DNA from: Acaryochloris sp. CCMEE 5410
GTDB lineage: Bacteria > Cyanobacteriota > Cyanobacteriia > Thermosynechococcales > Thermosynechococcaceae
DNA length: 64,000 bases
Assembly: GCF_000238775.2 (NCBI RefSeq)
Contig: NZ_AFEJ02000001.1
Span: 2,914,001 to 2,978,000, forward strand
Reading direction: 5' to 3'
Shown: positions 1-64,000 of the stretch, piece after piece
Layout: every line of letters begins with the position of its first letter
Numbering within the stretch: the stretch's first letter is position 1
The notes under the pieces: model-generated
Told to the model about the DNA's origin: nothing
Database searches by the model: none
The model's input: only the letters and a program-made list of their open reading frames with translations
Position numbers and translations under genes: made by a program

Positions 1-643
1 TCATAGGAATGGCGTTCGCAGGTGAAAAAGTGCCGATCCCTTCATGCAGAAATTGGGCATGTACAGGGTCAAAGCTGTTTTCAATCGAAACAGTGTAGCC
101 TAAAGGAACCTCTATCATGTGCCAATCAGTCTTATTCCACTTCGGACTCGTTTTAGGCAGTGTTGCGGGCTGCTTTTGCTGACAGTCTGCAAAGGCTCGG
201 TCGTTACGATCTGGCCAAATCCAAAGCAATCCTTGTTCAACCTGGGTCGGATAGGTAGTTACATGAGATCTAACATTGTGATAAGCGGCTGGCTGATCTA
301 ACTGAGCAGGCAGCATCGGATTCTGGACACACTGTCCCTTCTGATCAAAACACCAACCATGTTGACGGCAGACAAGGGTGCCATCCGCTTGAACCTTGCC
401 TAGGGATAATTGCGTCAGTTTATGGGGACAAACATCATCCATTGCAATCCACTGACCCTGATGTTGCCAGATCACCAGATTTTTACCGAGCAAGGTGATG
501 GGGGTAGGACAGGAGTCATCAAGATAGCTTAAGGGGCTAACCGGATACCACTGCTTTAGCCAATTGAAGGGTTGCCCTTCTGCGGTAGGTTGTAATTCTA
601 AACCCTCTAGATTGTCTGGATTGAGGTCAATGTCTGTAGTCAT
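1..643 (-). CDS. Rieske [2Fe-2S] oxygenase, pheophorbide a oxygenase-like (3' end outside window)
   Basis: Reading leftward from an ATG at 643 gives 214 residues that run off the window edge. A Rieske cluster motif is visible as C72-P-H74 and C92-x2-H95. Near the edge the mononuclear iron motif D192-x2-H195-x4-H200 follows a conserved Asn. This order is that of Rieske non-haem iron oxygenases, and the sequence around the iron site (NSFDPVHAQFLH) is typical of the PaO/Tic55/chlorophyll-oxygenase group common in cyanobacteria. These enzymes take electrons from ferredoxin and oxidise chlorophyll-type or other ring substrates; the substrate here cannot be told from sequence. The C-terminal part is missing only because of the window boundary. 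No neighbour suggests a pathway, although a chlorophyll reductase lies 8 kb away. Confidence 0.87.
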   Translation of the reverse strand, partial: MTTDIDLNPDNLEGLELQPTAEGQPFNWLKQWYPVSPLSYLDDSCPTPITLLGKNLVIWQHQGQWIAMDDVCPHKLTQLSLGKVQADGTLVCRQHGWCFDQKGQCVQNPMLPAQLDQPAAYHNVRSHVTTYPTQVEQGLLWIWPDRNDRAFADCQQKQPATLPKTSPKWNKTDWHMIEVPLGYTVSIENSFDPVHAQFLHEGIGTFSPANAIPM

Positions 644-973
644 AAGGCACCATTGCTCCACTTTTGTTGAGAACGTGCTTGGAAGACTGTGTGGTTCTAT
701 TACATAAGGCAGGCGAAGGCTATATCTGATGGCAGAGTTCTAACCAACCCTTCCTTAGAAAAAATATCACTAATCAGATGTCAGTGACTTTCCCAGCTTT
801 TATGCATTACTCCTTAGACTCCGCCACCTAGCACTGCACCCTGCGAAAAATGCCTGATATGGAAGAATTTTAGCTCTCTATATCAGGCATTTTACTTTCA
901 TCAATTATGCAAGAGATCTTCTGTCCCTGCTCCCTCAAACTAAGCAGTAAATCTAACAACCTTGCTTCAGGCT
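644..973. other. Intergenic region upstream of the Rieske gene
   Basis: This 330-base gap must hold the promoter of the leftward Rieske gene and the terminator of the leftward gene ending at 974. I see the 14-bp-stem hairpin described separately, but no ORF, tRNA or clear promoter boxes. Confidence 0.5.
846..893 (-). terminator. Rho-independent terminator of the unknown gene 974-1450
   Basis: A perfect 14-bp stem pairs 847-860 (AAAATGCCTGATAT) with 880-893, with a 19-base loop. On the minus strand the stem is followed directly by a run of T (the A run ending at 850). It lies about 80 bases past the stop of the leftward gene 974-1450 and so probably ends that transcript. Confidence 0.75.
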
Positions 974-1450
974 TTAATTCATAACTGAGGCAGTTTCATG
1001 GGCTCCAACCGCAAGCACGAGGCAAAGGGCAGCAACCGTTTTTTGCCATTCGAGACGTACATTATCGTCTTCAACACCATCAAACGCTGAAACCAAGCGA
1101 GGAATAGAGCGTTGTAACGCTTTTTCGGGTATGGGGCTATGCAGCTCCACTAGGTGAGTGAGACTTTCCTGATTATTTAGAAATGCCACAACCCACTTGG
1201 TTGCATGATCGGGACTATCAGGCACCCGATCAACCCCTAACTCTTGCTTGAGCCAGTCGTAAAACGGAGGAAGTTGCTTGGCCAAGATTTGTCCAGCCGT
1301 CGGTAAGGTTTCACGGAGCAATCCTGCATTTAGGCTTCCCAATAATTCGGTGACTGCGGGGAGGGCCAGAAAGTCTTCTAGACTGAGTGGGAGAAGGCTT
1401 TCGACAGTTGGAGCATCGAGTTGAAGGTGTTGTTGAAATGTGGCCTGCAT
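974..1450 (-). CDS. Hypothetical protein, divergent from a MarR regulator
   Basis: A 158-residue soluble protein with no signal peptide or membrane segment. It looks largely helical, with Leu-rich amphipathic stretches, a PPFYDWLKQELG segment near residue 61, and a hydrophobic ending (ALCLVLAVGAHE). I do not recognise the family. The ATG at 1450 is supported by an AGGAG sequence 11 bases upstream. That ribosome binding site lies inside the doubled palindrome 1455-1484, so a protein bound there would block initiation directly. The divergent MarR gene next door is the obvious candidate repressor. By analogy with other MarR units, the protein may handle the ligand or stress that MarR senses, but this is inference. 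Confidence 0.75.
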   Translation of the reverse strand: MQATFQQHLQLDAPTVESLLPLSLEDFLALPAVTELLGSLNAGLLRETLPTAGQILAKQLPPFYDWLKQELGVDRVPDSPDHATKWVVAFLNNQESLTHLVELHSPIPEKALQRSIPRLVSAFDGVEDDNVRLEWQKTVAALCLVLAVGAHETASVMN

Positions 1451-1454
1451 TATA

Positions 1455-1484
1455 TTTAGGACTCCTAAGCTTAGGACTCCTAAA
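1455..1484. promoter_or_regulatory. Doubled palindromic operator (candidate MarR site)
   Basis: The 13-base palindrome TTAGGACTCCTAA occurs twice, at 1456-1468 and 1471-1483, 15 bases apart centre to centre. The whole 30-base block is itself a near-perfect palindrome, broken only at the centres of the arms. It sits in the MarR/unknown-gene divergent region, 5 bases from the start of the leftward gene and about 107 bases from the MarR start. MarR dimers bind palindromes of this size, so this is the likely operator, with the two sites on nearly the same helix face. Confidence 0.75.
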
Positions 1485-1590
1485 TATTAACCATGGTCGA
1501 TCATTCTGTCAAAAAAATCTCATCGCCGTTCTCTCACGAGCGTTTTAGAATTTAAGAGTCTGGGATTGCTTCAAGGAGGTGAAGGTATCT

Positions 1591-2214
1591 ATGGCAAAGA
1601 CTTCACAGGATGCAACAGATACACCCCTACGCCAACGGTTGGGCATCGGGCTAGAAAAAATTAGTATGGTGCTCAAAAGTCAGGCGTGGCACGATGCTAA
1701 CCTGCAAGGACTGACACCCACCCAGGGCAAAATCTTGACCCTACTGCGAGATCGCCAACCCGTTGGCATGCGACTATCGGAGGTGGCTGATATTTTGGGA
1801 ATTACCTCTCCCACCGCCAGCGATGCGGTGGCCGTTTTAAGTAAAAAGGGTCTGGTCGATAAGCAACGCTCTAAAGAAGATGCTAGAGCCATCTCGATTA
1901 CTTTATCGGCCCAGGGGATTCAGCAAGCAGAACAAGTGATGGGGTGGTCTGATTTTTTGCTGTCTGCCATTGATGATCTGACTGAATTTGAGCAAGAGAT
2001 TTTTCTCAAAGGGTTAATCAAGATCATCCGAAGTTTGCAAGCAGAAGGATACATCACTGTTTCTCGGATGTGCTTGACCTGTCAGTTTTTTCATCCTAAT
2101 CAGTATCCAGACAGTCAACACCCCCATCACTGTGGCTTTGTCGATGCTCCATTTGGTGATAGAGATTTACGCATTGATTGCCCTGACCAGCTACCAGAAG
2201 ATGTAGGGGTTTGA
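1591..2214 (+). CDS. MarR-family regulator with a Cys/His-rich C-terminal tail
   Basis: A 207-residue MarR-type winged-helix regulator. The DNA-binding core is clear: LTPTQGKILTLL, then the helix-turn-helix LSEVADILGITSPTASDAVAVLSKKGLV, then the wing with KEDARAISITLSAQG. After about residue 150 it adds a tail with C-L-T-C, a later H-H-C, then a Cys near RIDCPDQ. This tail is found in a subgroup of MarR proteins and could bind a metal or form redox-active thiols. I chose ATG 1591 because AAGGAGG (1573-1579) is placed for it; a GTG at 1579 overlaps that sequence. It is divergent from the gene at 974-1450 and probably represses it, and itself, through the operator at 1455-1484. Confidence 0.9.
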   Translation: MAKTSQDATDTPLRQRLGIGLEKISMVLKSQAWHDANLQGLTPTQGKILTLLRDRQPVGMRLSEVADILGITSPTASDAVAVLSKKGLVDKQRSKEDARAISITLSAQGIQQAEQVMGWSDFLLSAIDDLTEFEQEIFLKGLIKIIRSLQAEGYITVSRMCLTCQFFHPNQYPDSQHPHHCGFVDAPFGDRDLRIDCPDQLPEDVGV

Positions 2215-2383
2215 AGGTTTAGGTATCAGCATGGGTATAGGTGGGCCATCAGGGCGGACTATTTTGCGGGCAAGTAGTAAGGGCCTACCATTCGCTCTGC
2301 CTGGGAAAGCGCTTACATGGCCTGGAAAAAATCCCAATACTCTCCTGGTAAAATCAAGACATGACCCTTAATTCGATTAATCA

Positions 2384-2806
2384 ATGTGTGTTGGCTGTTA
2401 TTCCGTGCCACTGATGGCGTTGGTGTTACCTGAGCTTGAAGACGCTTCAGCAACCATCGTCCCTTTGAGAGGGGCGTCTCAAATCGCGCCGGTTCAGTCC
2501 AAATTAAGTACCTCTCAGGTTCGAGCTGAAGTTGCTCAAATCACTCAGGTCCTGCCAGACTCTCCATACGTCAGCCTACTTCGCGAAGAATTTACAGCAA
2601 TGCATCGGCGACTAGAAAGTGTAACCAGTATAGGTGAGGCGAATGTGATTGTGGGGAAAGGGATCCTGCATATTGCTAAGCAGTTGGAAACCAACCCTAA
2701 TCTTGATCGTGCCATCAAGGTTTTAGATCCGCATCCAAGCCCCGAAGTGGACAGAGAAATGGATCCATCTGGACTGCTAACGCAAAGTGCCTGGGGATGG
2801 CTCTAA
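2384..2806 (+). CDS. Hypothetical protein (140 aa)
   Basis: A small soluble protein of 140 residues without recognisable domain. The middle and C-terminal part (SYVSLLREEFTAMHRRL, then GILHIAKQLETNPNLDRAIKVLDPHP) looks helical. No good ribosome binding site precedes the first ATG; a second ATG at 2414 (MALVLPELED) is equally possible and would remove an odd Cys-rich beginning. It stands alone between MarR and the GH15-like gene. Function unknown. Confidence 0.55.
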   Translation: MCVGCYSVPLMALVLPELEDASATIVPLRGASQIAPVQSKLSTSQVRAEVAQITQVLPDSPYVSLLREEFTAMHRRLESVTSIGEANVIVGKGILHIAKQLETNPNLDRAIKVLDPHPSPEVDREMDPSGLLTQSAWGWL

Positions 2807-3024
2807 ATTCTGATCTATTGTTAACCGCTGGTGTAATGATTTATTTCTGTCAGTGGATAGGAACACCCAAAGGTTCTGTTCTGCTGATTGAGCTGCAAAT
2901 CTTGTGGACATAAAAGCCGTATTTTATTTCGGTAAAGTGTAGCGCTTTCTATCCATGGGAATCCTAAAAAAGTCGTTGCCAATTCACCGCTAGAATTAGC
3001 AATTTGTTTTAGGCTGCATCACCC

Positions 3025-6000
3025 ATGGATATGACTTCTTCTCAGTCCGATCGGCTGGATCATTATTACCGACAGCTCAATGCCATGATTTTGTCGCGGC
3101 AGCATCCAGTCAGTGGTCTCTTACCCGCCAGCACGGCGGTCAATATCCATGGAGACTATACCGATGCCTGGGTACGCGACAACGTCTATAGCATTCTGGC
3201 GGTTTGGGGATTGGCCTTAGCGTATCGCCAGGATCAGTCTGATCCATCCCGGACCTTATTGCTAGAGCAAAGCGTTGTCCGACTGATGCGAGGGCTGCTA
3301 CGAGCGATGATGCGGCAAGCCCATAAAGTAGAGACTTTTAAGCATACCCAAGCGCCTCTGGATGCGCTCCATGCTAAGTACGATACCCCCACCGGAGATG
3401 TGGTTGTTGACGATGATGCCTGGGGCCATTTACAAATTGACGCCACCTCTTTGTTTCTATTGATGGTGGCTCAGATGACCGCTTCAGGTCTTTTGATTAT
3501 CTACAGTTTGGATGAAGTCCATTTTGTGCAAAATCTGGTCTACTACATTTCCCGCGCTTATCGAACGCCAGACTATGGGATTTGGGAACGGGGCAACAAA
3601 ATTAATACGGGAACGGCTGAGATTAATGCTAGTTCAGTCGGCATGGCTAAAGCTGCCCTAGAAGCGATGAATGGCCTGAATATTATGGGAGAGCGGGGCG
3701 GTTCGGCTGCAGTCATCCATGTGATGGCAGATGAGATTGCCCGCACTGAAATGAAGTTGGCGGCCCTATTGCCACGGGAATCTAAGTCGAAAGAGGTAGA
3801 TGCTGCGGTTTTAAGTGTGATTGGATTCCCGGCGTTCGCGGTGTGCGATCGCACCCTCGTAGACCGAACCCGCACCAAAATCATCGATAAACTGCAAGGC
3901 CGATATGGCTGTAAACGCTTTTTGCGAGACGGCCACCAAACTATCCTCGAAGACCATACCCGCCTGCACTATGAAACCTGGGAACTGAAGCAGTTTGAAA
4001 ATATTGAAAGTGAATGGCCGCTCTTCTTCACCTATTTATTCCTAGATAGCCTCTTCCGTGGGGATACCGATCAAACCACCTTCTACAGAACTCGACTACA
4101 AGCATTGGGCGTGGAGCAGGATGGCTGGTCACTATTGCCAGAACTATATATTGTCCCGGGAGGCCGAGTAGAAGCCGAAAAAGCGGAGCCCCATAGCCAA
4201 GACCGAGTACCCAATCAAAATATTCCCCTCGTCTGGGCTCAGAGTTTATACCTGTTGGGACAACTGGTAGATGAAGGGTTAATTACGCTAGATGATATTG
4301 ATCCACTGGGACGCCACCATCACACCCAAGCAACCAAGATGGGAACGGAAACTCTGCAGGTGGCCTTACTCGCAGAAGATCAAGCCTTGCAAGCAACCTT
4401 AGCTGCAGCAGGCGTGACCGCAGAAACCCTAGAAGAAATAGCCCCGCTACAGGTTCGACCCGCCCATGATTTGACCAATATTTACCATCAGCTGGGTCAG
4501 AATCCGAAGCTGGGCCTTTCAGGCCGCCCCCATAAGCGGATGCGGACATTAATGACCTCCCATCTCTATCGGGTTGCCGGGGAAACCATGGTCTTTTTGC
4601 CGTCCTTTATCGATAATCGCGAGTTTTACCTCACCCTAGATATTCACTTCCTGATCTCGCAAATTCAAAGTGAGTTGGCTTATATTCAACGCTACTGGAT
4701 CGCAAGTCAACACCCGACTCTGACGCTACTCCTGACCCATCGCATGATCAAAATGGGGCAGGCTCCATTGATTGAATTGCTGCAATCCTTAGCTTCTGGA
4801 GCGTCACCTGTTGCGGGACAGATTCAGGTGGGAGTTTTAAGCGACTTTATCAACCATAGTGCGGTTATTGATATCGTCGGGCTAGAGCAAACGCCGCCCT
4901 CCCAGGATTATGGCGATCAGGCCCTGACTCAGTACCTATCGTTTAGCGCAGAGCAATGTCATCCACTAACGCATCTGCAAGAGCAGACCTTGGAGCTAAA
5001 TCAGCCTATTGATACGTTACTGCACACCCTCAAGCAGTCAGAGAATTTATATGAGCAGGTCGAAGTGCTGCACCTGCTGATTCATCAGCGATCTTTGGAT
5101 GACGATATTGGTTGGGAAGCCGATCAAACCATATCCCTCCGCATTCTCTTGACTGAGGTCTATCTGAATGCAGCCCAAGCAGAACATTGGTCGATTGTGC
5201 GGCGAGCCGCAGGGCTCCTCAATATGGTGGATATTAGTTTGTCCGATGCGGTTACCAACCTGTTGGCCCATCAGAAACAAATCCTGGTCGGACGCTCCTA
5301 CAACGAGCATTCTTTAATCAATATGCCTCTACCTGCCCAGGAGATTGTGGCTCGGATCAATGAATTCTGTCGGGAAGATGAGCGCGATCGCGTCCTTACC
5401 CAAGAGATTTTGATCTATCTCGACCTGTTAACTAAGTCCGAACCGCTGTTAGTCAAAGGCTTACTGACCCTGAGAATTGGCTATCTGATTTTGTTGCTAA
5501 CCAGTGAACTGGCCCGTGAGCAACAGATTACCCAAGATGAAGCCTATGAACGGCTAACCCAACTCAGTCCCTACGATCTCAAATCCCGTTTACGCCAGGT
5601 TCTATCAGCCTACGATCAGGTCCATAAGAGTCTGCATCAGCAGGAGTCATTGCATATTGCCCACTGCACGGGTGAGGTCAATTGGGGCCTGACTCAGCCT
5701 ATCCCGCTAGTGCATGAGTCTGAACCAGAAGACTGGCTGGTGAAGCGTCAGGTGGAAGGGTCGCTTAACCGAGTGCCGAGAGAGTTCTATATCAAAGTTT
5801 GGCGTCTCTTGAAACATACCCACGGTATTGTGATTGGTGAAAAGCTGGATCGCCGGAACCGTCTGGATAGCGAACATCTACTGTCGGAGATGACGGAAGG
5901 GGAAACCAATTTTGCCCTGATGATTGAGCATCTGCTGAATAAGATTCCAGCCCCAGAGTATCGGCAACTCAATGTGGAAGCGCTGCTGGAGCTAGCTCAC

Positions 6001-6237
6001 GTCGTGGAGGCCAATCCCGATCTACAGTTTGCTGACCATGTCGTGTTGGATGTGATTATTGGTCATGCGGTGCGGCTGGCCTGGTGGGATGCTCATCCTG
6101 AACGGGTGGCTGCTTATGACGAGGATAAAGCGAAGGCTTGGCAAGCGTTCTATAAAATGCCGTCTCAGCAAAGTGGTCCCTATGTCTTGATGGCTCTCCG
6201 TTTCTTAGTGGAAGTGAGTCAACCAGTAGCAGTGTAA
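3025..6237 (+). CDS. GH15 / phosphorylase kinase alpha-like protein
   Basis: A 1070-residue protein related to glucoamylase-like (GH15) domains and to the alpha/beta regulatory subunits of eukaryotic phosphorylase kinase. Characteristic stretches are DYTDAWVRDNVYSILAVWGLA near residue 45, DDDAWGHLQIDATSLFLL near 135, YGIWERGNKINTGTAEIN near 185 with a candidate catalytic Glu, and RVPNQNIPLVWAQSLYLL near 395. The N-terminal 450 residues form the alpha/alpha-barrel; the remainder is a long helical region as in the kinase subunits. The length matches the family found in most cyanobacteria. It probably acts on or senses alpha-glucans such as glycogen; whether it hydrolyses them is not known. It is a single-gene unit. 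Confidence 0.85.
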   Translation: MDMTSSQSDRLDHYYRQLNAMILSRQHPVSGLLPASTAVNIHGDYTDAWVRDNVYSILAVWGLALAYRQDQSDPSRTLLLEQSVVRLMRGLLRAMMRQAHKVETFKHTQAPLDALHAKYDTPTGDVVVDDDAWGHLQIDATSLFLLMVAQMTASGLLIIYSLDEVHFVQNLVYYISRAYRTPDYGIWERGNKINTGTAEINASSVGMAKAALEAMNGLNIMGERGGSAAVIHVMADEIARTEMKLAALLPRESKSKEVDAAVLSVIGFPAFAVCDRTLVDRTRTKIIDKLQGRYGCKRFLRDGHQTILEDHTRLHYETWELKQFENIESEWPLFFTYLFLDSLFRGDTDQTTFYRTRLQALGVEQDGWSLLPELYIVPGGRVEAEKAEPHSQDRVPNQNIPLVWAQSLYLLGQLVDEGLITLDDIDPLGRHHHTQATKMGTETLQVALLAEDQALQATLAAAGVTAETLEEIAPLQVRPAHDLTNIYHQLGQNPKLGLSGRPHKRMRTLMTSHLYRVAGETMVFLPSFIDNREFYLTLDIHFLISQIQSELAYIQRYWIASQHPTLTLLLTHRMIKMGQAPLIELLQSLASGASPVAGQIQVGVLSDFINHSAVIDIVGLEQTPPSQDYGDQALTQYLSFSAEQCHPLTHLQEQTLELNQPIDTLLHTLKQSENLYEQVEVLHLLIHQRSLDDDIGWEADQTISLRILLTEVYLNAAQAEHWSIVRRAAGLLNMVDISLSDAVTNLLAHQKQILVGRSYNEHSLINMPLPAQEIVARINEFCREDERDRVLTQEILIYLDLLTKSEPLLVKGLLTLRIGYLILLLTSELAREQQITQDEAYERLTQLSPYDLKSRLRQVLSAYDQVHKSLHQQESLHIAHCTGEVNWGLTQPIPLVHESEPEDWLVKRQVEGSLNRVPREFYIKVWRLLKHTHGIVIGEKLDRRNRLDSEHLLSEMTEGETNFALMIEHLLNKIPAPEYRQLNVEALLELAHVVEANPDLQFADHVVLDVIIGHAVRLAWWDAHPERVAAYDEDKAKAWQAFYKMPSQQSGPYVLMALRFLVEVSQPVAV

Positions 6238-6280
6238 AAGGACTTCCTAGGCGATGCTGGATGGGGCGTTTACTGACGTG

Positions 6281-6991
6281 CTATGAACCTTGACGTTCTG
6301 CAAGAGAAGCAACAAATGCTTGATGTTCGGTCGTGGCTAATCCTTGCTGCACGATTGACAACACCTGAGCCATCTCTCCAGCGAGCAAACCCGAAACGGA
6401 TAACCATAAGCTAGGAAACACCTGAGAACGAATCACACCTGTTTCATCCATTGGCAAAGACAGATATTCCCCTCTTTGCAGGCTAAACCACTCCAGCTTC
6501 TGATCTAAGACCTGCCAGATGATATATTCTTGAACGCCATTTCGTCGGTAGGCTACTTTCTTATCGTAGGAATCATAGGCTGCTGTACTGGCTGCGACTT
6601 CTGCCACTAGCTCTGGAGCGCCTTCTAGATAACCATCCTTACTTATCTGACATTGCCCGCCGACTAAAGTATCGATGAGGAGTACCGCATCGGGTTGAGG
6701 CTCATTATCTAAATCGAGTCGCACAGTGGGATTGTCTCCCATTCTCACACCGGGTGTCATTGCTTTATAGAATCCCAGCCATGTCATCAGGTTGCCATGG
6801 GGTTCAGCATGGGGTTCAAACCGCAGAGGTGAAGGCAAATATACAACTCCTTCGATTAATTCAGCTTTTTTTTGATGAGGCATGGCGTGGTAGCGACGTT
6901 CGAACTCGTCACGGGTGAGGTGATCGCCATTTTCTAGGGGCAAAACCGGTGCTTGATCACTAAGGGATTGGGGCTGAGTTAAAGGTGTCAT
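6281..6991 (-). CDS. Uma2-family putative endonuclease (DUF820)
   Basis: A 236-residue protein with the Uma2 fold of the PD-(D/E)XK nuclease superfamily, a family greatly expanded in cyanobacteria. Visible motifs are the N-terminal KAELIEGVVYLPSP, the catalytic-type EPQPDAVLLID near residue 102, and the following PELVAEVAAST with Glu, then YRRNGVQEYIIWQV. The C-terminal tail of about 40 residues (GEMAQVLSIVQQGL) is also normal. The biological role of these proteins is unsettled; they often spread as orphan genes. It is convergent with the GH15-like gene, 43 bases apart. Confidence 0.85.
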   Translation of the reverse strand: MTPLTQPQSLSDQAPVLPLENGDHLTRDEFERRYHAMPHQKKAELIEGVVYLPSPLRFEPHAEPHGNLMTWLGFYKAMTPGVRMGDNPTVRLDLDNEPQPDAVLLIDTLVGGQCQISKDGYLEGAPELVAEVAASTAAYDSYDKKVAYRRNGVQEYIIWQVLDQKLEWFSLQRGEYLSLPMDETGVIRSQVFPSLWLSVSGLLAGEMAQVLSIVQQGLATTEHQAFVASLAERQGS

Positions 6992-7089
6992 TATCCAGAG
7001 TTCTGAGCCTGGTTTCTATTGTATCGTTACCTATTCTGAGGACCAGGAGCTATCGTTACTGACTTATCTCGCCAATCCATTGTGGTAGG

Positions 7090-7938
7090 TCACTCGGCAT
7101 GACGTAGTTTTTGAAAGCGGCGAATCAAATATGCTGCCAGGATAAAGAAGGGTGCCCAAGCTACGAAAAAGAGAACAAATGTTAGTGAAAAAGAACCCGG
7201 CTGGTTACCTACATATGCTGTGGTCGAGAGATCATCGCCATTGATCAGGATGGCGATAGCGGGTCCAAATCCCTGCAAAGCTCCCCACCAGCTATATCCT
7301 GCTAAGCAGCTCATTCCCACTCGATGGCGTGCCACATCTGCCTCGCGGTGATTTATCGAGGAAGAAGGGGATTGGGCCATGATGATCACAATGAGGATAA
7401 ACGTCCAGATCATCCACAAGGCCCCAGTCCACGGGTTGAGTCGCAACGTGATAATGGCGGTGAGGGATAGCCCGGTGCCAACTAGCAAACGAGGGACGAC
7501 TTCAGCAGCTTGCTGTCTAGACGGTCGACTAAATATCCGGGGTGGGGTCACCTCTCGCACGATGTAAAGAACACAGACCCCGGAAAATATGAACGCCAGA
7601 CGGGCTGGATAAGTGGTGGGCATGCTATACCCTGCATATTTGGTGTGATTTTCTTCCACGAACAAGCTGAGTCGAACGATCTCCAGACCAATACCAGACA
7701 ACGAGACGACGACCATCGACCAGGAGAAAAATCGTCCAGACCGTAGGTGTAATTTACTGCCCTTATGGGCGATGAAAGCCACAATTCCAGAAATAGGAGC
7801 AATTACTGCAGAGATGATGTGGAAGAGCAGGACGATTAAGAATAGAGCATTGGCCAAGGCGCTCCCGTAAATGACTGGTTTGTGCAGTAAAAACGTTGAT
7901 CCCACCTTCTGACTCCACGCTATTTGGGAATGAGGCAT
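7090..7938 (-). CDS. Multi-pass membrane protein, DUF2306-like
   Basis: About 282 residues with seven or eight hydrophobic segments. The segment ISGIVAFIAHKGSKLHLRSGRFF near residue 50 matches the Gly...His-Lys-Gly...His..Gly pattern of DUF2306 membrane proteins, which have no firmly known function. I start at ATG 7938; a TTG three codons further upstream is possible but less likely. Neighbouring genes on the same strand are a methyltransferase (79 bases upstream) and bciA, so it could belong to the same transcript. Confidence 0.7.
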   Translation of the reverse strand: MPHSQIAWSQKVGSTFLLHKPVIYGSALANALFLIVLLFHIISAVIAPISGIVAFIAHKGSKLHLRSGRFFSWSMVVVSLSGIGLEIVRLSLFVEENHTKYAGYSMPTTYPARLAFIFSGVCVLYIVREVTPPRIFSRPSRQQAAEVVPRLLVGTGLSLTAIITLRLNPWTGALWMIWTFILIVIIMAQSPSSSINHREADVARHRVGMSCLAGYSWWGALQGFGPAIAILINGDDLSTTAYVGNQPGSFSLTFVLFFVAWAPFFILAAYLIRRFQKLRHAE

Positions 7939-8016
7939 TCTTGGCAATTTTACTTGCCTATAACCACAGATGCACCCAGTTCAACAGCTTCCAGTGGTCG
8001 ATCTATAAGACCCTAT

Positions 8017-8682
8017 TTAGGCTGTACTCACAGCTGTATATAAGGCCCGAAATCTGCGGACAGGAGGACTCTCATTATCGAGGTAATCCTCAAAGGATTG
8101 GTTACTCAAACCCAACGCTTCAAATGAGGCTAATTCCTTTCGAGTCAGGGGATAAGGCATTCTACCAGGGGGATCTGTTTCTTCACGCCCCCTGGCAATC
8201 ACTAATAGCTGCCCTAGGGGCGCTATCAAGCGGCTGATGTTTGAGATGGCAGCAGCGCGCAACGCCGGGGGAAGAACTTGCAAAGTGTAGGCTTCCAGAA
8301 CAAAGTCAAACCCTGGAGACCAAGTAGCTGAAGGATTGAGCAAGTCTGCAACCTGGTAGGACACGGGTGAATTAGGGAAGCGTTGGTTGCACTGTGCGAT
8401 CGCAGTCGGTGAAACATCAAAGGCCACAACCTCAAACCCTAGCTCGGCCAAAAACTCAGCATCATCCCCATAACCACAACCGATGACCAGGGCCGTTTTA
8501 CCTGCCCCCTTTAATTCCTGGGAAATGCTCCACTCGACTAAGTTAGGATTGGGAGCTAAATCAGCCCAAGGCACTGCAGAATAAACATCTCCAGCTTCTG
8601 CATAGAGGGCCTCAAACCATCCTTTGGCATCTGAACGGGCCAGAAACTCTGACGCTAATTGTTGGGCACGGTGACGAGACAT
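8017..8682 (-). CDS. Class I SAM-dependent methyltransferase, thiopurine methyltransferase-like
   Basis: A 221-residue methyltransferase. SAM-binding motif I is ALVIGCGYGDDAEFLAELGFEVVAFDVS near residue 70, ending in the acidic residue that holds the ribose. Motif II follows at FDFVLEAYTLQVLP. The N-terminal WFEALYAEAG..PWADLAPNP segment is typical of TPMT-like bacterial enzymes, which methylate S, Se, Te or halide acceptors. I chose ATG 8682 because it falls 13 bases after the bciA stop; longer readings would extend 128 bases into bciA. It probably forms an operon with bciA. The substrate is unknown. Confidence 0.85.
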   Translation of the reverse strand: MSRHRAQQLASEFLARSDAKGWFEALYAEAGDVYSAVPWADLAPNPNLVEWSISQELKGAGKTALVIGCGYGDDAEFLAELGFEVVAFDVSPTAIAQCNQRFPNSPVSYQVADLLNPSATWSPGFDFVLEAYTLQVLPPALRAAAISNISRLIAPLGQLLVIARGREETDPPGRMPYPLTRKELASFEALGLSNQSFEDYLDNESPPVRRFRALYTAVSTA

Positions 8683-8695
8683 GATGGGCAGCAAC

Positions 8696-9706
8696 TTAGA
8701 AGACGGCAAAGTCGCCCCGCTCTGCTTCTTCGCTACCGTCAACGAGGCGCTGATAATACTCGAATAAAGTATCTTTACCGGTTTCAGGTGTGGCGTCCGC
8801 ATCATAACGCCCAGTTTCGGCATCGAATACTAGCATTGATTCTGTGGCATAGTAATGGCCTATTCGCGCTAGCTCTGCTTTGGCTGCCAAACTCGGCACA
8901 ATCTTGGCAATCCCGCCTAATAATGTTGCGATCGCACTCAAGAATCCAGGCGGTACGCTTTTGAACCGGGGTGGGCAATCCAGCAATTTAAACAGGTATT
9001 CTCCCTGTTCCAAAGGCGTAAGGGCGGGTCCAGGCCCACCGATAGGCAAAATTTTGTTCTGCAGTGAAGCATCTTCAAGACAATCCACGATGTAGGCTGC
9101 CAGATCTGGATCGCTGATCGGTTTGCAAGCGGTCAATTTGCCATCGCCAAACAGATAAAATGGCTTCCCGTTCTGAATCTTAGCCACCTGCCCCGCTAGG
9201 GATTTAAAGTAGGCGGTGGGTCGGACAATGGAATAGATTAGCCCGGATTCTCTCAGGGCTTTTTCGAAGGCAAGTTTGGCATGCTGAAACGCAAGGCGGG
9301 GCTTTTGCACGCAGATAGCGGACAACAACACCATCTGCTTTACCCCAGATTCTTTTGCCAAGGAGAGAACGTCCATATGGGCTTGATAGTCAATGGCCCA
9401 GGTATCATCTGGCTCTCCCGTCCGGGAGGCCAAGCAGGATACCACTCCATAAAATGGTTGATCCTGGAACACTTGCTCAGCCAGGAATTTTGGATCTTTG
9501 ACATCACCGAAACATACTTCAGTACCTTGCAAAAGTTGGGCCGTTTTTTCTTGGGTGAGCTGCCCCCCAACCCCTGCCTTTGGCCGAGCAATACAAACAA
9601 CTTCGTAACCGCGCTTTACCAATGCGGCGACGGTAGCTCGCCCAATCGTACCGGTGCCGCCCAATACCAAAATGCGACGTGTCTCCGAAGTGCTGGCGTC
9701 AGTCAT
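8696..9706 (-). CDS. bciA: Divinyl chlorophyllide a 8-vinyl reductase, plant/BciA type
   Basis: A 336-residue atypical short-chain dehydrogenase that reduces the C8 vinyl group of divinyl (proto)chlorophyllide with NADPH. The nucleotide-binding GGTGTIG is at residues 16-22. Long stretches match plant DVR closely: VVSCLASR, VLLSAICVQKP, YSIVRPTAYFKSL, GKLTACKPIS and LPIGGPGPALTPLEQGE. Full length for the family. Many cyanobacteria instead use the unrelated flavoprotein BciB; Acaryochloris marina is known to carry both types, which fits this host. It lies 13 bases upstream of the methyltransferase gene, probably one transcript. Identification is firm. Confidence 0.95.
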   Translation of the reverse strand: MTDASTSETRRILVLGGTGTIGRATVAALVKRGYEVVCIARPKAGVGGQLTQEKTAQLLQGTEVCFGDVKDPKFLAEQVFQDQPFYGVVSCLASRTGEPDDTWAIDYQAHMDVLSLAKESGVKQMVLLSAICVQKPRLAFQHAKLAFEKALRESGLIYSIVRPTAYFKSLAGQVAKIQNGKPFYLFGDGKLTACKPISDPDLAAYIVDCLEDASLQNKILPIGGPGPALTPLEQGEYLFKLLDCPPRFKSVPPGFLSAIATLLGGIAKIVPSLAAKAELARIGHYYATESMLVFDAETGRYDADATPETGKDTLFEYYQRLVDGSEEAERGDFAVF

Positions 9707-9844
9707 AGGTAATCAATGCTGTGTTATAGGACTCTATTCGTAGCCTATCAGTTAGCAGCTTCTAACCAATAGTTTCATAAGCACGAACAGAAAACTAAAA
9801 CACAAGACAGGCACAAGATCACCAAGCTTTCGCTAAGAGAAATG

Positions 9845-10456
9845 CTACTGAGATTTTCCACGACCATATTTTTGATCTATTGGTCTACAACCCATGTCAT
9901 AGATGAGGAGGTTGCATATTCCAGAGTTCCAAAATTTTGCTCTTGATTCGATGATTTCAGCAATAGCCAACATCATGTTCGTAATGCTGGGATAAAGCGG
10001 CTCATGAATTTGAGAAACATCTAGATCAGTCACACGATAGACAGGAGAGAATTTCTGTTGAATCGTACTTCCTAAGACGACAATTTGCCCGAAGTCACAA
10101 AAGAAGAGGGGAAATATATTAGATGGCTCATATGGGACAAAACTGGCATGGTAATCATCACGGGCTTGCCACCAAAATATTGCCTCTTCAAGCGGTAAAA
10201 AAGTAATATCACCAATTAATTCAGCTAAGTGATACCCAAAATCGAAAGCGATCTCTGATGTCATATCATCTTCTCTAAATATTGGTAATGTGCCGTTATG
10301 CCAGCGGTAAAGCTCATATACTTCTTCGGTAAGCTTGAACGGATAATTTTGGAGAATGACGTCAATATCTTGAATGCTGAGTTGGGGACGCCAAAATGAT
10401 TGATCACATTTGGAATAAGCCTCAATTTGCTTCAAAGCATCTGTCAGTGATGGCAT
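9845..10456 (-). CDS. SMI1/KNR4-like (SUKH superfamily) protein
   Basis: A 203-residue soluble protein with the SUKH signature near residues 35-60: the Pro-Phe-x-Leu-x-x-Glu-Val-Tyr-Glu-Leu-Tyr-x-Trp-x-Asn-Gly pattern (here PFKLTEEVYELYRWHNG), followed by FLPLEEA and FFCDFGQIVVLG. SUKH proteins include immunity proteins against polymorphic toxins and general scaffold proteins. No toxin gene is next to it, so an orphan immunity or unrelated role is equally possible. The last 25 residues are unusually polar. Confidence 0.75.
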   Translation of the reverse strand: MPSLTDALKQIEAYSKCDQSFWRPQLSIQDIDVILQNYPFKLTEEVYELYRWHNGTLPIFREDDMTSEIAFDFGYHLAELIGDITFLPLEEAIFWWQARDDYHASFVPYEPSNIFPLFFCDFGQIVVLGSTIQQKFSPVYRVTDLDVSQIHEPLYPSITNMMLAIAEIIESRAKFWNSGICNLLIYDMGCRPIDQKYGRGKSQ

Positions 10457-10615
10457 TAGTGAAAAGCTCTTCAGGCAAGAAATGATTTTATGGATCTGAC
10501 AACGGAATTATAAACAAGGTGTTAAGCTTCCAGACTTGAACCGACAGCTAAAGCAAAAAATTTTTGGGGAAGACTAAGTACGCTACTACTTTCTCTTCAA
10601 TCCCAACAATTAAAC

Positions 10616-11410
10616 ATGCGAAAACAACAGCTAGTAGCGGTGATAGCAGCTATTTTTGCTTATACCGTCTGGGATCAGCTTCGCCGATCCATTTCCCCCT
10701 GGATTGACTCAACTTTAACTGCAATTGGTGTCCCACATCTCATTGTTCAACTCATTCTGCTGGTATTGCCTCAAGTTTTATTACTAGAAGTTGTCCTTAA
10801 GTTGCTCTTTCTATCACTAACATTCCGTTCCCCGAAGTTTGTTCCTGCACAACCTGAGGATTGGAAGGGATTCAACCAAGATAAACTGAATGACGACACT
10901 TCCGAGTTGGAGAAGTTAGGTTTTGTATACCTCACTGATTACAGGGTTCTATCTCATCGGGTTATAGCAAGGCTATTTGCTCATCCTCAAAAATTTTGCT
11001 TCGCAGAGCTGGGTCAGCATGAAGATTTTCCTATGTTCTGTAGCATATCTTTTAGTTTAGAAAAGCAATGGTCTGTAGCAGTTACAAATATGCCTTCATT
11101 TGCTATCTCTTTTGCCTTCCTATGGCAACCACGAGACCTTATAAAATATTTTGAGAATACATCAGAGAATATGATGTTTCAAGCACTATTAGACTTGCGT
11201 GAACAAGTTTCTCGTGACTTGGGGCTAGAACTAGTCCAAGATATGAGAGCTGAAACTTATTTTGAGCTAGAACGTAAACGAACGAGAGACAGAAGACGTT
11301 CATTTCTTTATTCAAGCGTTATTTGGAGACTATTGAAGTGGTTATGGTTTTCTCTGAATCCTCAAGATGAGTATTTAGGGGCTTACTCCAAGCTCAACGG
11401 GAAGCGGTAG
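10616..11410 (+). CDS. Hypothetical membrane-anchored protein
   Basis: A 264-residue protein with two N-terminal hydrophobic segments (about residues 6-20 and 40-70). A polar domain of about 150 residues follows, then a very basic stretch (ELERKRTRDRRRS) and a short hydrophobic patch near residue 240. I do not recognise the family. The soluble part contains HPQKFCFAELGQHEDFPMFCSISF and repeated Phe/Trp. It stands between the SUKH gene and a lipoprotein gene in a stretch of small accessory genes. Confidence 0.65.
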   Translation: MRKQQLVAVIAAIFAYTVWDQLRRSISPWIDSTLTAIGVPHLIVQLILLVLPQVLLLEVVLKLLFLSLTFRSPKFVPAQPEDWKGFNQDKLNDDTSELEKLGFVYLTDYRVLSHRVIARLFAHPQKFCFAELGQHEDFPMFCSISFSLEKQWSVAVTNMPSFAISFAFLWQPRDLIKYFENTSENMMFQALLDLREQVSRDLGLELVQDMRAETYFELERKRTRDRRRSFLYSSVIWRLLKWLWFSLNPQDEYLGAYSKLNGKR

Positions 11411-11614
11411 AACATAAATTCATGAATTTATTAGTCATGATATGTATCGGCCAAGAACTAGTGTTGAGTTAAGCCGAGATGTAGCAACATACGTCGATGT
11501 CCAAAACAGATTATGTATCTAGGGCTTGCTGAAACATAGTTTAGTGGACGAGTGGACACCACGAGTTTTCAAGAATGCGCTTGGTGATCCTTACAATACA
11601 TTCCAGTCGCTGAC

Positions 11615-11959
11615 CTATTTTTTAGATTTCTGAGAAGTGGTGACACTCAGCGTGACATAAAGAGTTTCGGGCTCGGACTCGAACATCTGCACTACGAGCG
11701 GTTGAATGGTGCTAGTCAGTTCGTCAACATTTTTCTCAGAGATCTCATTAGCGGGAATGATAACGTTGACATTCGTGAAGGCACCATTGCTCCAATTCCC
11801 ACTTACTTTTGAATCAACACTAAGTTCAGCGTTGATAGCGCGCTCTAATTCCGCGAATTTCTCGAACGTGCCCATTAGGTTGTCAACAGCACTGCATGCA
11901 GGTAGGAGAAACATTGCCCCAATGACTAGCGCAGACGACTTATTCAATTGGGTAAACAT
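11615..11959 (-). CDS. Small putative lipoprotein
   Basis: A 114-residue protein with a signal sequence ending in the lipobox L-P-A-C (Cys at about residue 22), so it is probably lipid-anchored outside the cytoplasmic membrane. The remaining 90 residues resemble nothing I can name. They contain a helix (GTFEKFAELERAINAEL) and a beta-rich part ending in Lys/Ser. No partner is evident. Confidence 0.65.
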   Translation of the reverse strand: MFTQLNKSSALVIGAMFLLPACSAVDNLMGTFEKFAELERAINAELSVDSKVSGNWSNGAFTNVNVIIPANEISEKNVDELTSTIQPLVVQMFESEPETLYVTLSVTTSQKSKK

Positions 11960-12278
11960 ATTCTTAGATACCTCACTATTAATTTATTGGGCAAGGCATA
12001 ATAACTCCGAGATTAAGTGTTATCCGGCCCTATTCGTATAATTCCCAACGTAAGATTTCTTCGAATATCACCCATATAATTCCGAAGTGAGAATATTATC
12101 GGCCAGTTACCTTGAATTTTGTGTTTATGGTTGAAAATATTCGAATTTAGTATTTTTTACGCCAGAAGTCTTTGAGAATTTCTTTGTTTATAGCTAAATC
12201 TTCCTAGCATTGATTTGACTTGGGTTAAATCAGGAAGCTTCTTTACAATGAGATGATTGTCACAGATCTCCTACCGCA
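11960..12278. other. AT-rich intergenic region
   Basis: This 319-base region separates the divergent lipoprotein and exonuclease genes and must contain both promoters. It shows a loosely repeated element (CCnTAT...TATAATTCC near 12030 and CCCATATAATTCC near 12070) but no gene or clear hairpin. Confidence 0.4.
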
Positions 12279-12785
12279 ATGAGAAAAGAGGCATCATCAG
12301 GTAACTTTGTCGCCATTGACTTTGAAACAGCAGATTACCAAAGAGATAGCGCTTGTGCCATTGGCGTCATCCGGGTAGAAAATGACCAGATTGTTGATCG
12401 GTCCCACTTTCTGATTCGCCCGCCACGCCAAAGATTCCAATTCACCTATATCCACGGACTTACCTGGTCTGACGTAAAACACCATCCCACCTTTGCTGAA
12501 CTGTGGCCGAATCTCCAACCCAAATTTGCAGGCAGTGACTTTGTCGCCGCCCACAATGCTAATTTTGATCGCTCTGTGCTTAATGCTTGCTGTCAGGCAG
12601 CCGAACTAGACCCCATGCCCCTGCCTTTTCTCTGCACTGTCAAGCTTGCTCGGGAGGTATGGAATATCCGACCGACAAAATTGCCTAATGTATGTGATTT
12701 CTTAGATATCCCCTTACAGCATCATCAGGCTCTTTCGGATGCCGAAGCCTGCGCCAAAATTGTGATTGCAGCACGACAAGAGTAA
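12279..12785 (+). CDS. DEDDh-type 3'-5' exonuclease
   Basis: A 168-residue single-domain exonuclease of the DnaQ/RNase T superfamily. Exo I is FVAIDFETAD near residue 11, giving the first Asp and Glu. Exo II is FVAAHNANFDRSVL near residue 88 with Asp. Exo III is HHQALSDAEACAKIV near residue 148 with the His and final Asp. All four metal ligands and the catalytic His are present, so the protein should be active on DNA or RNA 3' ends. It lacks the BRCT or polymerase parts of larger family members. It is not in an operon. Confidence 0.88.
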   Translation: MRKEASSGNFVAIDFETADYQRDSACAIGVIRVENDQIVDRSHFLIRPPRQRFQFTYIHGLTWSDVKHHPTFAELWPNLQPKFAGSDFVAAHNANFDRSVLNACCQAAELDPMPLPFLCTVKLAREVWNIRPTKLPNVCDFLDIPLQHHQALSDAEACAKIVIAARQE

Positions 12786-12903
12786 ATACTTGTACCTGCT
12801 AATTGAAAGTGGTCAGCACCATTCCGGAATCTCAGACATTTTGCTGTTGGTCCTTGTCATAATCTGCATCGAGAGACCAACGTAGCGGTTGATGGGTTAA
12901 ACC

Positions 12904-13443
12904 TCATAAAGGGTTAGCATTCAGTTCCAAAGTCATCAAGTACTCATCATAATATTTCCCATCTTTGATAAAAGTTTCGTGTTCTGTACCGTAGATACGA
13001 AAGCCAAAAGATTGGTAAAGTCGAATGGCATTTTTTTGTTGAGTGACAACCGTTAAGTTGACTCGCCTAACGCCAGCAGTCATCGTTGCCCGATGTAATG
13101 CTTGACTCACCAGCACTCTGCCACAGCCACGTTTGCGGAATTCAGGCAGGACATAGAGACCCGCCAGATAGGCACGATGTTTTTCATTGATGGCTTCGTA
13201 GCGAGACAACCGGATAATGCCAATGAGCCGCTTGACTTGAAAGGCACCAAAAAAGCAACGATCCATACTCTCAGCCAATCGCACTGCAGTTTCAGCAAGA
13301 TCGGGTTCCGTTTCGGGAAGTGAACCAAAAGCAGGAGGCCGTTCATGCAATGCACGTAGGCGTACTGAACGATATGCTTTAACATCAGCAGGTGTAAGCA
13401 CCCGCGTACTGATGCTTGTCTCTATGACTGGGTTATCGTCCAT
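12904..13443 (-). CDS. GNAT-family N-acetyltransferase
   Basis: A 179-residue acetyltransferase. The GNAT fold is visible from LTPADVKAYRSVRLRAL, through LAGLYVLPEFRKRGCGRVLVSQAL near residue 92 (the R-x-x-G-x-G/A acetyl-CoA loop), to VNLTVVTQQKNAIRLYQSFGFRIYGTE, the C-terminal substrate part. The acceptor could be a small molecule or a protein and is not predictable. Single gene, convergent with the exonuclease gene. Confidence 0.88.
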   Translation of the reverse strand: MDDNPVIETSISTRVLTPADVKAYRSVRLRALHERPPAFGSLPETEPDLAETAVRLAESMDRCFFGAFQVKRLIGIIRLSRYEAINEKHRAYLAGLYVLPEFRKRGCGRVLVSQALHRATMTAGVRRVNLTVVTQQKNAIRLYQSFGFRIYGTEHETFIKDGKYYDEYLMTLELNANPL

Positions 13444-13524
13444 ACAATAAACGTCATATTGCTAACTTTGCAATGATCGGAGAATTGAGCATCACTCTTT
13501 TGCACCGATATTTTTGTAAGTGCG

Positions 13525-13816
13525 GCGTTAGATTGAACTTATCAAAACGCAGTGAGAGATAGGAAAGGTAACCGTTAATATGGGGCAATCTCTCCAAGCC
13601 AGTGTGGTTTTTGACTGGCATTATCCTGGCATTGTTGTACTGGCCCATCAATTGACATCAGGATATAAAGCATTGAGTGCGATGGCTGTTAGTGAAGCCC
13701 AGGCTCTGCCTGTAGGCCGATCAAAGAACATCGCAAAAAATATCTGCCAACAAGTCTACGATCAGATTCACCATAAACCTCAATACCAAACGCATCCTGT
13801 AATACGCGCACGGTAG
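13525..13816 (+). pseudogene. Degenerate, truncated copy of the transglutaminase-like gene at 15074
   Basis: The leader from 13525 (CGTTAGATTGAACTTA) and the reading frame from ATG 13580 match the leader and N-terminus of the gene at 15019-15256. Pairs such as WHYPGIVVLAHQLTSG and WHHPDIVELAHQLASG, and VYDQIHHKPQYQTHPV and VRD-ICHSSDYQMNPV, are recognisable. This copy carries an extra segment of about 14 codons (around AVSEAQALPVGRS), stops after 78 codons, and lacks the catalytic part completely. It is a decayed duplicate, not a functional gene. Confidence 0.75.
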
Positions 13817-14408
13817 ATCAGTGAGGGGGCATCGATGACTTCTCCATGGGGTAGAATCAACCTGCTTTTTATCCAGGTTATTGAAACAAGCTTAGATTTT
13901 TTAGGTGATAGAGTGCTGATCTCATATCTACAATCAACATTGGTTCCTTGTATATAAAATCTACAAAAAAGCTAATGGGGCAATATTTCCTTATCTTATT
14001 TTTAGCCCACAAAGGCAATATATATGAGTTCTTAAAAAATTAGATATAGCTCATTCTTATATTAAAAATACCGGCCTAGGCATATAAAAAAGATAGAGAC
14101 ACACCTCAGAGACAGGGGGGGATAAAAAACCAAAAGCTTTTTACTGAAAGCTTTACAGGGATTTCTCAAGCCGCATTTCTGCCAAGGATCACGTCTAAAA
14201 ATAGGAAGTATCACGTTTCTAGTGTGATCCAGATTAGATAAGAAGAAAGGCTTTTCCGATAAATTATGAGAAGAGAAGAAAACAGATTGAAAACAAGTTT
14301 ATCGGTTCTCTATTAACAAGAAATAGAGGTATTAAGAAGGCTTCATCTGGACAATCTCTAATCAATCAGTCAACGTTCTAAATTTGATTTCTGTTGGAGG
14401 AATCCATC
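13817..14408. other. AT-rich leader region of the cationic secreted protein gene
   Basis: This 592-base non-coding stretch precedes the small secreted-protein gene at 14409. It is AT-rich, contains a G run near 14117, a short inverted pair AAAGCTTTT/AAAGCTTT near 14133-14153, and a wider inverted pair GGATCAC (14186) and GTGATCC (14224). No ORF, tRNA or convincing promoter was identified. The length suggests a long untranslated leader or an upstream regulatory RNA, but nothing proves it. Confidence 0.4.
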
Positions 14409-14726
14409 ATGCTAAAGCCAATTAAAGTTACCCTGCTAGGTGTAATGGCAGCAACCACAACTGCACTCGCTATCCCTCAAGCAAATGCCTTCTCTATATC
14501 GGTTGAACAACAGCCTGAAACTTCTGAGCAAGTTGAAAGCTCACTAGTGGCTTCTCGATGGCGAAAAAGACATAGAGTTCGTCGAGTACGCTGGCGTTGG
14601 CGCCGAAAGTGGGTCTGCTTCAAGCGCCCAGTCGTCTTCTATCGCCATGGCCGTAAAATCGTGAAGTTCAAGCGACACTGCCACTGGAAAAAATATCGAG
14701 TCCATCATGGCGGACATCATTTCTAA
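14409..14726 (+). CDS. Secreted, highly cationic Arg/Trp/His-rich small protein
   Basis: A 105-residue protein. ATG 14409 is fixed by GGAGG eight bases upstream. Residues 1-27 form a clear signal peptide ending in A-N-A. Residues 28-48 are mildly acidic, with four Glu. The last 57 residues hold 15 Arg, 8 Lys, 8 His, 5 Trp and 2 Cys, with no acidic residue. The layout, signal then acidic spacer then strongly basic aromatic tail, resembles precursors of cationic antimicrobial peptides, though a role in binding DNA, polysaccharide or metal outside the membrane is equally possible. I do not recognise a named family. It sits alone between two decayed duplicates. Confidence 0.75.
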   Translation: MLKPIKVTLLGVMAATTTALAIPQANAFSISVEQQPETSEQVESSLVASRWRKRHRVRRVRWRWRRKWVCFKRPVVFYRHGRKIVKFKRHCHWKKYRVHHGGHHF

Positions 14727-14892
14727 CCAGTGATGCTAATTGATAGCAACTTCAAGCCTGAGATTTATCGATAATGTCATTGATTAGCTTGAACACCAGC
14801 AACTCTAGGAGATTTAATTCTTCTAGAGTTGTTTTGGTGAAGAATAAACAGTCAACGAATTCTCTAACGGTTGGAATAGTTTCAAAACATCG

Positions 14893-15005
14893 GGCGTTGC
14901 TCAATGACGGGATGATTTTGAATATTGCTATATCTTGCAATCTTTGTTGTGCATGGGGTTTAAGGCATGGATAAAATTTCAATCATCTCGCTATTGAGCA
15001 ACGCC
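14893..15005. mobile_element. MITE-like element or IS remnant with terminal inverted repeats
   Basis: Perfect 13-base inverted ends (GGCGTTGCTCAAT at 14893-14905; its complement at 14993-15005) enclose 113 bases. The pairing continues inward to about 25 bases with three mismatches. The ends resemble those of IS4/IS5-type elements of cyanobacteria. There is no transposase gene; a leftward 76-codon open frame overlapping it (14752-14982) looks like remnant sequence. It ends 13 bases before the homology block of the transglutaminase-like pseudogene. No target duplication is obvious. Confidence 0.6.
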
Positions 15006-15073
15006 GTTTTGGTTGTGACGTTAGATTGAACTTACCTGAATACAGTGAGAGGTAAGGAATGGTAACCATTGAG

Positions 15074-15712
15074 ATGGAGCAATATCTCAAAGCCAGTGAG
15101 GTGATTGACTGGCACCATCCTGACATTGTTGAACTAGCTCATCAATTGGCATCAGGCTGTGAATCATTGAGTGAGATCGCCAAACAATCCTTCGAATGGG
15201 TCCGCGATTAGATTTGCCACAGTTCTGACTATCAGATGAATCCCGTAACCTGCCGCGCCTCTGACGTTCTCAAACACAAAACAGGCTACTGCTTTGCCAA
15301 AAGTCATCTATTAGCCGCACTGCCCCGAGCCAATCACATCCCCGCAGGCTTTTGTTACCAACGACTCAGTATTGACGATCAAGGCGCACCCTATAGTTTG
15401 CATGGGTTTAATGCCATTTATTTACCAAATATCGGATGGTATCGCGTCGATGCTAGAGGCAACAAACCAGGCGTCGATGCCCAATTTATGCCACCCCAAG
15501 AACGGTTAGCCTATCGCCTGCAGTTTGCAGGAGAAGCAGACTTTCCAGCCGTGCTGGCTGAGCCATTGCCTATGGTTGTATCGGCGTTGCGATGGTCTTC
15601 GACCGACCTTCGGTCATCGCACCCCACTTGGGATGACATGCTCCGCAGCCTTCCAGACATTCCCTTGGAATCTACAAAGCAATATGGGCTAGAAACCAAG
15701 AATGATACCTAA
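15074..15712 (+). pseudogene. Transglutaminase-like protease-fold gene with an in-frame stop
   Basis: From ATG 15074 the frame reads 45 codons to a TAG at 15209-15211 and then continues in the same frame to 15712. Together the two parts give about 212 residues of a transglutaminase-like domain protein. The catalytic Cys lies in KTGYCFAKSHLLAALPRA, the His region in LHGFNAIYLPNIGWYRVDARG with the third residue Asp. The stop falls inside the conserved WVRD-x-I stretch, so the full protein cannot be made unless the TAG is read through or translation restarts at ATG 15236. The latter would yield 158 residues with all three catalytic residues. The homologous copy at 13525 is more decayed. Confidence 0.8.
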
Positions 15713-15830
15713 CGTACTTTCGGAGGAGCAACAACAGAATTTAATCCTTTTTAGCCTTATTTAGTCCAAATTTACCAATAAAAGCATTATCAAACGAATT
15801 TAATCCAGCTATTGCTCACAATCTAAAAGA

Positions 15831-16211
15831 TTAGTCGTTATTATCAACGTCTAGTGCCATTTTCCAATCACCCTTACCATCACGACGGTAACCAATCACT
15901 AAACGACCTGCTCCTCCGCCTGGTTCTCCCGTTGCTTTATTCATCGTCTTCACATCAAAGTGGGTAACCATAATTGCAAAATCACCAAATATTTTGATGT
16001 CGTCAATTTCAACGTCAGACTTAAACGTGAGCGCTTCTAAGCGTGGCGCATACTTATCACGCAGAGCCTGGAGACCAATCGACGTTGGCTGATGTTCATT
16101 ACAAATAATTAGGTCTGGGTCACATGTTGCCACCAGTCTTTCAATATCACCGCCATCTAAGGCTGCATTCCATTCGTCGAGGGCAGCTTTGAGCTTTTCA
16201 ATATCATTCAT
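15831..16211 (-). CDS. NTF2-like / SnoaL-type protein (DUF4440-like)
   Basis: A 126-residue protein with the NTF2-like cone fold pattern: an N-terminal helix EKLKAALDEWNAALDGGDIERLVATCDPDLIIC, then alternating strands (IGLQALRDKYAPRL, DIKIFGDFAIMVTHFDV). Such proteins bind small hydrophobic molecules or act as polyketide-type cyclases and isomerases. It lies 4 bases downstream of the ABM-like gene in what looks like a two-gene operon divergent from a LysR regulator, so the pair probably processes one small molecule. Confidence 0.75.
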   Translation of the reverse strand: MNDIEKLKAALDEWNAALDGGDIERLVATCDPDLIICNEHQPTSIGLQALRDKYAPRLEALTFKSDVEIDDIKIFGDFAIMVTHFDVKTMNKATGEPGGGAGRLVIGYRRDGKGDWKMALDVDNND

Positions 16212-16215
16212 CGTT

Positions 16216-16521
16216 CTATGCCCCAGTAGGTAAATATTCAGTAAAATATTGGCCGACTAGGGTTTCTTCAACTTCGGCCAAAAACGCTTGGGTTAGCTCT
16301 CGTTCAGCAAATTGTGGCGTGACGCGTTTCGCGGTCTCTTCATTGGGGAACGTATATATTTCCGCAAAGAGCGTGGGCCGATCAGGGGATGTGGTCACAT
16401 AGGTTTTCCACGAGGTAACCCCCTCAAGAGCGGTGAAGTCCGCCCGCGCCCGCTCTCTAATGGCAGCTGCGCGCTGAGGATCTTTCATCTTCAACACAAA
16501 AATCTCGGTTATCTCAGCCAT
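16216..16521 (-). CDS. ABM-like (dimeric alpha/beta barrel) small protein
   Basis: A 101-residue protein resembling the antibiotic biosynthesis monooxygenase/dimeric alpha-beta barrel group: first strand ITEIFVLKMKD, helix RAAAIRERARADF, then VTSWKTYVTTSPDRPTLFAEIYTFPNEETAKR. Family members act as cofactor-free monooxygenases or small-ligand binders. Four bases separate it from the NTF2-like gene downstream. The divergent LysR gene starts 219 bases away and is the likely regulator. Confidence 0.65.
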   Translation of the reverse strand: MAEITEIFVLKMKDPQRAAAIRERARADFTALEGVTSWKTYVTTSPDRPTLFAEIYTFPNEETAKRVTPQFAERELTQAFLAEVEETLVGQYFTEYLPTGA

Positions 16522-16740
16522 AGTCGCCTCTCTATAAATGGGGACACGTTAAATCTGGCCTTATCTAATTTTTTGAGGTTGCTCTTTACAGCTGCCTCCA
16601 AAAATTAAACAAAGCTCGCGGATCTCTCAAGGCCGGAGTCCTATCTGCGTACTTTATTAACCCCGACCACTCAAATATAGGCAAGTTTATTGTTACTGTA
16701 AATAGAAATATAAAAAACAGATTGCTCAATTAAATGAACA

Positions 16741-17640
16741 ATGAAAAATGCCAGTCTCAATGATATCTCGGTGTTTGCAGAAGTTGCACGGGTGCAAGGT
16801 TTTCGTGCTGCTGCCGCCAATTTGAATCTTGGAGTTGGGTCAGTCAGTGAAACGATCCAACGACTTGAAAAACGTTTGGGTGTCCGCTTGATTGAGCGCA
16901 CCACCCGAAAAATATCTCTGACCTATGCAGGCAAACAGTTGTTTGAAAGAAGCCTGCCTGCTCTAACTGATTTAGCCAGTGCCCTGGATGACGTAAGCGA
17001 CGATCAAAACACTATTGCTGGCACATTACGTCTTTCAGCACCGCGTAGCAGCTCCCCCTTCTTTCTCGATGAATTAATCGCGGAATATTGTGCGACCTAT
17101 CCAGCCGTCAATCTTGAAGTCATGTATGAGGATCAAAAAGTCGATCTGGTCGCCTCAGGCGTTGACGCAGCAATTCGCTCACAAACGTTAGTGCAGAAAG
17201 GTTCTTTTTCTATTGAAATTGGACCAAAACTAGATATGACCCTGGTCGCTTCTCCCTCCTATCTAGATCGCAAAGGCAGCCCCAAAAAGCCGACGGACCT
17301 TATAGACCATGACGGCATACGCTTCGGCTTTGGCAGTACAGATCGGCTAGCCCCGTGGTCATTTGTGGACGGTAAAAGTAAAAAGAATTACACAGTCTCG
17401 CCCCAGTCACGCATGATTGTCAACGATTTGGTGTCGATGCTCCATTTTGCTAAAGCTGGGCTAGGACTGGCCTATGTTTATCGCAAGCCTGCCGAACCTT
17501 TCATTGCTTCTGGGGAGTTAGTCACGCTATTTGATCAATACATTCCGTCATTGCCCCGGTACACCATTAACTATTTGACGAAACGCCATGTGCCCAAGCG
17601 ATTAAAAGCATTTATTGATCTAGCGAGGACGGCAGAATAG
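16741..17640 (+). CDS. LysR-family transcriptional regulator
   Basis: A full-length 299-residue LysR regulator. The N-terminal winged helix reads NDISVFAEVARVQGFRAAAANLNLGVGSVSETIQRLEKRLGVRLIERTTRKISLT, and the C-terminal periplasmic-binding-type sensor domain starts near residue 90 (GTLRLSAPRSS...). It faces the ABM-like and NTF2-like genes, the usual arrangement for a LysR regulator and its target operon. LysR proteins bind T-N11-A sites in the shared region; none is obvious to the eye. The inducer is unknown. Confidence 0.92.
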   Translation: MKNASLNDISVFAEVARVQGFRAAAANLNLGVGSVSETIQRLEKRLGVRLIERTTRKISLTYAGKQLFERSLPALTDLASALDDVSDDQNTIAGTLRLSAPRSSSPFFLDELIAEYCATYPAVNLEVMYEDQKVDLVASGVDAAIRSQTLVQKGSFSIEIGPKLDMTLVASPSYLDRKGSPKKPTDLIDHDGIRFGFGSTDRLAPWSFVDGKSKKNYTVSPQSRMIVNDLVSMLHFAKAGLGLAYVYRKPAEPFIASGELVTLFDQYIPSLPRYTINYLTKRHVPKRLKAFIDLARTAE

Positions 17641-17716
17641 ATCGATTGAACCCTGACCTTGTTGGTTCAAAACCAAGATCGGTCTCTTCGATTACTCATC
17701 GCTGATATCGGCAAGA

Positions 17717-17756
17717 ATAAAAAAATATCTCCCCAACATCAGTCAGGGAGATATTT
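17717..17756 (-). terminator. Rho-independent terminator of the transketolase-like gene
   Basis: An 11-bp stem pairs 17723-17733 (AAATATCTCCC) with 17746-17756. On the minus strand it is followed by a T run with one interruption (17716-17725). It lies 21 bases beyond the stop of the leftward gene 17778-19679. Confidence 0.8.
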
Positions 17757-17777
17757 CAAGAGTTAATCAAATTAAGC

Positions 17778-19679
17778 TTAGCTAGCGAGAGACTTGACGG
17801 TCTTCATAATGCCAACGGGGTCAATACCCTGATGAGGGAATTGCTCCCAAAGACCCCCACAGCCTTCTTCATGGGTGCCTAAGTAAGCAAATTTAGGAGA
17901 GAGTCCCCGCTCCAGAAGCCAAGAACCGAAACGGCTACCTAATCCAGTCCGGCGGTTAAAGGATTCAACCACCACCACAAAAGGAGCTGCACCAAGCTTT
18001 TTCATCATGTCCTCGTCTACCACATTGAGGGTGGACTTGTTGATTAGACCCACATCAATGCCTTCCTTCTTCAGACGCTCAACCGCATCCAAAGACCGAT
18101 AGAGGGCTTCACCAAAGCTGACAATATAGCCCGCAGTCCCTTCCCGTACCACTTCGTCCTTGCCAGGGGTAAAGGTGTAGTTGCCTGCATACAGTTCACC
18201 ACCATTGGTATCTGTCAGGAGGGGCACCTTAGACCGCGTGGAGAAGATAAACCGCAGACCAGGGTTGTCAAAGACCGACTTTACACAGGCCTTCATTTGG
18301 TTGGCATCGGCAGGGAAATAGAGCCGAGTCTCATAACCGTCATCCAAGCCATTATCGGCAAACATATTGTTAATCCCGAAGTGGCAGGTGTTATCGGCCA
18401 TATCGTCAATGCCCGCATGGGAGAAGTGACAGAGCAAGTTGGACTTGTTCAAGCGAGCCATGGTGATTTCAGAGATACACATCTCCAAAAAGGCGCTAAA
18501 GGTAGCGAAGATGCCCTGCTTGCCTGCGGCCATGCCGAAACCAGCTGCCGCAGACAGGTTGCCCCGCTCTTGAATCCCGCCACTGATAAAGATTTCGGGA
18601 TTGGCAGCCCGAATCTTATGGAGACCACAGGAGCCTTCCAGGTCGCTATCGACAACCAGCACCTTAGCCTTACGGTCGGCTTCGCTCATGCTACTGAGGA
18701 CTTCTACCACTGCATCCCCAAAGACATTCCGGTTAGAGTCATACTTCTCAGAAGCCCCGAGGAATGTATAGTCCTGGCTAGGCTTAACCACGCTCTTCAG
18801 ATTGGAAACCGCATCAGAATGACCGCGAGCTTCTAGATACTTAAGGGCGGCATCCACAGAGATCACGTCATGACCGTGGTTAGATCCTTCCAGGCCGTCG
18901 ATACCCACACACATGGCCCGCTTGTTAATCACGGCCACGGGACCGGGGGTGTTAATCGCTTCACAAATGCGAGCGTAGAGCCCATCAATATCTTCACCAT
19001 CGCCTTCTAGAACTTTGAGGCCATGACCTTCTAAGGTCTTTTTGACGCTAAACCCAGGTAGATAATCAGAAGGGCTACCGGCAATGGTGATGTCATTATC
19101 ATCAATCAGCAGCTTGACGTTAATCTGCTGGGCAACGGCTAGACGAGCTGCTTCCGCGTCATTGCCTTCTTGCTGGGAACCATCAGACCCTAGACAGAAC
19201 GCTGTTTTACCAGGATTTGCGAGGGCAACGCCATTCACATAGGGCCACATATGTCCCAAACGGCCGGAGCTAAATTTAACCCCAGGCGTGAGACCCAGTT
19301 CGGGGTGACCGGGCAAGGTGGAGTTAGCACCCCGATAGTTCATCAACTGCTCGGCAGGTAGAGAGCCTTCGAGGGTGGACATCAAGTATTGCGTCGCGAC
19401 TCGGTGTCCAGCTTCATCAAAAAAGATAGGAACATACTTGTCGGCACTGCCCCGAAAGAGGGCATCCAAAATCATCACTTCGGGAACCGTGTCGTAAGGT
19501 CCACCGGTATGTCCACCCACACCTCGGGCTGCACCTGTGGCGGTAAAAAAGACAATGGCATCACGGCAAAGCTGAATATTCGCTTTGAGGGTCTCCCGTT
19601 GCTCTGGGGTGAGGGTGGGATTGCTAGCGTCCAGGGTCAGCGGCGTATAGGCCTTTAAATCAATCGGGAATGTTGTCAT
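17778..19679 (-). CDS. Transketolase-like thiamin diphosphate enzyme
   Basis: A 633-residue protein with all three transketolase segments on one chain. The ThDP-binding part includes GHTGGPYDTVPE near residue 56 and GSDGSQQEGNDAEAA...LIDDNDITIAG near 168-205. The pyrimidine domain contains QERGNLSAAAGFGMAAGKQGIFATFSAFLE near 370, where the Glu that activates the cofactor is expected. The C-terminal domain follows (VVVVESFNRRTGLGSRFGSWLLE). It differs clearly from the usual cyanobacterial Calvin-cycle transketolase, which begins with a SGHPG-type motif, so the donor and acceptor are uncertain. Next to adk and rpiA, a sugar-phosphate role is plausible. It has its own terminator. Confidence 0.82.
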   Translation of the reverse strand: MTTFPIDLKAYTPLTLDASNPTLTPEQRETLKANIQLCRDAIVFFTATGAARGVGGHTGGPYDTVPEVMILDALFRGSADKYVPIFFDEAGHRVATQYLMSTLEGSLPAEQLMNYRGANSTLPGHPELGLTPGVKFSSGRLGHMWPYVNGVALANPGKTAFCLGSDGSQQEGNDAEAARLAVAQQINVKLLIDDNDITIAGSPSDYLPGFSVKKTLEGHGLKVLEGDGEDIDGLYARICEAINTPGPVAVINKRAMCVGIDGLEGSNHGHDVISVDAALKYLEARGHSDAVSNLKSVVKPSQDYTFLGASEKYDSNRNVFGDAVVEVLSSMSEADRKAKVLVVDSDLEGSCGLHKIRAANPEIFISGGIQERGNLSAAAGFGMAAGKQGIFATFSAFLEMCISEITMARLNKSNLLCHFSHAGIDDMADNTCHFGINNMFADNGLDDGYETRLYFPADANQMKACVKSVFDNPGLRFIFSTRSKVPLLTDTNGGELYAGNYTFTPGKDEVVREGTAGYIVSFGEALYRSLDAVERLKKEGIDVGLINKSTLNVVDEDMMKKLGAAPFVVVVESFNRRTGLGSRFGSWLLERGLSPKFAYLGTHEEGCGGLWEQFPHQGIDPVGIMKTVKSLAS

Positions 19680-19902
19680 AGAAGCTGTTCCTTAAATGGG
19701 TCAATGTGAAGAGTTATAACGGGCTAGCCTGGCTATCGTACCATTTTGTCTTTATTGCTCCAGGCGTTTTTCTATACCTCGATCTGAGGTCATCTCAAGA
19801 TGATCTCAACCTCAGGAGCATTGGGCGGCAAGACTGAACGAATCATCTCTTCGTTCGGCAGCCATTAGTTAAGTATTTTTACCTATTGTACTAGGTCATG
19901 GC

Positions 19903-20466
19903 CTAAACGTTGGCTAAAGGCTGAATTACCTCTGAGATCGCATCCGTAATCTCAGACTCCGGGCGACTGCCATCAATCTCCACCAAACACTGGCGGCGTC
20001 GATAAAAGTCAATTAAGGGGACGGTTTGATGGAGGTAAACCTGCAAACGCTGTCGAATCAGATCTTCGCTATCATCCTGGCGACCGCGCTTTAGCATCCG
20101 CTCCACCAGGAGATCTTCAGGAGCATCAAAGTACACCACCTGCCCGTAGGGTTGTCCCATAATTTGCAGTAGGGTATCCAGAGCTTGGGACTGGACCAAA
20201 TTGCGAGGGAACCCATCCAAGATCCAGCCCTGCTGGGTGGCAGGCGTGCCAAAGCTGTCTCGCATCAGGTCAACGATGAGATCATCGGGCACCAATTCTC
20301 CTGTCTCGACATGGGTTTGGGCTTGTTTGCCTAGGTCAGATTGGGCTGAGATCGCATCCCGCAGCAAATCCCCCGTAGACAGGCTAGGAATCTGCCAGCG
20401 AGCAGCCAAAGCTGCTGCTTGGGTACTTTTACCAGAACCCGGTGGGCCAAGAAGAACAAGTCGCAT
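19903..20466 (-). CDS. adk: Adenylate kinase
   Basis: A 187-residue short-type adenylate kinase that interconverts ATP + AMP and 2 ADP. The P-loop GPPGSGKST is at residues 7-15, the AMP-binding STGDLLRDAI follows, then the GWILDGFPRN motif near residue 80 and the short lid with RMLKRGRQDDSEDLIRQRL. The lid is the short form without zinc Cys. ATG 20466 begins exactly at the family's MRLVLLGPPG start; a longer reading adds 24 hydrophobic residues without support. It lies 223 bases upstream of the transketolase-like gene on the same strand. Confidence 0.95.
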   Translation of the reverse strand: MRLVLLGPPGSGKSTQAAALAARWQIPSLSTGDLLRDAISAQSDLGKQAQTHVETGELVPDDLIVDLMRDSFGTPATQQGWILDGFPRNLVQSQALDTLLQIMGQPYGQVVYFDAPEDLLVERMLKRGRQDDSEDLIRQRLQVYLHQTVPLIDFYRRRQCLVEIDGSRPESEITDAISEVIQPLANV

Positions 20467-20853
20467 AGGGATAGGGAGAAGTGACAGGACAATCGAAAAT
20501 GTTCTGAACAGCGCCGTGGATAAGAGGAGAAGACTCACTTATCCAGCTCAATATGTCATGGGAACGAGAAGCTTTTTTGATGTCAGCGCCACTCTAGATG
20601 GAGAACAGCAGAAGATCCACAAGAGCTTATAACCTTGACTTAATCAGGAGAATAAAGCTTTTTCTGTAACATCCCCCTTACTATACACTGAATCCGATCC
20701 ATCCCCCGTCTCAGAAGCAGTGAACTGAGTTAAATATGCGTCTGAGGGGTCTTAACGGCGACTCTCAGAGGGAAATGGGCTAGGCAGAGGGACCGCTTTG
20801 GGTCATGCTAGAAATCGTCAGTTTTCGCAAGCAGCTTTTTTTGGAGGTTCAGT
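20467..20853. other. Divergent promoter region between adk and rpiA
   Basis: This 387-base region must hold promoters for adk (leftward) and rpiA (rightward). A TATACT-like box is visible near 20683 and GGAGG lies 11 bases before the rpiA start. No gene, riboswitch or strong hairpin is seen. Confidence 0.45.
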
Positions 20854-21561
20854 ATGAGCGCAGTTGATCCCGTTAAGTTAATGAAACAACAGGTGGGCAA
20901 AGCCGCAGCAGATCGGGTTCAGTCTGGCTCCATTATTGGGTTAGGAACAGGGTCCACCACGGCATTTGCCATTCAGTTCTTGGGGGATCGGATTAAGTCC
21001 GGTGAATTAACGGATATCAAGGGCATTCCCACCTCGTTTCAAGCGTCTGTATTGGCTAAGCAGTATGGCATCCCCTTAACCACCTTGGATGAAGTGGATC
21101 GGATCCATATCGGTATCGATGGCGCAGACGAAGTCGATCCCCAGAAAAATTTGATTAAAGGCGGTGGCGCGGCCCATACCCGCGAGAAGGTCGTCGATTC
21201 CCTGGCCGAGCAGTTTATTGTGGTGGTCGATCAATCCAAAATTGTCGATAAATTAGGGTCTACCTTCCCAGTGCCTGTGGAGGTATTGCCGATGGCGATC
21301 GCACCCGTGATGCAGGCATTAGAAAAACTCGGCGGCAAGCCGGAACTGCGCATAGGCGTCAAAAAAGACGGTCCTGTGATTACCGACCAGGGCAATATGG
21401 TGCTGGACGTGACCTTTAGCGATATTCCCAATCCCCCCGAACTGGAGAAAACCATCAACAACATTCCCGGCGTGCTAGAAAACGGCATCTTCGTGGGCAT
21501 GACTGACATTGTTTTAATCGGTGAGATTAAAGACGGTAATCCCATCGTCCGTGAGATGTAA
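20854..21561 (+). CDS. rpiA: Ribose-5-phosphate isomerase A
   Basis: A 235-residue RpiA that interconverts ribose 5-phosphate and ribulose 5-phosphate in the Calvin and pentose phosphate cycles. Diagnostic motifs are [13 protein letters not shown] near residue 29, the catalytic IDGADEVDP near 90, [15 protein letters not shown] near 102 with the active Glu, and the C-terminal [17 protein letters not shown] sequence directly upstream supports ATG 20854. Full length, intact. It is divergent from adk; the neighbouring transketolase-like gene makes this a small sugar-phosphate cluster. Confidence 0.96.
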
Positions 21562-21576
21562 TCGCCCATTGTTATC

Positions 21577-21601
21577 AAGGAAGTATGGGTGATACTTCCT
21601 T
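21577..21601 (+). terminator. Terminator-like hairpin after rpiA
   Basis: A perfect 10-bp stem (AAGGAAGTAT at 21577-21586 with its complement at 21592-21601) with a 5-base loop lies 15 bases after the rpiA stop. There is no long T run, so it may be a weak terminator or an mRNA-stabilising hairpin. Confidence 0.55.
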
Positions 21602-21965
21602 CTGATCACTTCACCTCCGGCTACCTAGTCGGGGGTATATTTTTTCCCTTCCTGTGGAGCCTCTTGCGCTTCTAAAAGGATGATTGCTTCTTCCTCAACT
21701 CTGCCTGTAGCACCGAGAAAATCAGCATAGCTTTCCAGTCGTTCCTGTGTCCGTTTTTCCTCTAAGCCCTCCAAATGGATGCGTTCGGCCTCATCGGTAC
21801 GATCCGTCAGAAGATAGATAAATGCAAGCATGGTTCGGTTCAAGTGCCCACTTTTAAGCTCTATGGATTTCAGAAAACACTTTTCTGCTGACTCGTACTT
21901 TTCCAACTCCATCCACACAACACCCAACGCCCAATAAGCGATGTGACTGTGGCTTGCTGGAGCAA

Positions 21966-23033
21966 GGCACTGGTCTACTAACAGGGCACATACCTAAACC
22001 CTTTATTGGTGAGGAGTTCTAGTGTGCTCAACGGACGAGAACAAAATCCCATCTCCATTGCTGGTGTGGTCTGCTTACTGAGCCCCCAATGGGGTCTAAC
22101 CCAGTTATGAATCAGGCGTTGTACATCTAGCACTCGCTGTAACCCCGACCGCTTCTTAGCGTAGAGATTCTGCCGTCTTCGATAAGCACTACATCGTCTC
22201 CTCAAGGCAGCATTGTGAGCCTCATTATGATTGGCATGGACCTCAGACCCTAGACTGATAGCGGTAAAGGGATGCTCTGCTTTCACCCACTCTACTCGCC
22301 GATTCCCCTGAGACCCTTTAACTTTCATCGCGACTTCTAACCCCTCTCGCCAAACCTTGCGATGCCCATAGTCAGGATGACACTCCTCACCATTGAGATA
22401 GACATTGGCGAGCTTCCAAAGTTCTTGTCCATAACGCCTCTCACCATCGGTAAACCATCGAATCCCATCACAGGCTTTGACCCACTCCCAAGCTGAGTAA
22501 ACGCCATTTGCAAAAGTTGTGCATCCTTGAGGCCAGCTTGTGCTGTCAACCAATAGCGGCTTTCGCGTTCAAGGAAATGGATGGTCCAGCCCTGGGATTG
22601 GCTGGGGGGGAAGATTTTTGCCTACACGCGTGTAAACTTCATCCCCTTCTACCGTCACATCAGAGGCTGCTGGTGCGGGAGGTGACCAGTTCTGTGCTTG
22701 GTCTGCTAGGCGTTTTTCCCAACGCATAATGGTGGTATGAGATTTACCGAAAGTTCGACCTGCAGCACGAATACCCATCCCTTCGGTGCGAGCTTTGATG
22801 GCATAGCTCACTACTGAACTAGCGGTGCGTAAGCGAGCCATTGGGGTACCCGTGCGTTCGTTGAAACGCCGATTGCAATCCTTACACTGATATCGCTGGA
22901 CTAATGTCCCATCTTGCAGGCTATCAAAGCCGCGCTTTAGGATCTTCTCGCTTAGACAATATGGGCATTCCATTGATCTACATTAGGTTGCGTCGGAAGC
23001 ATTATAGCTAGATCCTGCTAACAGACCAGTGCC
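21966..23033 (-). mobile_element. IS1-family insertion sequence (1068 bp)
   Basis: The ends are imperfect 20-base inverted repeats starting GGCACTGGTCT (21966-21985 and, inverted, 23014-23033; 17 of 20 match). The transposase reading frame runs leftward between them, and its stop codon lies inside the left end, as in IS1 elements. I find no 8-9 base target duplication; only GCAA is shared near both ends. The element splits a TPR gene, so insertion is more recent than that gene's loss. Confidence 0.85.
21978..22973 (-). pseudogene. IS1-like transposase with two compensating frameshifts
   Basis: The N-terminal part carries the InsA-type zinc finger (C-P-Y-C...C-K-D-C) and a helix-turn-helix (GIRAAGRTFGKSHTTIMRWEKRL). 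The C-terminal DDE catalytic part reads IRWFTDGERRYGQELWKL...HANHNEAHNAALRRR. After GKNLPP, at a run of seven G on the plus strand (22604-22610), the frame shifts, and SQSQGWTIHFLERESRYWLTAQAGLKDAQL is read in another frame. At 22512-22515 (four A) the frame returns. One base too many at the first site and one too few at the second explain this. The product is broken unless both indels are sequencing errors or slippage corrects them. Confidence 0.82.
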
Positions 23034-23362
23034 TTGCAAATGGGGGATAGCTTCTGAGTGTTGGTTGAGCTTGAAATAAGCCCATCCAGTATTCCAAGAT
23101 GTATTAAAACTAGTTGGAAGAAGTTCTGAGTTTTGCTCAGCGAACTGAATAGCATCCCTCCAACGTTGCTGCTTCACCAACTGATCCATCTGTGTGGTTA
23201 GCTCTATCATATTCATTGATCTCTAGTACCTATCTCGCCCCTTGAATAGGAGATAAACCCTCGGGTTTTATCTGCACGAGAGTCAATTCACCTGTCCTAG
23301 GCTTATAAAGCCCAGCCTGGATGTCTTACCTAACCCCAGCTCAGCACTTGGGAGATTCTCCC

Positions 23363-23410
23363 ACGCAAGAATGTAGGCTTCAGCCTACGCAAGAATAAAG
23401 GTTTCAGCTT
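23363..23410. repeat. Two tandem copies of a 24-base repeat
   Basis: ACGCAAGAATnnAGGnTTCAGCnT occurs at 23363-23386 and again at 23387-23410 with 20 of 24 bases identical. The first copy contains the palindrome TAGGCT-TC-AGCCTA. It lies in the non-coding space between the TPR pseudogene and cysK, near a small bulged hairpin at 23251-23273. Function unknown; possibly a remnant of a dispersed repeat. Confidence 0.55.
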
Positions 23411-23435
23411 ATCTCGAATCTAGCGTTAGCCATGA

Positions 23436-24380
23436 CTAATGCGACTCCGCATCGTGAAACAGGGGCGTGCTGAGATAGCGTTCGCCAAAGCTGGGCTGAA
23501 TCATCACAATCAGCTTGTCCTTGTTCTCAGATCGTTTGGCCACTTGGATGGCCGCGCATAACGCTGCCCCAGATGAGATCCCGGACAGCAACCCTTCTTC
23601 CCGCGCGAGTCGCCGACCATAGGTGATGGCATCTTCATCTTTAACCAGGATCACTTCATCAATCAGATCCACCTTTAAAACGGGAGGGATAAATCCCGCG
23701 CCGATCCCTTGGATTTTGTGGGGACCAGGAGATCCGCCCGATAAGATAGGGCTGCCTTCAGGCTCCACAGCGATGGCCTGAAATGATTTCTTGCGAGCCT
23801 TTAAGACTTCGGCCACGCCAGTTAGGGTGCCCCCAGTGCCCACGCCAGCAATGAGGAAATCTACCTTACCATCGGTATCTGCCCAAATTTCTTCTGCTGT
23901 GGTTTGGCGATGAATTTGGGGATTAGCTGGATTGCGAAACTGCTGAAGCATATAGGCATTGGGTAGGGTATCCACCAACTCTTGAGCCCGTTCAATACAA
24001 CCTCGCATCCCTTCTGTACCTGGGGTCAACTCTAGCTCTGCCCCGTAGGCCCGCAGCATTGCCCGTCGCTCGGCACTCATGGTTTCTGGCATAGTTAGGA
24101 TCAGGCGATAGCCTTTGGCCGCCGCCACCATGGCCAAGGCAATTCCCGTATTGCCAGAGGTGGGTTCCACCAACACCGTGATACCCGGATGAATCAGTCC
24201 TTGTTTTTCGGCAATGGCAATCATATTGCTGCCAATCCGATCTTTCACCGACGCAGAGGGATTCAGGCTCTCCAGCTTGATAATAATTTTGGCCAGGCAC
24301 CCTTCCATCTCTGGAATGCGATTGAGTTGAATGAGCGGCGTTTTACCAATCAGCTCGGTAATATCGTGGGCAATACGCAT
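23436..24380 (-). CDS. cysK: Cysteine synthase (O-acetylserine sulfhydrylase)
   Basis: A 314-residue PLP enzyme that makes cysteine from O-acetylserine and sulfide. PLP Lys46 lies in SASVKDRIG, the substrate Asn loop is [12 protein letters not shown] near residue 69, and the phosphate-binding loop is [16 protein letters not shown] near 177. The closing ISSGAA...SFGERYLST motif is also present, with PSFGER in place of the common PDTGER. Length is normal. It follows an Rrf2-type regulator gene 72 bases upstream on the same strand, suggesting co-transcription and sulfur-responsive control. Confidence 0.93.
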
Positions 24381-24452
24381 AGTGACAGTCTCTGCTTATC
24401 AGTTCAATCAAGGAAGAGAACGCGGCCCAGGCAGCTGAGCGTTGCCCTTTAC

Positions 24453-24890
24453 TTAGATGTAATACATCAGGTCAATTTGTTTTTTAGCATCTCTGCGATC
24501 GCAAAGATCTTGCAACGTACAATTCTTGAGGATCTTGCTCGCTGCTTGATCCGCTTCGTGCCAAAGTTCTTGGACTACCGCTTTCTCCGTTGTCAGACCT
24601 GTTTGGGGTAAAGCGTTCGATTGCGGATCTCTGCCTTCTATACAGTTAATGATTTCTAGTAGGGTAATTTTCCAAGGTTCACGGGCCAATAAATATCCTC
24701 CGCGCGCCCCTCGCTGAGAACAGACTAAACCTGAACGGCGCAGAATGGCCAGGAGTTGTTCTAAATATCGATCGGGAATATGTTGTTGGGCTGCAATTTG
24801 GCGGATGCGTAGCGGCTCCCCTTGCGGGTAGTGATCCACCAGTGACAGCAATGCCAGCACCGCATATTCACATTTACATGACAATTCCAC
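24453..24890 (-). CDS. Rrf2-family regulator, CymR-like
   Basis: A 145-residue Rrf2 regulator: the N-terminal CEYAVLALLSLVDHYPQG, the helix-turn-helix LRIRQIAAQQHIPDRYLEQLLAILRRSGLV, and the wing SQRGARGGYLLAREP. The three spaced cysteines that bind Fe-S in IscR are absent; only scattered Cys occur (NCIEG, NCTLQDLC). This favours the cysteine-metabolism group typified by CymR, which in Firmicutes partners CysK. Its position directly before cysK supports the same link here. Target sites are not visible by eye. Confidence 0.87.
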   Translation of the reverse strand: MELSCKCEYAVLALLSLVDHYPQGEPLRIRQIAAQQHIPDRYLEQLLAILRRSGLVCSQRGARGGYLLAREPWKITLLEIINCIEGRDPQSNALPQTGLTTEKAVVQELWHEADQAASKILKNCTLQDLCDRRDAKKQIDLMYYI

Positions 24891-25002
24891 AGGGCAAGCC
24901 CCCCTGAGGCAACAACAGCCTTGGACCTAGTATACTCCGGTTCTCCATCGGAGTTTAGGGATTATCCTGCCTAGCCTTCTGAGTGCTCCTTTCAGCCAGA
25001 CC

Positions 25003-25842
25003 TTACCCCAATTCAATCCCCATCCAGCGATACAGCCACAAAATTCCCTGCTGATATCCCGTCCAAATATGAACCCCTGACATCATGCACAGCAATGCTC
25101 CCAGCACGAGAAACGGGCCAAAAGGAATCACTTGAAACTTGCCCAGTTTGCCAAATACCCGGCCTCCTATCCCCACCACTGACCCTACCAAACAGGCGAG
25201 AAACAGAGTCAGTAAAACATATCGCCACCCTAACCAAGCCCCAATCATCGCCATTAGTTTGCTATCGCCACCGCCCATGGCAACACGGCCAAACGCTAGG
25301 CTCGCCAGAAAGCCGATTACATCAATCAGCCAGATCCCCGCAATCACCCCCAAAGCACCAAAGGTAAAACCTTGGGCTGCCCCCGTTAGGCCATTTTGAT
25401 GCCAGCCCACTAGGGTCTGAAAGGTGATGCCCGAAATTACCCCCAATTGGGTTAAGGGGTTGGGCAATAACATCACATCTAAGTCAATCAGAGCAAGGGC
25501 AATCAGGACGCTGGCAAATAGCCAATAGCCCAAGGTTTGCAGTTGATAACCAAATAGCAGAAAAATCCCCAGAAACATACAGGCCGTAGCCGCTTCAACC
25601 AAGGGATACCGACTGGCAATCGGGGTCTTACAATAGCGACATTTGCCTTGGAGCCACAGCCAACCTAGCACAGGGACATTGTCATAGGGTTTTAGGGGGG
25701 TGTGACATTTGGGACAACGAGAGGGGGGATGAAGAAGAGATAAGCCTTCGGGTAGCCGATAAATCACGACGTTCAAGAAGCTACCCACTGAAGCCCCCAG
25801 GCTTACCACCAGTCCATAGATAAAGATTTCTGCCCAACTCAT
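25003..25842 (-). CDS. pilD: Type IV prepilin peptidase (A24 family)
   Basis: A 279-residue membrane aspartic protease that cleaves and N-methylates type IV prepilins. The cytoplasmic zinc domain has C43-x2-C46 and C68-x2-C71. The catalytic aspartates are in ALIDLDVMLLPNP near residue 120 and in the GGGD motif at residues 190-193. About eight membrane helices are visible. All key residues are present, so the enzyme should be active. It is one gene on its own; pilus genes are not nearby. Confidence 0.94.
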   Translation of the reverse strand: MSWAEIFIYGLVVSLGASVGSFLNVVIYRLPEGLSLLHPPSRCPKCHTPLKPYDNVPVLGWLWLQGKCRYCKTPIASRYPLVEAATACMFLGIFLLFGYQLQTLGYWLFASVLIALALIDLDVMLLPNPLTQLGVISGITFQTLVGWHQNGLTGAAQGFTFGALGVIAGIWLIDVIGFLASLAFGRVAMGGGDSKLMAMIGAWLGWRYVLLTLFLACLVGSVVGIGGRVFGKLGKFQVIPFGPFLVLGALLCMMSGVHIWTGYQQGILWLYRWMGIELG

Positions 25843-25972
25843 AGCTTTGTACGCATAGATATCCAGATCGCCGAGGGGATCAGGGCTATCTTTTGAGTGC
25901 TTCTCCTGAATGTTTGAAGGGAGATAACCTCTACTAGTGAAGGGCCACTCCTATAGGCAGGATACCCACTCT

Positions 25973-26257
25973 CTAATTGAGTTCGATATCTTCAGGTTGG
26001 GAGGACTCGTCGTTCTCCATATCCTCGACAGAAATAAAACATTCATGGGGGAGCAATATCGGATGCTCAGAGAAAATGAGTTGCCCACGCCCAGTGTTTC
26101 GATCCATCGCCACCCCAGTCGGAGATTGTGCGTCCACATGAATTTGGCAATAGGCTTGATAGGTTGCGCGAGCAGAGGCCAACATCACATCTGGGGAGGG
26201 TAATTGCACAGACTCAGAATGCCGATTCGGGTCAGGGGGATTATGAACGTATGTCAC
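25973..26257 (-). CDS. Small hypothetical protein
   Basis: A 94-residue frame from a GTG start. The composition looks protein-like: a helix DVMLASARATYQAYCQIHVD, a GRGQLIFSEHPILLPHECF stretch, and an acidic tail (EDMENDESSQPEDIEL). No family is recognised and the region also has open frames on the other strand, so reality of the gene is uncertain. Confidence 0.4.
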   Translation of the reverse strand: MTYVHNPPDPNRHSESVQLPSPDVMLASARATYQAYCQIHVDAQSPTGVAMDRNTGRGQLIFSEHPILLPHECFISVEDMENDESSQPEDIELN

Positions 26258-26675
26258 TCGAATATCCCTGTTTTACTAGGTTTAATTACCTGTAATTTGT
26301 AGCAAGAAACCCCTATTTCAGCAAGAGCAAAGCCTATATTTATCGACAAAAATTTGTACTTATTCTCAATTTTTTAGACCCATAAACAGCAAAAACGATG
26401 ACAATTTTTGCGAAAAAATCTCTTGCATTAGCCTGACCATAACCCCGCCGCCAGATATTCATATCCGCAGCGCTCACTGATTTTAAGGGCAATAAAACGA
26501 AATTATTCTAAAATGCGATGGACATATTATGGTTGTTTCCGTCTGCATAGACAAAAGAATGGCCAATCATGGGGACACCTAGGGATTCGGCTTTATCCCT
26601 AATCGCGATCGCACGCTTTACCTAAGTTAGTGAAGTTGTGCATACTGACCTCTACACCTTGGATTTAACTCAACC
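26258..26675. other. Intergenic region upstream of the DUF3352 gene
   Basis: This 418-base region is AT-rich in its first half and contains a HIP1 octamer near 26608. It carries the promoter for the gene at 26676. No ORF, tRNA or hairpin stands out. Confidence 0.45.
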
Positions 26676-28361
26676 ATGAGCGAACGACCCACTCGACCGA
26701 CCCGACCCAACCCATCTAAGCTGGCTAAGCGCAAGCCGAAGAAAGCTCAGTCCCGGACTTTGCTGTTGACGTTAGGTGGTGCGGCATTGCTGGTCGTGGG
26801 CGGGGCGCTTGCCTTCTTTTTTCTCCGAGGGAATGACGATAAAGCGGGGCCGTTACCCCTAGGGGCCAAAGTGGTGCCTAGAGACGTCATGCTCAGCGTC
26901 ACCCTCAACACTGAGGGCGGTAAATGGCAACAAGTCGCCCAGTTCGGGACCACCGATACTCAGAAAACGTTGCAAGACCAGCTCCAGCAGCTAGAGAAAG
27001 ACGTATTGGAACCCAATGGCCTGTCCTATAAAGCCAATATCCAACCCTGGGCAACCAATCAACTGACCATGGCGCTCTTGCCTCCCACGGTGGACTCCGT
27101 TGAGGAGCAAAGCCAGCAGGCCACAATTTGGGTGGTGCCCATCCGCGATCAAGGCCAGTTCGAAAAAGTATTTCAAAACAAGCTCACGTCGGCTAATTCA
27201 GCAGATACGCGCACCTATAAAAACACGGAGGTGTACGAATTTGAAGCAGATGATGGCAATCGCTATGGCTTTGCCACTTTAGATAATCGCTGGTTAGTAT
27301 TTACCGCTGCCGATGCTCCTATTAATGCCGTCATTGATACCTATAAAGGGAAGCCAGCCTTAGCCGATGTGCCCCGGTATCAAGAAGCCCTCAAAGAGAT
27401 CGAAAACGACGCTGCGATCGCAAAGGTCTATATTAATGTCCCCATCGCCGCCGCTCAGATGAGTCGTGTGCCCTTATCTCCAGCCAGCCAAGAACGTATT
27501 CAGAGTGTTCAGGGCATTGGCTCCACCCTGATGGTGGTTAAGGATGGCATCCAATTTAAGGCGATCTCCTGGCTCAAGCCCGATGCCAAGGACACCCTAA
27601 AGGCCAAAAATGAGGCCAAAGATATTGCCAAGCATTTACCCGACGATACGTTATTGATGACCTCGGGGGGGAATTTCCAGCAAGTCTGGCGGGACTATGC
27701 CCAGGGAAACTTAGCCAAGCTGGTGTTTCCCCTGAATCCTAAAGCTTGGAATGATGACCTCAGCAAACGAACGGGCATTGACTTTAATAACCAGTTTGTC
27801 AGCTGGATGGATGGAGAATTCTCTAGTGCCATCATTCCTGCCCAAACTGACGATAAAAAAGGGGTCGGGATCGTCTTCTTAGCCAAAGCCAAAGACCGGA
27901 CCACCGCCAACCAGGCCTTTCGGGACCTAGATAATGCCATGCGCGAGCGCTTTGATTTTCTCGTGACTGAATCCAAAGTGGGGAATAAAACCGTTACGAA
28001 CTGGAAGGTTCCCCCTGGACTCCCCATTGCCAGCCATGGCTGGTTGGATAATGACGTGGCCTTTTTTACCCTGGGAGCACCGATTGCCAACCGCTTACTG
28101 CCAGCTCCGAAGAAAAATTTAACCCAAGCAGAGAGTTTTCAGGGGGCCACCACTTCAGATTTAGATCCGAATAACGGCCATTTCTATATTGATATGCCGC
28201 GTATGTTGGGGTTGCTCGATACCAATCCCCTGCTGCCCAAACTGACGCCCGACACCACAAAATTTATGAAAGGGATCGAAACGATTGGTGTAACGACCGC
28301 TATCAACAATGAGTGGAGTACGCGCTACGACATTCATGTCAAACTAAAGAAAGAATCATAG
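26676..28361 (+). CDS. DUF3352 membrane-anchored protein
   Basis: A 561-residue protein found across cyanobacteria. The first 27 residues are strongly basic (RPTRPTRPNPSKLAKRKPKKAQSR); a single membrane helix follows at about 28-50, so the bulk is outside the cytoplasm. The DUF3352 domain occupies most of the remainder, with MLSVTLNTEGGKWQQVAQFGT near residue 70 and NNQFVSWMDGEFSSAII near 370. Its function is not known. It starts a rightward run with pterin dehydratase and rsmG, with 47-base and 23-base gaps. Confidence 0.85.
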   Translation: MSERPTRPTRPNPSKLAKRKPKKAQSRTLLLTLGGAALLVVGGALAFFFLRGNDDKAGPLPLGAKVVPRDVMLSVTLNTEGGKWQQVAQFGTTDTQKTLQDQLQQLEKDVLEPNGLSYKANIQPWATNQLTMALLPPTVDSVEEQSQQATIWVVPIRDQGQFEKVFQNKLTSANSADTRTYKNTEVYEFEADDGNRYGFATLDNRWLVFTAADAPINAVIDTYKGKPALADVPRYQEALKEIENDAAIAKVYINVPIAAAQMSRVPLSPASQERIQSVQGIGSTLMVVKDGIQFKAISWLKPDAKDTLKAKNEAKDIAKHLPDDTLLMTSGGNFQQVWRDYAQGNLAKLVFPLNPKAWNDDLSKRTGIDFNNQFVSWMDGEFSSAIIPAQTDDKKGVGIVFLAKAKDRTTANQAFRDLDNAMRERFDFLVTESKVGNKTVTNWKVPPGLPIASHGWLDNDVAFFTLGAPIANRLLPAPKKNLTQAESFQGATTSDLDPNNGHFYIDMPRMLGLLDTNPLLPKLTPDTTKFMKGIETIGVTTAINNEWSTRYDIHVKLKKES

Positions 28362-28408
28362 TCGCGCAGGTGCGGCAAACCCACAAGCTTAAGATTGGAG
28401 GTTCCCCG

Positions 28409-28687
28409 ATGGCTGCGAAGTTAGATGATGCGACCATTCGTGAACGGGCACAGACGCTCACGGGTTGGACAACAGATGGTCAATCCCTGAAGATTACCCG
28501 CAAGTTCAAAGATTTTTTGGCAGCTATGGCTTTTGTAAATAGCTTGGTAGATCCTGCCGAGGCTGCTGGCCATCACCCTGATATTTACATCAGCTACAAC
28601 CGGGTCGATATTACCCTCACCACCCATGATGCGGGGGGCTTGACGGAGATGGATTTCCGCATGGCCCAAACCATTTCTAATCTGTAG
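28409..28687 (+). CDS. phhB: 4a-hydroxytetrahydrobiopterin dehydratase (pterin carbinolamine dehydratase)
   Basis: A 92-residue PCD/DCoH protein that recycles hydroxylated pterin cofactors. The family's active-site stretch is present near residues 53-70, with [24 protein letters not shown] carrying the His-His pair. GGAGG placed 7 bases before ATG 28409 fixes the start. No aromatic amino acid hydroxylase is nearby; in cyanobacteria this protein can also serve carotenoid or carboxysome-related pterin chemistry, which cannot be judged here. It probably shares a transcript with DUF3352 and rsmG. Confidence 0.92.
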
Positions 28688-28710
28688 GTCTGGCCCCGAA
28701 CAGACCACCC

Positions 28711-29481
28711 ATGAGCAACGGCACCCTACCGAATCGATCTGATGTGTGGTTGCAATCTTTGGGCTGGCAGCCTACCCCTGAGCAGGAGCAGCAGTTTGAA
28801 CGGCTATTTCAGCAAATCGTCCAGGCCAATCAGCAGCTTAATTTAACCCGAATTACGGATCCGCCAGACTTCTGGGAAAAACATTTGTGGGATTCTCTCG
28901 TCGGTATTGCGCCTTGGCTACTGACAGAATCTCCTCCGCAAGGGCAGGTTGGCTTCTCGGTAGACAACAGCCGCCCCTTGAAGGTGATTGATATTGGGAC
29001 GGGAGGTGGGTTTCCAGGGCTACCCATCGCCATTATTAAACCCACCTGGTCCATCACCCTCCTCGACGCCACCCAAAAGAAGCTGACTTTTTTGCAACAG
29101 GTGACGGCAGAGCTGGGCTTAGAGAATGTGGGGATGTGTTGCGATCGCGCCGAAAATCTAGGCCAACAGTCTCCCTATCGAGAATCCTTTGATCTCGCCG
29201 TTATTCGGGCCGTAGGTCCAGCTTCTGTCTGTGCTGAATACGCCCTCCCTCTATTGGCATTGCAGGGCTATGCTGTCCTGTATCGCGGCCAATGGACCAC
29301 AGAAGAGCAGGAGGGCTTAATGACAGCCCTCTCAAAACTGGGAGGCGAACTAGTTACCGTATCACCTGTAAAAATGCCCCATTCTCAAGGCATTCGCCAC
29401 TGTATCTATCTGCGTAAGATTAAGACCACAGATCCTAAATTCCCTCGGCGTGTGGGTGTACCTGCCCGAAAGCCCCTGTAA
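28711..29481 (+). CDS. rsmG: 16S rRNA m7G527 methyltransferase
   Basis: A 256-residue RsmG (GidB) enzyme that methylates G527 of 16S rRNA with SAM. The motif [17 protein letters not shown] near residue 91 is the SAM site, and the [20 protein letters not shown] sequence near 45 is the family marker. The C-terminal part ends in [11 protein letters not shown], normal for cyanobacterial members. It follows the pterin dehydratase gene closely. Confidence 0.95.
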
Positions 29482-29525
29482 TTTCACACCTATTCATGGC
29501 TGGTTTATACACCTAAAAATTCAGG

Positions 29526-30206
29526 TTATCGATAGGCTTCTAAGCCGCCAATCCAGGTAACGAGAGCCCGGCGGGTGCCTTCAGTCATAGCGGTGACGCG
29601 ATGTAGGGTATAGCTAGGAAAAATAACCAGGGTGCCCCGAGAACGAGGCATCAGCACAGGCTTTTGAGTGGCATGAAGTTCCAGCCCACCGCCCACATAG
29701 GTCTCTGGATCGGAAAGCTGCACAGAGACAGACAACTTTCGCAAACCACTGCGCCGAGACCCAATATCCTGATGCCAGGTGTAATGTCCGCCGGGTTCAT
29801 ATTCCGTAAGCTGAATGGAGCTTTCAAATCCATCCAGCCGAAACTGCCAGTTCTCAGCATTCACCTGAGCAACGTGATGCATAATCTTCTCGTAGATCCA
29901 AACGCTGTCAGGGTGGTCGTTTAACCGCAACCACCGCAGGGTGCTATCTCGGGTGGCTTTATGAACAGATTTACCCCCCACTTCTCCGGTCATAGCTTTG
30001 ACTTGGGAGAAATAGGTTTCAATGGTGTCGCATTCGCGATCGCTAAAGCAATGCTCTAGGGCGACGTATTTGCTGATGGTGGCTTGGTTGGGATTGTCGG
30101 AAACAAATTGAATTTTGGTCTCCACCTGCCGATCCATCAGCTGAATGTTATAGACCTGTTGGTTGATGACTTTATATTCAACGTTTGATTGGGCGAGGTC
30201 TGGCAT
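29526..30206 (-). CDS. 2-oxoglutarate/Fe(II) dioxygenase, prolyl 4-hydroxylase type
   Basis: A 226-residue oxygenase. The iron site H-x-D is in YTWHQDIGS near residue 140, and the distal His in SYTLHRVTAM near 200, followed by the RRALVTWIGG stretch with the Arg that binds 2-oxoglutarate. The sequence GHYTWHQDIG...LSVSVQLSDPETYVGGGLEL is like the PKHD/PiuC hydroxylase group. Substrate unknown. It is convergent with rsmG; 44 bases separate the stops. Confidence 0.87.
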   Translation of the reverse strand: MPDLAQSNVEYKVINQQVYNIQLMDRQVETKIQFVSDNPNQATISKYVALEHCFSDRECDTIETYFSQVKAMTGEVGGKSVHKATRDSTLRWLRLNDHPDSVWIYEKIMHHVAQVNAENWQFRLDGFESSIQLTEYEPGGHYTWHQDIGSRRSGLRKLSVSVQLSDPETYVGGGLELHATQKPVLMPRSRGTLVIFPSYTLHRVTAMTEGTRRALVTWIGGLEAYR

Positions 30207-30397
30207 AAGAACTTAGACAAGGAGAAATCGGCTGTTGATTGAAATTCTACCTGCATTCCCCGCTTTAGCCTTGAGAGTGCAGCCTTTCTTCAGCTTGCAT
30301 CAAAGAACGGGTAACGATTGCTAAAAAGAGAATCGATGGCTCTTTTGCACGCGCCCTCTATGGGGTGCGATCTCACCCCGTATCTTTCCCTCACCCC

Positions 30398-30820
30398 CTA
30401 CCCCTGAAGCACAGACAAATATGACTGCTCACCATACTCCAACAACTTTAGATCCTGGGTAACCAGCGTCCCATTCAAGATACGAGCTGTAGCTGCCAAG
30501 ATCCGATCCGCTGGATCACCATGAATTCGTCCTGGTAATCGGGAGCTTTCAATCGCGATTTCTGGTGTTAAAGGCAATAATCTAAGTCCAGGGGCAGCCA
30601 AAGCCTCCCGCACCCAGTCCAGACACCCTTTCGATAATCGCAACCGTCCCTTCGACTCCAACATGCCAACTTCCCAAACTGAGATAGCACATACCCCTAA
30701 CTGCGCCGATTGACTAGCTTGCTCAATGGCAGATAGCCCCTCAGTGGATAAACGTTCCACATTCCCATTGAGTAACCAAATCCAAATATGAGTATCCAAT
30801 ACCAGTAAGTCTTGGGTCAC
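30398..30820 (-). CDS. PIN-domain toxin (VapC-like)
   Basis: A 140-residue PIN-domain ribonuclease of the VapC type. The acidic metal ligands are D8 (VLDTHIWIWLLNG), a Glu in SVWEVGMLESKGRL near residue 50, Asp in GDPADRILAATARI near 103, and the closing LVTQDLKLLEY. PIN toxins cleave tRNA or rRNA when freed from their antitoxin. The start overlaps the stop of the antitoxin gene by 4 bases (ATGA), so translation is coupled. Confidence 0.9.
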   Translation of the reverse strand: MTQDLLVLDTHIWIWLLNGNVERLSTEGLSAIEQASQSAQLGVCAISVWEVGMLESKGRLRLSKGCLDWVREALAAPGLRLLPLTPEIAIESSRLPGRIHGDPADRILAATARILNGTLVTQDLKLLEYGEQSYLSVLQG

Positions 30821-31056
30821 TCAGCATCAGCCTCCCAAACCTCATCCACAGGTGAGATAATATCGCCCGTTACCTGCACCGTGTCCTTCATATAGCCCAC
30901 AATTGAGGTTTTGCAATCATCATCAACGGGCACTAACTTAGCCACGGGTTGTCCATGTTTGGTAATCACAATTTCTTCATGGGTCTGTTGCACTTGATCC
31001 ATCAGCTTCAAACATCGGGCTTTGAATTGCCCAGCTCCGATCTGTTGCATATTCAA
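30817..31056 (-). CDS. Phd/YefM-family antitoxin
   Basis: A 79-residue antitoxin. The Phd pattern is MQQIGAGQFKARCLKLMDQVQQTHEEIVITKHGQPVAKLVPV; the N-terminal half binds DNA as a dimer and the acidic tail (SPVDEVWEADAE) masks the toxin. It overlaps the PIN toxin gene by 4 bases. The operon is autoregulated in known cases. Confidence 0.92.
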   Translation of the reverse strand: MNMQQIGAGQFKARCLKLMDQVQQTHEEIVITKHGQPVAKLVPVDDDCKTSIVGYMKDTVQVTGDIISPVDEVWEADAE

Positions 31057-31154
31057 GCCTTTGCAAAACAGCTTACTCTAGTATAAACACAACCATGGTC
31101 ATACTAAATAGGTCATATTTAAACTTACATCAATATGTCGCTATTAAAATAAAT

Positions 31155-31478
31155 TCAAACACAAGGTACTGCATGAACTTGAATATCAACATTTAGTGTC
31201 TTCCGAAGAACCGTAAATATTGCATTTAAGCTATCCATCGTTGGATTCCCCTTGGCTGAAAGCATCCGATAAAGACTCTTGATGGGCTTATTGGCTTCAA
31301 TGGCAAGTTGTTCAAAACCAACCGTTGCATTAACCAAATCCCTAAGTATCAATCGAGCCATATCTGGCTCACCATTGAGCAGCAAGTATGCAGCCTCATC
31401 CAGTAAAGCAGTTGCAAACTCCGGCTCCGATTGTACTCGGGCATAAATCGTTTCTTTAAAATCTTTGGTTAGTGCCAT
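31155..31478 (-). CDS. HigA-like antitoxin, apparently orphan
   Basis: A 107-residue protein of the putative addiction-module antidote family. The C-terminal helix-turn-helix is VGFEQLAIEANKPIKSLYRMLSAKGNPTMDSLNAIFTVLRKTLNV. Family members usually follow a RelE/HigB-like toxin, but none is visible here; the gene follows CRY-DASH by 11 bases and stands 98 bases before the Phd antitoxin. It may have lost its toxin or control the neighbouring genes. Confidence 0.8.
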   Translation of the reverse strand: MALTKDFKETIYARVQSEPEFATALLDEAAYLLLNGEPDMARLILRDLVNATVGFEQLAIEANKPIKSLYRMLSAKGNPTMDSLNAIFTVLRKTLNVDIQVHAVPCV

Positions 31479-31489
31479 GGTGATGACTT

Positions 31490-32944
31490 CTAGCGATTTA
31501 CCACTCGGTTATAAATCTGCTCATTCACCTTCGCCGATTGCCACAAATCCACCATCGGCTCTGGATAATCCTTTCCCACCGTCAAGCCAAACATCTCCTG
31601 CTCCAATGCCGTTAACTGCCAAGGCGTCTGCACCTGTCCCCCCGGTACATTCTGCAACTCCGGTAACCAATGGCGTACATAATCCCCTTGCGGGTCACAG
31701 TCCTTCGCCTGTTTAACAATATTGAAAAACCGAAAACCACGGGCATCATTCCCCACTCCCGCCGCATAATTCCAATTGCCCCAATTGCTACAGACATCGT
31801 AATCAATCAGGCAAGATTCAAACCATTCCGCCCCCATCTGCCAATTCAGACCCAAATTCTTGGTTAAAAAGCTGGCCACATTCTGCCGTCCCCGATTCGA
31901 CATAAACCCCGTCGCCGCTAACTCCCGCATATTGGCATCAATCAGCGGAAACCCCGTCTGGCCCGTTTGCCATTTCTCAAAGGTTTCGCGGTTGTCCTGC
32001 CAGGGCAATGCCAGCCCCTGCAACCCCGACAACCGAAAGACCCGCTTGCCATGCTTGGCACAAATAAACCGAAAATAATCCCGCCAGATCAGCTCAAAAA
32101 TCAGCCAGTACGTAGAGTTATTCTTCACCCGCTCCTGCTCATAGGCTTTCACCTGCTGGTGAATATAGCGCGGCGATACACAGCCCAAGGCAAACCACGG
32201 CGAAAACTTGGTGGAATTATTCGGCTGCAGCATCCCATTGCGGGTTTCCTTATACTGCTTGAGGCAATCCTGCTCCCAGATATAGTCTTGCAATCGCGCC
32301 AGTGCGGCCGTTTCTCCCCCAGAAAACTGCATCATTGCCCTGGGGTCTAGCTTAGGAGACGATAATCCCCAGTCCTCCAGTTGGGGCAACTCGCCTGGGT
32401 CAATATCTGGCAGTGCCGATAAAGACTGGGGAGCGGGAAAGGGGGCTTTAGGTTTGGCAGATTTCTCCACCTGCTTGCGGAACTGGGTGAATACTTCCGG
32501 CAGCTCTCGAATCGGGAAAGGCAGTTGTTCTGGGTGAAAGAGGGTACTGCTCCAAAATCGTAGGCACTCAATGCCTAGATCCGCTAAAGCGGTGCGCAGA
32601 CGAGTCTCGACGTTTATCTCTTCAGCGGTGACTTCTCGGTTAAAATATACCACTTCTACATTCAAGGCTTGGGCCAACTCCGGTACAACCGTTTCGGGAT
32701 AGCCCTGGCGCAGGATCAGATCGCTCTGCTTGCCCCGCAGAGATTGACGCAAATCTGCCACACTCTCCAATAAAAACTGGGCTCTAAACGGTCCCGTTTT
32801 GGGAAAGCCAAAGGGAGTTAGGCCGAACTGACGGGGGTCAAAGCAGTAGCAAGGAATCACATCCGCATTGGAACGCACCGCTTGATGGAGCGGTGCATGG
32901 TCATGGAGCCGCAAGTCATTGCGAAACCAAATGAGGACTCGCAC
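31490..32944 (-). CDS. Cryptochrome DASH
   Basis: A 484-residue FAD photoreceptor of the photolyase/cryptochrome family. It opens MRVLIWFRNDLRLHDHAPL (residues 1-19). FAD-domain markers are GCVSPRYIHQQVKAYEQERVKNNSTYWLIFELIWRDYFRF near residue 265, and GFPLIDANMRELAATGFMSNRGRQNVASFL near 345. The latter with QNVASFLTKNLGLNW is the DASH form. These proteins repair cyclobutane dimers in single-stranded DNA and may sense blue light. The GTG start is 2 bases after the TolC-like stop, so the two are probably co-expressed. Confidence 0.9.
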   Translation of the reverse strand: MRVLIWFRNDLRLHDHAPLHQAVRSNADVIPCYCFDPRQFGLTPFGFPKTGPFRAQFLLESVADLRQSLRGKQSDLILRQGYPETVVPELAQALNVEVVYFNREVTAEEINVETRLRTALADLGIECLRFWSSTLFHPEQLPFPIRELPEVFTQFRKQVEKSAKPKAPFPAPQSLSALPDIDPGELPQLEDWGLSSPKLDPRAMMQFSGGETAALARLQDYIWEQDCLKQYKETRNGMLQPNNSTKFSPWFALGCVSPRYIHQQVKAYEQERVKNNSTYWLIFELIWRDYFRFICAKHGKRVFRLSGLQGLALPWQDNRETFEKWQTGQTGFPLIDANMRELAATGFMSNRGRQNVASFLTKNLGLNWQMGAEWFESCLIDYDVCSNWGNWNYAAGVGNDARGFRFFNIVKQAKDCDPQGDYVRHWLPELQNVPGGQVQTPWQLTALEQEMFGLTVGKDYPEPMVDLWQSAKVNEQIYNRVVNR

Positions 32945-32946
32945 CC

Positions 32947-34641
32947 TTATCCCCCTAGAGGCGTTACACCACTAACGGGTTGAGCAAAGCTCGTGGCTCT
33001 CTGGAGGGCGATTAAAGCTCGGTTATAGTTCAAAATGGCGGAAATCAAGTTGCCCTTGGCTTGGGTTAGGGAGTTTTCAGCACTGGTCACATCTAACTGA
33101 GTACCAATCCCAGCACTAGATCGCAACCGCGCCAAGGCTAGACTTTCTTCTGCCAGCTGGACACTGCTTTGGGCCGTATTGATATTGCGTAAATTCGATT
33201 GCAGATCGGCATAGGCTTGCTCCACCTCAAACCGCAGATCATTTTTGGTATCGGCAAATTGAGTTTCTGCGATCGCAATATTCTCTTCCTGCTGCGCCGC
33301 ATTGGACTTCGCTGCTCCGCCATCAAAAAAGTTGATGGAGACCTGCAGCCCCACTGAGTAGCCAAAGGCACCAGACACATCATCATCCAGCTCATCCACT
33401 ACTTCCGCGCTAGCAAAAGCCTGCAGTTGGGGTTTATTGGCCGCTAGGGCAACACGGCGCTGCTGCTGAGCCAAACGGCGTTGACTGAGAAGTTGCGCCA
33501 GCTCTACCCGATTTTGAAGAGCCAACACAATACTGTCTTCTAAGTTCAACAGCCAGCCACCCGCAATATTAACCTGATCTGCCGCCGACAGGTTGACCGT
33601 TTCCTTGATATTGAGCCGCTGGGCCAGTTGCCGTTGGGCAATTTTCTGGAGGTTTTCGGCCTGGGTGGCATTTTGGATCGTATCCGCTAGCTGAACTTCC
33701 GCCTGCAGCACATCAAACTTGGTGCCAATCCCAGCCTGCTCCCGTACCCTGGCCACCTCTAGGCTGGCCTCCGCATTGCGGACGGCATCTTTCGAAACGG
33801 TAATCAGGGCTGAGGACTGCTGCAGATTGTAGTAGTCATTCGCCACATCTAACCGCAATTGCTCAAGCTGTCGCTTTAGCTCTAACTCAGAAATTTTGAC
33901 CTGGGCCTTGGCGGCCTCAATTTGCCCGGACCGGAACCCTGACGTGTAGATATTGTAGGTAGCCGAGATCGTCCCCTGAATACGATTCGAAATCCCCCCT
34001 TGGTTCCCTTGGCTAATCGGTACCGCTGCAATGGGCTGCAACGGGGTTACATTCGTAATGGCAAAGGAGGTTGCACTGGTATTGGCCCGCAATTGCAGCT
34101 GCTGAATTTGCTGATCAAAAATTTGTTGTTGACTCTGGTTTTGATCCTGCTGTAACCGCAACTGTAGTTGCTGAATATCGATAGACAGTTCTTGCTGGGA
34201 TTGAAACTGTTGGGTTTGCAAACTGAGCAACGTTCGCTGCTGGGCTTGGAGTTGTGCCGCTGCATCTACCTGAATCGGCGTTTGGTTGAGAAGAAAATTA
34301 GCGGAATCCGTCCGGGTCAAAGCCGACTGCACACTCAGGGTGGGCCAATTAGCTGCTTTCGCCTGGGATAAAAAACTCTGGTTTTGCTGCAGCTGCAACT
34401 CCGTAACTTGTAGGGTCAGATTATTGCGCAGAGCCAGCTCATAGGCCTGCTGGAGGGTGAGGGGCTGATCGAGGTTAATCTCTACATCTGAGGCTTGCGT
34501 GGGTACACTCAACAAGGAGGAGTCTCGGTTCAGCTTAGATTCTGGTGCAGTTGCCTCAGGGGTCTGCCCTAAAGACGGCTGTATCCCAAGGCCAATCAGG
34601 GCTATTCCTAAACCCGCCGCCAGATAAAGTCGGATCACCAT
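32947..34641 (-). CDS. TolC-family outer membrane efflux protein
   Basis: A 564-residue TolC-like protein. A signal peptide of about 25 residues (AAGLGIALIGLGIQPSLGQ) precedes the domain. Two OEP repeats follow, with LTLQQAYELALRNNLTLQVTELQ near residue 60 and SIVLALQNRVELAQLLSQR near 375. Each ends in helices rich in Gln/Leu (LQQ...QLQLRLQQDQNQSQQQ). Such channels work with RND, ABC or MFS pumps in drug, metal or protein export. No pump gene is next to it. It is the first gene of a tight run with CRY-DASH and the HigA-like gene. Confidence 0.9.
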   Translation of the reverse strand: MVIRLYLAAGLGIALIGLGIQPSLGQTPEATAPESKLNRDSSLLSVPTQASDVEINLDQPLTLQQAYELALRNNLTLQVTELQLQQNQSFLSQAKAANWPTLSVQSALTRTDSANFLLNQTPIQVDAAAQLQAQQRTLLSLQTQQFQSQQELSIDIQQLQLRLQQDQNQSQQQIFDQQIQQLQLRANTSATSFAITNVTPLQPIAAVPISQGNQGGISNRIQGTISATYNIYTSGFRSGQIEAAKAQVKISELELKRQLEQLRLDVANDYYNLQQSSALITVSKDAVRNAEASLEVARVREQAGIGTKFDVLQAEVQLADTIQNATQAENLQKIAQRQLAQRLNIKETVNLSAADQVNIAGGWLLNLEDSIVLALQNRVELAQLLSQRRLAQQQRRVALAANKPQLQAFASAEVVDELDDDVSGAFGYSVGLQVSINFFDGGAAKSNAAQQEENIAIAETQFADTKNDLRFEVEQAYADLQSNLRNINTAQSSVQLAEESLALARLRSSAGIGTQLDVTSAENSLTQAKGNLISAILNYNRALIALQRATSFAQPVSGVTPLGG

Positions 34642-34790
34642 ATTGTTGGACCTATCAATTCTCTGCTCATACGCTATGGGGATCGGCTTAATTCCACCTT
34701 AAAACCACTTAGAGTCGCAAATCTCAGTGTAAACCATTGTCTGTGATCGCCTCTGTTACATAGAGATGGCATACAGAGATTAGTAAGGTT

Positions 34791-36386
<1,596 letters not shown>

Positions 36387-37736
36387 CTAGGGCTTAGGAA
36401 CAGATGGCATCGGTACCGTTGGAGCAATATTAGACTCCGAAGGAGGCGTTGTTGGCGCATCCGGCGCGGCAGGGGTGGTCGGTACTGATGGCTGGGGAAC
36501 AGACGGTAACGGCACGGTTGGTGCAACAGCAGGATCCGATGTTGCTCCAGCCGGAGCAGGCGATGCACCGGTTGATGCATCTGCTTTCACACAGTTGAGG
36601 GTACGCAAGGTGGCTGCTGCCGCATAATTACGCTGAGCCGATTGGTTGGGCGTAAAGGCCAAACCCTTTTCATTCAAGGGAGAGGCCACACCACAATAGC
36701 TGGACATTTCGGTAATCACAGTAGATGCCCAGTGACCACTGGTATCGGTGAAATTGAGAGCCGGTTGCTTCTCAGCCAGTTGAGTCTCTAGTCCTCCCAA
36801 AGATTTGGCATACAGGGCCGCTTTCTTGAGCACTGCCATCATTTCTGCTCGAGTGACTTTACGAGTGGGCTGAAAGGTCCCATCTGGATAGCCTTTAACG
36901 ATATCGTTTTGCTGGGCAAAGGCAATCTTAGCTGCACTCCAACGACTGGCCGCCACATCTGGGTAGGGATTACCGCTGGCTTGGCTGGGAACCGTAAAGT
37001 TAACACCAGGGATATTCTTCAGAGACTCTAGAATCATGGAGACCAATTGCTCACGGGTCAAAGACTCCAACGGACGGAAGGTATTATCTTCAAACCCAGC
37101 AATAAACTTAAGAGCAACGGCTTGACTAATATCTTTGAGATAAATGTCATTTTCGACATCTGGAAACGGTACTGCGCTAATCCCTTTAGAGAGATAAACA
37201 TGACCTAACGTTTTCTTCTTAAAGCTTCGTTTCGTCAGTCGCCATTCAGGATTCAAAATAATTTTGGCAAATCCAGGCGTTTTACCATTAGTGCGACCCA
37301 ATTCAATAACCTGATCCCCCCCTGCCTTGGAGTCAGGAATACCCATCAAAACCATATCTGTATCCGTTTTCTGAATTTGGACGAGATAACGTCCGCCCAA
37401 ATCTTCGCCGTCCACGCGAATTGAGTAGCCATTTTGATCCACACTGCGGCCACACAAACCAGTGAAGTCAAAGTTCAGTAAGAGAGGGTCGACGACAACC
37501 GGATTACTGCCACTTTCACTCCAGCATTCTTTTTCCGAGGAAATTTGTTCCAGGATCAAGAGTTGGTGAATATTGCCATTGCCGATCGGGGCTGCTACCA
37601 ACACAAACTTAGACTGATCGATTTCTCTTTCACTAAAGGTCGCGGCTCGGGCTGCTGGCATAGTGGCCCCTACTGCAAACGTGGCAGAGGCCGCAAAAGC
37701 GAGGAGTTGAACAATGGGGCGTAAGGATAATTTCAT
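36387..37736 (-). CDS. DUF3747 / S-layer-homology (SLH) domain protein
   Basis: A 449-residue exported protein. A signal peptide ends at P-A-A-R-A-A near residue 32. A DUF3747 domain (residues about 35-180; FVLVAAPIGNGNIHQLLILEQ) is followed by two or three SLH repeats (DISQAVALKFIAGFEDNTFRPLESLTREQLVSMIL near 205; AAKIAFAQQNDIVKGYPDGTFQPTRKVTRAEMMAVL near 265; FTDTSGHWASTVI near 330). A Pro/Ala/Thr-rich tail follows. The SLH repeats bind cell-wall glycans. The role, porin-associated or wall-anchoring, is not established. Confidence 0.88.
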   Translation of the reverse strand: MKLSLRPIVQLLAFAASATFAVGATMPAARAATFSEREIDQSKFVLVAAPIGNGNIHQLLILEQISSEKECWSESGSNPVVVDPLLLNFDFTGLCGRSVDQNGYSIRVDGEDLGGRYLVQIQKTDTDMVLMGIPDSKAGGDQVIELGRTNGKTPGFAKIILNPEWRLTKRSFKKKTLGHVYLSKGISAVPFPDVENDIYLKDISQAVALKFIAGFEDNTFRPLESLTREQLVSMILESLKNIPGVNFTVPSQASGNPYPDVAASRWSAAKIAFAQQNDIVKGYPDGTFQPTRKVTRAEMMAVLKKAALYAKSLGGLETQLAEKQPALNFTDTSGHWASTVITEMSSYCGVASPLNEKGLAFTPNQSAQRNYAAAATLRTLNCVKADASTGASPAPAGATSDPAVAPTVPLPSVPQPSVPTTPAAPDAPTTPPSESNIAPTVPMPSVPKP

Positions 37737-37891
37737 GGGTTTGGCTCTACAACGGGTTGGTGAATTCTGTTGAGCGATATGGATCAGCCTTTGTGACGAT
37801 ATGCATCATCTGGCTTGTTCCGGGGGTTCGTTTTAAGTCGAGAGTGTATCACGCCAAACCGTTTATTTTTCTTTATCCTCCCAAAATATAA

Positions 37892-38602
37892 CTAATTTTT
37901 AAGCCCTGATTTTGGTAGTGAAGGTGGCCTATACCAACGCCACAAACGATGAGGACTCACCCCCAAGGTATACAGCCCCAACAACGCCCAATTCCGCAAG
38001 GTACAGCGGAGAATGCCTTCCTGTTCCCAACGCCGAGGCGAGACTAAAACGCGATCGCAGACAAACTGAATCGGAATTTGCTTCTGTTTAAGCTGCCGCA
38101 TGAGCGCCACGTCTTCCATGATCGGGATATTGGGAAAGCCGCCCACCTGATCAAACGTGGCCCGATCGACAAATATGGCTTGGTCGCCATAGGGAATGCG
38201 CGTTAAACGCGATCGCACCGAGGCGACGCGGCTAACCCACTTCAGGCCCGCTCTAGGACTATCAATGCCCAGATCAAAGGCCCCGGCAGCAGCTTGCTCC
38301 ATCGTCAACTTGATTTGCAGTAGTGCCGTTGACGGCAGTCTGGTATCCGCATGTAAAAACAACAGGGTGGGCGCTTGGGCCAGTTTAGCCCCGGCATTCA
38401 TCTGAGATCCGCGTCCCACCGGAGCAGTGATTCCTTGGATGTCAGGGGGCAGATATTTCAGCGTTGAACCCTCTGGATCACCGTCCACCACAAGGACTTC
38501 ATAAACCATATCCCCGGCAATGGCCTGGAGATGGTCAACCAAGCGCAAAATATTCGCCCCTTCATACAGCACAGGAATAACAATGGAAAGTTCAGGGTGC
38601 AT
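37892..38602 (-). CDS. Glycosyltransferase family 2 protein (TIGR04283-like)
   Basis: A 236-residue GT2 enzyme with the GT-A fold: LSIVIPVLYEGANILRLVDHLQ near residue 4, the VLVVDGDPEGST stretch, the DxD-type HADTRLP near 85, and YGDQAIFVDRATFDQVGGFPNIPIMEDVALMRQL near 135. It matches the rSAM/selenodomain-associated transferase 2 type. I start at ATG 38602, which leaves an 11-base overlap with the preceding gene; a longer start is possible. Paired with the transferase at 38592; the substrate is uncertain. Confidence 0.87.
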   Translation of the reverse strand: MHPELSIVIPVLYEGANILRLVDHLQAIAGDMVYEVLVVDGDPEGSTLKYLPPDIQGITAPVGRGSQMNAGAKLAQAPTLLFLHADTRLPSTALLQIKLTMEQAAAGAFDLGIDSPRAGLKWVSRVASVRSRLTRIPYGDQAIFVDRATFDQVGGFPNIPIMEDVALMRQLKQKQIPIQFVCDRVLVSPRRWEQEGILRCTLRNWALLGLYTLGVSPHRLWRWYRPPSLPKSGLKN

Positions 38603-39293
38603 CGTGGCCCAAGAGGTCAAGATGTTGCTGCAGAAAAGTCATACTTTCGGTTTGGGCACCCGCCTGGGATAGTCGTTGGTGGAAGTGACGTAAATCGTCT
38701 AATGTATCGACATCATACCAAGTCGGTAGTTGGTGCACAGAACAGGATTGGAGGCGCTGCAGAGTTTGCTCGAACACCGTCTCTGTACTCCAGGGCATAT
38801 CGGCAAAAACCCCAGGTGTAAAGGTCTCAGGTGTAAATCCGAGGGTATAGTACCCACCATCATCACTTGGACCAATCACGACTTGCTGCTGCTCTAGAGC
38901 CTTCAGTCCATGTTGCAAATAGGCCAGGGGCAAATCAGGACTATCGCTACCTGTAATTAAAGCACCGCCATATCCCTTCTCAAAACAGGTGGTAAAGGCA
39001 TGGGCCATGCGATCACCCAAATCATCTCCTTGCTGGGGCAGGTAGGTATATTGAGGACCTAACCAATCCTGCACCGCAGTTTCTGCTGCCGCCGGAGCAT
39101 AGAAAATTAGGTGGTCTATCCCCAATTGTTGGGTGGTGAAGAGTAAATCTCTAGCAAAGCAGCCGTAGAGCGCCGCAGCTGCTTCAAACCCAATACTTCG
39201 TCCTAATCGAGATTTAACCGTGCCAGGGATAGGGTTTTTGACAAAGAGCAGGAGGCAAAAGGGCGTATTGGAGGACCTATCCTGGTCGTTCAT
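38592..39293 (-). CDS. DUF2064 / TIGR04282-like glycosyltransferase
   Basis: A 233-residue protein of the DUF2064 nucleotidyl/glycosyltransferase family, typically paired with a GT2 as here. Motifs are LLFVKNPIPGTVKSRLGRSIG near residue 14, GYGGALITGSDSPDLPLAYLQHGLKAL near 108, and VVIGPSDDGGYYTLGFT near 137. Members are named arsenosugar biosynthesis glycosyltransferases in some genomes, but no arsenic genes flank this copy. The end overlaps the start of the next gene, so they are one operon. Confidence 0.85.
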   Translation of the reverse strand: MNDQDRSSNTPFCLLLFVKNPIPGTVKSRLGRSIGFEAAAALYGCFARDLLFTTQQLGIDHLIFYAPAAAETAVQDWLGPQYTYLPQQGDDLGDRMAHAFTTCFEKGYGGALITGSDSPDLPLAYLQHGLKALEQQQVVIGPSDDGGYYTLGFTPETFTPGVFADMPWSTETVFEQTLQRLQSCSVHQLPTWYDVDTLDDLRHFHQRLSQAGAQTESMTFLQQHLDLLGHDAP

Positions 39294-39332
39294 AAAAACG
39301 ATGGCAAACCGAACGTCCCTATCATATCGGCT

Positions 39333-39770
39333 CTAAGCCGCTTTCAGATTCAGAGAACGGGCGCGACGATGTCCCAAGGCATAGCATAGACGGCGCTCTA
39401 GGGTGCGATGGGTGCAGCGCACCACCCGGTTCTGATCGGCATTGGCAAAGAACCAATCACAACGCCATAAATAACGCTGACAAGTTAACACCCACTGTTG
39501 CCCCTCAAATTCAAATTGAGCCATGAAATGAGCTTGGTGTTTCGATTGCTCACTCAGACGAATTTTTAACCCTAAGCCTTTTTGCAGTCTGGCACTCATC
39601 GCTCGATCCAGTTCTTGCTGAAATGCAGCCCGCAAGAATACTAACCGCCGCCGATACCGAATTGCCATACGGAGCTTGCGCTGTTGATAGCGCTGGCGTT
39701 GGTTGCAATAGGCTTGATCCACTTGGGTTGCCACAAAAGCTTGCGTAGGCGTGGTTAGACCGATGGACAT
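39333..39770 (-). CDS. Arg-rich hypothetical protein behind a LexA-type box
   Basis: A 145-residue basic protein with many Arg (QRQRYQQRKLRMAIRYRRRLVFLRAAFQQELDRAM near residue 24; RTLERRLCYALGHRRARS near the end). No signal peptide or domain is recognised. The middle (HQAHFMAQFEFEGQQWVLTCQRYLWRCDWFFANADQNRVVRC) looks folded, with several Trp and Cys. A 14-base palindrome matching the cyanobacterial LexA box lies 28 bases before the start. It lies beyond the ftsH terminator, so it is probably its own unit. Confidence 0.7.
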   Translation of the reverse strand: MSIGLTTPTQAFVATQVDQAYCNQRQRYQQRKLRMAIRYRRRLVFLRAAFQQELDRAMSARLQKGLGLKIRLSEQSKHQAHFMAQFEFEGQQWVLTCQRYLWRCDWFFANADQNRVVRCTHRTLERRLCYALGHRRARSLNLKAA

Positions 39771-39797
39771 TGCTTGCGTCTCCAGAGGGGCTAAATT

Positions 39798-39811
39798 AGT
39801 ACAAATGTACT
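39798..39811. promoter_or_regulatory. Candidate LexA box
   Basis: AGTACAAATGTACT fits the cyanobacterial LexA consensus AGTACWNWTGTACT at every position. It sits 28 bases before the start of the leftward Arg-rich gene, where it would overlap the promoter or transcription start. Family knowledge: in cyanobacteria LexA may control genes other than the SOS set. Confidence 0.65.
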
Positions 39812-39946
39812 TTATCTGTATTTTTTGCCTCTGTCAATCCCTAAACAAGTGCAGGGTGGATTGGAACAACATGTAACCAATACACCATATGTAGCTAATC
39901 TATTTAGTTTAAATACTACATGTAGTGCTTTGAGTTCATCGCAATC

Positions 39947-39976
39947 AAAAAAGAGGCTCTGCAAGCAGAGCCTCTT
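39947..39976 (-). terminator. Rho-independent terminator of ftsH
   Basis: A perfect 12-bp stem pairs 39951-39962 (AAGAGGCTCTGC) with 39965-39976, with a 2-base loop, followed on the minus strand by six T (39947-39952). It lies 64 bases after the ftsH stop. Confidence 0.85.
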
Positions 39977-40039
39977 AAGGTAGTCAATGATTAATGCAGG
40001 ATGTGAAATCACCCAAACTTGATAGTGGGTGATGCAGCG

Positions 40040-41866
40040 TTATGCGATCGCAGCCATCTTCACATCATTGGTATTTAGAATTTCTTGAAGCTCATCCGAA
40101 TCCATCGTTTCATTCTCAACTAGACGGCGAGTAATTTCATCAAGAATTGCACGGTTGCCCACCAACACATCTTTGGCACGCCGGTAGGCTTGATCCACTA
40201 GGTTACGAACCTCATCATCAATCGTGGCGGCTGTCTCTTCTGAGAAGTCTCGCTCGCTCATGATGTCGCGTCCCATGAAAGGATTGCCTTGCTGACGACC
40301 TAAAGCCACAGGACCTAAACGATCGCTCATGCCATATCGCGTAATCATGTCTCGCGCCGTGCGAGCAACCACTTGAAGATCGCTAGAAGCTCCTACAGTA
40401 ACTTCTTCTTCACCATAAACAATTTCCTCAGCAATTCGACCGCCAAGTGCAACAGCCATTTCGTTTTGCATACGACTTCGGCTTTTGAGCATTTGATCTT
40501 CACTAGGGGTAAACCACGTCAATCCCTCAGCTCGTCCTCGAGGAATGATGCTGATTTTCTGAACTGGGTCGTAGTCTGGCATCAACGCACCCACAAGAGC
40601 ATGGCCTGCTTCATGATAGGCAACTAAACGCTTACGGTGCTCGCTCATCACACGATCTTTCTTCTCAGGACCAGCCAAGACACGGTCAACGGCATCGTTG
40701 ATTTCATCCATAGAAATCTCAGTCAGATTTCGACGAGCCGCTAGAATCGCAGCTTCATTTAAGAGGTTAGACAAGTCAGCACCGGTAAATCCAGGGGTCC
40801 GACGAGCCATTTTCTCTAAGTCAACATCCTTAGAAAGGGTTTTGCCGCGAGCATGGACATTAAGAATTTCACGACGTCCTTTGTAATCGGGGCGATCCAC
40901 CACCACTTGGCGGTCAAAACGACCGGGACGCATAAGGGCTGCATCCAGTACATCAGGACGGTTAGTCGCTGCAATAATAATGATGCCAGTGTTACCTTCA
41001 AAGCCATCCATTTCTGTTAGGAGCTGGTTGAGGGTCTGTTCCCGCTCATCATTACCGCCACCTAAACCAGCACCCCGCTGACGGCCAACGGCATCGATTT
41101 CATCGATAAAGACGATACAAGGAGCGTTGGTTTTAGCTTGCTCAAACAAGTCTCTGACTCGAGATGCACCCACACCCACAAACATTTCCACAAACTCTGA
41201 ACCAGAGATGGAGAAAAAGGGCACACCAGCTTCTCCAGCCACAGCCTTCGCTAAAAGGGTTTTACCGGTTCCAGGAGGACCCACCAGCAGTACGCCCTTA
41301 GGAATCTTGGCACCGACTGCGGTAAAGCGGTCTGCATTCTTTAGAAAGTCAACGACTTCTGTCAGCTCTAATTTGGCCTGCTCAATACCCGCCACATCAT
41401 TAAAAGTGACTTGGGTTTGAGGCTCCATCTGCACACGAGCCTTGGACTTACCAAAGTTCATGGCTTGGTTACCCGGTCCAGACTGCGCCCGACGGAACAA
41501 AAAGAATAGTCCCACGAGTAAAAGGACAGGGACCAAAAATGTACTCAATGCCTTAAACCAAACCCCTTCTTCTCTTTGAGGAAGGACAGCAATATCAACA
41601 TCTTGCTTCGTCAAGATATCGATAAAGTCTGGATCTGGGGGCAAGTTAACGGTAATCGTGCCCTCGCCAGATTTCACTTCAGCCATCGTTCGGTCGGCGC
41701 TGATGCGAATTTTTTCAACGTTGTTATTTTCAACTTCTTCGATCAGCTTGCTGTAACGCCAAGTTGGGTTATCAGCAGGCTGGCGCTCTAGCAAAGCTGT
41801 CCCTAATGCCAAGACAACAATGGCTAACAGCGCATACAATCCTGCATTTCTCCACCGCTTATTCAC
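40040..41866 (-). CDS. ftsH: ATP-dependent zinc metalloprotease FtsH
   Basis: A 608-residue membrane-anchored AAA protease. Two N-terminal membrane helices lie near residues 8-27 and 106-124, flanking the periplasmic or lumenal loop. Walker A is GPPGTGKT at 196-203, Walker B FIDEID at 253-258, the second region of homology RPGRFDRQ at 313-320, and the zinc site HEAGH at 418-422. All catalytic residues are intact. In cyanobacteria FtsH complexes remove damaged photosystem proteins such as D1. The gene has its own terminator; dnaK lies 2.6 kb away in the other direction. Confidence 0.97.
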
Positions 41867-41947
41867 GGACTTTAATCCTCCAGGTTCAGAATGGGGCGAT
41901 GCGATCGCTACATTAACTAATGTTAACCCATTCTTTCAGAGGTGGGG

Positions 41948-43186
41948 CTAGCTGCTGGTAATTACGCTGTTTTCTGGATTCACCAAACGTAAGAGCTTCT
42001 GCTTAATTTGGGTATCGTAGACGCTCCACTTCAGCTTGGCGTAATCCGAGTTCTCATTCAGCCCCGACAAAAAGCCCATAGGAATTTCAAATCCACCCGC
42101 CAGGGAGCGGCCACCCCCAAAAAATCGGCCCTGGGTATCTTGACCAAAGGCTTCTTTAATAAATTCATCAGGGTCTAGGGTTAGCTTCGTGGTGCGCAAG
42201 GACCCGACCACCAATTCCAGATCTTCATCTTCATCATGGACAATGCCATACACCACTGCCGTATGCACATTGTCTTCAGTCACTAAAAAATCTGCCGCTT
42301 GAGGGATGGCATCGCGGTTGTCATAGCGGAGAAAACCGACACCAGCAATCGTCACATTGTTGTAGACGCTGCGATTTTTGAGAGCGCTCTCAATCACATC
42401 CATGACCTGCTTCGACCGAGAAGATTGCAGCACCGTATTCAGGAGCTGACTATCGTAGAAGCGGCTTAAGTAGGCCGCTGCCAGAAAATCTTCTTCTTGG
42501 GCTTGCTTGAGAAAGTTGGTGTCAGAACGCAGGCCATGCATGAGCGCCGTTGCACAATTCACATGTTCACTGACATTGCTATCAAACTCTAGTAAACCAG
42601 CCTGGAGATACTGGGTCAGGATCGTCGCTGTCGCCCGAGTATTGGGCCGTACATCCGTAAATTCAGCTTCTACCCCTTCTTGCAAACTGTGGTGATCGAT
42701 AACGACGGTGATCGGAATATCCGCCGCCTGTAAAATCGGTAGTAATTGGCTGGTCGTGCCCTGATTATCAATCAAGACACAGCCCTGATAAGCTGATAAA
42801 TCTTTTCCTTTGGTTTTTGGAGACTGACAAGCCCATCGTTGCACGGGCAGATTGGTCAGTTTCACTAGGGCAATATTCTCTTGATGGCTCAGGGTGCCAG
42901 CGTAGAGAATTTCGCATTGAATATCATACTGCTCTGCAATCAGCTTGTAGGCCCAAGCGGAAGACAAGGCATCTGGATCAGGAAAGTCTTGCAAAATCAC
43001 AAGTTGCGAATCGCCGCGATGACTTTCGAGTACCTTAGCAAAAGCGTCAGCACGTTGTTCCTGGGCTCGCCCATTCAGACTCGTAAGATTACTAGAAGAT
43101 CGAGCACCCAGTTTTTCAGACGAGTTGAGATTGGCTGAACGAGTCTCTGATTTAGGGTCAACTGACTTCAAAGAAGTTGAAACCAT
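41948..43186 (-). CDS. DHH-family phosphoesterase
   Basis: A 412-residue DHH phosphoesterase. The first metal motif is DFPDPDALSSAWAYK near residue 65, the DHH signature is VVIDHHSLQEG near 162, and the C-terminal DHHA1 domain ends with FFGGGRSLAGGFEIPMGFL near 355. The family includes nanoRNases, RecJ-like nucleases and cyclic-dinucleotide phosphodiesterases; the exact substrate is not predictable. A cyanobacterial N-terminal extension of about 50 polar residues precedes the domain. It lies upstream of ftsH on the same strand with 81 bases between. Confidence 0.88.
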   Translation of the reverse strand: MVSTSLKSVDPKSETRSANLNSSEKLGARSSSNLTSLNGRAQEQRADAFAKVLESHRGDSQLVILQDFPDPDALSSAWAYKLIAEQYDIQCEILYAGTLSHQENIALVKLTNLPVQRWACQSPKTKGKDLSAYQGCVLIDNQGTTSQLLPILQAADIPITVVIDHHSLQEGVEAEFTDVRPNTRATATILTQYLQAGLLEFDSNVSEHVNCATALMHGLRSDTNFLKQAQEEDFLAAAYLSRFYDSQLLNTVLQSSRSKQVMDVIESALKNRSVYNNVTIAGVGFLRYDNRDAIPQAADFLVTEDNVHTAVVYGIVHDEDEDLELVVGSLRTTKLTLDPDEFIKEAFGQDTQGRFFGGGRSLAGGFEIPMGFLSGLNENSDYAKLKWSVYDTQIKQKLLRLVNPENSVITSS

Positions 43187-43465
43187 AGTAAAAACCTAAT
43201 GTTAGGTAGGAGTAATATTCAGATGGAACATAGACACGGACAGAACCGCTTAATTTAAGGCAAAGCAGATTCTGAAGATTATCACGAATCGCTGGGATTG
43301 GGATCGGTGCTAGCTATCCTGCAGGCGCTTACTCCACTGATTCCCTTATGCTTATTTTCTTCGATCCTAATTGAAAATACCAGCCCCTTAATGTGAGGAT
43401 ACCCCTAAAGTTATGGGGAAGAATACTCGCCTTTATGCGTTTAAGGCAGAGTAACAAGCCACAAA

Positions 43466-43963
43466 TTACATACCAATGACATATTTACGCCATTCTTGAT
43501 GAACCCCATTGCGTAGATGCTTGGTGACCTCAAAATACAGGCTACTGTAAGGACGACGCGGCGTTTGCTTCAGGATCATCCGGGCTTCTTTAGGCGTCCG
43601 ATTGCCTTTTTTGACGTTACAGCGGACACAGGCCGTCACCATATTTTCCCAGGTATCTCCCCCTCCTCGTGATCGGGGCATCACATGATCTAGGGTTAAA
43701 TCATCACCAGCATGTCCGCAATATTGACATGTATGGCTATCGCGATGTAGTAGGTTTCGGCGAGTTAAGGGAATTTCTTTGTAAGGCACCCGCACATATT
43801 GGCGCAATCGAATGACCGTCGGCAAGGGAAAGTCTCGATACACAAACTTACCGTTGTGTTCTACTTGCTCAGCTTTTTCTTTGAGGACTAAAACAACCGC
43901 TCGACGCCAACTGGTGATATTGAGCGGCTCATAGGAGGCATTCAGAACGAGAACTTTGCCCAT
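43466..43963 (-). CDS. HNH endonuclease family protein
   Basis: A 165-residue HNH protein: VLVLNASYEPLNITSWRRAVVLVLKEKAE at the N-terminus (the usual cyanobacterial/actinobacterial form), then the zinc pairs C-Q-Y-C and C-V-R-C enclosing LTLDHVMPRSRGGGDTWENMVTAC, with the His and Asn of the HNH site. The intact motif suggests a nuclease, though this orthologous group is highly conserved in cyanobacteria and its DNA target is not known. ATG 43963 is preceded by AAGGA. Confidence 0.85.
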   Translation of the reverse strand: MGKVLVLNASYEPLNITSWRRAVVLVLKEKAEQVEHNGKFVYRDFPLPTVIRLRQYVRVPYKEIPLTRRNLLHRDSHTCQYCGHAGDDLTLDHVMPRSRGGGDTWENMVTACVRCNVKKGNRTPKEARMILKQTPRRPYSSLYFEVTKHLRNGVHQEWRKYVIGM

Positions 43964-44455
43964 GAATCCTTGCCCAGGCAGATCTGATACAGATAGTAGC
44001 ACATACCCCATGAAACCTATGATTGGGCAATACTTAGGCCCATTTACTGAGGGCTGACGGTAAATACCCCCCAAACGTTACGGTTGTCCCAACGACAGTC
44101 TAGAGTGGCGCTGCTTATAGTGATGAATGTATGAATTCAGCAAACCAAGTCCTGGAAATCGTCAGGGGGTAACCCTAACGATTTGCGACTGACGGCTCCC
44201 CCTGGTGCTGCCCTACTGCAAAGTCATTTGATGACCGCTTGGTAATCCCCACAGCACTAAAACCGTCTACACCAGGTTCGGTAAATACGCCTTCAAGATC
44301 TGGCTAGGAAAGCCAAGTATAGAGGTAAGTTAACCCTCCCACGGCGCTTGCTATTAGTACAAATGAACTAATAGCTCGTCTATGGGTGTTCTAGAACCCG
44401 GTCAGTGACCTGTTTGCTTAACAGACAATTTTTTAGAAGGAGCCTGTAAAAACCT
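43964..44455. other. Upstream region of dnaK
   Basis: This 492-base space separates the divergent HNH and dnaK genes. No CIRCE element (TTAGCACTC-N9-GAGTGCTAA) is visible. It holds an 8-bp inverted pair at 44351-44374 and a long stretch (about 44090-44330) with several short self-complementary segments, which may be a leader RNA. No coding frame was supported. Confidence 0.45.
44351..44374. promoter_or_regulatory. Inverted repeat upstream of dnaK, LexA-box-like core
   Basis: CTATTAGT at 44351-44358 pairs with ACTAATAG at 44367-44374. The central 14 bases, AGTACAAATGAACT (44356-44369), differ from the LexA-type box at 39798 in one base. It lies about 82 bases before the dnaK start. A protein-binding site is likely; the identity of the protein is inference. 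Confidence 0.45.
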
Positions 44456-46363
44456 ATGGCAAAAGTTGTTGGAATAGATTTAGGAACCACTAACTCTTGC
44501 GTAGCAGTGATGGAAGGGGGCAAACCCACGGTCATTGCCAACGCAGAAGGATTCCGGACAACCCCCTCCGTTGTCGCTTATGCCAAGAATGGTGATCGCC
44601 TGGTCGGTCAAATTGCCAAGCGCCAATCGGTCATGAACCCTGAGAATACGTTCTACTCAGTGAAGCGATTCATTGGCCGCCGTCAAGACGAAGTCACCCA
44701 TGAAACGACTGAAGTCTCCTATCAAGTCCTCACTGAAGGAGGCAGCATTAAAGTGGACTGCCCTGCAGCAGGCAAGAAGTTTGCCCCTGAAGAGATTTCA
44801 GCTCAGGTCCTCCGCAAATTAGTCGATGATGCCAGTAAATATCTCGGCGAAAAAGTCACTCAGGCGGTGATTACCGTTCCCGCCTATTTCAACGATTCCC
44901 AGCGCCAAGCCACAAAGGATGCCGGCAAGATTGCCGGTGTGGAAGTCCTGCGGATTATTAACGAGCCCACCGCTGCTTCTCTCGCCTACGGTTTAGATAA
45001 AAAAAGCAACGAAACCATTTTGGTATTTGACCTTGGGGGAGGAACCTTCGACGTCTCCGTACTTGAAGTGGGTGACGGGGTGTTTGAAGTACTCTCCACT
45101 TCAGGTGATACCCACTTGGGCGGGGATGACTTCGACAAACAGATTGTGGATTACTTGGCAGCCGAGTTCCAGAAAGCCGAAGGCATTGATCTACGCAAAG
45201 ATAAGCAAGCCCTACAGCGTCTGACTGAAGCGGCAGAAAAAGCGAAAATTGAGCTTTCCAATGTCACCCAAGCGGATGTCAACCTTCCCTTTATCACAGC
45301 GACTCAAGATGGTCCTAAGCATTTAGACACCACCCTTACTCGCGCTAAGTTTGAAGAGCTCTGTTCTGATTTGATCGACCGCTGTCGGATTCCCGTTGAG
45401 AATGCCGTCCGTGATGCCAAAATCGATAAGAGCGCTCTTGATGAAGTGGTGATGGTTGGGGGTTCCACCCGCATTCCCGCGATTTTAGAAGTCGTTAAGA
45501 AAGTCCTTGGTAAAGAACCCAACCAATCTGTTAACCCGGATGAAGTGGTTGCCGTCGGTGCTGCCATTCAAGGGGGTGTGCTGGCCGGTGAAGTTAAAGA
45601 TATTCTCTTACTAGACGTCACACCACTGTCCTTGGGAGTTGAAACTCTCGGTGGCGTCATGACCAAGCTGATTCCCAGAAACACCACGATTCCCACCAAG
45701 AAATCAGAAGTGTTCTCAACGGCGGTGGATGGCCAAACCAATGTGGAGATTCATGTACTCCAGGGTGAGCGGGAAATGTCCACAGACAACAAGAGTCTGG
45801 GAACCTTCCGCTTAGACGGGATTCCTCCCGCCCCTCGAGGCGTGCCTCAAATTGAAGTCACCTTCGATATTGATGCCAACGGTATTCTCAATGTCACCGC
45901 TAAAGAAAAAGGCACTGGCAAAGAACAATCCATTAGCATTACGGGGGCTTCCACCCTGTCCGATGCCGAAGTCGACAAGATGGTTCAAGATGCAGAGCAA
46001 AATGCCTCTGTAGACAAAGAACGTCGCGAGAAAATCGAGACCAAGAACCAGGCCGATACGCTGGTGTACCAATCCGAGAAGCAATTGTCTGAATTAGGCG
46101 ATAAGGTTTCCAGTGAGGATAAAGAGAAGGCTGAAGGGCTAATCAAAGATCTTAAAGAAGCCATCTCCAGTGAAAACCATGAGCAAATGCAGTCTCTAAC
46201 CACTGAGTTGCAGCAAGCCCTATACAGCATCAGCACACAGCTCTATCAGCAAGGTGATGCTGCAGCGGCAGGAGCACCCGAAGGGGCTGCACCGGATGAG
46301 CCTAGTGACACTACTGGTGGCGACGATGATGTCATCGATGCTGATTTCACTGAAACGAAATAG
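44456..46363 (+). CDS. dnaK: Molecular chaperone DnaK (Hsp70)
   Basis: A 635-residue Hsp70. ATPase markers are [19 protein letters not shown] at the start, [17 protein letters not shown] near residue 168, [17 protein letters not shown] near 193, and [17 protein letters not shown] near 330. The substrate-binding beta domain includes [16 protein letters not shown] near 390. The helical lid carries [17 protein letters not shown]; the C-terminus ends with [13 protein letters not shown], the EEVD-like acidic tail. Full length and intact. It is a single-gene unit with a strong terminator; grpE and dnaJ are not adjacent. Confidence 0.97.
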
Positions 46364-46815
46364 AGTTCGCGATCTATCGGTTCGCTAGAGTCGATAGATC
46401 CGTCTTAAGACTTAGGTTTCTATTACTCCTTCTAAACTCTGCTCTTAATCAAAGAGCAGAGTTTTTTTCATGAGTGAAATCTGAGGCCTTCTGCAGACGT
46501 AATCCAGAGACAAATTATATTGCGACTGATTCAGCTCATTCGCTAGTTATGCAAATGCTAGCAATAAGGTCTCCGCTGGCAATTGCGCGACATCAAGGGC
46601 CAGGTCAGTAGCGATGGGTTATGAAATTCACTACAGTTGCGCGATCGCAATCACCGCATCCAACCCATGGATGGCTTCCAATAAAACATAGATAGCTTTT
46701 ACATCCCATAGAGGCAATGCACAAAACCAGGCGCATTCTCAGCCGCAAGGTGGGCAGGGAAGACGTCGGCGTTTCGCCTAACCAAGCTGTCTATTGATGA
46801 TGTGGAGCAGGTTGA
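46364..46815. other. Intergenic region after dnaK
   Basis: This 452-base space contains the dnaK terminator and, before it, an inverted pair ATCTATCG/CGATAGAT near 46372-46400. The second half has a HIP1 octamer near 46640 and leads to the membrane transferase gene. No supported ORF or RNA gene. Confidence 0.5.
46434..46468 (+). terminator. Rho-independent terminator of dnaK
   Basis: A 13-bp stem pairs AAACTCTGCTCTT (46434-46446) with 46452-46464, with a 5-base loop, followed by seven T (46462-46468). It lies 71 bases after the dnaK stop. Confidence 0.88.
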
Positions 46816-48804
46816 ATGTTAGGGGCAGTTGCCTTCATACCGATTACCGAAATAGCAGCTGTTATTCTCAGCATATTTATCGGGTTGCGAACCCGCCCCA
46901 ACGCTTATCCAGTAGCAGGAGCCCTGGCCCTGGGTATTGTGTCTGGCCTGGGCCTTCTCTCGTTCTTGCTTCAGATCGGCTTTTTGCTAGGACGACCTGA
47001 GTGGCTACCCTTTGTGGAACTGGCTGTTTTACTGCCTTTAGTGGGACTGCAATGGCGACGATGGCCCATCATCAGGGATATTCCCCACCGCATCATGATG
47101 ATAGGTCGAGAGGCTCCAGTCACACTGACAGTCTTGGCCGTTGCCCTACTCTACCTGTTGCTTCAAGCCGTGCTCCTACCACCGAGTAGTTGGGATGCCC
47201 TGACCTACCACTTACCGAGAGTCCTACTCTGGGAGCAAAATCGCAGCCTGTTCCTCCGAGATTTCATCATTACGCCCCAAGCCGCCTTCCCAGTGGGGTC
47301 AGATATTCTCTCGCACTTATTCTTACGATTCGGGACGGACTATGGGTTGGGGCTATTTAGTTGGCTATCGTATCTGACGATATTGCTGGCTACCTATGGA
47401 CTCGCACGTCCGCGAGTGAATCGCCACATCGCTTTAACCACAGCCCTTATCATCGCTTCACTCCCCGAAGTGGTCTATCAGGCCACGGGCACCAAAAATG
47501 ACATTATCCTAGCGGCAGTGGCGATTGCCTGTGTAGTTTGGGCGGATCGCTGGTTGCAGTCTCCTTCCTTTGAAGCACTGTTGGGGTTGGGCTTGACTCT
47601 CTGTTTTGGCGTAGCGGTAAAAACAACCTTCGTTCTATTTGCCTTTTTCTTTGGGCTGACTTGGCTGAGTTTAGTGGTTCAGCAAGGACGGTTGGGCTTG
47701 CTGGTGCAGTCATCCATGCGACATTGGCGCTGGATTGGGGTCAGCTTAGTCCCGGCTGTAATTCTGTCCCAGGCCTGGTTGTTTTGGGATAACTATCGCC
47801 AGTTTGGTGGATTTCTGGGACCTGCTAAGTTTGCGATCGCAAACCGCAACAATGATGGTTTAGTCGGCGGCATTGCCAACTTGATTCGCTATAGCTTCCA
47901 AAGTATTCACCTACTTCAGCCTGTGGATATCCTGTGGAAAAAGGGGATGGGTTGGTCCCTGACAGATGGCTTACAAAATCTCTACAACACAATTTTTGAA
48001 CCGATCTTAGGGATGGCGGGCCGCAGTCAATTAGCCTTATCCACGCCTTTTGTTATCCTCTGGGATATGAAAGAAGATACATCCTGGTTTGGGCCATTGG
48101 GAATTTTGCTGGTGGTCCCAGCGGTGGTTTGGTGTGCTGTTAAAGGCCAACGACTCCCTAGAATCATGGCATTTGTGTCCATCGCCTTGGTATTGGCCCT
48201 CTGCTATGCCATGGGCTGGTCACCCTGGAAAAGTCGGTTCTTTATTTTGGTGGCGGCAACGAGTGGCCTGTGTGTAGCCATGCTGTTACAGCGACTTCAA
48301 CCAAGACCCTGGATGCTCAATGGTTTACGGATGCTGAGTTTGGTGATCCTTTGCTATGCCTGTGCATTTAATTTCGCCAAACCGCTCTGGTATATGCCCT
48401 CGCCTCAGCCCTTAGACAATATTTGGGTCTTGAGTGACTGGACCCGCAACCGTTTGATTTATGAGCAAGCTAATGGGGGAGATCGAGTAGAACAGATTGG
48501 ACAACATATTCTACCAGGGCAAAAAGTGGCTGTTGTGGGCTATGACCATTACTTTCCGATGATGTTTCATAATCCAGGACGTGAGTTTGTTTTACTCCCG
48601 GCGGACAAGACCCCTAATAAGCAATACGATTTGGCGACAATCGAATCCCGCTTAGCAGAGGCAGATTATTTGTTGTGTTTGGAACAAGCGTGCGATCTCA
48701 ACAACTTAGATCTCCAACTCAATTTACTCTGGCAAACTGCCCCTCACTTCCGTTTTACGCAACTATACGAAATTACCTCTCCTGCCCGGCTTAACCAGAG
48801 GTAA
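46816..48804 (+). CDS. GT-C type polytopic membrane glycosyltransferase-like protein
   Basis: A 662-residue integral membrane protein with about ten hydrophobic helices and a soluble C-terminal part of roughly 130 residues. The first extracytoplasmic loop, LPPSSWDALTYHLPRVLLWEQN near residue 120, resembles the Asp-containing loop of the ArnT/PMT (GT39) glycosyltransferase fold. The C-terminal domain (QKVAVVGYDHYFPMMFHNPG) also occurs in that group. It probably transfers sugars from a lipid carrier to a cell-surface molecule; acceptor unknown. It is a single gene, and a strong palindrome follows it. Confidence 0.75.
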   Translation: MLGAVAFIPITEIAAVILSIFIGLRTRPNAYPVAGALALGIVSGLGLLSFLLQIGFLLGRPEWLPFVELAVLLPLVGLQWRRWPIIRDIPHRIMMIGREAPVTLTVLAVALLYLLLQAVLLPPSSWDALTYHLPRVLLWEQNRSLFLRDFIITPQAAFPVGSDILSHLFLRFGTDYGLGLFSWLSYLTILLATYGLARPRVNRHIALTTALIIASLPEVVYQATGTKNDIILAAVAIACVVWADRWLQSPSFEALLGLGLTLCFGVAVKTTFVLFAFFFGLTWLSLVVQQGRLGLLVQSSMRHWRWIGVSLVPAVILSQAWLFWDNYRQFGGFLGPAKFAIANRNNDGLVGGIANLIRYSFQSIHLLQPVDILWKKGMGWSLTDGLQNLYNTIFEPILGMAGRSQLALSTPFVILWDMKEDTSWFGPLGILLVVPAVVWCAVKGQRLPRIMAFVSIALVLALCYAMGWSPWKSRFFILVAATSGLCVAMLLQRLQPRPWMLNGLRMLSLVILCYACAFNFAKPLWYMPSPQPLDNIWVLSDWTRNRLIYEQANGGDRVEQIGQHILPGQKVAVVGYDHYFPMMFHNPGREFVLLPADKTPNKQYDLATIESRLAEADYLLCLEQACDLNNLDLQLNLLWQTAPHFRFTQLYEITSPARLNQR

Positions 48805-48920
48805 AGCCCTATCAGCCCATTGCCATATCTTTTCTGGTGCTGTCAGGAATGGCCATCGCAAAGCCCCGTCCAGCCACCAACTTTACTCCAGTCTTGATCC
48901 ATCCTCTTAAAGCAAGCCAT

Positions 48921-48986
48921 GGATTCTAGACAGAGGCCAATGATTGCACCATTCTTGATGCAATCATTGGCCTCTGTCTAGAATCC
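48921..48986. repeat. Perfect 28-bp inverted repeat
   Basis: Arms 48921-48948 (beginning GGATTCTAGACAGAGGCC) and 48959-48986 are exact reverse complements of 28 bases, with a 10-base loop. It lies between two convergent genes, beyond the stop of the membrane transferase and before the stop of the 794-residue gene. There is no T run on either side, so it is not a typical Rho-independent terminator. It may be a very stable bidirectional end, a processed RNA, or a trace of a mobile palindrome. Confidence 0.8.
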
Positions 48987-49049
48987 TGGTACGAGTCTTG
49001 GTGAGGTTTTTCTTCAATCCAAGGCTTTAGTCGGCAATCAATCTAATCG

Positions 49050-51434
49050 TCAGAAATTCAGTGGTTCCCAACGACTACGGGCTTGGGAACCATCACCTCG
49101 ACGCGCCATCGCCAGTAGAAAGTCACTGGTTCCAATCAGCAAGGTGTAAATTAAATCCACAGTGAAGTCTTCTTCATCGACCGCACTAGGGGGTAAACGG
49201 GTCGCATTGGAGTCATCAAACACATCAAACCGATAAACCGGTCCCGACAGCGATCGACCTGATTCACTTTGAGCCTCTCTCAAACTGATATTCGTGGATT
49301 CAAGCTTTTGAAAGGAAAGGATATGGAGTGATGCTTTATTCCCAACAGATTCCAGTGTCCGATACATCCGTAGAGTCGCTAAAATTCTGCTGGTATACTC
49401 CTGAAAATCAATATCCTTGGTGGCCGCGATGGAAAAGCGTCCTTCCAAAGCATTAAAGGTATAGTCCGCATATTCATAGATGGGATAACGGACAGTTGTG
49501 CGGCTGCTATTTTCTGCAATCACCCGTGGCCCTCGCAGACCGTCCCAGGAAACACTGCCATCTGTGGCACCATTTTCTTGATCAGTGAGTGGGCAAACGG
49601 TTCCAGTGCCTTGCGGACTACTAGATTGATCCCCAAAGAAAGTTCGTTCAGTATCGGGAGCAACTGCTGGCCAGAACGTACTCAAGGCGGCACAGAGCTT
49701 TGCATCTTCGGGAAACGGACTTCCCAATCCATAGGCAGAGAGATGAGTCGCTCCTCCAGGAATGCGATCACCGCTCGTATCCCAGCCTGGAGCAAATACT
49801 CCGGCAGCAGCATCAGGGAGCGCTGCATGGCGTGCTGTCGTGGGTACAACGGGCTTAGGCTGGAGTAAATTGATATCTTGGAGTGCCGTCACAATCGCTG
49901 TAACCGTATTATCATCTTCACGAAATTCAGCATTAGCCAAGGTGATATTGGGGGCCGATCGCTCATCCGACAACGGAATAGGTCCAGCTCGCCAAAAATC
50001 CCAGTACCCTCCCAGAACAAGCTGACGGAGCCAAGGAGGTTGAGCCGATAATGTGCTTTGGTCTTGAATCTCACTCCACCATTCATAGACTTCCCGTTGG
50101 TCTACCGCTGGAAAGAAGTCCGGAGCCGCGATTAGAGAGTAAGCAGGTATAGAATCCAAGGAATCCAGTGCAGGCACAGTAGCCTTGATCCAGCCATCCC
50201 CCGTAAAGTCAGCAATATTGAGGGCTCGATATCCCCCTTGCGTGGCCTTGCCAACTACATCTGGACGATTGCCAAAGTAGACGGTTCTGCCATTGTCTAC
50301 CTCAAATCGGACATGAGCATATTCCGGCCAGGGACGGACAGGAGGCCCTTCAGGTTCATTAAAACTGAGGGTCGGAGAAAAAGCATCATAAAAAGCACCC
50401 TGCATGGGAGGAGACTGAAACGTCAGCGGTGCATTGTTAAAGCTAGCCCGTGCCACCAGCGGCTGAGGTTGTGGACTGAGAAGACAAGCCCCTCCTTGAA
50501 AAATAGCCAATCCTTCTATGAGCCCTTGTGCGTTGATAAAAGGCGATTGCTGCCTCTCAGCAGCACTAAATCCTGACGGGAAACCAGCATCTTCCATACG
50601 TTGATGCAATCGCTCCAACTTTTTATTCTCATGGTGGATGGAAAAGTCAATATCAATGGTTTCATCCTTCAGGCATTCATCGCCATTGAAGAGTTTATGA
50701 ACAGGTACCCAAAAGTCCCGAGTCTCGTCTCCAGGACGGGCCCGCGCTGGACCGAAGCGGCTTTCTTGAGCCCGAGAACGAACGGCGATCCAAGTACTGT
50801 AATAGCAAGGTAAAACTCGGATCATATTTTGGCTATCCCTCTCCCGAAATGGGATATAACCCCGGAGTTCTCCATCATAAATAGCGTTGGCTGTTCCGAC
50901 TCGAGCCGTTCCTGTACGGGAATGGCATAAATCTGCATAACGCTGATGGGGGGTTTCAGGTGCGGGGCGATACTCTGAGGCAAAAACAGCGACAGCCAGC
51001 TCTATGGTGCCAATATCAGTTGCTAAAAGTTCGGCTGCATGTTGACGGACGTCGGCCAGACTACGATTAGTCGTGACATAAATGTAGTTAGCAATGGTGT
51101 CGAGTTCCTCCAGCGTGGGAAACTCAGTAATAGCCTGGCTCAAAGCGCCTAACGGGGTGGACTGACCTGGTACCCGGCTGACGTTTGGTGAAGCAAAGGC
51201 ATGATACAGCAAGCTCGCCGCTGGATTTCCAGGCTCAATGCCTTTGGCCCGATTGGCAACAAAGTCTTCAAACCCTGGAATAGTTTTGTCGACATCGACT
51301 GCCTCGTTTAATGCACTGGCAAGGGCACTCTCACTCATGTGCTTGATGCTGAGACCATGCTTGAGCATGAGCGTCTGCCACCCTGCATCGGCAAGGCGAT
51401 CGCAGATTCGTTTCACATCTGTAATTAATGCCAT
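49050..51434 (-). CDS. Large orphan protein (794 aa), no recognised family
   Basis: A 794-residue soluble protein without signal peptide or membrane helix. The N-terminal part (GFEDFVANRAKGIEPGNPAASLLYHAFASPNVSRV near residue 55; EFPTLEELDTIANYIYVTTNRSLADV near 105) and the middle (RYADLCHSRTGTARVGTANAIYDGELRGYIPFR near 163; RDFWVPVHKLFNGDECL near 238) look conserved in style, with many aromatic residues. The later part (AYSLIAAPDFFPAVDQREVYEWW near 455) is rich in Pro, Phe and Trp. I cannot assign a function. The composition suggests a structured enzyme. Codon usage resembles neighbours. Confidence 0.8.
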   Translation of the reverse strand: MALITDVKRICDRLADAGWQTLMLKHGLSIKHMSESALASALNEAVDVDKTIPGFEDFVANRAKGIEPGNPAASLLYHAFASPNVSRVPGQSTPLGALSQAITEFPTLEELDTIANYIYVTTNRSLADVRQHAAELLATDIGTIELAVAVFASEYRPAPETPHQRYADLCHSRTGTARVGTANAIYDGELRGYIPFRERDSQNMIRVLPCYYSTWIAVRSRAQESRFGPARARPGDETRDFWVPVHKLFNGDECLKDETIDIDFSIHHENKKLERLHQRMEDAGFPSGFSAAERQQSPFINAQGLIEGLAIFQGGACLLSPQPQPLVARASFNNAPLTFQSPPMQGAFYDAFSPTLSFNEPEGPPVRPWPEYAHVRFEVDNGRTVYFGNRPDVVGKATQGGYRALNIADFTGDGWIKATVPALDSLDSIPAYSLIAAPDFFPAVDQREVYEWWSEIQDQSTLSAQPPWLRQLVLGGYWDFWRAGPIPLSDERSAPNITLANAEFREDDNTVTAIVTALQDINLLQPKPVVPTTARHAALPDAAAGVFAPGWDTSGDRIPGGATHLSAYGLGSPFPEDAKLCAALSTFWPAVAPDTERTFFGDQSSSPQGTGTVCPLTDQENGATDGSVSWDGLRGPRVIAENSSRTTVRYPIYEYADYTFNALEGRFSIAATKDIDFQEYTSRILATLRMYRTLESVGNKASLHILSFQKLESTNISLREAQSESGRSLSGPVYRFDVFDDSNATRLPPSAVDEEDFTVDLIYTLLIGTSDFLLAMARRGDGSQARSRWEPLNF

Positions 51435-52243
51435 CGTTTTGATCTCTCCTTAATGGGAAAATGGGACGAATGGGGAAAGATTGAATATTTAATTTCAGAG
51501 CACAACTAGGCTGAACCCCTTAACTTGTAGAAGTGCGTGATATTTCAGAAAAATGACTCTGGTTGCTAGCGTTAATAAACCAGCTTTTAGAATGTTGCTC
51601 GATGGAGCTAAAGCAGGGACCAATCGTTCCAATCAGATAGTTTTGAATCAGCCCTAAGTGCACACAAACAAGGTCTAAACTATCCTTCATAATTTGTGAG
51701 AGTGAATTAACAGGCCTCACATATAGTAGAGATTAAAAAGCACCTGAAATGCGTAAATTCTGATTAATCTGGCCTATAAATTGTCCACAACTTATCAAGC
51801 TAAAGTCTTAGGCAGAAATATCTCATAAATTCTTTTATTAGAAAATAATTCAAGCACAAAAAATTCTCCACCTTAAACGAATACACTTTACTCTTGTGCA
51901 AGCTATCAGTCTGTTGAGCAGTATTTATGCAACTCAGTTTAGATAAAGGCTTCTATGTTCAGAACTACGCCCACAGCTTTTAGGCAGAAAGTAACGTAAA
52001 CACTCTAAAAACCTCAACAATGAGTCTACCTTCCCGAAAATCCATAAGGCTTAATAAAATTTATAAACATTAATATCAATAGAGAAAGGATGAGATTTAT
52101 TTTAGGTTGCACTGATTATACTGATTAAAAATCCATAGACATAAAAAATTCACAGCTCTAGCACAACCATTTCTAACAATGCTATTCACTTCTTAAAGTG
52201 TCTATATTTTCTTGTTGAAACTAAGCTTACTCAACTTGACTTT
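51435..52243. other. AT-rich intergenic region (809 bp)
   Basis: This long gap separates the divergent 794-residue and DUF3370 genes. It is clearly AT-rich, especially beyond 51720. A leftward 66-codon frame (51520-51720) is possible but has no similarity or ribosome binding site I trust. No RNA gene or clear repeat was found; it probably holds long leaders or a lost gene. Confidence 0.5.
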
Positions 52244-53698
52244 ATGCCTTTACTTTCTCTGTCTAGAACAGCAAATTATTCCTATTCATTAGCAATAGGG
52301 ATGACCATCTTATGCAGTTGTAAGTTCATCTCGCCTCCCGTGCCTTCAGCAGCAGAACAGAGTCGTCTGACTGGACAGCAGGCCACGCAAGATTTTTGGC
52401 TTGACGATGAAGTTCGCCCATTACCTGGGAAGCTTGATCAAATTCCCATGTTCAATAGCAATAGTCCGGAATGGATTAAGCAACCTGGCATTCTACTCTC
52501 AACCTTTCCTTCATCAGGCAAAGCTACTCCTGAAGCTCATCTCAACTTCGGCTTTAAGAACAACTTCACGTTATTTAGTCATCATTTTTCGCACACTCCC
52601 ATTGATCTAAAAACGCTCTATTTAGGCATCATCGTTCATAACCCCAATACAGAAACGGTCACGTTAGCACTCAATACGGCTGCTAGTTACCAACTCGCTG
52701 AAGCCCCTTTCGACAAGAAGCCCTCCATTGCAGAAAATCCTGAGGGAACAGTTTTCTCCGGCCCCGGAGTCCGAACGGTGGATCAGATCCTTCGACAACT
52801 CAAGACCAATCAGCAACCTCAAAATCAAGCTGATTTCCCCAAAGTCCTGATCATTCCACCAGGGGAGTATCGTCTTCTATTGAACCACCCAATTCCTGTG
52901 AAGGGTCTTGAGAAGCCTATCAATGGACGATCCACCTTCATGCAACTCCACAGCAATCAAACCGTGAATCTTGCTGAACTTGCGATGTATGCGCCAACTA
53001 CAAAATCGGGAGATGAACGAAAGCCGACCCTTGAAGAGTGGAAAAAACTACTGCTGACCGGAGGGCTTGCAGGTCCAAGGGACAAAAGGCCAACGCCACC
53101 AGGTCAGGGAGGCGTTTTAATATACAGTCGAGTATCTGGAGTGCAGGCAGGTTCCAACTGGCAAGCCCTATTGACGGATCCAGGATCAAAACACTTATCT
53201 ATTCCTGCTTCAGGCAAAGGCATTTCCTATGGAATTAGCACCTTGAGAGCCGGTCGTTTAGGTACAGCACAGACTCAGGCTGCTAAACTCCTAGCCCGAT
53301 ACACTGATACAGCTTACGAAGCTCATGGGAATTATTGTGTGTACTACGATTTATCTTTGCCATTACATAACCCCACGTCTAGCCCCAAACAGGTGACACT
53401 GACCCTTGCAACGCCCATCAAGGTAGACAAACTCAATCCAAAAGGATTGCAGTTTACAATCCCGCCTCGCACACACCCCTATTTCCGAGGAACAGTTAGG
53501 TTGAGAATATCTGAGGACGATGGCGCTATCACGACTCAGTACGTTCATCTATGGCAAAGAACGGGAGAGCTGACCAAGCCAATGAGTACCCTAACTATCC
53601 CTCCAAAGACCACTAAAACGGTTTCAGTTGATTTCCTCTATCCACCTGACTCAACACCTCCACAAATCCTGAGGATTGCAACATCACCTGTTAAATAA
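52244..53698 (+). CDS. DUF3370 putative lipoprotein
   Basis: A 484-residue exported protein of the cyanobacterial DUF3370 family. The N-terminal signal sequence ends in L-C-S-C near residue 25-28, a plausible lipobox. Family stretches include DDEVRPLPGKLDQIPMFNSNSPEWIKQPGILLSTF near residue 55, GRLGTAQTQAAKLLARYTDTAYEAHGNYCVYYDLSLPL near 345, and the IPPRTHPYFRGTVRLR beta-rich part. Such proteins form a large beta-sandwich outside the cytoplasm; function not known. Single gene. Confidence 0.87.
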   Translation: MPLLSLSRTANYSYSLAIGMTILCSCKFISPPVPSAAEQSRLTGQQATQDFWLDDEVRPLPGKLDQIPMFNSNSPEWIKQPGILLSTFPSSGKATPEAHLNFGFKNNFTLFSHHFSHTPIDLKTLYLGIIVHNPNTETVTLALNTAASYQLAEAPFDKKPSIAENPEGTVFSGPGVRTVDQILRQLKTNQQPQNQADFPKVLIIPPGEYRLLLNHPIPVKGLEKPINGRSTFMQLHSNQTVNLAELAMYAPTTKSGDERKPTLEEWKKLLLTGGLAGPRDKRPTPPGQGGVLIYSRVSGVQAGSNWQALLTDPGSKHLSIPASGKGISYGISTLRAGRLGTAQTQAAKLLARYTDTAYEAHGNYCVYYDLSLPLHNPTSSPKQVTLTLATPIKVDKLNPKGLQFTIPPRTHPYFRGTVRLRISEDDGAITTQYVHLWQRTGELTKPMSTLTIPPKTTKTVSVDFLYPPDSTPPQILRIATSPVK

Positions 53699-53845
53699 GA
53701 CCGCATAAAAAGTGCAAGGGGTATGCGCTTTCTGCGAATTGCTAGCTGCAAACCCTCGTGTTTCGGCCACGGCAATTCAAACTATAGGATGTAAAGGCTA
53801 TGACGGATTTGCGATCGCACAACTGACCCACGAATATTCAGACCA

Positions 53846-54271
53846 ATGAACGAGATAGAAGCCTTTGCCTTTGCTTTGAATCAGTTAGATCCAGAGTCCT
53901 ATTCCTTCGACTTAGAGATTGACCAGCTACTAGACACAACAGACTCAAAGATATATCCAGATCTATATCGGCCTATTTTTGACTACTTTGTTCAACATGC
54001 AACGTCATCAGTGGGTGGACCAGGCGCATTAGTCCATCACATCGAAACGTATTATCCCAACTATCTAGATACTCTCAAATACGATTTGGCCCAACGACCG
54101 TCTTGTACTACCGCCTTATTAGCCAATCGTATCCTTAACTCTAAGATCTCAGCACAAGAACGAAGCGAGTGGCTTGGACTCCTATCAGCAATCTGCAGCA
54201 ATCCATTTGCAGCCCCTGAAATTCGAGCTGATGCAGAAGAGTATCTAGAGTATCAGCGACAAAAAGACTAG
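53846..54271 (+). CDS. Hypothetical protein upstream of the HicA-like pair
   Basis: A 141-residue acidic soluble protein, mostly helical (EIEAFAFALNQLDPESYSFDLEIDQLLDTTD at the start; QERSEWLGLLSAICSNPFAAPEIRADAEEYLEYQRQKD at the end). I do not recognise it; the helical repeat-like character resembles immunity-type proteins. It lies 49 bases before the HicA-like gene on the same strand, so it may belong to that unit. Confidence 0.65.
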   Translation: MNEIEAFAFALNQLDPESYSFDLEIDQLLDTTDSKIYPDLYRPIFDYFVQHATSSVGGPGALVHHIETYYPNYLDTLKYDLAQRPSCTTALLANRILNSKISAQERSEWLGLLSAICSNPFAAPEIRADAEEYLEYQRQKD

Positions 54272-54320
54272 TTGTCACCTGACAACAAGACGCTATACGC
54301 TGGAGCCATAGAGCGTTGTT

Positions 54321-54584
54321 ATGGCAAGACGATCACATCCCAAACCGGAGATTGAAGCAGCTCCACAATACGCTGAGCAAAATCAGTGGCGGATTGAAGT
54401 GGGTGGGTCCCATGCTTGGGGGAAAATGTACTGCCCCTACAACGATAAAGACTGTAGATGCGGCACTGCCAGTATTTGGAGTACTCCCAAAAACCCAGGG
54501 AATCATACTAAACAGATCCAGCGCATTGTTGATAACGGTAGTCGGCACAACCCATTGAGTAAACCTAGTCATGCAGAGGAATAA
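54321..54584 (+). CDS. HicA-like small protein with Cys cluster
   Basis: An 87-residue basic protein. The stretch QNQWRIEVGGSHAWGKMYCPYND at residues 21-42 recalls the double-stranded-RNA-binding fold of HicA toxins, whose catalytic His lies in a G-S-H motif (here H31). It adds C38, C45 and C47, a possible metal site, then SIWSTPKNPGNHTKQIQRIVDN. HicA toxins are mRNA interferases; whether this one cleaves RNA is inference. The next gene starts 3 bases after its stop, with the ribosome binding site GAGGAATAA overlapping the stop, so translation is coupled. Confidence 0.7.
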   Translation: MARRSHPKPEIEAAPQYAEQNQWRIEVGGSHAWGKMYCPYNDKDCRCGTASIWSTPKNPGNHTKQIQRIVDNGSRHNPLSKPSHAEE

Positions 54585-54587
54585 GTC

Positions 54588-55136
54588 ATGAATGCATATG
54601 ACTTTACGCTGAAATTTGCACTGCAGCCCCCAAATGCTGAAACCAAAACTGTTCAACTCGATCCCAATCATTATGTTGAGCAACTTTACGAAAGTGGTTG
54701 TGATGATGCCTTAGTCGGTGTCGGTAAACAAGGATTGATTTCACTCAACTTTAATCGTGAAGCACAATCTGCCTACGCTGCCATTGCGAGTGCAATCTCA
54801 GATGTCAAACAAGCCATCCCTACCGCAAAACTCATCGAAGCAAGCCCTGATTTTGTGGGACTTACAGATGTGGCTAAGGTTTTAGGCTGCACTCGACAAA
54901 ATATGCGGAATCTCATTATCAATGGTGTCCCCCAGTCTCCACCTCCGATCTATGAGGGAACGCCTTCACTGTGGCACTTAGCAGACCTATTATTTTGGTT
55001 ACAGACGGATAAAACCTATGAGATTGATGATGTTTTACTGGAAACAGCCCAAATGACGATGAAATTGAATGCTGCTAAGAGTTGGCAAAAAGTCGGGGCA
55101 GAGCTGCAAGAAGATATCAAGTATTTAGTGGCTTAG
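54588..55136 (+). CDS. HTH DNA-binding partner of the HicA-like gene
   Basis: A 182-residue protein. The N-terminal half (LDPNHYVEQLYESGCDDALVGVGKQGLISLNFNREAQSAYAAIASAISDVKQAIPTAKLIEAS) is a conserved domain of unknown role. The middle (FVGLTDVAKVLGCTRQNMRNLIINGV...GTPSLWHLADLLFWLQ) is a MerR/excisionase-like winged helix-turn-helix. The order, small toxin-like gene then larger DNA-binding protein, resembles a toxin-antitoxin pair in which the antitoxin also represses the operon. I know similar pairs in other bacteria, but no characterised system. Confidence 0.75.
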   Translation: MNAYDFTLKFALQPPNAETKTVQLDPNHYVEQLYESGCDDALVGVGKQGLISLNFNREAQSAYAAIASAISDVKQAIPTAKLIEASPDFVGLTDVAKVLGCTRQNMRNLIINGVPQSPPPIYEGTPSLWHLADLLFWLQTDKTYEIDDVLLETAQMTMKLNAAKSWQKVGAELQEDIKYLVA

Positions 55137-55235
55137 GCGATGGGCAGATATTGATCTTCCACAGCATCAACGGACTATTGCCAGCCCTTTTGGTCTGTCT
55201 TTAATTTTTACTTTTAGGCGTTCATCTCATAATAA

Positions 55236-56084
55236 ATGGTTGCAAATCAAATGATACCTGTTGCTCTAACGATTGCAGGTTCCGATAGCGGTGGCGGAGC
55301 AGGAATTCAAGCCGATCTACGCACCTTTGCCTTTCATAAAGTTCACGGTACCAGCGCTCTGACCTGTGTGACAGCCCAAAATACCGTGGGCGTCAATCGG
55401 GTCGATGCCTTACCTCCAGCAGCAGTGGTGGCTCAAATCGATGCGGTTGCCTCCGACATCGGTGTGCAAGCGGCCAAAACGGGGATGCTGCTCAATGCAG
55501 AGATTATGGAAGCGGTGGCTACGGAACTTCAGCGACAGCAGATTCACCAGCTAGTCGTCGATCCGGTGATGGTATCACGGGCTGGGGTCGTGCTGATTGA
55601 TGGGGTTGCGATCGCAACCCTCAAAACTCACCTACTCCCCCAAGCCTTAATCCTCACCCCCAATCGCTATGAAGCCCAAATCCTCAGTGGGCTAGAGATT
55701 CAAACCCTTACAGATATGCAGAATGCTGCCCGCAAAATCTTCGATTTGGGACCTAAAAATGTCTTAGTCAAAGGCGGAGGCATGAGCGATACGCTTTTAG
55801 GTATCGATGTTTGGTTTGATGGCCAACAGATGGAGACCCTAAAGACAGAAACCGTTGCTACGAGGAATACCCACGGCACGGGCTGTACGTTATCGGCTGC
55901 GATCGCAGCCAATCTCGCCCTAGGCAAACCACCTTTAGTTGCTGCCAGAGCCGCAAAAACCTACGTCACTCAAGCCTTGAAATATGCCTTAGATATTGGT
56001 CAAGGCCAGGGACCCGTAGGTCATTGGTTTCCACTGGCATCAAAAGCACCGGAAACCTTAGACTTTTCTCGCCTCTGGAATTAA
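55236..56084 (+). CDS. thiD: Hydroxymethylpyrimidine/phosphomethylpyrimidine kinase
   Basis: A 282-residue ribokinase-type kinase of thiamin synthesis that phosphorylates HMP and HMP-P. Markers are LTIAGSDSGGGAGIQADLRTFAFHKVHGTSALTCVTAQNTVGV at the start, VDPVMVSRAG near 110, LTPNRYEAQILSGLEI near 137, and the catalytic anion-hole GTGCTLSAAIAANLALG near 215 with Cys/Asp variants as usual. Length normal. The final 35 codons also occur as a separate fragment at 57247-57351. No TPP riboswitch precedes the gene. Confidence 0.94.
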   Translation: MVANQMIPVALTIAGSDSGGGAGIQADLRTFAFHKVHGTSALTCVTAQNTVGVNRVDALPPAAVVAQIDAVASDIGVQAAKTGMLLNAEIMEAVATELQRQQIHQLVVDPVMVSRAGVVLIDGVAIATLKTHLLPQALILTPNRYEAQILSGLEIQTLTDMQNAARKIFDLGPKNVLVKGGGMSDTLLGIDVWFDGQQMETLKTETVATRNTHGTGCTLSAAIAANLALGKPPLVAARAAKTYVTQALKYALDIGQGQGPVGHWFPLASKAPETLDFSRLWN

Positions 56085-56164
56085 TACTTATACGTATCAT
56101 GTATCTCTTAGCTGTTCCATTCCATATATCTTTGCTATAAATTCTGCAAGAGTAAAGATTGAAA

Positions 56165-56959
56165 TTATGAAGCCAAGAAAATTGAAATATAGTTTGGCGT
56201 TGGGGTATAAACTGTTTGAAGCTTAAAATTTTGTTTAGTATATGTATCTATCAAAATACTTTGTAACGCATAAGCTGCCTCTCTCTCAGTTTTAGCATAA
56301 TATCGAATTTGGCTGTTTGACGCTTCATATTTTTTAGGTTTTATTTGAATATCAGATTTAATATCAGCTGTCATTAAGGCTTTTTTTATCTCAGCAGCAA
56401 CGGATTTTTGACTAGGCTTATTTTGATTGTAAAAAATGACGATTTTATAATCATTTATAATACTAGATAGTGCATTCAGCTGTGATTCTCTTACATCAGG
56501 GTTTAGAATAGGTGTATTAGATTCTAGAGTCGTTTGTATCTCTGAATTTACAGTCTCTGCAATCTTTGTAGATGATTCATTTCTTATAATTTGCTCTTTA
56601 GACTTTTGTGATTGGCTTTGAGGATTCTCTTCACTTATCTTTGAAATTATAGAGTTTGACTCTTGTAGCCTTTGTTTTAGATCGTCAATTTGCTTGGCAG
56701 CTTCTACAAGTTTTGCGTCAGTTTCTTTGAGTTGTTTTTTCCATTTAAACCCAGCTACACTACCTTCCTCAAATCCAGCCTTAATAAGTCTTTCATTCAA
56801 AAACTTAGGAGCTATTAACAATGCAATAAATAGAGTAGATAGAGATGCATCTCTCAAAAGCTTGAAAAAGCTTTGGCCAATTTCTATAACCTCTTTAGGT
56901 TGGTTTTTTTTAGATTCAATTTGGGTGTCTTGAGTTGACCTATTTATTGCTGTTTTCAT
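56165..56959 (-). CDS. AT-rich hypothetical membrane-anchored coiled-coil protein
   Basis: A 264-residue protein. Residues about 30-50 form a membrane helix (STLFIALLIAPKFL). A coiled coil follows (QLKETDAKLVEAAKQIDDLKQRLQESNSIISKI, about 75-110). A C-terminal alpha/beta domain begins near 170 (YKIVIFYNQNKPSQKSVAAEIKKALMTADIKSDIQIKPKKYE) and ends YIDSTYTKQNFKLQ..YISIFL-like; it resembles domains that read peptide or sugar signals, without firm match. The base composition is much richer in A+T than neighbours, and the gene lies between two copies of the thiD 3' end, so it was probably acquired. Confidence 0.65.
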   Translation of the reverse strand: MKTAINRSTQDTQIESKKNQPKEVIEIGQSFFKLLRDASLSTLFIALLIAPKFLNERLIKAGFEEGSVAGFKWKKQLKETDAKLVEAAKQIDDLKQRLQESNSIISKISEENPQSQSQKSKEQIIRNESSTKIAETVNSEIQTTLESNTPILNPDVRESQLNALSSIINDYKIVIFYNQNKPSQKSVAAEIKKALMTADIKSDIQIKPKKYEASNSQIRYYAKTEREAAYALQSILIDTYTKQNFKLQTVYTPTPNYISIFLAS

Positions 56960-57246
56960 ATTTAATTTTTTCTGGAGTTTGCAGGGATAAATTCATATCA
57001 ACGTTTTAATGGAATCAGAGAATAATAATCGCAGTTTTTTAAAGTGCATTATTTTGTAGCTATCAAGATTTCACATAACGATTCTGCTAAAGTTTACAAT
57101 TCTTTATTCCATTTGAACTCTGAACGATATTGGTAGTCCACTAGCTGTAAAAAAATGTGGTTTCATCCATCACAACCTTCAATGCTGGCGTTAACTTGCT
57201 ATAGCTGAAGTAAGCAATTATATCGAGGCAATGATCAAAATTTTAG
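56960..57246. other. AT-rich space before the displaced thiD end
   Basis: No gene is visible in these bases. They continue the AT-rich composition of the preceding gene up to the boundary with the thiD remnant. Confidence 0.45.
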
Positions 57247-57351
57247 AAGAATGCCCTAGACATAGGTCAAGGGCAAGATCCCATCGGCCATTGGTTTCCC
57301 CTGGTCTCTAAAGCACCAGAAGCCTTAGACTTTTCTCGCCTCTGGAACTAG
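57247..57351 (+). pseudogene. Displaced second copy of the thiD 3' end
   Basis: In frame, this 105-base stretch encodes K-N-A-L-D-I-G-Q-G-Q, later G-H-W-F-P-L, and ends D-F-S-R-L-W-N then TAG. The intact thiD ends with the same residues apart from a few. Over about 96 bases the two differ at roughly 18, mostly at third codon positions, which is what two diverged alleles show rather than a recent exact duplication. Directly upstream the frame is closed by a stop, so only the tail remains. Confidence 0.8.
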
Positions 57352-57440
57352 AGGCCGGTTACACTGCAACAGTCGCCAGATACACTAAACCTGATAGCTT
57401 CTGTTCACCGCAAAACGTTTGCTAGTCAGCCGTCCAAACT

Positions 57441-58433
57441 ATGCCGCTTCAACTTCAAGCTTTGCTGCTAGCCATCACTACGATTTACCAAATCATTGCT
57501 TGCCTAATCGAAAACCGAACCTCACCGCCAGGGCAGCGCATTGATATCGGTGGCTATGCTCTGCACCTTCAGACAATGGGTACGGGCCAGCAAACTATTG
57601 TGTTAGACCACAGCTTAGGGGGCCTGGAAGGTTATCTGTTATTAAACAAACTGGCCCCTTTAGGCCGAGTCTATATCTATGATCGAGCGGGATATGGATG
57701 GAGCGATCATAGCCCTCATCCTAGAACCAGCGACCAAGTGATTAAGGAGCTAGACCTGCTATTAACCCAGGCCAAGGTGGAACTGCCCTATCTCTTAGTT
57801 GGAGATTCATTTGGCAGCTACAACATGCGGCTCTATGCCCATCGTTATCCTGAAAAAGTGTCGGGATTAGTGCTAACTGATGGTCTTCATGAGCGAGCCA
57901 TGCTGAAAATGCCATTTCAGCTCAAGGCCCTGAAGCTTTTCTTTATCTCCGGTTTTTTGATGTCCATTGTGGGGTCAGCCTTTGGCGTTATTCGTTTGTT
58001 GCGGCTTTGCCAAGTGTTTAAGCTAGTGAAGCCAGCGTTGAGAAAGTATCCTCCAACTGAGCTAACGCCTGTCACCCATTCCTTTTGTCGTCCCAAACAT
58101 TGGATTACCATGTGTCGAGAGTTGTGGAATTTAGACCAGAGTGGACGCCAGCTCCGAGTAGCGGAGAACTTAGGCACTTTACCCCTCGCCAGTATCAAGT
58201 CCCAGTCATTTTTCAAACCGTCGCTGCTAACGAGGTTAACGCCGCTGCGGAGTGCCAACCGTTTACGAGACAAAATCCATATCGATTTGATGCAGCTTTC
58301 ATCTGTTAGCAAACAGCTCTCCGCCAGCCATAGCAGTCATTTTGTATGGGTAGATGAGCCAGAGGTAATGGTAGAAGCAGTGAAGTGGGTGCTGGCAAAT
58401 CAGTCTAAAAATTCAAAGGAGCAGGATGACTGA
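57441..58433 (+). CDS. Alpha/beta hydrolase
   Basis: A 330-residue serine hydrolase. The nucleophile elbow is LLVGDSFGSYNMRL near residue 115; the oxyanion stretch is VLDHSLGGLEGYLLL near 55; the C-terminal His is in HSSHFVWVDEPEVMVEAV near 295. An N-terminal hydrophobic segment may anchor it to the membrane. Substrate unknown. The last 8 bases overlap the next gene, so the two are translationally coupled. Confidence 0.85.
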   Translation: MPLQLQALLLAITTIYQIIACLIENRTSPPGQRIDIGGYALHLQTMGTGQQTIVLDHSLGGLEGYLLLNKLAPLGRVYIYDRAGYGWSDHSPHPRTSDQVIKELDLLLTQAKVELPYLLVGDSFGSYNMRLYAHRYPEKVSGLVLTDGLHERAMLKMPFQLKALKLFFISGFLMSIVGSAFGVIRLLRLCQVFKLVKPALRKYPPTELTPVTHSFCRPKHWITMCRELWNLDQSGRQLRVAENLGTLPLASIKSQSFFKPSLLTRLTPLRSANRLRDKIHIDLMQLSSVSKQLSASHSSHFVWVDEPEVMVEAVKWVLANQSKNSKEQDD

Positions 58434-59007
58434 ACTTGCCCCTTGGCGATCGGCTTTGAGTCGAGCCTTACATCGGAATCGGTCGTTGGTTTATGCCCGC
58501 TATGCCCAGTTAGCGACGGTACAAGGAAATCGCCCCGCCAATCGAACGGTGGTATTTCGCGGTTTTTTAGACGGCAGCAATACGCTGAAGTTTGTGACGG
58601 ATCGGCGCAGCAAAAAGGTCGAGCAAATTGCGGAGAATCCTTGGGGGGCGTTGTGTTGGTATTTTCCCAAAACCCGTGAGCAGTTTCGTATCTCTGGGGA
58701 ATTGATGGTGGTGACGGCAACAGAGGAGGATGCAGATCTTCTGCGTTTGCGTGAGACAGCTTGGTTAGCATTATCAGAAGGAGCGCGATCGCAATTTGCA
58801 TGGCCTCATCCAGGACAACTTAAAAGCGAGTCTGAAGGAGCATCACAGGAATCGATTACCTGCTCGACCCCTTTGGAAGCGTTTTGCTTGCTATTATTGG
58901 CCCCCCAAGAAGTCGATCATCTAGAACTCAAAGGACAACCTCATCAGCGGTGTGGTTATACCTTAGAAGCCAACGATACTTGGAAACAACAAGCGCTGAA
59001 TCCTTAA
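58426..59007 (+). CDS. Pyridoxamine 5'-phosphate oxidase-related FMN protein (Alr4036 type)
   Basis: A 193-residue flavoprotein of the split-barrel PNPOx-like group: residues 1-60 (APWRSALSRALHRNRSLVYARYAQLATVQGNRPANRTVVFRGF) and DRRSKKVEQIAENPWGALCWYFPKTREQFRISGEL near 65 hold FMN. In cyanobacteria this group is often annotated as a PdxH relative, but its substrate is not settled. It overlaps the hydrolase gene by 8 bases and converges with the ATP-grasp gene, sharing 4 bases at their stops. Confidence 0.87.
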   Translation: MTELAPWRSALSRALHRNRSLVYARYAQLATVQGNRPANRTVVFRGFLDGSNTLKFVTDRRSKKVEQIAENPWGALCWYFPKTREQFRISGELMVVTATEEDADLLRLRETAWLALSEGARSQFAWPHPGQLKSESEGASQESITCSTPLEAFCLLLLAPQEVDHLELKGQPHQRCGYTLEANDTWKQQALNP

Positions 59008-59735
59008 GCGGATACTGCAGCATGTCTCAAGACTTCCAATACCTGTATAGGGTCACAGCCATAGATTCCAGCTCCCCAGGCTGCGTTTTGTTCGACCACT
59101 GCCCAACTGCGATCGCAAATCACACCCACATCAACCACAGCTGCTTGGGGCAGGTCAATCGTCTCATCCGCTAAAATCTCGCTAACAAATTCAACCAGAG
59201 CTGCTTCTTCCTCAGGAGAATGGGCAAAGTGATTATCCCGCTGCAACACTCCCTCGCGGAGGTACACCGAGAAAGTTTTCAACGTCCGATTCAGAATAAA
59301 ACAGCGAAATTCCTTTTCCCACTGCACAATCTCAGAGATCAAAACAGGGGTTTCATCAGGGTATCCATTCGGTAGTTCAGGCCCTATATACACCCGTGCA
59401 GGGAAACTTTTATCATTTGGTGGTTTGATAAAAGCAGCCGTCTCGATTTGCCTAGCCTGCTCCAAAGTGCTCAAACGAATCGAACGCTGGCGATATGGCT
59501 CCGGTAGTTTTGGCAACCAGTCGATGGGTGGCTCTAGCAGACGGCGTTGAAATTGCTCAGCCAGAAGTGGCGCCATCAAAGCCTCCAAATAGAACACAGG
59601 CTCTTCAACTTCCAGCAGATGCGCAGGTACATCCCAACGAGTAATTCGCTCCACATCCCAACCCAGTTCAATCGCAGCACGCCATAAAGCTTGGGCATCG
59701 TCTGTATAGCGGGGTGTCAGCAGGAGTGTTGGCAT
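59004..59735 (-). CDS. ATP-grasp domain protein (DUF4343-like)
   Basis: A 243-residue protein with an ATP-grasp fold: AAFIKPPNDKSFPARVYIGPELP near residue 96, VLISEIVQWEKEFRCFILNRTLKTFSVYLREG near 132, and the metal-binding C-terminal segment AVVDVGVICDRSWAVVEQNAAWGAGIYGCDP near 205 with Glu and Asn. ATP-grasp enzymes form amide or thioester bonds. The family is common in bacteria with unknown substrate; no partner gene is beside it. Confidence 0.8.
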   Translation of the reverse strand: MPTLLLTPRYTDDAQALWRAAIELGWDVERITRWDVPAHLLEVEEPVFYLEALMAPLLAEQFQRRLLEPPIDWLPKLPEPYRQRSIRLSTLEQARQIETAAFIKPPNDKSFPARVYIGPELPNGYPDETPVLISEIVQWEKEFRCFILNRTLKTFSVYLREGVLQRDNHFAHSPEEEAALVEFVSEILADETIDLPQAAVVDVGVICDRSWAVVEQNAAWGAGIYGCDPIQVLEVLRHAAVSA

Positions 59736-60359
59736 TGGAGTAACTATTCAACTCGTTCGAGGCTGGGTGGTTTCTGTCATCCTATTCCAACCCAAGCTGA
59801 TGCAGGAAGTATCCCCTGACGAACATGCTATGAACCCAGGCAGACTCATTCATAAGTCGTTCGGCATTGCTTTGATCAGCTGTTAAGGCAGACTCAAAAA
59901 CTGCTCGTACTATGGTTCAGCAAGCATAAACCATTTTTTCCCAGGGGACGACAGTGACTAATGGATGCAGAGATATCTTGATAATGTTATTCGAAGGCAG
60001 GGTCTACAACATTAAGCTAACTCTAAGAGGCTCGCAACGGACATATCACCAGATAGCTTTTTTGCTCCAAAATACTCCAGATCTATTCTGTTGAAATTAT
60101 CTCAGCAGGATCGCGAAAAGACTCTTATGCAATCAACATTATCAAATAAATAAGCCAAGACAAGTTAACTACGGTTAAATAAAAAATAAATATTAATCTT
60201 TATTAAAAATCTTCCTATCTTGCGCATTTTTTCTCGATTTTCTCGATATCAATACATCTAGAATTTTCAATAAATATTTTAGTAAGGATCTTCAATAAGA
60301 TCTTAATTCTTGCCTTAAAATCTCATGAAATTATTCGCTTTAAACTCAAGGTAGCCAAA
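59736..60359. other. AT-rich intergenic region (624 bp)
   Basis: The first 250 bases have normal composition, the rest (from about 60100) are strongly AT-rich and lead into the AT-rich gene at 60360. No ORF, tRNA or repeat was recognised. The change in composition near 60100 may mark a transfer boundary. Confidence 0.5.
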
Positions 60360-61058
60360 ATGGGTAATAAAAATAATAATCAAGAGCTTATTGACTTTTT
60401 AAATAGCCATGAAAATTTATCTATTAGAGATTTATTAGTAGTTTTAGTAAATATAAGGATTTCCGTAATTATAACTATTGCATCAATAATGACAGGATGC
60501 TCATTAGCTATATATGATTTCTCTGCAAAAAGACAAATAAATTCTCTTGGCCTACCTTTAAAACAGCCATTTAATATGGCTATTAAAAGCCTCAATCTTG
60601 AAAATATGCAATCGGATGAAACTGATGGAAAATCCATTCCAAATATAGAAAACCAGATCGTACTAAAAGATGTATATTTAGTTGAAGATGATAATAAAAC
60701 TGGTCTATCTAAAGATGAAATAAGACTATATATTCAAAAAACAATTGATCCAGGATTGTTTAAAGATTCAAAAATAATAGGAAAAATACTAGCAAGAAAA
60801 GTAGATAAAGTTACAAAACCTTGGCATTTCAGTAAGCTAAGCTTTGAAGAGCCTGCATATGCACAAGAGAGATTTAGATGGTATGGAAGAGAAAAAAATC
60901 GGAACTTTTATGAAAAAAGAATAAATCTCAAAACAATCAGAAGATATTATCATGACTGTTGGATATTGGAGTATAAAATTGATCGCAGTGGTCGATCTAT
61001 TCAAAGTAGTTTCAACTGGATTAGAAAAGGCCATTCATTTTTTGGACACTGCTTCTAG
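60360..61058 (+). CDS. AT-rich hypothetical membrane protein
   Basis: A 232-residue protein rich in Lys, Asn and Ile. One membrane helix lies near residues 25-50 (LLVVLVNIRISVIITIASIMTGCSLAIY); the rest is polar and basic (YAQERFRWYGREKNRNFYEKRINLKTIRRYYHDCWILEYKIDRSGRS). No family was recognised. Codon use and base composition differ from the core genes, which suggests recent transfer. The AAGG ribosome binding site is close to the ATG. Confidence 0.6.
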   Translation: MGNKNNNQELIDFLNSHENLSIRDLLVVLVNIRISVIITIASIMTGCSLAIYDFSAKRQINSLGLPLKQPFNMAIKSLNLENMQSDETDGKSIPNIENQIVLKDVYLVEDDNKTGLSKDEIRLYIQKTIDPGLFKDSKIIGKILARKVDKVTKPWHFSKLSFEEPAYAQERFRWYGREKNRNFYEKRINLKTIRRYYHDCWILEYKIDRSGRSIQSSFNWIRKGHSFFGHCF

Positions 61059-61225
61059 AATAAGTCTTTCAAAAGGGTAATATATCAGAATTAATTTATT
61101 TTTAAAACAGAGTATGAGCCCAAGATTTTGACATTTCAAGACTTCTCATAATACTAAGACTTATCACAGATTCCCAAGGCTTTTGAATTACTTCTGGTAA
61201 ACGTAAACTAGATCTAGTCACTGTG

Positions 61226-62098
61226 TTAATCGGCGCGTAATTTCTTGCTATACCGCTGGGTTGTCCACAATTCATTGTCCCAAAACTCTTCAACCGTGAG
61301 TTGATAATCCGTCCCTCGCTTGATGGCCCAATGGTAGTGTCGAACAGGTTTGCTACTGTCATCAAACCCAATATGCACACAACGCCCCACCAACTTCCAC
61401 TCACAACAAGCCACAAAATATTCCCTGGCATGTTTTGACGTGGGCTCTGGCAATGATTCATTAAACAGCTGATTGAAAGTGCGAACAAATTTCGTTGCCC
61501 GTTGTTCAATTAACGGGTCTACTTGCCAAAGGTACTCCGGTTCTTCAGATATATGGGCACTACCAGCTACTGCAAAGGCATACAGCACTACTGATTCACG
61601 ACAAGCAGCTAGTACAACCGGGTCTTTTGACAGAGCAGCAATAGCCACTAAAGAATAGTCGTCGGAATCGATGGCAATATGAAATGTTTCAGCCGTTAAA
61701 TTAGCAATTGTCCAAGCTGGGAAGGTTTGCTTCATGGCGATGGACAATGCATCTTTACCTGTAGGCAATAAATAGCGTTGGTCCGCTGGAGTTCCAAATA
61801 TAAGTGACCCAGTCACCTGTTTTAGACGTTGGAAACTCTTTACATCAGAAACTTCCGCTTCCCTTTCCTGTGGGACATTTTGCAGTGTTCGGACCAATTG
61901 AAAATACCGAGTCAGCTCTGGTGATTCTGTATAGTACCCCTCAACTGGAACATTGCCTGGTGCAAGAGACAATACCGAGGCCACCTCTTCTGCACACTGG
62001 AGTAACTCAGTACGCTCATGGCATTTCATCGCCTCGCGGTAGAGTTCATCTAAACCCAGGACAAAGACTCGGTTAGTGACAATTCGTTGTTCTGGCAT
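61226..62098 (-). CDS. Hypothetical protein (290 aa)
   Basis: A soluble protein of 290 residues from ATG 62098 (MPEQRIVTNRVFVLGLDELYREAM); a GTG 13 codons upstream is possible. It is mostly helical in the first two thirds; the last part (VACCEWKLVGRCVHIGFDDSSKPVRHYHWAIKRGTDYQLTVEEFWDNELWTTQRY) looks like a beta-rich domain with three Cys and several Trp/His. Family unknown. It is divergent from the cyclase gene, 248 bases away. Confidence 0.65.
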   Translation of the reverse strand: MPEQRIVTNRVFVLGLDELYREAMKCHERTELLQCAEEVASVLSLAPGNVPVEGYYTESPELTRYFQLVRTLQNVPQEREAEVSDVKSFQRLKQVTGSLIFGTPADQRYLLPTGKDALSIAMKQTFPAWTIANLTAETFHIAIDSDDYSLVAIAALSKDPVVLAACRESVVLYAFAVAGSAHISEEPEYLWQVDPLIEQRATKFVRTFNQLFNESLPEPTSKHAREYFVACCEWKLVGRCVHIGFDDSSKPVRHYHWAIKRGTDYQLTVEEFWDNELWTTQRYSKKLRAD

Positions 62099-62346
62099 CA
62101 GCTCACGGTAGGGTTGCGGACTGTGCTGACGGAACACTCAACTCTGAGTTTTCAATCAACAAGCAGCGTATTCTCTTATTTTCCCCATCCTGATCAGGTG
62201 ATCGGACATCTTTAGTCCTATTAGGCGGGTATAGTTCCTCTAGCAGTATCAACAAGTTTCCAGAGAGCAGGATCTGACGAATCGCTAGATCATGAGTAAA
62301 GATAGAAAGAGTCAACTCACACCGCTCCCAACCAAGGAAAACGATA

Positions 62347-64000
62347 GTGGCCGAACAGATAGACATCCTGGCGAGTTACGTCCCAGATATTGTCGTGCGT
62401 CGGTTACTCCAAGATCCGACCCCCATCGCTAAACCCCAAATTGATCGGTTTCCCGCCGCCGTTATTTTTATCGATATCTCGGGATTTACCATCCTTACTG
62501 AAACCCTGGTGAAATCTGGACCGGATGGTTTAGAAACCCTGACCGCTATTTTGAACGCCTATTTTGGCCAGATCGTAGATTTGATTTTGAAGTATGGCGG
62601 TGACGTCCTCAAATTTGCGGGAGACGCACTTCTAGCAGTTTGGCCCGTCCAGGAAGCTGACGAGACTCTCCAAGCGCAAACTCTCCAAGCCTGCCAATGC
62701 GCCCTCGTTATTCAACAGTTTTCCCAGTCCTATACTGCGACGAGTGATGTTTCCCTCGCTCTACGGATTGGCATTGGGGCAGGCGATGTTGCGATCGCAC
62801 ATGTGGGCGGTGTCTATAAACGTTGGGAACACGCGATCACAGGTGCCCCCTTAGGGCAAATTCGCTTAACCCAAAGTTTGGCCCAACCCGGACAAGTCAT
62901 CCTCTCTGCTGAAGTCATTACCTTAATTCAGTATCAGTGTATTGGCACTACTATCGACAGCGATTGTTGGCATCTGACTGCGTTATCAAAAGTAGACCCA
63001 CCCCCAAAGATCAGTCCTAAAGAACTGCCGATTGATTTAGCAGCAGGTCTCAAAGCCTACATTCCCGGCGCCATTCTAGATCGACTAGAAGCCGGTCAAC
63101 GGGAATGGTTAGCAGAATACCGACTGCTGACCTTACTCTTTATTAATCTGCCCGACTTCAACGCCAAAACGCCCCTAGAGCAAGCTCAGCGCATTATGCA
63201 GGCACTCCAAAGTAGCCTCTATCGGTTTGAGGGCAGCATCAACAAAATTAGTGTCGATGACAAAGGAGCCACCCTGGTCGCTGCCTTAGGCATGCCTCCT
63301 TTTGCCCATGAAGATGACGCCGACCGAGGGGTGCGAGCCGCCCTAGAGATGCAGACCAAATTGAAGGGTTTGGGCTGGCGCTGTAGTATCGGCATCACCA
63401 CGGGCAACGTCTTCTGCGGCATCGTTGGCAGTACCCGTCGTCGGGAATACACCGTGATTGGCGACATCGTCAATTTAGCCGCCCGGTTGATGCAAGCGGC
63501 TCAAGACAATATTCTGTGCGACCCCACCACCTATCGGGCTGCCCGCCGTCGTCTTGCCTTTACCGCTTTACCCCCTTTAAGCCTCAAAGGCATTGAACAG
63601 CCCATCGTCGTTTATCAACCCTTGGGGGCTCTCAAGCAGCAGCAGCATGCCACACGCACCCTGGTGGGTTGTCAACGCGAACGTCAGCACTTGCTAGAGT
63701 TAGCCCAGATTTTGCAGTTTGACCAACAGGGGGGCACCGCTATCCTGGAGGGAGAAGCTGGCATTGGTAAGTCTCAGGTTGTTCTCAACTTCCTAGAATG
63801 GTGCCAAACCCAAGATCTACCGTTTATCGTCGGTGCTGGTGATGCCATTGAGAAATTCACCCCTTATTTTGCGTGGCGGCCCATCTTCACCCAAATTCTC
63901 CAGCTTGAGCAATTGCTGAATGCTGCGGATCGACGCCAACGCATTCTAGATCTGCTAGGTGCTCGGGAAGATCTGATTGCCCTCACACCACTTCTAAATT
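62347..64000 (+). CDS. Tandem class III cyclase with AAA-type ATPase (3' end outside window)
   Basis: At least 551 residues from GTG 62347, running off the window. Two cyclase-homology domains come first: C1 at about residues 38-180 (FIDISGF and FAGDALLAVW, holding the two metal Asp) and C2 at about 255-430 (IGDIVNLAARLM, holding base-recognition Asp and the transition-state Asn-x3-Arg). Then RTLVGCQRERQHLLELA leads to a P-loop GEAGIGKS near residue 470. This order, two cyclase domains followed by a large ATPase, is that of soluble adenylyl cyclase (ADCY10-like) and its bacterial relatives. It should make cAMP or cGMP; the regulatory input would be in the missing C-terminal part. Confidence 0.88.
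   Translation, partial: MAEQIDILASYVPDIVVRRLLQDPTPIAKPQIDRFPAAVIFIDISGFTILTETLVKSGPDGLETLTAILNAYFGQIVDLILKYGGDVLKFAGDALLAVWPVQEADETLQAQTLQACQCALVIQQFSQSYTATSDVSLALRIGIGAGDVAIAHVGGVYKRWEHAITGAPLGQIRLTQSLAQPGQVILSAEVITLIQYQCIGTTIDSDCWHLTALSKVDPPPKISPKELPIDLAAGLKAYIPGAILDRLEAGQREWLAEYRLLTLLFINLPDFNAKTPLEQAQRIMQALQSSLYRFEGSINKISVDDKGATLVAALGMPPFAHEDDADRGVRAALEMQTKLKGLGWRCSIGITTGNVFCGIVGSTRRREYTVIGDIVNLAARLMQAAQDNILCDPTTYRAARRRLAFTALPPLSLKGIEQPIVVYQPLGALKQQQHATRTLVGCQRERQHLLELAQILQFDQQGGTAILEGEAGIGKSQVVLNFLEWCQTQDLPFIVGAGDAIEKFTPYFAWRPIFTQILQLEQLLNAADRRQRILDLLGAREDLIALTPLLN

What the first reader, a model, noticed from the sequence alone, without database searches (positions are those of the whole stretch)
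54321..55136. HicA-like protein coupled to a DNA-binding partner: possible new toxin-antitoxin type
An 87-residue basic protein with G-G-S-H and a Cys cluster is followed 3 bases later by a 182-residue HTH protein, with the ribosome binding site at the stop of the first. Usual HicB antitoxins are different from this partner, and the Cys cluster is absent from HicA. The pair could be a toxin-antitoxin, RNA-control or phage-defence unit. A helical small gene at 53846 may be part of it.
Basis: partly seen in the sequence, partly recalled or inferred. Interest (0 to 1): 0.65.

Follow-up and report, generated by a model that had tools for sequence, protein, structure and literature searches.

The report
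HicA-like toxin-antitoxin pair, toxin decaying
Two adjacent cyanobacterial genes belong to a widespread, little-studied family that looks like a self-regulating toxin-antitoxin switch, but in this genome the toxin gene carries changes suggesting that it is wearing out while the antidote gene is kept.

Summary
In detail: gene A (54321-54584, 87 aa) and gene B (54588-55136, 182 aa) are coupled. They match PADLOC's candidate PDC-M06A/B, so the pair is not unknown. B follows A in 80 of 80 genome loci kept by one scan; in 292 genomes of the phylum all 17 with A also have B. A is predicted to have HicA's element order, with G-S-H in the HicA position; B is predicted as a ferredoxin-like domain plus an AlpA/excisionase-like winged helix, without a HicB match. 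A palindrome, usually over the -35 box, precedes A in 91 of 108 upstream regions, here at 54271-54286: a likely operator. Apart from two divergent viral loci, intact A was not seen without B's N-terminal domain, while several genomes keep B after losing A. [quoted passage not shown] The window's own A lost two family-wide cysteines and is probably weakened or dead. The upstream gene at 53846 is not part of it. Toxicity, RNA cleavage and defence are untested.

The parts
54271..54286 (.). Palindrome GTTGTCA-CC-TGACAAC, proposed operator of B; begins 50 bases before the A start
   Evidence: only match within 2 mismatches in the 64-kb window (0.21 expected; 19 of 100 shuffles had at least one); the inner 14-mer occurs at 2 places in the 8.09-Mb genome; core within 2 mismatches in 91 of 108 family upstream regions, duplicates included
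54321..54584 (+). Gene A: HicA-like, PDC-M06A family, 87 aa; proposed toxin, probably weakened here
54402..54413 (+). GGSH (residues 28-31), in the predicted beta1-beta2 loop, where HicA has its essential Gly and His
   Evidence: His in 82 of 85 unique family members; secondary structure of models of two relatives; HicA G22/H24 from PMC3969222 passages
54432..54461 (+). Cys38, Cys45, Cys47: what remains of the family's Cys site; three residues including a conserved Cys are missing just downstream, and the conserved C-terminal Cys is Gly (54537-54539)
54575..54580 (+). Shine-Dalgarno-like AGAGGA for B, overlapping the end of A (translational coupling)
   Evidence: sequence
54588..55136 (+). Gene B: PDC-M06B family, 182 aa; proposed antitoxin and autorepressor
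54588..54845 (+). B N-terminal domain, predicted beta-alpha-beta-beta-alpha-beta (ferredoxin-like); proposed A-neutralising domain
   Evidence: model of relative L134; coordinates mapped
54861..55010 (+). B winged-helix DNA-binding region, AlpA/excisionase-like
   Evidence: coordinates mapped

Best explanation
A and B are a type II toxin-antitoxin operon of the PDC-M06 family. A is a HicA-fold protein that probably cleaves or binds RNA through the G-S-H loop, with a Cys/His site (perhaps zinc) holding the fold. B's N-terminal ferredoxin-like domain binds and neutralises A; its AlpA/excisionase-like winged helix binds the palindrome over the -35 box and represses the operon, so loss of B would release A. 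In this genome, and in the two same-genus relatives where the locus was found, A is decaying while B is retained. Shown: linkage, coupling, conserved palindrome, residue conservation, pattern of gene loss. Predicted: folds. Inferred: toxicity, RNA cleavage, neutralisation, repression, metal binding, loss of activity of the window copy.
For: B lies directly downstream of A in 80 of 80 kept genome loci and 10 of 12 viral loci; of these 90 pairs 74 are 0-10 nt apart, 5 overlap and 11 are further apart. One of the 5 is a natural A-B fusion, L134. All 17 A-bearing of 292 genomes of the phylum have B; 5 more have B only. A palindromic core precedes A in 91 of 108 upstream regions (69 exact), with TTGACA as second half-site in 86 of 91. 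Over 149 A hits with duplicates: 135 full A with full B, 6 (4 distinct loci) full A with B cut after its N-terminal domain, 6 partial A, 2 full A without a B hit (the fusion L134, and the divergent L158). A lost or truncated with B intact: G001, G013, G176 and a Janthinobacterium plasmid. AF2 fusion model pLDDT 86.2, pTM 0.83. HicA chains of 6g26 are Foldseek's top two for A alone; RdfS excisionase chains match B's C-terminal part with probability 1.00 and 0.99, at E 0.08 and 0.18. G22 and H24 of Burkholderia HicA are needed for its toxicity (PMC3969222 passages).
Against: I found no toxicity, binding or cleavage data for this family. The window A has no Pfam or NCBIfam hit at E<=5 and the family profile aligns only weakly with the genome's own HicAs (hhalign probability 9.5%, E 0.0034, 24 columns). 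No Foldseek hit of either model reaches E 0.001, and HicA chains reach VIA Z of only 3.4-4.4, tied with unrelated transaminase domains. Two divergent viral loci (L157, L158) have A without a recognisable B. Shi of ICEclc is HicA-derived yet not toxic alone (PMC6812849 passages). Selection on A and B is similar between window and G002 (dN/dS 0.21 and 0.16 by NG86, 0.23 and 0.24 by YN00), so decay of A is read from specific changes, not from an overall rate. The window's palindrome has CTGACA rather than TTGACA and no -10-like hexamer 17 nt on. Four loci keep A with B's winged helix lost, so DNA binding is not always kept.
Confidence: 0.7

Rival explanations
1. Dedicated phage-defence module: A is released when a phage disables B or the operon, causing abortive infection.
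For: Listed in PADLOC-DB as PDC-M06, PDC standing for phage defence candidate (PMC11514479 passages); carried by SSU5-like phage-plasmids and viral contigs; some loci lie near phage integrase and AlpA genes (Pfam Phage_integrase 9, AlpA 6 of 128 neighbouring ORFs).
Against: No recurring defence partner: of 128 neighbouring ORFs no PADLOC family hits more than 2 (119 families hit at 1e-8, among them single CARF/Csx, methyltransferase and PDC-S hits; no control set was run). The pair also sits on plasmids beside transfer or partition genes, which fits element stabilisation equally well. PDC systems are described as largely unvalidated (PMC12988326 passages).
Confidence: 0.25
2. Not toxic: A is a HicA-derived adaptor or co-regulator and B an AlpA-like regulator of excision or of mobile-element genes.
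For: Shi of ICEclc is a HicA-like protein that is harmless alone and acts with ParA (PMC6812849 passages). B resembles PHROG 2620 'excisionase and transcriptional regulator' (E 5.3e-19) and RdfS.
Against: The one-sided loss (A lost with B kept; intact A without B's N-terminal domain only in two divergent viral loci) is not expected of a harmless adaptor. The window pair is not beside an integrase, and integrase domains were found in 9 of 128 neighbouring ORFs. The palindrome core has one copy between genes in this genome, the other being inside a reading frame.
Confidence: 0.15
3. An ordinary HicAB pair, Gerdes Class 3 (hicA then hicB with a C-terminal HTH).
For: Same gene order and same domain order (neutralising domain, then HTH); G-S-H and the proline loop at HicA positions. 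Cyrano's annotators called its pair HicA/HicB.
Against: A and B have no HicA/HicB Pfam match, while the same genome has 9 PF07927 hits over the cut-off and 4 PF15919 hits (3 over the cut-off) elsewhere. B's N-terminal domain is predicted beta-alpha-beta-beta-alpha-beta and its profile does not align with HicB (probability 0.7%, only three HicB sequences). A has conserved Cys residues that are not in the genome's HicAs.
Confidence: 0.1
4. The window copy is fully active: the missing cysteines are dispensable.
For: The reading frame is open, dN/dS of A against G002 is 0.21, and the G-S-H motif is intact.
Against: The window alone of 85 unique A proteins lacks Cys50 or its His substitute, and it alone lacks Cys75; it has Pro in helix 1 where the other 84 have Leu, Ile, Val or Met. 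The two same-genus copies found are also damaged: His to Tyr in G002, and in G001 only the last ~20 bases of A remain before a transposase-like sequence.
Confidence: 0.25

Closest known systems
PADLOC-DB PDC-M06 (PDC-M06A / PDC-M06B), phage defence candidate
   Same: Both proteins match the family models strongly and in the right order.
   Different: The PADLOC rows give no mechanism; no paper holding 'PDC-M06' was found in the PMC library. The window copy lacks two family cysteines.
HicAB type II toxin-antitoxin (Pfam PF07927 / PF15919), nearest Gerdes Class 3
   Same: Toxin-first order, predicted HicA element order, G-S-H and proline loop in the same places, partner ending in an HTH-type DNA-binding region.
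   Different: No Pfam match; Cys site in A; antitoxin N-terminal domain predicted ferredoxin-like rather than the HicB partial RNase H fold; winged helix of AlpA/excisionase kind. None of the classes in the parts of PMC10865869 that I read (abstract, Results parts 1-2 of 3) describes such a partner; its Table S1 was not seen.
SSU5 gp055/gp054 and Cyrano CYRAN_51/CYRAN_50 (phage-plasmids)
   Same: Same family by PADLOC models; Cyrano's are named HicA toxin protein and putative antitoxin HicB and stand in a table of expressed prophage morons (PMC9928086 passages).
   Different: Shorter A without Cys44/46, B of 187-192 aa, another palindrome (GTTGAC...GTCAAC type). No functional test in the passages seen.
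Shi of ICEclc
   Same: HicA-derived small protein on a mobile element whose operon starts with alpA.
   Different: Works with ParA, not toxic alone (PMC6812849 passages). Not compared by sequence here.
Adephagia gp91/gp90
   Same: Phage HicA-like toxin whose H31 and G28 are needed for toxicity (PMC11373665 passages).
   Different: Described there as Class 2 HicAB, antitoxin first, antitoxin of 65 residues. Not compared by sequence here.

Membership tests
PDC-M06 (PADLOC) | Both components match the family models | tested here: met
   A PDLC04385 E 2.5e-38, B PDLC04388 E 4.5e-67
PDC-M06 (PADLOC) | Anti-phage activity | not testable with these tools
   needs phage challenge
HicAB | Toxin matches PF07927 above its cut-off | tested here: not met
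   window A had 0 Pfam families at E<=5; it is not among the 9 PF07927 hits of its own genome
[quoted passage not shown]
   same element order in both AF2 models of relatives and HicA chains top Foldseek (E 0.38), but VIA Z only up to 4.4, tied with unrelated chains
HicAB | Gly/Ser/His motif in the beta1-beta2 loop | tested here: met
   present in the window; His in 82 of 85 unique A proteins, placed between predicted beta1 and beta2; HicA motif from PMC3969222 passages
HicAB | Antitoxin matches HicB Pfam models | tested here: not met
   B's only Pfam row at E<=5 is SgrR_N, below its cut-off; PF15919 finds 4 other places in the genome, not B
HicAB | Antitoxin N-terminal domain is a partial RNase H fold | tested here: inconclusive
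   model is beta-alpha-beta-beta-alpha-beta with ferredoxin-like best rows, Z 7.8; hhalign to three HicBs probability 0.7%; absence from a list does not exclude a family
HicAB | Toxin cleaves mRNA/tmRNA and arrests growth | not testable with these tools
   needs expression
Type II toxin-antitoxin module | Two small, tightly linked, co-inherited genes | tested here: met
   80 of 80 and 10 of 12 loci; 17 of 17 A genomes have B
Type II toxin-antitoxin module | Antitoxin protein binds and neutralises the toxin | not testable with these tools
   only indirect: natural fusion L134, pTM 0.83 of its model, one-sided loss
Type II toxin-antitoxin module | Autoregulation through an operator at the operon promoter | tested here: inconclusive
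   conserved palindrome in 91 of 108 upstream regions, over TTGACA in 86 of the 91; binding not shown

The most novel reading that the evidence does not exclude
The palindrome before A is more than a protein operator. Its core is fixed, but the outer arms are nearly random in sequence and still largely complementary, changing in step even between some loci whose B proteins are 95-100% identical. So the operon may be controlled through a DNA cruciform or RNA hairpin that B, or A with its double-stranded-RNA-binding type of fold, recognises as a shape: a structure-sensing toxin-antitoxin switch.
Probability: 0.15. Interest if true: 0.7.

Novelty: new variant of a known kind. Interest (0 to 1): 0.45.

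Why it matters
If A is a HicA-type RNase held by a ferredoxin-like/AlpA-like antitoxin, it would show that HicA toxins were paired with an unrelated antitoxin, and it gives a clear test: one palindrome, one histidine, one neutralising domain. The covarying palindrome arms raise a separate testable question about hairpin-forming operators.

Tried and rejected
Canonical HicAB by sequence: rejected, no Pfam match, weak profile alignments. Solved relatives by sequence: the A profile gave only thioredoxin reductases at E 0.11-0.12; the B profile gave 14 weak rows up to E 1.3, among them AlpA (8c3t, E 0.13) and terminase small subunits. HicB does not appear in the fold lists of the fusion model; this does not exclude it. 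ORF 53846-54271 as part of the unit: rejected because G002 carries an internal deletion of it with A and B in place; it has no family above cut-off. Terminator reading of the palindrome: no T-run seen after the arms (my reading; no terminator scan was run). Coevolution with B specificity as the cause of arm covariation: unlikely, because arms covary between some near-identical B proteins; template-switch repair of palindromes stays possible. Defence-island context: no recurring PADLOC family among 128 neighbouring ORFs, taken from 201 extracted (mostly the nearest two per side; 36 of 37 B clusters), no control set run. Gammaproteobacterial co-occurrence sampling failed, so B-without-A was counted only in the window's phylum and in a second viral scan: 6 of 7 B loci there have A upstream; the seventh, L176, is an N-terminal-domain-only relative beside a release-factor gene. 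The 80 genome loci are the best-scoring of 573, so they favour close relatives. Of the 6 papers listed for HicA plus AlpA only PMC6812849 was opened; of the listings only PMC10865869, PMC3969222 and PMC11373665 were opened.

Full report
What is there. Two genes on the + strand, A (54321-54584, 87 aa) and B (54588-55136, 182 aa), are separated by 3 bases, with an AGAGGA stretch at 54575-54580 inside the end of A. The genome is an 8.09-Mb assembly; the window is bases 2914001-2978000 of its contig C1, and B and A each gave one match in it. It is cyanobacterial: genomes of its class in the sample share contigs of equal length with named cyanobacterial records (for example G085:C136 and L113, 9119 bases; my comparison). 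Pfam and NCBIfam give nothing above cut-off for A or B. PADLOC-DB 2.0.0 names both: PDC-M06A (E 2.5e-38) and PDC-M06B (E 4.5e-67). PHROGs gives phrog_5923 for A and phrog_2620, 'excisionase and transcriptional regulator', for B. So the pair has already been flagged as a defence candidate (PDC = phage defence candidate, PMC11514479 passages); no paper with 'PDC-M06' was found, and a 2026 paper describes PDC systems as largely unvalidated (PMC12988326 passages).

Distribution. In a sample of 292 genomes of the phylum A is found in 17 and B in 22; all 17 with A also have B. Among close relatives, DNA of the locus was found in 2 of 6 same-genus genomes (G001, G002); the other four, 82-92% complete, gave no match. 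All 80 have B just downstream, as have 10 of 12 viral loci. Of these 90 pairs 74 have a 0-10 nt gap, 5 overlap and 11 are further apart. L134 (Rugamonas brunnea) is one continuous 265-aa A-B protein. SSU5-like phage-plasmids carry the pair, annotated in Cyrano as 'HicA toxin protein' and 'putative antitoxin HicB'. The two viral loci without a B match, L157 and L158, have a divergent A without a G-S-H motif and next to it a ~120-aa ORF that I read as a possible N-terminal-domain-only partner; sequence support for that partner is weak (no family above cut-off).

Protein A. Among 85 unique A proteins, Trp22 and Pro58 are in all, His30 in 82, Cys37 in 84, Cys75 in 84, Cys50 in 79 with His in 5, Cys44 in 74, Cys46 in 73 (Gloeothece numbering). 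Cys/His exchange at position 50 suggests a metal site; this is inference, as no coordinates were available. AF2 of a cyanobacterial A (L068, 64-row alignment) has pLDDT 84.6 and pTM 0.75, with elements helix-strand-strand-strand-helix and a short last helix. GSH lies in the first hairpin loop and STP before the second long helix. Passages of PMC3969222 place HicA's essential Gly22 and His24 in the beta1-beta2 loop and conserved prolines in the beta3-alpha2 loop. Foldseek's two best PDB hits are HicA chains of 6g26 (E 0.38 and 0.43, probability 0.80, TM 0.62-0.63 by target); none reaches E 0.001. VIA lists 5yrz, 1whz, 6g26, 6hpb and 4c26 at Z 4.4-3.4, but unrelated transaminase domains score the same. 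A HicA relationship is therefore likely, not proved.

Protein B. The fusion L134, folded with 18 paired rows, has pLDDT 86.2 and pTM 0.83. B's N-terminal part is strand-helix-strand-strand-helix-strand; best VIA rows are ferredoxin-like domains, including Lrp/AsnC and ACT domains, Z up to 7.8 over about 70-80 residues, within the range of common arrangements. The C-terminal part matches the excisionase RdfS (8dgl, probability 1.00 and 0.99, E 0.08 and 0.18), with sub-threshold AlpA hits. The N-domain profile does not align with HicBs of the same genome (probability 0.7%, three HicB sequences). The relative placing of A and B in the fusion model cannot be read from the output; pTM 0.83 only suggests that it is defined.

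The palindrome. From 50 bases before A stands GTTGTCACCTGACAAC (54271-54286), the only match within 2 mismatches in the window (0.21 expected; 19 of 100 shuffles had at least one). The inner pattern TTGTCANNTGACAA has one other place in the genome, inside a reading frame; about 0.5 is expected by chance (my arithmetic). What makes it convincing is conservation: the core occurs within 2 mismatches in 91 of 108 family upstream regions (69 exact; duplicates included, 78 unique 48-base windows), 85 of the 91 with the core beginning 60 to 40 bases before A. The second half-site is TTGACA in 86 of 91; the commonest hexamer 17 nt later is CATACT, 37 of 91. So it usually overlaps a -35 box: a plain site for autorepression. 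The window and G002 have CTGACA instead and no -10-like hexamer at 17 nt. Two of the 91 (ATGTCA half-site, L002 and L010) and several of the 17 without the core carry another palindrome, GTTGAC...GTCAAC; the 17 are 11 viral loci, one phage, four plasmids and one genome locus.

An unexplained feature. Outside the core, pairs 9-13 from the centre have entropies of 1.6-2.0 bits per side yet are complementary in 65.4% of cells, against 17-27% when one side is slid by 1-3 bases, and in 47-76% per pair against 27-35% when arms are dealt between loci (78 unique windows). Of 137 locus pairs with B at least 90% identical (not independent), 99 differ by one or more compensatory changes at pairs 8-15; single-sided changes are as many (216 against 198 compensatory). 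A fixed DNA-binding specificity does not explain this. A cruciform or hairpin, or template-switch repair of palindromes, would.

Loss pattern. Over 149 A hits (duplicates included): 135 full A with full B; 6 full A with B ending after its N-terminal domain (4 distinct: G156, a second G217 locus, L143, L148); 6 partial A; 2 full A without a B hit, namely L134 (the fusion) and L158 (divergent). Of the partial ones, L153 and L157 are better read as divergent or split alignments, and in G284 both genes are cut. In the other direction B is intact while A is lost or cut in G001 (only the last ~20 bases of A remain before a transposase-like sequence, DDE_3 below cut-off, that runs to the contig end), G013, G176 (an A-like frame that stops after 13 codons, read) and a Janthinobacterium plasmid. 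The other four B-only genomes hold B fragments only. This asymmetry is what a toxin with its antitoxin would show; the numbers are small.

The window's own copy. Of 85 unique A proteins the window alone has a gap at Cys50 (an in-frame loss of three residues) and alone has Gly at Cys75 and Pro at position 14. G002 has Tyr for the GSH His but keeps the cysteines, and G001 has A interrupted; B is intact in both, and the thiD-like kinase gene follows in all three, split into two frames in G002. Overall dN/dS does not differ much (window against G002: A 0.21, B 0.16 by NG86; 0.23 and 0.24 by YN00), so the damage would be recent. I judge the window A to be weakened or inactive; an assay is needed.

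The neighbour at 53846. G002 keeps the start and the end of this ORF with its middle deleted, directly before the intact A-B region. The ORF has no family above cut-off. It is not part of the unit.

Function. [quoted passage not shown] Whether it protects against phages, stabilises mobile elements or both is open. Rivals are a HicA-derived non-toxic adaptor, for which Shi of ICEclc is a precedent (PMC6812849, passages), and a plain Class 3 HicAB. Compared with PMC10865869 (abstract and Results parts 1-2 of 3 read; its Table S1 not seen), the order fits Class 3 but the partner domain and the Cys site do not.

Noticed in passing
upstream of A in 78 unique family windows (for example L082, L084, L107): The operator palindrome has variable outer arms that stay complementary, up to 19 contiguous pairs, suggesting a hairpin/cruciform or template-switch repair.
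   Followed up: partly
upstream of A in proteobacterial loci (for example L072 5936-5985): The -10-like CATACT is followed almost at once by GGAG and the A start, so the A message may be nearly leaderless, unlike B's coupled start.
   Followed up: no
L157 4929-5572 and L158 4962-5542: Divergent A relatives without a G-S-H motif, next to ~120-aa ORFs that may be N-terminal-domain-only partners; L158's A weakly matches PADLOC 'HicA-like' (E 0.0082).
   Followed up: partly
L176 2731-3966: A viral contig codes a B N-terminal-like domain at the end of a longer ORF, followed by a release-factor homologue (RF-1 and PCRF domains).
   Followed up: no
window 53709-53851: Matches (87%) the 3' end of a methyltransferase-like ORF (my reading of the translation) that is intact upstream of A-B in same-genus G002 (L015 2103-2765); in the window a DUF3370 gene (52244-53698) lies before this remnant.
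   Followed up: partly
window 49050-51434, minus strand: A 794-aa ORF without any Pfam, NCBIfam or PADLOC match at E<=5.
   Followed up: no
G000 (own genome): Nine HicA (PF07927) hits over the cut-off elsewhere in the genome, three of them close to PF15919 HicB hits.
   Followed up: no
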